Origin: Chromatiaceae bacterium
GTDB lineage: Bacteria > Pseudomonadota > Gammaproteobacteria > Chromatiales > Chromatiaceae
Direction of reading: 5' to 3'
NCBI GenBank assembly: GCA_003562815.1
Contig: PWTO01000173.1
Location: 1 to 39,258, forward strand
DNA: 39,258 nt
Below, in pieces: positions 1-39,258 of the stretch. Position 1 is the stretch's first letter. Every line of letters begins with the position of its first letter. The notes below the pieces were generated by a model. The model ran no database searches, had not been told where the DNA came from, and saw nothing but the letters and a program-made list of their open reading frames with translations. The position numbers were made by a program, and so were the translations under genes.

Positions 1-105
1 GAGATTGCCCAAGCCGAGGCGCGCATCGACAGCCTCGTCTACGCGCTGTTCGAGCTGACCGACGAAGAAATCGCGCTTCTTGAAGCGGCGATTGATATCC
101 ACTAA
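1..105 (+). CDS. C-terminal fragment of a larger protein, resembling the tail of Eco57I/TaqI-type N6-adenine methylase (type IIG R-M or PglX-like)
   Basis: Open frame from base 1 to TAA at 103-105: EIAQAEARIDSLVYALFELTDEEIALLEAAIDIH; 'RIDxLVYxLxxLTxEEI' is typical of these methylase C-termini. Truncated by window edge. Confidence 0.5.
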   Translation, partial: EIAQAEARIDSLVYALFELTDEEIALLEAAIDIH

Positions 106-319
106 TCACGCCTGTACTCAGGGAGCAGCTATGACCAACCCCACAAACTCCTGATGCTGCACCGCAGGAGGCGGTGCTGAAGACCGGGCTTGGCGCCATC
201 CAGCTTTCCAGAGACCTGCCCATTCAGCGTCGAACAACTGCTCGAAGAAGACGAACTTGCGAACTGATCCTCGACCCAGTTTGGCTCGCACGGGACGACG
301 CCCCTCGCCCGATCCCACC

Positions 320-1117
320 TCACAACAGCCGCTCGATGAGCAGACGCGAATCGACCTCGCGCACGCCGGGGACATTGCCGGCAATGGTCTCGGCGACGCT
401 GCGCTCGGCCGATGAGGTCACCGAACCACTCAGCATCACCACCGCGTCGCGCACCCTGATCTCGATGGCGCGATCATTCACCGTCGTATCCGCTTGCAGC
501 AGCGCCCGCAAGCGGCTGCTGATCCAGTCGCTCTCGCGCTCCAACTGCTCGGCGCGCCCCTGCCGCTCGCGCTCACCGGCAATCAGGCCAGGATCGACAC
601 TGATGTAATTGAAGACCTGATTGACGCCCTCGGTGCTCTCCGCCATCGCGGCCATGCGATCCTTGGTCGCCGGGGAACCGACCTGACCCTGTAAGCGCAC
701 TACCCCGCGCTCGACCTCGGCGCGCACGTCCAACGGGATATTTCTGACCTGCCAACGTAGCCGCTGTTGCAGCCGAGCGGCGGTGGTTCGATCCTGAACC
801 TTGGCGATCAGGCCGCTCTTCTCCTCCGGCATCGGCGTTTCCAAGCGCAACGCCGACTCAACCTCGATGTCATCGCCGACGATTAGCCGCGCGAGCTGTG
901 TTGCGAGCGTGGCCTCGATCTCATTGGCAACCGCGCCTTCGAGACGTAAACCCGCGTTGCTTGGTTGCACGTCAATGACATAACCACCCAGCAAGGGGTT
1001 CATATCGATCAGCACCTGAGCCTTTGCCGCGCGCTCGGCGGACGTGGCGGTCTCGGCACTCACCGGCAGCGTCATGGCGCTGAGCACGAGCGCTGCTGCG
1101 AAAGGGCCTGTACGCAT
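320..1117 (-). CDS. BON-domain periplasmic/envelope protein with signal peptide
   Basis: ORF 320..1183; start placed at MRTGPFAAALVLSAMTLPVSAET (signal peptide). Repeated BON-like segments (VRLQGQVGSPATKDRMAAMAESTEGVNQVFNYI; VVMLSGSVTSSAERSVAETIAGNVPGVREVDSRL). Confidence 0.75.
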   Translation of the reverse strand: MRTGPFAAALVLSAMTLPVSAETATSAERAAKAQVLIDMNPLLGGYVIDVQPSNAGLRLEGAVANEIEATLATQLARLIVGDDIEVESALRLETPMPEEKSGLIAKVQDRTTAARLQQRLRWQVRNIPLDVRAEVERGVVRLQGQVGSPATKDRMAAMAESTEGVNQVFNYISVDPGLIAGERERQGRAEQLERESDWISSRLRALLQADTTVNDRAIEIRVRDAVVMLSGSVTSSAERSVAETIAGNVPGVREVDSRLLIERLL

Positions 1118-1162
1118 ACCAAATCTCCTGATCACCTGCCTGATCAACCTGATTGTTGAAAC

Positions 1163-1197
1163 ACAAAGAAAGCCGCCGACCACAGTGGCCGGCGGCT
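1163..1197 (-). terminator. Candidate rho-independent terminator for the DUF4168 gene (minus strand)
   Basis: Inverted repeat AGCCGCCG(1171-1178)...CGGCGGCT(1190-1197); on the minus strand the stem is followed by a T-rich run (TTTCTTTG). Confidence 0.6.
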
Positions 1198-1299
1198 CGC
1201 TTACGGCGCTTTCAGCAACCGCAGCTCAAGCCCAATAGGGCTTGCGTTGGGTGGATGCCAGGACGCCGACGCTGCGGCGCCCTCGGCCAACCCACGCGA

Positions 1300-1719
1300 T
1301 CAACGGGCCTGATCGACAGCCGTCTTAACCCGCTGGGCGAGTTCTTGATCACGCCGCATGCCAACGGCGATGTCATTGTACTGCTCCACTGAAATGCCGC
1401 TTTCCTCAACGGTTTGCGCCATCTTGTCCTGCGCTTCGCGCTGCAGGGTCTGAGCGGCCTCGGCGCTTGGCGCCTCGGACAGCTTCTCGGTCAGATCCGC
1501 GCTGATCTCCTGCACCGAGAGGAAGGCATCTGCGAAGTCCGAGACCGTCGCATCATCGACATCGAGCGGAGCGCTCGGTGGCGGCGGCGCCGCCTGGGTA
1601 CCAGCGGCCGGATTACCGCCGCCCTCCTGCTGATACTGAGCGAAGGCGGTGCCCGCAGTCGCGAGCAGGGCGGTCATCGTGAGTGCCGAGACAACGTACT
1701 TTAGGGTCTTCGTGTTCAT
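1300..1719 (-). CDS. DUF4168 domain-containing secreted protein
   Basis: Signal peptide MNTKTLKYVVSALTMTALLATAGTAFAQ; C-terminal DVDDATVSDFADAFLSVQEIS...ISVEQYNDIAVGMRRDQELAQRV typical of DUF4168. Confidence 0.75.
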   Translation of the reverse strand: MNTKTLKYVVSALTMTALLATAGTAFAQYQQEGGGNPAAGTQAAPPPPSAPLDVDDATVSDFADAFLSVQEISADLTEKLSEAPSAEAAQTLQREAQDKMAQTVEESGISVEQYNDIAVGMRRDQELAQRVKTAVDQAR

Positions 1720-1899
1720 CGTCAAACCTCCAAGAGTGAGACGGTTGTGAATGGCGACTCAACACTTTCACTTGCCGTGCCAACCCTGGTGAAAAAACGA
1801 TAAGCATTGATCAATCAAGCACCTATGACATCTTACCCGATCTAGCGCAGAGACTGGACAGCCCAGCCAGTGAGTCATTTAGACACATGTAGCGTTCCG

Positions 1900-3363
1900 C
1901 TACGTGTCATCTGGGCCCGATTCGTCGAGCTTGCGGTAGAGCGTCTTGCGACCGATACCGAGGATCTTGGCCGCACGCTGTTTGTTGCCTTCGGTCCAAT
2001 CCAGCACCGAGCGGATATAACGTGCCTCGACCTCGGCTAGCGTGTGCCAGTCCGCATCCGAGCGCGCCGCCGATGGCACAGGGGTGCCGGCATGAGCGCT
2101 GCCCTCCGTGCTGCCCGGAGTCAGGCTCCCCTGATCGCCCCGCTGAGCCCTGAACTCGGCGCGCACCCGCTCCGGCAGGTCATCAAGACTGATCACCGCG
2201 TCCGGCGCCAGGGTCACGGCGCGCTCGACCAGACTTGCCAGCTCGCGCACGTTGCCGGGATAGCCGTAGCCCAACAAGGCGCGCCAGGCCTCGGGCGCGA
2301 AGCGCCGCGCGGGACGCTCGCGCGCGACCGTCTGCGTCTTCAGGAAATGCTGCAACAAGGCGGCGATGTCCTCGCCCCGCTCACGCAGCGGCGGCACCTG
2401 GATGCGGAAGGTCTCCAAACGGTAGAACAGATCCTCGCGGAACTGCCCCTCGGCGATACGTTCGCCGATCTCGCGATGGGTCGCGGCGACGATGCGCACG
2501 TCGGTGCTGATCTCGCTATTGGCGCCCACGGGTCGGACCTGACCGTCTTGCAACAGCCGCAGCAGCTTGGTCTGCATCGCGGGCGGCATCTCGGCGATCT
2601 CATCGAGGAACAGGGTGCCGCCGTCGGCCTCGACGAACAGCCCCTGACGCGCGCCCCGCGCACCGCTGAAGGCACCGGCGGCATGACCGAGCAGCTCGGA
2701 TTCGAGTAAGGCCTCCGGGATGCCGGCGCAGTTGAGCGCGACGAAGGGCGCGGCGGCACGCGGGCTTTCGGCATGCAGCGCCCGCGCGACCAGCTCCTTG
2801 CCGGTGCCGGACTCCCCGGTGATCAAGACACTGCTGTCGGACTGGGCGACGCGGCGAATCAGGTCATAGAGCGCGCGCATCGCCGGACTCTGACCGCGCA
2901 TGCCATGGAACTCGCCGCCGGCCAGGACCTGCCGATACTGCGCCACCTCCGCCTGTAATTGGCGGTTCTCCAACACCCGCGCCACCGCCAGGCGCAGATG
3001 CTCGAGATCGACCGGTTTGGTCAGGAAGTCATCGGCACCGGCCTTGAGCGCCGCCACCGCCTGGCCGATGGTGCCAAAGCCGGTCAGCATGATGAAGCCC
3101 GGCCTCGGGGTCAGCGCGCGGGTCGCTTGCAAGACCGCGAGCCCATCCTCGCCCGGCAGCCGCAGATCGCTCAGCACCAAGGCCACGCTTTGGTGAGCGA
3201 AGACGGCACGCGCGGCGTCGGCATCACCGGCCCCAGCGAGCGCATAGCCAGCGTCCTCAAGCTCTTCGATCAAAAGCTGGCGATAGCCGCTATCGTCCTC
3301 GACCACCAGGATCACATCAGCCGCAGTCATATCAGCCTCGGTCAGGTCAGGGTCAGCCGACAT
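1900..3363 (-). CDS. Sigma-54-dependent NtrC-family response regulator (REC-AAA-HTH_Fis)
   Basis: REC domain VILVVEDDSGYRQLL...VLSDLRLPGEDG; AAA motifs GESGTGKE, GAFSGA, HTH ILGIGRKTLYRKL. Start ambiguous (3384, 3363 or 3330). Confidence 0.9.
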   Translation of the reverse strand: MSADPDLTEADMTAADVILVVEDDSGYRQLLIEELEDAGYALAGAGDADAARAVFAHQSVALVLSDLRLPGEDGLAVLQATRALTPRPGFIMLTGFGTIGQAVAALKAGADDFLTKPVDLEHLRLAVARVLENRQLQAEVAQYRQVLAGGEFHGMRGQSPAMRALYDLIRRVAQSDSSVLITGESGTGKELVARALHAESPRAAAPFVALNCAGIPEALLESELLGHAAGAFSGARGARQGLFVEADGGTLFLDEIAEMPPAMQTKLLRLLQDGQVRPVGANSEISTDVRIVAATHREIGERIAEGQFREDLFYRLETFRIQVPPLRERGEDIAALLQHFLKTQTVARERPARRFAPEAWRALLGYGYPGNVRELASLVERAVTLAPDAVISLDDLPERVRAEFRAQRGDQGSLTPGSTEGSAHAGTPVPSAARSDADWHTLAEVEARYIRSVLDWTEGNKQRAAKILGIGRKTLYRKLDESGPDDT

Positions 3364-4855
3364 GGCAGGAGGCGCCTCGTTCAACGTCGGCCGAGGCGCG
3401 CTCCGACAGCGGCAAACAGATCAAGAAACAGGCGCCCCGTTGTTGTTTGGGCTCGAGCGCGAGGCGGCCACCATGCTCGGCAATGGCCGTGCGCGCCACC
3501 GCCAGCCCAAGGCCGGTGCCCTGTCCAGCCGGCTTGGTGGTAAAGAACGGCTCGAACAAGCGTTCGACGGCCTCGGCGCCGACCCCGGGCCCATCATCAC
3601 GCACCCGCAACAACAGTCGATCATCGACGCGCTCGGCGCTGATCTCGACCCAGCTCGCCGCCGCCTGCACGGCATTGTCGAGCAGATTCCCCAAGGCTTG
3701 TTCCAGGCGCAGCGGGTCGGCCTGCAGCCTGAGTTCGGCCAAGGCCTCGGGCCGCTCGATCGCCACCCGCACATCCTGGCGCCGCGAGGCCTGCTGCGAA
3801 CGCGCGACGACGCCGTCGATCAGGGCCGCCAGCTCGACCGGGCGACGATTCAACGGCCCCTGGCGGGCGAAATCGAGCAATTCGCGCACGATGCGCTCGA
3901 CGCGCGCGAGTTCGGCCAGCAGTTGCGCGAGTTCGGCCTGCGCCGGCGCATCCGCCGGCAGGCGGCGCGCGGCGCGTTGAGCGCGCCCGGCGACGCTGCC
4001 GAGCGGGGTGCCAAGTTCATGCGCCAAGCCGGCCGCCAGCCGCCCGATCGCCGCCAGCTTCTCCGATTGACGCAGCTCGCGCTCGAGCCGCGCCTCGCGC
4101 GCGCGTTGATCGCGCAGGCGTTGCTCGGAGGCTTCCCAGCGCCCGATCATGGCGTTGATGCTGGTGCCGAGACGGCGTAATTCATCCGGTCCATGCTGGG
4201 GCACGCGCAGTCCCGCCTCGCCGGTCCCGATCGGCTCCATGGCCCCGGTGAGGGCGCGCACATGGCGGCCGACGGCGCGATGATGGCCGATCAGCACCAC
4301 CAGCACGAAGACCACCGCCAGCAACCCCAGCGCGCTGCCGCCGAGCCAGCGCAGGCGCGCCAGGTAGTCGTGGAAGCGCGACAGATCGCGCGTCACCTGC
4401 AGCAGCCCGACCACCTGCCCGGCCGGATCGGACAGCGGCAGAAAGAACGAGAACACCTCGCGGCCGCGGCGCTCCTCGACACTGCCCTGGGTGCCCTCGG
4501 CGGTCACCGCGCGTGCATCGCGGCGGCGCTCCAACAACGGGCTGCGCGGGCCGCTGGTGGCGACTCGCTCGCCGGCGCTGTCGTAGACATAGGCGCCGAA
4601 CACCTGATCGATCTGGAACACCGAGTCCAAGGCCTCGTGGACTGCATCGGTCTCGCCGCGCACCATGGCCGCCGCAATCGGCAGCCGGATCGAGCGCGCC
4701 ACCAGTTCGATGTCATCCTGCAGGCGCCGCATCATCTGCTCCTCGAGTTCGCGCAGCCCGAGCATGCCCACGGCCACCAGGATGCCGAGCAGCGGCAGCA
4801 GCACGAAGAGCAGCACGGCGTTACGCAGAGAGTTGAAACGTTGCATGCTGGGCAT
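3353..4855 (-). CDS. Sensor histidine kinase (periplasmic sensor, HAMP, HisKA, HATPase_c)
   Basis: H-box LAHELGTPLGSVAGRA, N-box QALGNLLDNAVQAA, G-boxes DDGPGVG and GQGTGLGLAVART; overlaps the downstream response regulator gene. Confidence 0.9.
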   Translation of the reverse strand: MPSMQRFNSLRNAVLLFVLLPLLGILVAVGMLGLRELEEQMMRRLQDDIELVARSIRLPIAAAMVRGETDAVHEALDSVFQIDQVFGAYVYDSAGERVATSGPRSPLLERRRDARAVTAEGTQGSVEERRGREVFSFFLPLSDPAGQVVGLLQVTRDLSRFHDYLARLRWLGGSALGLLAVVFVLVVLIGHHRAVGRHVRALTGAMEPIGTGEAGLRVPQHGPDELRRLGTSINAMIGRWEASEQRLRDQRAREARLERELRQSEKLAAIGRLAAGLAHELGTPLGSVAGRAQRAARRLPADAPAQAELAQLLAELARVERIVRELLDFARQGPLNRRPVELAALIDGVVARSQQASRRQDVRVAIERPEALAELRLQADPLRLEQALGNLLDNAVQAAASWVEISAERVDDRLLLRVRDDGPGVGAEAVERLFEPFFTTKPAGQGTGLGLAVARTAIAEHGGRLALEPKQQRGACFLICLPLSERASADVERGASCHVG

Positions 4856-4999
4856 TGTGCCTCGGACCCATCCAGCCGTCGCGCCTCAATGTCGCGTCTA
4901 AACAGCGGTTCACATCAATGGCCGATCCGAGCTGGGCAGGCTAAAATCACGCCTCTAAAACATCCCGCCTGCCTGACGTATCAAGGTCCGAGACGCCCC

Positions 5000-7141
5000 A
5001 TGCGCCCCACCCTGTTCCATAAGCTGTTTCCGTTCCTGCACTGGTTCCCGCTCACCGGCGACCGGCTGCGCGGGGATCTCATCGCCGGTATCACCGTGGC
5101 CCTGGTGCTGGTGCCGCAGAGCATGGCCTATGCCCAGCTCGCCGGCCTGCCGGTGGTCTATGGCCTCTATGCCTCCTTCATCCCGGTGATCATCGGCTCG
5201 CTCTGGGGCTCGATGCCGCAGCTGCATACCGGTCCGGTGGCGATGCTCTCGCTGATGTCTGCGGCGGCGGTGCTGCCGCTAGCGGCCCTCGGCAGCGAGG
5301 ATTTCATCGCCCTCTCGGTGATGCTCGCGCTGATGGTCGGTGTGCTGCGGCTGGTGCTCGGGCTGCTGCGCATGGGCATCCTGGTCAACTTCCTCTCCAG
5401 CCCGGTCATCGTCGGTTTCACCAATGCCGCCGCCCTGATCATCGGCCTCTCGCAGCTGAGCAAAATCCTCAACGTGCCCTTCCCGCGCACCGATAATTTC
5501 ATGCTCGATCTGTGGACCGTGATCGCGCAATTGCCGCATGCCCACCTGCCGACCCTGCTGTTTGCGCTCGCGACCTTCGTCATCATTCTCGGCGCGCGGC
5601 GTGTGATACCCAAGGTTCCCGGGGTCTTGCTCGCCGTGCTCATGACCACCTTGGCGAGTTGGACGATCGGCTTCGAGCACAATCAAACGGTCGAGATGAA
5701 CGCCATTGAGGACCAGAACGCGCGCGCGTTGGCGCAGAAATACGCAGAAACGACCCTCGCCATCGAGTCCCTGAGCGTCACCACCATGCATCTCAATCAC
5801 GAATTGCGCGAGTTGATCAGCGCCAAGGATCAGGATCGCTATACCGAACTGGCGCTGTTGGAGGCCAACTTGCGCGTGCTCACCCGCGAGACCAACAAAC
5901 GCAAGCTGGACAACAACGAGCGTCAGGTGGCTCTGCACAATCTGCGTTTCGAGGCGGTGCCGGGCCAGGATGGCGATAGGCGCTTCTATCGCCAGGGATC
6001 GGTGCCGGCTGGCGCCGAGACCGACGGTCGAATCTGGCGTATCAGCAAGGTCGATGGCGATCAGGTCAAGATGATGGGCGGCGGTGCCGTGGTCGGCGCC
6101 ATTCCCGCCGGTCTGCCAAACTTCCAGATGCCCGAACTGCGCTTGGATTTCTTCTGGACCTTGCTCCCTTCGGCGCTGGTGATGGCGCTGATCGGCTTCA
6201 TGGAAGTGACCTCGATTTCCAAGGCCATCGCCGCCCAGACCCGCCAACGGGCCGATACCAGCAAGGAGTTGGTCGGTCAGGGTCTGGCCAACATCGTCGG
6301 CAGTTTCTTCAGCTCATTCACGGTCAGCGGGTCATTCTCGCGCTCGGCGGTCGCGGCTAAGAATGGCGCCAAGACCGGCTTGTTCGCCATTATCAGCGCC
6401 ATCGCCGTGATGCTGGTGCTGCTGTTCCTGACCCCGTTACTCTATTACCTACCCGAGGCGGTACTGGCGGTGATCGTGATGATGGCCGTCTTCGGGCTAA
6501 TCAACATCCGCTCCTTGGTGCGCGCCTGGAAGATCGAGCGCCAAGAAGCCTTGGTTGGTCTGATCACCTTCCTCGCCACGCTGGCGATGGCGCCGCAGCT
6601 CGCCAACGGCATCCTGCTCGGCGGGGTTCTGGCCATTGTCCTGTTCCTGGTGCGCACGATGAAGCCGCGCACCGATATCCTTGGGCGCCTTCCCGATGGC
6701 AGCCTGGGCGGGATCAGCACCAATGAGATCGATCCGCTCGGCAAGCGCTTCATCGCGGTGCGCTTCGACGGTTCGCTCAACTTCGTCAATGCCTCGCGCT
6801 TCGAAGACCTGTTGCTCGAAGCGCGCTCGATGAATCCGCAAGCGCGCGCCATCCTGATCGATGGCAGCGGTATCAACGACGTCGATGTCACCGGTGACGA
6901 ACGCCTGCGCGAGGTGATCGAGACCTTCCGTGACAACGGCGTCGAACTTTATTTCTGCAGCCTTAAGGCCCAGATCTACGAAACCCTGCGCCGCGGCAAG
7001 CTCTTCAACCTGCTCGAGGAGACGCACTTCATCCGCACCAAGCAGCGGGCGCTTAAATTCATGGAAGAGACCTTCGACAATGACGCCTTCTCGCAGCCGC
7101 CAGCACCGGCGGTTGGTCCCAGGACTCCAGTACTCGGGTAA
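5000..7141 (+). CDS. SulP-family inorganic anion transporter with C-terminal STAS domain and a central hydrophilic insertion
   Basis: MRPTLFHKLFPFLHWFPLTGDRLRGDLIAGITVALVLVPQSMAYAQLAGLPVVYGLYASF... classic SulP N-terminus; STAS at C-terminus. The ORF-track start at 4193 is antisense to the kinase; real start at 5000. Confidence 0.93.
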   Translation: MRPTLFHKLFPFLHWFPLTGDRLRGDLIAGITVALVLVPQSMAYAQLAGLPVVYGLYASFIPVIIGSLWGSMPQLHTGPVAMLSLMSAAAVLPLAALGSEDFIALSVMLALMVGVLRLVLGLLRMGILVNFLSSPVIVGFTNAAALIIGLSQLSKILNVPFPRTDNFMLDLWTVIAQLPHAHLPTLLFALATFVIILGARRVIPKVPGVLLAVLMTTLASWTIGFEHNQTVEMNAIEDQNARALAQKYAETTLAIESLSVTTMHLNHELRELISAKDQDRYTELALLEANLRVLTRETNKRKLDNNERQVALHNLRFEAVPGQDGDRRFYRQGSVPAGAETDGRIWRISKVDGDQVKMMGGGAVVGAIPAGLPNFQMPELRLDFFWTLLPSALVMALIGFMEVTSISKAIAAQTRQRADTSKELVGQGLANIVGSFFSSFTVSGSFSRSAVAAKNGAKTGLFAIISAIAVMLVLLFLTPLLYYLPEAVLAVIVMMAVFGLINIRSLVRAWKIERQEALVGLITFLATLAMAPQLANGILLGGVLAIVLFLVRTMKPRTDILGRLPDGSLGGISTNEIDPLGKRFIAVRFDGSLNFVNASRFEDLLLEARSMNPQARAILIDGSGINDVDVTGDERLREVIETFRDNGVELYFCSLKAQIYETLRRGKLFNLLEETHFIRTKQRALKFMEETFDNDAFSQPPAPAVGPRTPVLG

Positions 7142-7151
7142 TCGGGTTGCG

Positions 7152-7526
7152 ATGAAATTCTCTGAGTTCGAGACCGACGCCGGCCCTCTGATCGAGGCCT
7201 ATGAACCAGGTCAGGTGCGCATCCAAGGCCAGCACTACCAGGGCAGCCTGGCGGTCACCGCCGGGCGAGTGCTGAGCGACTGGGGGCCAACAGCGTTCGA
7301 GACGCTCGCGCCCGCGCACTTCGAGGCCCTCGCCGCGCTCGCACCGCAGGTGGTGGTGCTCGGCACCGGCGCTCGGCAGCGGTTTCCCGATCCGGCGCTC
7401 TATGCCGCGCTGCTCGCGCAAGGCATCGGCATCGAGATCATGGACACCGGCGCGGCCTGCCGGACCTACAACATCCTCGCTGGCGAGGGCCGGCGGGTGG
7501 TCGCGGCCCTGATCAACGACGCCTGA
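7152..7526 (+). CDS. Mth938-like domain-containing protein (DUF498 family)
   Basis: MKFSEFETDAGPLIEAYEPGQVRIQGQHYQGSLAVTAGRVLSDW...VVVLGTGARQRFPDPALYAALLAQGIGIEIMDTGAACRTYNILAGEGRRVVAALI matches the Mth938/DUF498 pattern. Confidence 0.85.
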   Translation: MKFSEFETDAGPLIEAYEPGQVRIQGQHYQGSLAVTAGRVLSDWGPTAFETLAPAHFEALAALAPQVVVLGTGARQRFPDPALYAALLAQGIGIEIMDTGAACRTYNILAGEGRRVVAALINDA

Positions 7527-8215
7527 TGGACCGCAAGATCCTACTCTCGGTGCTGACCGGCGCCCTGCTCGCCTTCATCGGCCTCTGGATGCTGCTCTCG
7601 GCCTTTCCCGACCAGCGCGCGGGCATGCGACTCTACCCCTGGGATGTCACGCGGACGCCAAGCGGGCAGGTGCAGGCGTTTGGGCTCACCCTCGGCGAGA
7701 GTACGCTCGCCGATCTGCGCGCGCTGCTCGGGGAGGACGGCAAGCTGAATCTGTTCGCCGAAACCGCGCCCGATGCGCCCGATACCGATTTCGCCGTCGA
7801 GGCCTACTTCGACAATATCCTGCTCAGCAATCTGAAGGCCGATTGGGTGGCCTCGCTCGCCGTCGCTCAGGAGCGACTCGCCGGCATGTACGACCGCGGC
7901 CTGCGCGCGAGCAAGCTTGCCAGCGGCAGCCGCAAGGTCACGCTCGCCCCCGACGACGCCCAAACGCTGGCCGAAGCGCCGATCCGCTCGCTCACCTATC
8001 TACCTTGGAAGCGCCTGCGCCCGGAGGATATCGTCGGGCGTTTCGGTGAGCCACAGCAGCGGATCACCGAGGAACGCGGCGTGGTCCATTGGCTCTATCC
8101 GGAGCAGGGACTCGATATCGCCCGCGATCCCGACGGTGGCGTCGTCATCCAGTACCTGAACCCGGCAGACTTCGAGCGCGCCTTGGCGCCCCTCGACACG
8201 GAAACGCACAGCTGA
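7526..8215 (+). CDS. Conserved hypothetical membrane-anchored protein
   Basis: 229-aa ORF, start overlaps the stop of the upstream gene (TGATG); single N-terminal TM helix LLSVLTGALLAFIGLWMLLSAF. Confidence 0.7.
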   Translation: MDRKILLSVLTGALLAFIGLWMLLSAFPDQRAGMRLYPWDVTRTPSGQVQAFGLTLGESTLADLRALLGEDGKLNLFAETAPDAPDTDFAVEAYFDNILLSNLKADWVASLAVAQERLAGMYDRGLRASKLASGSRKVTLAPDDAQTLAEAPIRSLTYLPWKRLRPEDIVGRFGEPQQRITEERGVVHWLYPEQGLDIARDPDGGVVIQYLNPADFERALAPLDTETHS

Positions 8216-8314
8216 GCGTCACAGCACCGGTCACCGCTCAGGCCATCCGCTCAAGCCGCCTCGCGAAGACTGGCGTGGATCACGATCTCGTCGTAGGGCA
8301 TCGACAAGACACCG

Positions 8315-8818
8315 TCATAGCGCACGCGCCATCAGCACCGCGTCTTCGCGGCTGGCTCGGCTTGAGTCGGTGCCCGGACCAGCGTTCGCATCGGCACTCG
8401 GGTAATACCCCTTGCGCAGGCCGATCTCATCGAACCCCTCGGCCTGATAGAGCCGGATCGCACCCCGGTTCGACGCCCGCACCTCCAGGAAGGCGGTATC
8501 CGCCTCGCGTTGGCGCGCGAGCGCGAGCGCTCGGCGCAGCAGACGACGCCCCAAGCCACGCCCTTGGTGGCTCGGCGCCACGCACAGGTTCAGGATGTGG
8601 CACTCGCCTGCGGCCACCGACATCACCGTGTGCCCGATCAAGCGTCCGGCCCGATCAGCCACCAAACAATAATAGTGTGCACGCAGGCAATCACGGAAGA
8701 TGCCCTCGGTCCAAGGCACCGCGTAGGCCGCGCATTCGACCCGCATGACCTCGGTGAGATCGGCCTCGGTCATGCGTCGCAAGGCGATCGCGCGTTCCGG
8801 TATGGGGGGGGCAATCAT
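8315..8818 (-). CDS. rimI: Ribosomal-protein-S18-alanine N-acetyltransferase (GNAT)
   Basis: LRRMTEADLTEVMRVECAAYAVPWTEGIFRDCLRAHYYCLVAD...HILNLCVAPSHQGRGLGRRLL...ADTAFLEVRASNRGAIRLYQAEGFDEIGLRKGYY: RimI signature. Confidence 0.9.
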   Translation of the reverse strand: MIAPPIPERAIALRRMTEADLTEVMRVECAAYAVPWTEGIFRDCLRAHYYCLVADRAGRLIGHTVMSVAAGECHILNLCVAPSHQGRGLGRRLLRRALALARQREADTAFLEVRASNRGAIRLYQAEGFDEIGLRKGYYPSADANAGPGTDSSRASREDAVLMARAL

Positions 8819-9045
8819 CGCCCGATTATAGCCAGTCCCGAGCGCGCCATCGCACCATCGCAACAGCGCGCGGGCGGCATCGGCCAGCGTGCGATCGCCG
8901 CGCGGCGGCCATCGCCAAGGTGTTCATCAATAATAAGATTTAACCTAAACCGAAAGGGTCAGAGCGCGTTTTTGAGTACTGGGTTAACAACCGATTCATT
9001 TTGCTGACGCGGATCATGCTCTGATTGAATTCCGGGGAGTTCTTG

Positions 9046-9140
9046 AACCGAGATTGATCGGTTGAGGTCAGAACCTCGTTATAGTTCTGCCGAGTTCTCC
9101 GTCTCCGGTCGAGTCGGCGTACAGGTCTCCCGAGAGACCT
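9046..9140 (+). promoter_or_regulatory. Inverted-repeat-rich 5' leader upstream of nifJ
   Basis: Hairpins AACCG/CGGTT (9046-9063), GAGGT/ACCTC (9064-9077) overlapping CAGAAC/GTTCTG (9069-9089), and AGGTCTC/GAGACCT (9123-9140). Confidence 0.35.
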
Positions 9141-9188
9141 CGTCCATGTCGGCCGGAGCATCCATCACCCATCCAACGTGGTAACACG

Positions 9189-12779
<3,591 letters not shown>

Positions 12780-12865
12780 GACCCTGAATCGCCATCCGCG
12801 AGCGCGGGGCCAAGTCCCCGCGCTCGCGAGCTCGCCCGACTACGACCTTCGTCCCGGAGATCCCC

Positions 12866-13882
12866 ATGGACCTGCCCACCAACTACCTCGGCTTCACACT
12901 CAAAAACCCGATCGTCCCCTCCTCCTCGCCGCTGTCCAAAAGCATCGCGCAAGCGAAAGAGCTGGAGGATCAGGGCGCCTCGGCGCTGATCATGTACTCG
13001 CTGTTCGAGGAGGCCGTCACCACCGAGACCGAGACCATGAACCGGTTCCTGCACCAGCAGGATACCGGCTCCGCCGAGATCGGCGAGGGCTTTATCCCGG
13101 ACTGGAACGACTTCAGTACCGGACTCGATCATTACCTCAATAATCTGCGCCAGCTCAAAGAAGCGCTCGACATTCCGATCATCGCCAGTCTCAACGGCGT
13201 CACCCCCGGCGGTTGGATCGAGCACGCCAAGGAACTCGAGCAGGCCGGCGCCGATGCGCTCGAACTCAACGTCTACTATATCGCCGCCGATATCAACCTC
13301 GATGGCCGCCAGGTCGAAGAGCGCTATCTCGAAATCCTGCGTCTGCTCAAGAGCCAGATCGGCATCCCGATCAACATGAAGCTCTCGCCGAGCTTCAGTT
13401 CGGTCGGCAACATGGTGCGGCGCATGGCCGAGGCCGGCGCCGATGGCGTTTCGCTGTTCAACCGCTTCTATCAGCCCGACATCAATATCGACAGTCTGCG
13501 GTTGCAGCCGAGCCTGCATCCCTCGACCTCGGCCGAAGCGCTGCTCGCGATGCGCTGGATCGCGATTCTGCATGGGCGCATCGACGGCCTGTCGCTCGGC
13601 GCCACCGGCGGTATCCATACCGCCGAGGATGCCATCAAGCTGCTGCTCGCCGGCACCGATGCGGTGCATTTGTGCAGCACCCTGCTGAAGAACGGCGCCC
13701 CGCAGATCGCGCGCATCCTCGACGGCCTCACCACCTGGATGGAGGAGCAGAGCTTCGAGTCGATCGCCGATATGCGCGGTCGTGTCAGCGCGCTGGCGGT
13801 GCCCAATCCAGCCGATTTCGAGCGCGCCAACTACGTCAACATCATCGACAGCTATAGCTTCTCGCCAGGCGTGATGGTCTGA
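12866..13882 (+). CDS. Dihydroorotate dehydrogenase-like protein
   Basis: MDLPTNYLGFTLKNPIVPSSSPLSKSIAQAKELEDQGASALIMYSLFEEAV...; (b/a)8 FMN-enzyme pattern; gene follows nifJ. Confidence 0.88.
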   Translation: MDLPTNYLGFTLKNPIVPSSSPLSKSIAQAKELEDQGASALIMYSLFEEAVTTETETMNRFLHQQDTGSAEIGEGFIPDWNDFSTGLDHYLNNLRQLKEALDIPIIASLNGVTPGGWIEHAKELEQAGADALELNVYYIAADINLDGRQVEERYLEILRLLKSQIGIPINMKLSPSFSSVGNMVRRMAEAGADGVSLFNRFYQPDINIDSLRLQPSLHPSTSAEALLAMRWIAILHGRIDGLSLGATGGIHTAEDAIKLLLAGTDAVHLCSTLLKNGAPQIARILDGLTTWMEEQSFESIADMRGRVSALAVPNPADFERANYVNIIDSYSFSPGVMV

Positions 13883-13974
13883 GGCCGAAGGCATCGGCCA
13901 ACGGCAACGGCGGCGCTCGCGACAGTGTGGGCGCCCGCCTCGATCCAGCCTCAAGCCCCACGTCGGATCTCGCC

Positions 13975-14754
13975 TCAGACCAGGGTGCGATCCTCGAGCC
14001 GGAAGCCCAACAGCTCAAGAATGAGCCCGGTCACGGCGCCACCGAGCATCCCGCCCAAAGCTCCGGATGGAACCCCACGCAAAACCTGATCGATGACCGA
14101 ACGCTCGCCGCCGAAGAGCATCGGCGTGGTCATCCCCGCCATCAGCCAGACCGCCGCTCCAACCACCGAGGCGATCAGCCCCGCCACCAGGGGCGCGGCC
14201 AGGTTGTCCGGCAGCCAGCCGTGACAGGCCTGCACGATCCAGTGCTCATTGAGCTGAAACAGCGTGCCGACGATCGCCACCACGCCGGCCGCCATCACGA
14301 AGGGTCCAACGGGCGTTCGCATCGCCGCGAGCACCAGCGCCAAGGCCAGACCGGCGCCGAAACCGGCGAGCATGCCGGTCAGGGTCTCGGCCAGGGGGCG
14401 GGCGTTCTGCCGACCGGTCCAGGCGAAGAAGGCGCCGGCGGCGATTCCGGTCGCGGCGGACACCAGCGTGATCCCGGCCAACTCGATGGTCCGCTCTGCG
14501 GTCACCAGATAACCGATCGAGGCCAACACCCCGGCCGTTGCGCCTACCAGCGCCAGGGGCATGGCGCTGTAGAACGCCGCAGTGGTCATCGCTGCGGCCA
14601 CGGCACCGACCACCAGCGGCTGCCAACCGCTGAGCCCGAGCAACATCAGCACCTCGTATAAGCCGGTGAATAAGCCGCCGAACAAGGCTCCGGCTAGGCT
14701 CCAAACCAACAGCGATACGATGATCGCGATCAATCGTTCTCTCAAGGCAACCAC
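13975..14754 (-). CDS. Hypothetical Gly/Ala-rich polytopic membrane protein
   Basis: 259-aa ORF with multiple hydrophobic segments; gene boundaries fit between flanking genes. Confidence 0.6.
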   Translation of the reverse strand: MVALRERLIAIIVSLLVWSLAGALFGGLFTGLYEVLMLLGLSGWQPLVVGAVAAAMTTAAFYSAMPLALVGATAGVLASIGYLVTAERTIELAGITLVSAATGIAAGAFFAWTGRQNARPLAETLTGMLAGFGAGLALALVLAAMRTPVGPFVMAAGVVAIVGTLFQLNEHWIVQACHGWLPDNLAAPLVAGLIASVVGAAVWLMAGMTTPMLFGGERSVIDQVLRGVPSGALGGMLGGAVTGLILELLGFRLEDRTLV

Positions 14755-14918
14755 TCCTCCACGCTTGTCATCATTGTTCTTAGGGGCATTCTAGCTGGCT
14801 CGGGCGCGCGCGTCGCCGCGAAACGCCGTTCGCGTCTGCGTTACTATGTCGCACGCGGTGCGAGCGATCGCAACGTGGCATAACAAGAACCTACCAAAGA
14901 CGAGAGCGAGAGAGAGAC

Positions 14919-15641
14919 ATGGCAAAAACAGCATTGGTCACCGGCGGCACCCGTGGCATCGGCGAGGCGATCTGCGTTGCGCTCAGGGATGCCGGCTATC
15001 AGGTCGCGGCCAACTATGGCGGCAACGATCAGGCCGCCGAGGCCTTTACCCAGCGCACCGGCATCCCGGCCTACAAATTCGATGTCGCCGATTTCGCTGC
15101 CGTTGCCGAGGGCATCCAGCGCATCGAGCAAGCGGTTGGCCCCATCGATATCCTCGTCAACAATGCCGGCATCACCCGCGACACGACCCTGCATAAAATG
15201 CAACCGGAGCAATGGCAACAGGTCATCGACACCAATCTGGGCTCTTGCTTCAACTGCGCGCACGCGGTCATCGACGGCATGCGCGCGCGTGCATTCGGGC
15301 GGATCGTCAACATCGGCTCGATCAACGGCCAGGCTGGCCAATACGGTCAAGTCAATTACGCCGCGTCCAAGTCCGGTATCCATGGTTTTACCAAGGCCCT
15401 AGCCCAGGAGGGCGCGGCCAAGGGCGTCACCGTCAACGCGGTCGCCCCCGGCTATGTGGATACCGAGATGGTGCGCGCGGTGCCGGCCAATGTGCTGGAG
15501 AAGATCATCGCCCGCATCCCGGTCGGCCGCCTTGGCACCCCCGAGGACATCGCGCGCGCGGTGCTCTTCCTGGTCGAGGATGAAGCCGGGTTCATCACCG
15601 GAACCACCCTGTCGATCAACGGCGGACAGCACATGTATTGA
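14919..15641 (+). CDS. phaB: Acetoacetyl-CoA reductase (SDR)
   Basis: [33 protein letters not shown]...[14 protein letters not shown]...[36 protein letters not shown]: PhaB-type SDR with NYAASK catalytic motif. Confidence 0.92.
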
Positions 15642-15706
15642 TCAGCGGTTGTCCAACCCCCGTCGCGCCGATAGACTTCGGCGCTTTGCCCGAGAGTCCC
15701 GTCCTC

Positions 15707-17434
15707 ATGCGTACCTCCGATTTTCCGCTGAACACCGTCAAGGAGACGCCGGCCGACGCCGAGATCGCCAGTCATCGGCTGATGCTGCGCGCCGGCATGA
15801 TCCGCAAGCTCGCCGCCGGGCTCTACACCTGGCTGCCGTTGGGCTTAAGGGTGCTGCGCAAAGTCGAGCGCATCGTGCGCGAGGAGATGGACCGCGCCGG
15901 CGCGCTCGAGGTTGCGATGCCGGCGGTGCAACCGGCCGAGCTGTGGCAGGAATCCGGGCGCTGGGAGCAATACGGCCCCGAACTCCTGCGCTTGAAAGAC
16001 CGCCATCAGCGCGAGTTCTGCTTCGGCCCGACGCACGAGGAGATCATCACCGAGCTGGCGCGCAATGAGCTGCGCAGCTACAAGCAGCTGCCGATCAATT
16101 ACTATCAGATCCAGACCAAATTCCGCGACGAGATCCGCCCCCGCTTCGGCATCATGCGCGCGCGCGAATTCCTGATGAAGGACGCCTACTCGTTCCACGT
16201 CGATCAGGACTCGCTCGCCGACACCTATGCGCTGATGTACGAGACCTACAGCCGCATCTTCAAGCGTTGCGGGCTCGACTTCCGCGCCGTGCAGGCCGAT
16301 ACCGGCGCGATCGGCGGCAACGCCTCGCACGAATTCCATGTGCTCGCCGACTCCGGCGAGGATGCCATCGCCTTCTCGACCGGCAGCGACTACGCCGCCA
16401 ATGTCGAGCTGGCCGAGGCGGTCGGGCTCGATGCCAGCGCACCGGCGCCCGGCGAGGAGCCGCGCCTGGTCGATACCCCCAACGCCAAGACCATCGCCGA
16501 TCTGGTCGAGCAGCATGGCCAGCCGATCGAGCGCACGCTCAAGACCCTGGTCGTCGCTGGCGCCGACCCGGAGACCGGCGCGGAGCAAGGACTGGTCGCG
16601 CTGCTGGTGCGCGGCGATCACGAGCTGAATCCAGTCAAGGCCGAGAAGCTCGCGCGAGTCGCAACCCCGTTGCGCATGGCCAGCGAAGAGGAGATCCGCG
16701 CCGCCATCGGCGCCGGTCCCGGCTCGCTCGGGCCGAAGGATCTGCCCCTGCCCTGCATTGCCGATCGCAGCGTCGCCGCCACTGCCGACTTCAGCGCCGG
16801 CGCCAACCAGGACGGCAAGCACTGGTTCGGGCTCAACTGGGGTCGCGATCTGCCCACCCCCGAGGTCGCCGATCTGCGCAACGTCGTCGAGGGCGATCCC
16901 AGCCCGGACGGTCAGGGCACACTAACCATCGCGCGCGGCATCGAGGTCGGTCACATCTTCCAGCTCGGGCGCAAGTACAGCGAGGCGATGAAGGCCGTGG
17001 TGCTGGATGAATCCGGCAAGGCCGTGACCCTGACCATGGGCTGCTACGGCATCGGCGTCTCGCGCGTGGTCGCCGCCGCGATCGAGCAGCATCACGACGA
17101 GCGCGGCATCTGCTGGCCGGCCAGCATCGCGCCGTTCGAGGTCGCGTTGCTGCCGATGAAGCTCGGCAAATCGTTCCGCGTGCGCGAGGCCGTCGATGAC
17201 CTCTATGCACGCCTGCAGGCGGTCGGCATCGAGGTCCTGCTCGACGACCGCGACGCCCGCCCCGGTTTCATGTTCGCCGACATGGAATTGATCGGCATCC
17301 CCCACCGCGTCGTCATCGGCGATCAGCACCTCGATGACGGCAAAGTCGAATACAAGGGCCGGCGCGACGCCGAGATGCAACTGATCGCGCTCGACGACAT
17401 CGTCCCCTTCCTCGAGCGCACGCTGGCCCGCTGA
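15707..17434 (+). CDS. proS: Prolyl-tRNA synthetase
   Basis: [86 protein letters not shown]..., includes the insertion (editing) domain. Confidence 0.97.
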
Positions 17435-17487
17435 ACACGCTCGCCAGCCACTGCCCTCGCCCCACCGAGACGGAATCCAGACCAAGC

Positions 17488-18003
17488 ATGAGCAGAACTG
17501 AAACCTTCGATCGCGAGCAGCTGCTCGCCTGTGGCCACGGCGAGATGTTCGGACCCGGCAACGCCCAACTGCCGGTACCGAACATGCTGATGATGGACCG
17601 CGTGACCCGCATCGCCGACCATGGCGGCGAATACGACAAGGGCGAGATCGTCGCCGAACTCGACATCAAGCCGGAACTCTGGTTCTTCGGCTGCCACTTC
17701 CCCGGCGATCCGGTGATGCCGGGCTGTCTCGGCCTCGATGCCATGTGGCAGATCGTCGGCTTCTACCTGGCCTGGATCGGCAACCCTGGCCACGGGCGCG
17801 CACTCGGCGTCGGCGAGGTCAAGTTCACCGGCCAGGTGCTGCCGAGCGCCGAGAAAGTGACCTACCGCGTCTGCATGAAGCGCGTCATCTCGCGCAAGCT
17901 GGTGCTCGGCATCGGTGACGGCACCATGGATGTCGACGGTCGCGTCATCTACACCGCCAAGGATCTGCGCGTGGGCCTGTTCACCTCCACCGAGGGCTTC
18001 TGA
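17488..18003 (+). CDS. fabA: 3-hydroxydecanoyl-ACP dehydratase/isomerase
   Basis: 171 aa; [24 protein letters not shown]...[24 protein letters not shown]: FabA signature with catalytic His. Confidence 0.96.
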
Positions 18004-18747
18004 GTGAGCAGCGAGCCGGGCATCGACACCGAGAACGACGAGCCGGGACTGGCTGCGGCAACATCGACCGAGCGCCCGCCCGATGACGCTCAGTCTCGCG
18101 AGGCCATGCTCACGCCGATCGAGGCGCGCGTGCTCGGCTGCCTGATGGAGAAGGAGCGCACCACGCCGGATCAATATCCGCTCACGCTGAATGGTCTCGT
18201 CACCGCTTGCAATCAGAAAAGCGCCCGCGATCCGGTGATGACGCTCACGCCCGGCGAGGTGGGCCACTGCGTTGGCCAACTGCGCGATCGCGGGCTGGTG
18301 CATGCCAGCTCCAACGGTCGCAGCGAGCGGTTCGATCACAAGCTCACCGGGCATTTCATGCTCGATCGCCAGCAGCAGGCGTTGCTCTGTGTGCTGATGC
18401 TGCGGGGCCCGCAGACCAGCGGGGAATTGCGCACCCACTGCGCGCGGCTCGCCGAATTCGCGAGCCTGAATGCTGTGCAGGCCTCGCTCGATCGACTCGC
18501 GCATCACAACCCACCGCTGGTGCGCGAACTGCCACGCCAGCCCGGCCTGCGCGAGCAGCGCTTCGTGCATCTGCTTTGCGGCGAGCCTTCAGCCGAGTCG
18601 ATTGCGCGGGCCGCAAGCGCCCGCCACCCTTCACCCCGCGCCGACAACATGGAGCAGGAAGCGCTCGCCCACCGCGTCGAGCAGCTCGAAACCGAGGTTG
18701 CCGCATTGCGCGCTGAGCTGGATGCGCTCAAGGCAGAGCTGAGCTAG
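18004..18747 (+). CDS. YceH family protein (DUF480)
   Basis: GTG start next to fabA stop; LTPIEARVLGCLMEKERTTPDQYPLTLNGLVTACNQKSARDPVMTLTPGEV is diagnostic for YceH. Confidence 0.92.
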   Translation: MSSEPGIDTENDEPGLAAATSTERPPDDAQSREAMLTPIEARVLGCLMEKERTTPDQYPLTLNGLVTACNQKSARDPVMTLTPGEVGHCVGQLRDRGLVHASSNGRSERFDHKLTGHFMLDRQQQALLCVLMLRGPQTSGELRTHCARLAEFASLNAVQASLDRLAHHNPPLVRELPRQPGLREQRFVHLLCGEPSAESIARAASARHPSPRADNMEQEALAHRVEQLETEVAALRAELDALKAELS

Positions 18748-18760
18748 CTCGCTTTGCTTT

Positions 18761-19173
18761 TTAGTGGGGATACCTCAGCGGGTGTAGACGTAACGTCTTC
18801 GCCAGAACCACGCCGATGATCACCCCTCCCGTATTCAGGCCGATGTCCATCAGCGACGCATAGCGACCTGGAACGAAAAGCTGGCCATACTCAAGCGCGA
18901 TCCCGATACCGCTGGCGAGCACGGCAGCCCAGAACACCGGCCGCTTGAAGCGCTGAAAACGGGCCAGCGTCAGCGCCCAGAACAGGGTCAGTAGGCCGTA
19001 GAGCACGAAGTGCATGGTGTTCTGCAGCAGGGAAGGAACCGAGGCGACGATGAGCAGGAGCTGAGCATCGTCCTCCTGGGGATAACCCGGCACCAGGGAC
19101 AGGAAGACGATGGCTCCGGTCAACGCGAGGCTGGCCGCGAGACGAAGGGGCGTCGGCAGGTTGATTCCTCTGT

Positions 19174-19177
<4 letters not shown>
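18761..19177 (-). CDS. VanZ-family membrane protein
   Basis: 138 aa; four hydrophobic segments, [18 protein letters not shown] and [29 protein letters not shown] typical of VanZ-like domain. Overlaps ureC stop by 4 nt. Confidence 0.82.
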
Positions 19178-20786
<1,609 letters not shown>

Positions 20787-20790
<4 letters not shown>

Positions 20791-21158
20791 GCCTTGCTCT
20801 CCTCGGCGCTGTCATCGGCGGCGTCGTCATCGGGCTCCGGCTCCGGTATAGGGTCGAGCAGCCCCATCACCTCGCCACGAAATCCATAGACTGCACGCGC
20901 GCCGGCATAGGGCACCAGATCGACGGTGCGCGACTGTCCAGGTTCGAAGCGCACTGCAGTGCCGGCCGGGATATCGAGCCGATGGCCGCGTGTCGGTGTG
21001 CGCTCGAACTGCAGCGCCGGGTTGGTCTCGAAGAAATGGTAATGGGAGCCGACCTGAATCGGCCGATCGCCCGTGTTCGCAACCTCAACCGCTAACACCG
21101 GTCGGCCTGCATTGAGTTCGACCTCACCAGCGGCCGGGAAGAGTTCGCCAGGAATCAT
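20787..21158 (-). CDS. ureB: Urease beta subunit
   Basis: [75 protein letters not shown]; start corrected from ORF-track 21227; overlaps ureC start. Confidence 0.93.
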
Positions 21159-21186
21159 AGTGCCATCCTCGGGGTAGGTGGACGGG

Positions 21187-21489
21187 CTAGACGATGGGGG
21201 CGTGGACGGTGACCAGTTTGGTGCCATCGGGGAAGGTCGCTTCCACCTGCACCTCTGGGATCATCTCCGGGACACCCTCCATGACATCGTCGCGGCTCAG
21301 CAGCATGCGGCCATCATCCATCAACTCGGCGACTGTGCGGCCATCGCGCGCGCCTTCCAGAATGGCGCAGCTGATGAAGGCCACCGCTTCTGGATAATTG
21401 AGCTTCAGCCCTCTTGCCTTGCGCCTTTCAGCGAGCAGACCGGCGGTGAACAGCAGCAGCTTATCTTTTTCGCGGGGGTTCAGCTCCAT
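21187..21489 (-). CDS. ureA: Urease gamma subunit
   Basis: [57 protein letters not shown]...[32 protein letters not shown]; 100 aa. Confidence 0.95.
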
Positions 21490-21586
21490 GGTCGACGCCT
21501 CGTCGAGTCGGGGGTTGAGATCGATGGGATGAAACAGTGTATACGCCAGCAGGGCGCACTCATAGCGCGAAGCGATGCGATCTGTT

Positions 21587-23611
21587 TCAGTGTCCGAGCG
21601 CCTGCTGAGCGGCTTCGAGCGCTTCCCAGCGTTCGTAACAGCCCGCCAGCGCTGTCTCGACCTCGGCCAGTCGGGTCTGAGTCTCGGTGACCTTCTCTGC
21701 CAGCCCCTGATAGAGCGCGGGATCACCGAGCCGCGCATGCAGCTGTTCGACCTCGTGCTCGAACGCCTCGATCTGTTGTGGCAACTGCTCGAGCGCGCGT
21801 TGATCCTTGTAGCTGAGCTTGCCCGGCGACTTGCCTCGGCCGGCGGACGTGCGCCCCGCCGAGTCGCGTCCCGCCGATGCCTGCACAGCCTCGCTGTCGC
21901 GGCCCTTGCGCTTCGCCTCCGTGGCACGCGGCTGCGCCGAGGGCGTTTTGGCCCCGGCTGTTGTCGAGGTCTGCCACGCCTGCCCCTTGGCGTCTCGCTG
22001 GCGCTGGCGCTGCCAATCCGAGTAGCCGCCGACGTACTCCTGTACCCAACCGTCGCCTTCGAGCACCAGGCTGGAGGTGACTACGTTGTCGAGCAAATCG
22101 CGGTCATGGCTGACCAAGAGCAGGGTGCCGTCGAAGGCGTTCAACAGTTCCTCGAGCAAATCCAGGGTCTCGGCGTCCAGATCGTTGGTCGGCTCGTCGA
22201 GCACCAGCAGGTTGGCCGGCTGGGTGAACAGCTTGGCCAACAGCAGCCGGTTACGCTCACCGCCCGAGAGCGCCGAGACGGGTTGCTGGGCGCGATCCGG
22301 GGCAAACAGGAAATCCTTGAGATACGAGAGCACATGCTGGCTACGCCCGCCGACCTCGACCTGATCGCTGCCGCCGGCGACGTTATCGCGCACACTGCGG
22401 TTGGGGTCGAGCTGAGCGCGGAGTTGGTCGAAATAGGCGACCTTGAGGTTGGTGCCGAGCCGGATCTGGCCCGAATCTGGCTGTAGCTGGCCCAGCAGCA
22501 GCTTGAGCAGCGTCGATTTGCCGGCCCCATTGGGACCGATGATCCCGACCCGGTCGCCGCGCAGGATCAGGGTGTCGAGAGCCTGGATGGTCGGCGCCGA
22601 GCCCGCGTCCGGCCGATAGGCGAAGGTCACGCCCTGCGCCTCGACCACCAGCTTGCCGCTGCGCTCGCCGCTGTCGACGCTCAGGCGCGCCTGCCCCAGC
22701 CCCTCGCGCCGCGCACGACGCTCCTCGCGCATCGCCTGCAAGGCCCGCACCCGCCCCTCGTTGCGGGTGCGCCGGGCCTTGATGCCTTGGCGAATCCAGA
22801 CCTCTTCCTCGGCCAAGCGCTTGTCGAAACGCTCGCGCTCCTTGGCCTCGGCATGCAGGCGCTCCTCGCGCCGGCGCAGATAGTTGTCGTAGTCGCCGGG
22901 CCAATCGGTGAGCTGGCCGCGATCGAGTTCGAGGATGCGGGTGGCGAGGTTGCGCAGGAAACGCCGGTCATGGGTGATGAACAGCAGCGAGCCCTGGAAG
23001 CCGAGCATCAGCTCCTCGAGCCATTCGATGGTCTCGATGTCGAGATGGTTGGTCGGCTCGTCGAGCAGCAGCAGATCCGGCTCGCCGATCAGCGCGCGCG
23101 CCAGCATCACCCGTCGGCGCAGCCCGCCGGAGAGGGTCGCGTAGATCGCCTCGCCATCCAGGCCCAGCCGCGAGATCACCCGCTCGGCGCGTTGCTCGAT
23201 CTCCCAGCCGTTGCCGGCCTCCAGGCGCTGTTGCACGGTCGCCAGCCGCGCCAGATCGCGTTCCGAGGCCGAGGCACCCGCCTTGGCCAAGCCATGGCTG
23301 AGATGGTGATACTCGGCGACCAGTGCGCCGAGTTCGCCAAGCCCTTCGGCGACCACGTCCAAGACCCGATGCGCGTCGCCGAGCGGCGCCTCCTGCGCCA
23401 GACGGGCCACGCGCAGTCCATCGGCGCGCCAGAGCGCGCCGGCATCGGGCTGGATCTCGCCATCGATGAGCTTGAGCAAGGTACTCTTGCCAGTCCCATT
23501 GCGCCCGATGAGACAGACGCGCTCGGCCGGATCGATCTCGAGATCGATGCCATCGAGCAGCGGCGGATGGCCATAAGAGAGCGAGACGGCGCGCAGCGAG
23601 AGCAGGGACAT
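21587..23611 (-). CDS. uup: ABC-F family ATP-binding protein (Uup-like)
   Basis: [26 protein letters not shown]; two Walker A ([18 protein letters not shown]), two signature motifs ([18 protein letters not shown]), C-terminal coiled coil. Confidence 0.92.
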
Positions 23612-23784
23612 AGGCAGCTTGGCCGGTATCGGCCGGTAATCTGATGAAGTCGGTGACGATAGGCGTGCATCATACTGCGCGCATCGCCTCGCTGTACGCA
23701 TGCACCCATTCATTGTGCAACGCAAAATTCCTGTACACTGTAACGATATCTGTCATTGACAAAGCACTGCATGGATCAATAGGC

Positions 23785-24492
23785 ATGGTCAAATCCATGA
23801 CACTGCGCGAGGCTTGGGCTGGCGAGGCCGACTGCCGAAACTGCGCATTGCGTACATCGGTCCTGTTTGCTGGACTCACCGAGCAGGACTTCGATCACAT
23901 CCACGAACCGATCGATCAGTTCGATCTGAAGCCAGGTACCCCGCTGTACCAGGCCGGCGAGGTCGGTGACTATATGTTCACCGTGCGCAGCGGTTCGCTC
24001 AAGCTCGTCCAATACCTGCCGGACGGCAGCCAGCGCATCGTGCGCATCGTGCGCGGCACCGACGTGCTTGGGCTCGAAGCCCTGCTCGGCAGCGCCTATC
24101 AGCACGACGCCGTGGCCCTCTCGCCGAGCGAGGTCTGCCGGTTCCCGACGCGCGTGGTCAAGGCCCTCAGCAAGGACAACCCAAGCTTGCACGAGGAACT
24201 GATGCAGCGCTGGCAACGCGCGCTCACCGAGGCCGACGCCTGGCTGACCGAACTCTCGACCGGCTCGGCGCGCCAACGCGTTGCGCGTCTGCTGCTGCGC
24301 TTGGTGCGCGATCGCGAATCGAGCGAGTGTCAGCTGTTCGGGCGCGAGGACATGGGCGCCATGCTCGGTATCACCACCGAGACCGCCAGTCGCACCATCG
24401 CCGGCTTCAAGCGCGAGAGCCTACTCGTCGAGTCACGGCCGAATCGCTTCCTGCTCGACATCCCCAATCTCACGCGGATCGCCGAGGATTGA
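23785..24492 (+). CDS. Crp/Fnr-family transcriptional regulator
   Basis: N-terminal CRNCALRTSVLFAGL, cNMP-like domain PLYQAGEVGDYMFTVRSGSLKLVQYLPDGSQRIVRIVRGTDVLG, HTH EDMGAMLGITTETASRTIAGF. Confidence 0.9.
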   Translation: MVKSMTLREAWAGEADCRNCALRTSVLFAGLTEQDFDHIHEPIDQFDLKPGTPLYQAGEVGDYMFTVRSGSLKLVQYLPDGSQRIVRIVRGTDVLGLEALLGSAYQHDAVALSPSEVCRFPTRVVKALSKDNPSLHEELMQRWQRALTEADAWLTELSTGSARQRVARLLLRLVRDRESSECQLFGREDMGAMLGITTETASRTIAGFKRESLLVESRPNRFLLDIPNLTRIAED

Positions 24493-24544
24493 GAGCGCCA
24501 AAGAGCGTGCGCCTTGGGCGATGAGGCTGTGTGCAAACCGGCGA

Positions 24545-24558
24545 TTGACAGCTTTCAA
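24545..24558. promoter_or_regulatory. Candidate Crp/Fnr-type operator upstream of the cyd gene group
   Basis: TTGACAGCTTTCAA fits TTGA-N6-TCAA, 38 nt before the ATG of the DUF6858-like gene. Confidence 0.45.
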
Positions 24559-24596
24559 TGTGACGCCAACAGGCGGCGACTTAAGCTGCGCGGATC

Positions 24597-25037
24597 ATGG
24601 AACAAACCCTGCTCAACGACCCTTATCCGCTCTTCGTGCTGAGGCTCGATCGTGACGAGATGCGTTACCAGAGCGTCGATGCGATCTGCGACTACTTTCG
24701 CCGCTGCATCGAGGTGCATCGCTGCGGCCAGTTTATCGCCGTCTTCGATCATTACGCCCATACCTGTAACCTGCCGGACGGTCAGGTAGACAGCGAGATC
24801 CGCGCGGCGAAGAATGTGCTGTTTTGCTTCGGCTTAGCCCTGCCGAGCCCCGAGATCCTTGGCCTCAGGCCGCGCTCGATCGGTGTCGCCGAGCTTGATC
24901 GGCAGTTCGTGATCAGCTTCATGGAAACGCCGATGCCGCTCGCCAACGCCGCGATGGAAGACTGGGCGCTCGGGCTGCGTCAGGAAAGCACCGACCCTCT
25001 CAACACCACATCGAACTCGGGATTCCAACCATGCTAG
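24597..25037 (+). CDS. Small conserved protein (DUF6858-like) preceding cydA
   Basis: 146 aa [59 protein letters not shown]...; 3' end overlaps cydA start. Confidence 0.6.
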
Positions 25038-26653
25038 AGAGCGCAATGGTCGAGCTATCGCGGTGGCAATTCGCCATCACCGCGATGTACCACTTCCTGT
25101 TCGTCCCGCTGACCCTTGGGCTCAGTTGGATGCTGGTGATCATGGAAAGCGTCTACGTGATGACGGGACGCCAAATCTATAAGGACATGACCAAGTTCTG
25201 GGGCAAGTTGTTCGGCATCAACTTTGCCCTCGGCGTCACCACCGGCCTGACCATGGAGTTCCAGTTCGGCACCAACTGGGCCTACTACTCGCACTATGTC
25301 GGCGATGTCTTCGGCGCGCCGCTGGCCATCGAAGGGTTGATGGCGTTCTTCCTCGAATCGACCTTCATCGGCCTGTTCTTCCTCGGCTGGGAGCGCCTGA
25401 GCAAGCGCCAGCATCTGATGGTCACCTTCCTTACCGCCGTCGGCTCCAACCTCTCGGCGATGTGGATTCTGATCGCCAACGGCTGGATGCAGTTCCCGGT
25501 CGGTGCCGAGTTCAGCTTCGAGACCATGCGCATGGAGATGGTCAGCTTCAGCGAGGTGCTGTTCAACCCGGTCGCGCAGGTCAAGTTCGTGCATACGGTG
25601 GCCGCTGGCTATGTCACCGGCGCGATGTTCGTCGCTGGCATCAGTGCCTACTACATGCTCAAGGGCCGCGATCTGGCGTTTGCCAAACGCTCGTTCTCGG
25701 TCGCGGTCGGCTTCGGCCTCGCCTCGGTGCTGTCGGTGATCTTGCTCGGCGACGAGTCCGGCTACGAGGTCGGCGATGTGCAGAAGGTCAAACTCGCCGC
25801 GATCGAGGCCGAATGGGACACCGCGCCCGCACCGGCACCGTTCACGCTCTTTGGCCTGCCGAGCAACGCCGATGAGGAAACCCACCATGCGATCAAGATC
25901 CCCTGGTTGATGGGCTTGATCGCCACCCGCTCGCTCAATCAGGAGGTCACGGGGCTGAAAGATCTGATGCACGAGCACGAGATCCGCATCCGTTCCGGGA
26001 TGATCGCCTATGACTACTTGCAGCGACTGCGCAGCGGCCAGAACACTGCCGGCAACCGCGCCATGTTTAAGGACCACATGGACGATCTCGGTTACGGACT
26101 GCTGCTCAAGCGCTACACCGACAATCCTGCCGAGGCCAGCGAGGCGCAGATCCAGCAGGCGGTGAAAGACTCGATCCCCAAGGTCGCGCCGGTGTTCTGG
26201 GCGTTTCGCATCATGGTCGCCGCCGGCTTCTGGATGCTGCTGCTGTTCGTGCTCGGTTTCTACTTCAACGCCAAGCGCCAGATCCAGGACAAGCCTTGGC
26301 TGTTGCGGGCGTTCTTGCTCAGCATCCCAGTGCCTTGGATCGCCGCCGAGACCGGCTGGTTCGTGGCGGAGTTTGGCCGCCAGCCCTGGGCCATCGGTGA
26401 GGTGCTGCCGACCTCGATTGCCGCCTCAAGCCTGACCACCAGCGATCTGATCATCAGCCTGGCCGCCTTCTTCGTGTTCTATACCGCGTTGTTTGTCATC
26501 GAGATGTTCTTGATGATCAAATTCGGTCGGCAAGGGCCGAGTTCACTGCACACCGGCAAGTATCACTTCGAGAAAGCCCCGGTCGAGCCGCCGGTCGGTG
26601 GTGGTCCGCCCTCGGCAACCGCACCCGCTCGCCAGCAGCGAGGAGATGTCTGA
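25031..26653 (+). CDS. cydA: Cytochrome bd ubiquinol oxidase subunit I
   Basis: [41 protein letters not shown]...[13 protein letters not shown]; start may be 25031 or 25046. Confidence 0.97.
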
Positions 26654-27795
26654 TGATCATCGACTACGAAGTCCTTAAATTCATCTGGTGGGTGCTGGTC
26701 GGCGTGCTGTTGATCGGCTTTGCGGTCACCGATGGCATGGACATGGGCGTCGGTACCCTGCTGCCGTTCCTGGGTAAGAACGACGATGAGCGCCGCGTCA
26801 TCATCAACACCATCGGCCCGCACTGGGACGGCAACCAGGTCTGGCTGATCACCGCCGGCGGTGCCATCTTCGCCGCCTGGCCGCTGGTTTATGCCACCGC
26901 TTTCAGCGGCTTCTACTTTGCGATGCTCTTGGCGCTGTTCGCGCTCTTCTTCCGGCCGGTCGGTTTCGACTACCGCAGTAAGATCGAGGATAGGCGCTGG
27001 CGTAACGCCTGGGACTGGGGGTTGTTCGTCGGTGGCGCGGTGCCGGCGCTGGTGTTTGGTATCGCTTTCGGAAACCTGCTGCAAGGCGTGCCCTTTTATC
27101 TCGATGAGCTGCTGCGGCCTTACTACACCGGCAACTTCTTCGGCCTGCTCAACCCCTTCGCGCTGCTCACCGGACTCGTTAGCCTCGGCATGCTGACCAT
27201 GCACGGGGCGATCTGGCTGCAACTGCGCACCAGCGAGCCGATCGCCACCCGCGCCAAGCGCTGGGCGCTCTTCATTGGGCTTGCGACCATCACCAGCTTT
27301 GCGCTCGCTGGCCTGGACATGTTCTTCTTCGTCGATGGTTTCAAAGTGGTGAGCATGCCGGCATTGGATGCGATCTCCAATCCGCTGGTCAAGGAGGTCG
27401 TGGTCGATACCCACGCTTGGCTAGACAACTATTATCAGTACCCTTGGACCTTGGAGTTCCCAGCCCTTGGCTTTGTCGGGCTTGGCGGTGCGATCCTGTT
27501 TTCGATGCTTAATCGCGCTGGGCTTGGACTGATCATGAGCGGCCTTGGCATCGCCGGCATCATCCTGACCGCCGGCGCGGCGATGTTCCCGTTCATCTTG
27601 CCCTCGAGCACCGATCCGAACAGCAGCCTGATCGCCTGGGACGCGACATCGAGCCATCTGACGCTGACGGTGATGTTCTGGGCGGCGGTGATCTTCATCC
27701 CCATCATCCTGAGCTATACCACCTGGACCTATGTCAAGATGTGGCGGCGCGTCACGGTCGAGGAAATCCGCGCGCAAGATCACTCGGCGTACTAG
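26653..27795 (+). CDS. cydB: Cytochrome bd ubiquinol oxidase subunit II
   Basis: [82 protein letters not shown]. Confidence 0.97.
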   Translation: MIIDYEVLKFIWWVLVGVLLIGFAVTDGMDMGVGTLLPFLGKNDDERRVIINTIGPHWDGNQVWLITAGGAIFAAWPLVYATAFSGFYFAMLLALFALFFRPVGFDYRSKIEDRRWRNAWDWGLFVGGAVPALVFGIAFGNLLQGVPFYLDELLRPYYTGNFFGLLNPFALLTGLVSLGMLTMHGAIWLQLRTSEPIATRAKRWALFIGLATITSFALAGLDMFFFVDGFKVVSMPALDAISNPLVKEVVVDTHAWLDNYYQYPWTLEFPALGFVGLGGAILFSMLNRAGLGLIMSGLGIAGIILTAGAAMFPFILPSSTDPNSSLIAWDATSSHLTLTVMFWAAVIFIPIILSYTTWTYVKMWRRVTVEEIRAQDHSAY

Positions 27796-27867
27796 ATCGG
27801 CCGCCGACGCGATCTCCCTGCGCCGGCCCGTGGCTGGCGCGCAACCTCTTTTTTGGAGCAGCAAGGC

Positions 27868-27990
27868 ATGTGGTACTTCACCTGGATTCTCGGCGTCCTG
27901 CTCGCCGTCGCCTTCGGCATTATCAACGTGATGTGGTACGAGTCCTCGCAGTGCATGGGGGATGCGCAAGACGATCAACCCTCGGCCTGA
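27868..27990 (+). CDS. cydX: Cytochrome bd small subunit CydX
   Basis: 40-aa ORF not in the supplied ORF track: MWYFTWILGVLLAVAFGIINVMWYESSQCMGDAQDDQPSA; MWYFTWILG start is diagnostic; immediately downstream of cydB. Confidence 0.93.
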   Translation: MWYFTWILGVLLAVAFGIINVMWYESSQCMGDAQDDQPSA

Positions 27991-28027
27991 GATGGCTCTG
28001 AACCTCTCTGAACGCCCCCAAGCCCCC

Positions 28028-28789
28028 ATGCAGGATTACCACCCCCGCCCCGACCTCCTCGCCGACCGCATCATCCTGATCACCGGTGCCGCCGAGGGGA
28101 TCGGTCGTGCGCTCGCCCTCGCCTGCGCCCAGCACGGCGCGACCGTGATCCTGAGCGGTGCGCGCGCGCAAGCGCTGGAGTCGATCTACGACGCGATCGT
28201 CGCCGCCGGCGGGCTGGAGCCGGCGAGCTTGCCACTGGATCTGGAGACGGCCGACGAGTCCTTGATGCTCGGCATCGCCACCACCCTCGGCGACGAGTTC
28301 GGGCGCCTCGACGGGCTGGCGCATACCGCGCACTACATCCCCTTCCTCAGCCGCATCGACGATTACGACGCCGAGCAGTGGGAGAAGGTGCTGCGCATCA
28401 ACCTCACTGCGCCCTTCTTGCTGACCCAAGCCTGCCTGCCGCTCCTGCGCACGGCCGAGGCCGGCTCGGTGCTGTTCCAGTCCGATCGCGTCGGCCGGCG
28501 CGCACTGGCCTACTGGGGCGCCTTCGCCGCCGCGATGTCCGGCATCGAGGCGCTGATGCAAACCCTGGCCGAGGAGACCGACGGCAACAGCCGCATTCGG
28601 GTCAACAGCATCGATCCCGGCGCCGTGCGCACTGCGCAGCGGCGGCAACTCTACCCAGCCGAAGATCCGAATACGCTGGCGCCCCCGGAGCAGATCATTA
28701 ACGCTTATCTCTACCTGCTCGGTCCCGATTCGCGCGGCCTAAGCGGACAGGCCCTGAGCGCGCAAACGCCGGGCGTCTTGCGAAAATAG
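28028..28789 (+). CDS. SDR family oxidoreductase (YciK-like)
   Basis: DYHPRPDLLADRIILITGAAEGIGRALALACAQHGATVILSG...; active-site region 'ALAYWGAFAAAMSGIEAL' resembles YciK. Start at ATG 28028 rather than 27962. Confidence 0.82.
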   Translation: MQDYHPRPDLLADRIILITGAAEGIGRALALACAQHGATVILSGARAQALESIYDAIVAAGGLEPASLPLDLETADESLMLGIATTLGDEFGRLDGLAHTAHYIPFLSRIDDYDAEQWEKVLRINLTAPFLLTQACLPLLRTAEAGSVLFQSDRVGRRALAYWGAFAAAMSGIEALMQTLAEETDGNSRIRVNSIDPGAVRTAQRRQLYPAEDPNTLAPPEQIINAYLYLLGPDSRGLSGQALSAQTPGVLRK

Positions 28790-29725
28790 ATGATGACGAC
28801 CGAGAGTGCACGCGTCGCCGACGCGGTCCGCCGTCGCGTGCTTGAGCATACCCTGCGCAACAACGGCGGCTATCTAAGCCAGGCCTGCTCGTCGGCCGAT
28901 ATCCTCGCGACCCTCTACCTGCGGGTCATGCGGTTCGGCCCCAGCATCGCCCCCTTGATCCCGCGCGCTTTTGCCGGCGTGCCCAGCCGCGAGAACCCCG
29001 ATGCCTTCACCGGCGCCGGTTACAACGGCGCCCGCGCGCCGGAGCTGGATCGCTTCATCTTCTCCCCCGTGCATTACGCGCTCGTCCTCTATGCGCTGCT
29101 GATCGAGCTTGGCCGACTTGGCCCGGACGCGTTGCAGCGCTTCAACACCGACGGCAGCACGGTCGAGTTGATCGGCGCCGAGCATTCGCCCGGCCACGAG
29201 GTCACTGCCGGCTCGCTTGGTCAGGCCCTGAGCCAGGCTGGTGGTATCGCCCTGGCGCGCCGGCTGCGGGGCGAGTCCGGGCGGGTCTGGGTCTTCATGT
29301 CCGATGGCGAGTTTCAAGAGGGCCAGACCTGGGAGGCGTTCGCCGCGCTGGCCCATCATCGCATCGGCAACCTCGGTGTCTACATCGATGCCAATGCCCA
29401 GCAATGCGATGGACCGATGGCCGATGTGATGACCATCGAGCCGCTCGCCGATCGGCTGCGTGCGTTTGGCGCCGAGGTGCATGAGGTCGATGGCCACGAC
29501 GGTGACGCCTTGGCGGCGCCCGCGCTCGCGCGCCTGTCCACCGCCGCTCCGACCGCCGCCGCCCCGACCAGGCCGCTGGTCGTCATCGCCCGCACCGATC
29601 CCTGCTGCGGCATCGAGCTGCTGCGCGAGCGCGCGCCTAAATTGCACTATCTTCGCTTCAAGACCCGCGCCGAGCAGGACGCCTACGAAGACTTGCTCGA
29701 ACACTGGCAGGGCCGCACCCCATGA
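28790..29725 (+). CDS. Transketolase N-terminal (TPP-binding) subunit
   Basis: RRVLEHTLRNNGGYLSQACSSADILATLYLRVM; TPP motif SDGEFQEGQTWEAF; separate C-terminal subunit follows. Confidence 0.88.
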   Translation: MMTTESARVADAVRRRVLEHTLRNNGGYLSQACSSADILATLYLRVMRFGPSIAPLIPRAFAGVPSRENPDAFTGAGYNGARAPELDRFIFSPVHYALVLYALLIELGRLGPDALQRFNTDGSTVELIGAEHSPGHEVTAGSLGQALSQAGGIALARRLRGESGRVWVFMSDGEFQEGQTWEAFAALAHHRIGNLGVYIDANAQQCDGPMADVMTIEPLADRLRAFGAEVHEVDGHDGDALAAPALARLSTAAPTAAAPTRPLVVIARTDPCCGIELLRERAPKLHYLRFKTRAEQDAYEDLLEHWQGRTP

Positions 29726-29741
29726 GCCAGGACCACAGACA

Positions 29742-30776
29742 ATGATCGAGCTGGTCACCCGCCCCCATCGCTCGAACCTGATTCGCTGGGCCGCAGAACG
29801 CCCCGAGGTGCTGGTGCTCGGCGCCGATCTCACCGCCTCCTGCGAGGCCGATGGCTTTCGCGACCAGTACCCGGAGCGCTTCTTCTCGTTCGGCATGGCC
29901 GAGCAGAACATGCTCGGCTTCGCCGCTGGGCTCGCGCGCGAAGGCTTTTTCCCGTACATCCACACCTTCTCGGTGTTCGTCACCCGGCGTCCATTCGATC
30001 AGTTGGCGATGAGCATCGCCTATCCGAACCTGCCGGTGCGCCTCATCGGCTTCCTGCCCGGCATCACCACGCCGGGCGGCGTCACCCATCAGGCTATCGA
30101 CGATATTGCCCTGATGCGCGCGGTGCCGAACATGACCGTGCTCGAAGCCGGCGATGCGACCGAGGTCGAATCCATGCTCGATGTGGCCCAGGCGATCGAC
30201 GGGCCGGTTTATGTACGCCAACTGCGTGGCGAGGTGCCCAGGCTGTTCCCCGCCGATCGGCCGCTGCGGCTTGGCCAGGCGCGGCTGCTCGGCGGCGGCA
30301 CCGATCTGGCGGTGATCAGCAGCGGCGTCTGCACTGAAGAGGCCCAAGGCGCCGTTGCCGCGCTGCGTCGTCGGGGGGTTGCCACCAGCCACCTGCATGT
30401 CTCCACCCTCAAGCCCTTCGCCGATCCGCAGCTCATCGAGCAGATCGCCAACGCCCGCTATGGCGCGATCACGATGGAGAACCACGGCATCATCGGCGGT
30501 CTCGGTAGCGCGCTTGCGGAACAGCTCGCCGAGCAAGGCATCGGCAAGCGGCTGATCCGGCTCGGGCTGCGCGACACCTATGCCCACGGCGCCAGCAAGC
30601 CCTACCTGATGCGTGAATACGGGCTCGACGCAGCGGCGCTGGTGCATGCCGCCGAGACCCTGATCGGCGACTCGCTCGGGATTGATGACGCTGTCCTGGC
30701 CGAAGCTGCGGCCAACGCACGCGCCGAGGCGCAGGGCGAGACCTTAGCCAAGGCCGACAAGACCGAGGATCTCTAA
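29742..30776 (+). CDS. Transketolase C-terminal (Pyr-binding) subunit
   Basis: MIELVTRPHRSNLIRWAAERPEVLVLGADLTASCEADGFRDQYPERFFSFGMAEQNMLGFAAGLAREGFFPYIHTFSVFVTRRPFDQL; ATG at 29742 in frame with ORF 29460..30776. Confidence 0.88.
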   Translation: MIELVTRPHRSNLIRWAAERPEVLVLGADLTASCEADGFRDQYPERFFSFGMAEQNMLGFAAGLAREGFFPYIHTFSVFVTRRPFDQLAMSIAYPNLPVRLIGFLPGITTPGGVTHQAIDDIALMRAVPNMTVLEAGDATEVESMLDVAQAIDGPVYVRQLRGEVPRLFPADRPLRLGQARLLGGGTDLAVISSGVCTEEAQGAVAALRRRGVATSHLHVSTLKPFADPQLIEQIANARYGAITMENHGIIGGLGSALAEQLAEQGIGKRLIRLGLRDTYAHGASKPYLMREYGLDAAALVHAAETLIGDSLGIDDAVLAEAAANARAEAQGETLAKADKTEDL

Positions 30777-30780
30777 TCAA

Positions 30781-31953
30781 TTGAACAGGCCCGAGCCCAG
30801 TCTGTCACTCAGCGGCGAGCGCTTCACCGCAGTCTACCGCCTCTGCGGCGCGGCGGCCGAGGTCGAGGCGCGCGCCCGCGCGATCTGTCTTGAGCAGACC
30901 GTCGAGTTCCCGCAGGCCCTGATCCCGAACGAGGCGATCCGCGACCAGATCGTCGGCCAGATCGCCGCCATCATCCCCCGCGCCCTTGATGATGGCAGCG
31001 ACGGCTTCGAGGTCGCGATCCGCTACCCGATCGAGAGCGCCGGGCGCGAGCTGACCCAGTTGCTCAATGTCCTGTTCGGCAATGTCGCACTCCAGCCCGG
31101 CGTGCGGCTGCAGCGCATCGACCTGCCGCCAAGCCTGCTGCAGCACTATCCTGGACCTCGCTTCGGCATCGCCGGGCTGCGGCAACGTCTCGGCGTGCGC
31201 GAGCGCCCGCTGCTCTGCACCGCGCTGAAGCCGATGGGGCTGAGTCCGACCGAGCTGGCGGAGCTGGCCTATCAGCTTGCCCTCGGCGGCATCGATCTGA
31301 TCAAGGACGATCACGGCCTGAGCGATCAGCCCTTCTGCCCGTTCGACGAGCGCGCCAGCCGCTGCGCCGAGGCCGTCGCCCGCGCCAATCGGGAAACCGG
31401 GCACGCCAGCCTGTACCTGCCGAATGTCACCGCGCCCGCCGACGAGGTCGCCGTGCGCGCCCAACGCGCGCGCGCACTCGGCGCCGGCGGGCTGCTGGTC
31501 TGTCCGGGCCTGACTGGGCTCGATGCAATGCGCGCCCTCGCCGACGACGAGGCACTGGCATTGCCGATCTTGAGTCATCCGGCGCTGCTCGGCGGCCTCA
31601 GCCTGGGGCCGCATCAGGGCCTAGCGCACGGACTGCTGTTCGGCACCCTGGCCCGGCTCGCCGGCGCCGATGCGACCATCTTCCCGAGTCACGGCGGGCG
31701 TTTCGCGTTCACCGCCACCGAGTGCCGCGAGATCGCGACCGCCGCCTGCGCGCCGCTGCCTGGGCTCGCGCCGATCTGGCCAGTCCCCGCCGGTGGGATG
31801 CATCTGCAGCAGATCCCCGAGCTGGTGCGCTTCTACGGGCGCGACAGCATGCTGCTGATCGGCGGTGACCTGCATGCCGGCCCGGATCTCAGGGCCCGCT
31901 GCCAGGCGTTTCGGTCGCTCGCCGCACAGGCTTGCGAGCAACACACCGAATGA
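30781..31953 (+). CDS. RuBisCO-like protein (form IV; RuBisCO large-chain family)
   Basis: TTG start. ICLEQTVEFP, GNVALQPGVRL, CTALKPMGLSPTELAELAYQLALGGIDLIKDDHGLSDQPFCPFDERA, FPSHGGRFAF, PAGGMHLQQIPEL, IGGDLHAGPD align with the RuBisCO barrel motifs but with active-site substitutions. Confidence 0.9.
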   Translation: MNRPEPSLSLSGERFTAVYRLCGAAAEVEARARAICLEQTVEFPQALIPNEAIRDQIVGQIAAIIPRALDDGSDGFEVAIRYPIESAGRELTQLLNVLFGNVALQPGVRLQRIDLPPSLLQHYPGPRFGIAGLRQRLGVRERPLLCTALKPMGLSPTELAELAYQLALGGIDLIKDDHGLSDQPFCPFDERASRCAEAVARANRETGHASLYLPNVTAPADEVAVRAQRARALGAGGLLVCPGLTGLDAMRALADDEALALPILSHPALLGGLSLGPHQGLAHGLLFGTLARLAGADATIFPSHGGRFAFTATECREIATAACAPLPGLAPIWPVPAGGMHLQQIPELVRFYGRDSMLLIGGDLHAGPDLRARCQAFRSLAAQACEQHTE

Positions 31954-31957
31954 TTGT

Positions 31958-31971
31958 TTGACAATTGTCAA
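31958..31971. promoter_or_regulatory. Perfect 14-bp palindrome, candidate Crp/Fnr-type operator
   Basis: TTGACAATTGTCAA (TTGA-N6-TCAA, perfectly symmetric), intergenic between the RLP gene and the sulfur-globule-like gene. Confidence 0.5.
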
Positions 31972-32200
31972 TGACACCTGCGCTATCATGCCTGCCAGAC
32001 CGCTCTAGCGGTTGATGCTTCACTATTTTCTTATAAACTAACGCGCGTCCTGCCCCGATTTGCACCGTGCACCGCTCTGGCCTGCCCCGCACCAAGGCCC
32101 TGGCGACTGCCTCCGATCAACCCACACAACAAGCATCGCGAGCAGGCAGGACGGTTTGCAGCAGCCCATCTTCATTCGGTTCACTGAGTAAGGTTTATCC

Positions 32201-32848
32201 ATGAAACGTCTCATTCTCTCGGCCTCCGCGCTCACCCTCGTCCTGTCATCCATGACCGCCGCAGCCTGGTGGGCCAATCCCTTCCACGGCCCCTACTCTG
32301 GTCCTTATGGCCCTCACGACTACGGCGCGCCCTATGCTTACGCCCCGCCGCCGTCCCCCCAGCAGCTCCACGCGGTGGCCGAGCGCCAGCGCGAAGCCGC
32401 CATCGAGATGATGGAGGCCCGACGCCAGGCGATGGAGAGCGAGCGCGGCGAGGGCGCCCTGCCGATGCCAGAGAGGCCCGAGTTCCCGGACATGCCGGCA
32501 ATGCCGACGTTCCCCGAGATTCCAAACTATGGTGCGCGGCCAGCGATGCCTGAGTTCACGCTGGATTCGGACCAACATCAGGCCGAAATCGACGCCTACC
32601 ACGCCGCGCTCAAGCAGCATGCGGCCGAGCGCCGTGCCGCGATGCAGGCCCTGAGCGAACAACGCCGCGCCGTCGCCGAGCAGCGTCGGCAAGAGTGGCT
32701 GTGCAGCCGTCAGGCGATGCGGCCCCTGCCTCAGGCTGCTCTGGCGCGAGGATGCGCGCCGGCTGGCAACAAGACCGAGACTGACGGCAACGCCGAGTCC
32801 AGCGATCAGACCGCCGACTCGGCACCAGCCACCAACCAGGCGAGCTGA
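32201..32848 (+). CDS. Secreted protein with sulfur-globule-protein-like N-terminus and coiled-coil body
   Basis: Signal peptide MKRLILSASALTLVLSSMTAAA followed by WWANPFHGPYSGPYGPHDYGAPYAYAPPP (W/G/P/Y-rich), then Ala/Gln/Glu/Arg-rich helix. Confidence 0.6.
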   Translation: MKRLILSASALTLVLSSMTAAAWWANPFHGPYSGPYGPHDYGAPYAYAPPPSPQQLHAVAERQREAAIEMMEARRQAMESERGEGALPMPERPEFPDMPAMPTFPEIPNYGARPAMPEFTLDSDQHQAEIDAYHAALKQHAAERRAAMQALSEQRRAVAEQRRQEWLCSRQAMRPLPQAALARGCAPAGNKTETDGNAESSDQTADSAPATNQAS

Positions 32849-32913
32849 CCAGGCCCTGCCCTGGGTCGGCCCGCCTCGCTCGGCACCGCTGAGCGCCGCC
32901 CCTCATCGATCGC

Positions 32914-32938
32914 AAGCCCCCGTTCGTCGGGGGCTTTG
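32914..32938 (+). terminator. Rho-independent terminator
   Basis: AAGCCCCCG(32914-32922) TTCGT CGGGGGCTT(32928-32936) T; perfect 9-bp stem with T-tail. Confidence 0.75.
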
Positions 32939-33046
32939 TGTGTGAAACCCAATAATCAGTATTTGCCAATTCACTACAGCTCCGGTACTTTTGACGGCTT
33001 TCGTCTGCTCCGCTGCATCGAAAGCGCCCTCGCCCTAGGAAACGCC

Positions 33047-35734
<2,688 letters not shown>

Positions 35735-36712
35735 ATGAGCAGTCAAGCACACAGACGCGTCGCTTCGCGCCAGCCCAAGGATTACGCACTGGTCTTGCTC
35801 AAGGGGCTAGCGATGGGGGCGGCGGATGTGGTTCCCGGCATTTCCGGAGGCACGATCGCGTTCATTACCGGTATTTACGAAGAATTGCTCGATAGCCTGA
35901 AGGCGATCAATCCGACCTCGGGGCGACAACTCTTTAGCCAAGGCCCGGTTGTTTTTTGGCGCGCAATCAATGGAAATTTTTTGCTTTCCTTGCTCCTCGG
36001 TATTGGCATCAGCATTTTTTCGCTCGCGCGATTGCTGACATTTTTACTTGAGCATCATGCGGTATTGCTTTGGGCGTTTTTCTTCGGGCTTATTTTGGCT
36101 TCGGCGATCTATGTTGCGCGGCGCATTTCGTGCTGGAGCATCGCCAACGCGGCGATTGGCATAGCCGGCGCCCTGTTCGCGTTCTGGATCACGCTTGTCA
36201 CCCCGGCTGAAATGACACATGCGCTTTGGTTTGTCTTTCTTTCTGGTGCCATTGCGATTTGTGCAATGATTTTACCGGGTCTCTCGGGCAGCTTTATTTT
36301 GCTACTGCTGGGCCAGTACAGCTTTATACTGGGTGCGATCGGCGATTTGAATGTTGTGATTATCATGGTGTTTGGCGCCGGTGCAGTGATTGGGCTGCTC
36401 GCGTTTTCTCACCTGCTCTCATGGCTTCTTAACCGATTCCGCGATTTGACCATCGCGCTACTGACCGGGTTTATGATCGGCGCGCTCAATAAAGTGTGGC
36501 CTTGGAAAGAGGTCATCGATACCTATATCGACCGCCATGACGACGTCAAACGGCTGGTTGAAGCGAATGTACTACCAGGGCAATTTACTGGCGATCCGCA
36601 GTTACTCTGGGCGATGCTGTTAGCGAGTCTCGGTTTTACACTGATTTTCGCGTTCGAAGGTATTTCAACATGGCGTAAGCGCAAAAAAGGCGCGCTCGCT
36701 TCTCCCATTTAA
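35735..36712 (+). CDS. DUF368 family membrane protein (family reported to include undecaprenyl-phosphate translocases, PopT)
   Basis: LLKGLAMGAADVVPGISGGTIAFITGIYEELLDSLKAI...ICAMILPGLSGSFILLLLGQY: DUF368 signature; ATG abuts aceE stop. Confidence 0.92.
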   Translation: MSSQAHRRVASRQPKDYALVLLKGLAMGAADVVPGISGGTIAFITGIYEELLDSLKAINPTSGRQLFSQGPVVFWRAINGNFLLSLLLGIGISIFSLARLLTFLLEHHAVLLWAFFFGLILASAIYVARRISCWSIANAAIGIAGALFAFWITLVTPAEMTHALWFVFLSGAIAICAMILPGLSGSFILLLLGQYSFILGAIGDLNVVIIMVFGAGAVIGLLAFSHLLSWLLNRFRDLTIALLTGFMIGALNKVWPWKEVIDTYIDRHDDVKRLVEANVLPGQFTGDPQLLWAMLLASLGFTLIFAFEGISTWRKRKKGALASPI

Positions 36713-36798
36713 GGGATGAACGCCGACTGCATAGTATGCGCAGGCGCATACCCGATGACCGTCATTCACCGCATCATTACTTAGGAGCAGACAACGGC

Positions 36799-38532
36799 GT
36801 GGCAACGATAGAAGATGTTCTGCTTCCCGACATCGGCGATTTCACCGATGTCGAGATTATCGAGATCCTCGTCGCTCCCGGCGATCGCATCGAGCCGGAA
36901 CAGTCGCTGCTGACGCTAGAGAGCGACAAGGCGACCATGGAGATCCCCTCACCGCTGGGTGGCCAGGTCACCGAGATCAACGTCAAGGTGGGCGAGCGGG
37001 TTGGGCTCGGGCATCTGCTGCTGCGGGTGGATACCGATGCTGCCGAAAGTGGAAAGCCTTCGGTGAGTGACAGCGCATCGTCGAGCACCTCTGAAGCAGC
37101 CGAGTCTTCCGCAGCCGGCTCTGGCAATGGCGCCGTTGCTGCAACCCCAGCATCCGGCGCGCCGGACCGAACAGGCTCAACCGGGCATACCGGGGCAGCA
37201 CCAGCCGCTGACACGCCCGCGAGTGCAGCGGAACAGATTGAGGTGCCAATGCCGGACATCGGCGATTTCGCCGACATCCCGGTGGTCGAGGTGCTGGTCA
37301 GTGTCGGCGACCAGATCGAGGTCGATCAATCCATCGTCACGCTCGAAAGCGAGAAGGCGACCATGGAGATCCCCTCGCCGGCCGCCGGGACCGTCGAAGC
37401 GGTCCATGTCCAGGCGGGCGATAAGGTCAATCAGGGGGATCGGCTGCTGACGCTCATGTCCGATGCGGCTCAGGCCAGCACTCGGACCCGCACCACCGAG
37501 CCCGAGCGCCCCCAGGACACCGCTGCAACGACACCGGAAAGCCGCGCGCCCGGCGAAGCCGAGCGCCGCAAGGCCCCGGTGCTGCCCCGACCTGCGGACA
37601 TGCAGGCCATCGCCAGCGGCCGCACGGCGCATGCGAGCCCGGCCGTGCGACGCTTCGCGCGTGAACTCGGCGTCGATCTCGCCCAGGTCAAGGGCAGCGG
37701 CCGCAAGGAGCGCATCCTCAAGGACGATGTGCAGGGCTACGTCAAGAAGACCCTCTCCGCTGGTGGCCCTCCGGCTGCGGCCGGCGGCATGCCGTTCCAG
37801 CTCCCGACCGCGCCCGAGATCGATTTCAGCAAGTTCGGCGAGACCGAGACGCAGCCGCTCGCGCGCATCAAAAAGCTCAGCGGCACCCATCTGCACCGCG
37901 CCTGGCTGTCGGTGCCGCATGTCACCCAGTTCGACGAGGCCGACATCACCGAACTCGAAGCCTTCCGCAAGGGCCAGAAACAGGCCGCCGAGCAGGCCGG
38001 CGTCAAGCTCACCTTCATGCCCTTCCTGATGAAGGCCGTCGCCGGTGCGCTGGCGCAGATGCCAACCCTCAAGGCCTCGCTCTCGCCCGATGGCGACAAC
38101 CTGATCCTCAAGTACTACACCCACATCGGCGTCGCCGTCGATACACCGAATGGGCTGGTGGTACCCGTCATCCGCGATGTCGACAAGAAGGGCCTATTCG
38201 AGATCGCCGGCGAGCTGATGGCGCTCAGCGCTAAAGCGCGCGAGGGCAAGCTGCTGCCGGGCGACATGCAAGGCGGCGTGTTCAGCATCTCCAGCCTCGG
38301 CGGCATTGGCGGCACCGCCTTCACGCCGATCGTCAACGCCCCCGAGGTCGCCATCCTCGGTGTCTCGCGCACCGAGACCAAGCCGGTCTGGAATGGCGAG
38401 CGCTTCGAGCCGCGGCTGATGCTGCCGCTGTCGCTGTCCTACGATCATCGCGTGGTCGATGGCGCCGAGGGCGTGCGTTTCACGACCTTGCTCGCCAGCC
38501 TACTTGCAGATATCCGCCGGCTGCTGTTGTAA
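36799..38532 (+). CDS. aceF: Pyruvate dehydrogenase E2 (dihydrolipoamide acetyltransferase), two lipoyl domains
   Basis: Likely GTG start at 36799 with upstream GGAG; two lipoyl motifs (ESDKATMEIPSP, ESEKATMEIPSP), E3-binding domain ASPAVRRFARELGVDLAQVKGSGRKERILKDDVQGYVKK, catalytic SYDHRVVDGAEG. Confidence 0.95.
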   Translation: MATIEDVLLPDIGDFTDVEIIEILVAPGDRIEPEQSLLTLESDKATMEIPSPLGGQVTEINVKVGERVGLGHLLLRVDTDAAESGKPSVSDSASSSTSEAAESSAAGSGNGAVAATPASGAPDRTGSTGHTGAAPAADTPASAAEQIEVPMPDIGDFADIPVVEVLVSVGDQIEVDQSIVTLESEKATMEIPSPAAGTVEAVHVQAGDKVNQGDRLLTLMSDAAQASTRTRTTEPERPQDTAATTPESRAPGEAERRKAPVLPRPADMQAIASGRTAHASPAVRRFARELGVDLAQVKGSGRKERILKDDVQGYVKKTLSAGGPPAAAGGMPFQLPTAPEIDFSKFGETETQPLARIKKLSGTHLHRAWLSVPHVTQFDEADITELEAFRKGQKQAAEQAGVKLTFMPFLMKAVAGALAQMPTLKASLSPDGDNLILKYYTHIGVAVDTPNGLVVPVIRDVDKKGLFEIAGELMALSAKAREGKLLPGDMQGGVFSISSLGGIGGTAFTPIVNAPEVAILGVSRTETKPVWNGERFEPRLMLPLSLSYDHRVVDGAEGVRFTTLLASLLADIRRLLL

Positions 38533-38592
38533 AGTGCCCAATTCGACGTGGGCCAGGCGAGGCCTCTGTCAGTTGCTCAAACCGGTGAACTC

Positions 38593-38802
38593 ATGATCAG
38601 TACCATTGAAGCCGTGATCGACGAAAACGGCGCTATCGAACTTGCCGAGCCAATCAAGCTCAACGGTAAGCATCGGGCGCTGGTCACGATCCTCGATGAA
38701 CCCCCATCCGAACGCGATGAAACCCTCTGGCTATCAGAAGAAGCACTTCGACGAGATTGGCTGAGTCCCGAAGAAGACGAAGCCTGGGCGCATCTGAAGT
38801 GA
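38593..38802 (+). CDS. Antitoxin of PemK/MazF-type TA pair
   Basis: MISTIEAVIDENGAIELAEPIKLNGKHRALVTILDEPPSERDETLWLSEEALRRDWLSPEEDEAWAHLK; overlaps toxin start. Confidence 0.75.
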   Translation: MISTIEAVIDENGAIELAEPIKLNGKHRALVTILDEPPSERDETLWLSEEALRRDWLSPEEDEAWAHLK

Positions 38803-39110
38803 TCGACTACCGACCGGGTACTGTCGTACTCGTCCGCTTTCCATTTTCCGACCTATCTAGCACGAAGCGGCGCCCTGCGGTTGTTGTTGCTGATGCCGGC
38901 CGAGGCGATTGGATTTGCGCTCAAATTACTAGCAACCCGTATGCTGATCCAAATGCCGTCGAATTGAACGATAAACACTTCCGAACCGGCTCGCTCCAAC
39001 GAGTCAGTTATGTGCGGCCAGCAAAGCTGTTTACTGCTTATCATCACATCTTCGAACGTATTTTGGCCGAACTGGGTCAACTACCCCGGCCTAAAGGCCG
39101 GAGCTTGTGA
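38799..39110 (+). CDS. PemK/MazF-family toxin, C-terminus apparently replaced by mobile-element sequence
   Basis: GTG start overlapping antitoxin TGA (GTGA); IDYRPGTVVLVRFPFSDLSSTKRRPAVVVADAGRGDWICAQITSN...RVSYVRPAKLFTAYHHIFERILAELGQL then PRPKGRSL encoded by element hairpin. Confidence 0.85.
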   Translation: MIDYRPGTVVLVRFPFSDLSSTKRRPAVVVADAGRGDWICAQITSNPYADPNAVELNDKHFRTGSLQRVSYVRPAKLFTAYHHIFERILAELGQLPRPKGRSL

Positions 39111-39258
39111 AAGCAAGCTCGGTTGACCAGGGCAAGCGGTGAAAACCCGCTCCGTGCATCACAGGTCGTTAAGACCCACTCCGGGATGCTTCCTCAGTCC
39201 CGGACCCTGGAAGATCAGGATCATGCGGGCGAAAGGTAAAACGCCGAAGGTTTTGATC
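39075..39258 (+). ncRNA. Candidate HEARO / omega RNA of an IscB-type (OMEGA, IS200/IS605-related) element, truncated by window edge
   Basis: Nested stems: GGTCAAC(39075-81)/GTTGACC(39122-28); CCGGCC TAAA GGCCGG(39086-39101); GAGCTTG/CAAGCTC(39101-39120); CCAGGG(39127-32)/CCCTGG(39205-10); AGCGG/CCGCT(39135-51); GCATC/GATGC(39156-89) enclosing GGTC/GACC(39164-76); GGCG/CGCC(39228-45). Confidence 0.6.

What the first reader, a model, noticed from the sequence alone, without database searches (positions are those of the whole stretch)
39075..39258. Nested-stem RNA at the right edge resembling HEARO/omega RNA, implying an IscB (OMEGA) system just beyond the window
At least six mutually compatible inverted repeats nest in ~170 nt (coordinates in features), and the primary sequence (CCCCGGCCTAAAGGCCGG, GGTTGACCAGGG...CCCTGGAAGATCAGGATC) has the look of IS200/IS605-associated HEARO RNAs, which lie directly upstream of IscB nuclease genes on the same strand. 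No nuclease ORF is visible because the window ends.
Basis: partly seen in the sequence, partly recalled or inferred. Interest (0 to 1): 0.7.

Follow-up and report, generated by a model that had tools for sequence, protein, structure and literature searches.

The report
IscB guide RNA interrupting a toxin gene

Summary
Observation and interpretation both hold. Bases 39076-39258 match Rfam HEARO (RF02033) at 89.2 bits, E 6e-17, cut only because the contig ends there; the window is the whole contig C234. The element starts at 39076 (GTCAACTACCCC) and interrupts a PemK/MazF-type toxin gene (38799-39110) downstream of aceF. The other side is in the same assembly: contig C135 begins inside an IscB C-terminus, runs through the element's right end (...CAAGACTG|ATGA), resumes the toxin gene's missing C-terminal tail and continues into lpd. 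Two related genomes have aceF-mazEF-lpd without the element. A congener has a complete 1693-bp sister element (97% identical to the window over 183 nt) with an unbroken 448-aa IscB; by its spacing IscB would start about 100 bases past the window edge. The middle 1.27 kb of this copy is unassembled, so whether its IscB is intact is unknown. Guide use, cleavage and transposition are inferred from published OMEGA work. Verdict: new member of a known kind. Side finding: right ends of IscB-less copies sit at ATGA start codons (oxyR, galE, pheS, argS, glmU) and bring a GGAGG ribosome-binding site.

The parts
39076..39258 (+). HEARO (omega) RNA, first 183 nt of the element; 3' end cut by the contig end
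   Evidence: Rfam RF02033 89.2 bits, E 6e-17; covariation; 177/183 identical to the sister element on G005:C83
39076..39087 (+). Left end of the element (GTCAACTACCCC)
   Evidence: Host-element boundary shared by copies with unrelated left flanks
39060..39075 (+). Inferred guide: host bases directly left of the element (ATTTTGGCCGAACTGG)
   Evidence: Inference from published omega RNA organisation; guide length and use not tested
38799..39110 (+). MazF/PemK-type toxin gene interrupted by the element: native codons 38799-39075, last 10 codons and stop (39076-39110) from the element
   Evidence: Pfam PF02452; homologues continue about 20 residues further
38593..38802 (+). Partner antitoxin gene (mazE-like)
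   Evidence: No Pfam match; homologues stand next to mazF and between aceF and lpd in related genomes
36736..38532 (+). aceF, pyruvate dehydrogenase E2, the upstream landmark (downstream landmark lpd is on contig C135)
   Evidence: TIGR01348, 694 bits; lpd on C135 TIGR01350, 464 bits

Best explanation
The window ends inside an IscB (OMEGA) element of the IS200/IS605 kind that has inserted, just 5' of an ATGA tetranucleotide, into a MazF/PemK-type toxin gene between aceF and lpd. Its left end encodes a HEARO/omega RNA, and an IscB gene follows about 100 bases past the window edge. Shown: the HEARO RNA, both element ends, the interrupted gene, the far side with the IscB C-terminus on contig C135, and a complete sister element in a congener. 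Inferred from published work on the family: transcription through the left junction gives an RNA whose 5' end is copied from the host flank (about ...AUUUUGGCCGAACUGG), so the IscB complex would cut any copy of the locus that lacks the insertion and carries ATGA next to that sequence, and repair from an inserted copy would restore the element. A Y1 transposase acting in trans would move it, since none lies in the complete sister copy but several exist in the genome.
For: RF02033 match; covariation; nine HEARO matches in the genome by the Rfam model; window toxin gene truncated relative to homologues; C135 right flank resembles the missing toxin tail (score 253 vs 170 +/- 13.5 in shuffles, 0 of 2000) and leads into lpd; aceF-mazEF-lpd order without the element in G006 and G034; complete 1693-bp sister element with 448-aa IscB, RRXRR and HNH domains in this group, closest solved chains are IscB; Y1 transposases in the genome; NTGA target motif known for the related IsrB (PMC9581776).
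Against: The middle 1.27 kb of this copy is not in the assembly; other copies have frameshifted, shortened or missing IscB, so this one may be dead. The C234-C135 link is by gene order and gene content, not by reads. Guide, target motif and retention are not tested.
Confidence: 0.92

Rival explanations
1. The window copy is a short non-autonomous HEARO element without a full IscB gene, relying on IscB and transposase made elsewhere.
For: C160, C114 and C246 copies have both ends at 385, 304 and 121 bp with no IscB.
Against: C135, the far side of this insertion, contains IscB coding sequence and the IscB-type right end (CAAGACTG rather than GGAGGAACTG); the window RNA is 97% identical to the RNA of a complete IscB element.
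Confidence: 0.05
2. An IscB element is present but its IscB is broken, so the copy is a relic that keeps the RNA only.
For: IscB is frameshifted in C303, broken by foreign sequence in L061 and shortened in L071 and L079. The window RNA is intact by model score.
Against: The seen parts (RNA, 240 bases at the 3' end) show no defect and an intact near-identical sister exists.
Confidence: 0.35
3. The stems are chance or generic palindromes at an insertion sequence end with no RNA function.
For: Short palindromic ends do occur in these elements.
Against: Covariance-model score, covariation and IscB neighbours.
Confidence: 0.01

Closest known systems
HEARO RNA, Rfam RF02033 (omega RNA of IscB)
   Same: Sequence and nested structure match above the gathering score; the RNA lies 5' of IscB on the same strand in the sister copies
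   Different: No difference found beyond truncation by the contig end
IscB (OMEGA) nuclease elements of the IS200/IS605 superfamily
   Same: RRXRR and HNH domains, HEARO RNA upstream, element next to ATGA, IscB chains are the closest solved proteins
   Different: No tnpA in the complete 1693-bp sister copy; mobilisation would be in trans, and few HEARO nucleases are reported next to tnpA (PMC9755519)
IsrB (DtIsrB)
   Same: Large omega RNA, NTGA target motif (PMC9581776) like the ATGA here
   Different: IsrB lacks the HNH domain, which these proteins have

Membership tests
HEARO RNA (RF02033) | Covariance-model score above the gathering score | tested here: met
   89.2 bits against 83 in the window, although 38 model positions are cut off; 97-116 bits in complete sister copies
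HEARO RNA (RF02033) | Base pairs supported by covariation | tested here: met
   13 of 41 pairs with changes on both sides in 23 copies
IscB OMEGA element | IscB gene (RRXRR/RuvC plus HNH) directly 3' of the RNA, same strand | tested here: inconclusive
   Met in sister copies; for this copy only the C-terminal end is seen on C135, the rest is unassembled
IscB OMEGA element | Defined element ends with insertion next to a fixed target motif | tested here: met
   Left end GTCAACTACCCC, right end ...CTG|ATGA in many copies; uninserted oxyR and pheS loci in congeners carry the same ATGA
IscB OMEGA element | Y1 (IS200/IS605) transposase available | tested here: inconclusive
   Five PF01797 matches elsewhere in the genome; that one of them moves this element is untested
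IscB OMEGA element | RNA-guided, motif-dependent DNA cleavage with a guide from the left flank | not testable with these tools
   Needs transcript and cleavage assays

The most novel reading that the evidence does not exclude
In this genus the IscB-less HEARO elements act as portable ribosome-binding sites. They insert at ATGA start codons and their right end (TTTCTCGCGGAGGAACTG|ATGA) supplies GGAGG five bases before the ATG, so host genes, some essential, stay translated. In at least one case (pheS) only the element's tail is left, kept in two species in place of the native site.
Probability: 0.45. Interest if true: 0.55.

Novelty: new member of a known kind. Interest (0 to 1): 0.3.

Why it matters
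It confirms an IscB/omega RNA family spread through a gammaproteobacterial genus, with complete, frameshifted and miniature copies side by side, and gives a natural locus (mazF between aceF and lpd) where retention by guided cutting could be tested. The side finding, element ends that double as ribosome-binding sites at start codons, would explain how insertions at ATGA motifs are tolerated and is simple to test.

Tried and rejected
Non-autonomous copy: rejected for this site because C135 holds IscB coding sequence and the IscB-type right end. C71 and C106 as the far side: rejected, their right flanks are glgB and another gene start, not a mazF tail or lpd. The small frame at 39223 (MRAKGKTPKVLI) first looked like the IscB start: rejected, in complete copies IscB (MAVFVLD...) starts further on and this frame lies inside the RNA. 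The papers that first described HEARO RNAs and IscB omega RNAs (Weinberg 2009, Altae-Tran 2021) are not held, so details of them are from memory. The exact uninserted mazF allele could not be sought in the same species (one genome held).

Full report
Observation. The last 183 bases of the window match the Rfam HEARO model (RF02033) at 89.2 bits, E 6e-17, model positions 1-173 of 211, cut off only at the 3' side.

Why it stops. The window is the complete contig C234 of a 321-contig assembly. The same genome has eight other HEARO matches by the Rfam model and further fragments by DNA similarity. Repeats of this kind break short-read assemblies, and other contigs also begin or end inside the element: C101 and C119 on the left side, C71, C93, C106 and C135 on the right side.

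Where it is inserted. Left of 39076 is a PemK/MazF-like gene (Pfam PF02452, 28.1 bits). Its native codons end at 39075; ten codons and a stop then come from the element. Homologues without an element continue for about 20 more residues. On contig C135, directly right of the element's right end, one frame reads DRSMLQVRDAVIAMIAHSS..., which resembles those tails (summed alignment score 253 against 170 +/- 13.5 for 2000 shuffles, none as high; the flanks of C71 and C106 score 151-166). It is followed by lpd (TIGR01350, 464 bits). The window's other neighbour is aceF (TIGR01348, 694 bits). In G034 the order is aceF-mazE-mazF-lpd, tightly packed; in G006 it is the same with about 1.5 kb between aceF and mazE; in G005 and G007 it is aceF-mazE-lpd; in G002 and G003, and with a wider gap in G001, aceF is followed by lpd. 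C135 is therefore, with high likelihood, the other side of this insertion. C135 opens with 240 bases of IscB C-terminus and right end, 225 of 239 aligned bases identical to the G005 element.

The complete sister. G005:C83 carries a 1693-bp element: HEARO at its left end (177 of 183 identical to the window), an unbroken 448-aa IscB starting at offset 283, and the same right end followed by ATGA. IscB proteins of this group have RRXRR and HNH domains, and the closest solved chains are IscB proteins. By this spacing the window's IscB would begin near position 39358, 100 bases beyond the edge.

Mechanism. From published OMEGA work (PMC9755519; PMC9581776; and Altae-Tran 2021 from memory), the RNA's 5' end is the guide, copied from the DNA left of the element, and the nuclease needs a short motif on the far side of the target. 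Here that would be ...ATTTTGGCCGAACTGG next to ATGA, that is, the uninserted toxin allele. The likely result is that the complex cuts chromosomes that lack the insertion, so that repair restores it. These steps are inferred, not shown. Five Y1 transposase matches elsewhere in the genome could provide movement in trans; the complete sister has none inside.

Copy types. C303 has both ends and an IscB with a frameshift near the N-terminus. C160, C114 and C246 have both ends at 385, 304 and 121 bp and no IscB. L061 (G003) has an IscB broken by foreign sequence, and L071 and L079 (G011) have shortened ones.

Side finding. Right ends of the short copies read TTTCTCGCGGAGGAACTG|ATGA. Pattern searches in eight genomes gave 16 matches of this type and 5 of the IscB type. 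Two of the 16 (L140, L150) lack the right-end palindrome and are left out. Of the other 19, 16 open a frame of 60 or more codons at the ATG, against 40% of ATGA sites in the window (p 1e-4; counting the orthologous pheS pair once, p 2.5e-4). For oxyR, galE, another epimerase, glmU, argS, pheS and glgB the protein family begins near that ATG. The pheS locus shows the change directly: G002, G005 and G007 read ...agaggaaccc...aggggaaccc and ...cgaggaaccc before ATGACGCAACGC, whereas G000 and G003 have the element tail ...cgcggaggaactg up to the same ATG. For oxyR, four congeners have unrelated sequence left of the same ATGA. The background is crude (one window, open frames rather than verified genes), selection against insertion within genes would give part of the excess, the pattern itself fixed ATGA, and I do not know whether this has been described.

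Limits. The middle 1.27 kb of this copy is missing; the genome is a draft with 4% estimated contamination; there are no expression data. In one search I placed seven host bases before each of three right flanks to see the reading frame; after that I compared the two pieces of the toxin gene separately and did not rebuild it.

Noticed in passing
L141-L155, e.g. L151 (G000:C151, pheS), L153 (G000:C183, oxyR), L149 (G000:C114, galE), L146 (G007:C22, argS), L144 (G003:C26, glmU): Right ends of IscB-less HEARO elements lie exactly at start codons ATGA of real genes and carry GGAGG five bases before the ATG; at pheS only the tail is left, in two species, in place of the native ribosome site.
   Followed up: partly
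39139-39258: An open frame runs through the 3' part of the HEARO RNA to the window end; in L082 the matching frame continues without a stop into IscB, and in L064 a frame from inside the RNA does so too. Possible N-terminal extension or chance.
   Followed up: no
19174-20790: Urease alpha homologue of 538 aa (- strand), uninterrupted, yet lacking about 30 residues around the active-site flap, and reading AIDTDT, YRTEGAGGGCG and ASGSQAMGR where, from memory, active ureases have metal-binding His, His and Asp: a likely inactive urease alpha.
   Followed up: partly
20355-20640: Rfam 5_ureB_sRNA match (104 bits, + strand) lies antisense to this urease alpha gene; probably conservation of the coding sequence rather than a small RNA.
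   Followed up: partly
L183 (G005), L185 (G007): A mazE-like antitoxin gene stands between aceF and lpd without a match to the window's mazF next to it: an orphan antitoxin or one with a different partner.
   Followed up: no
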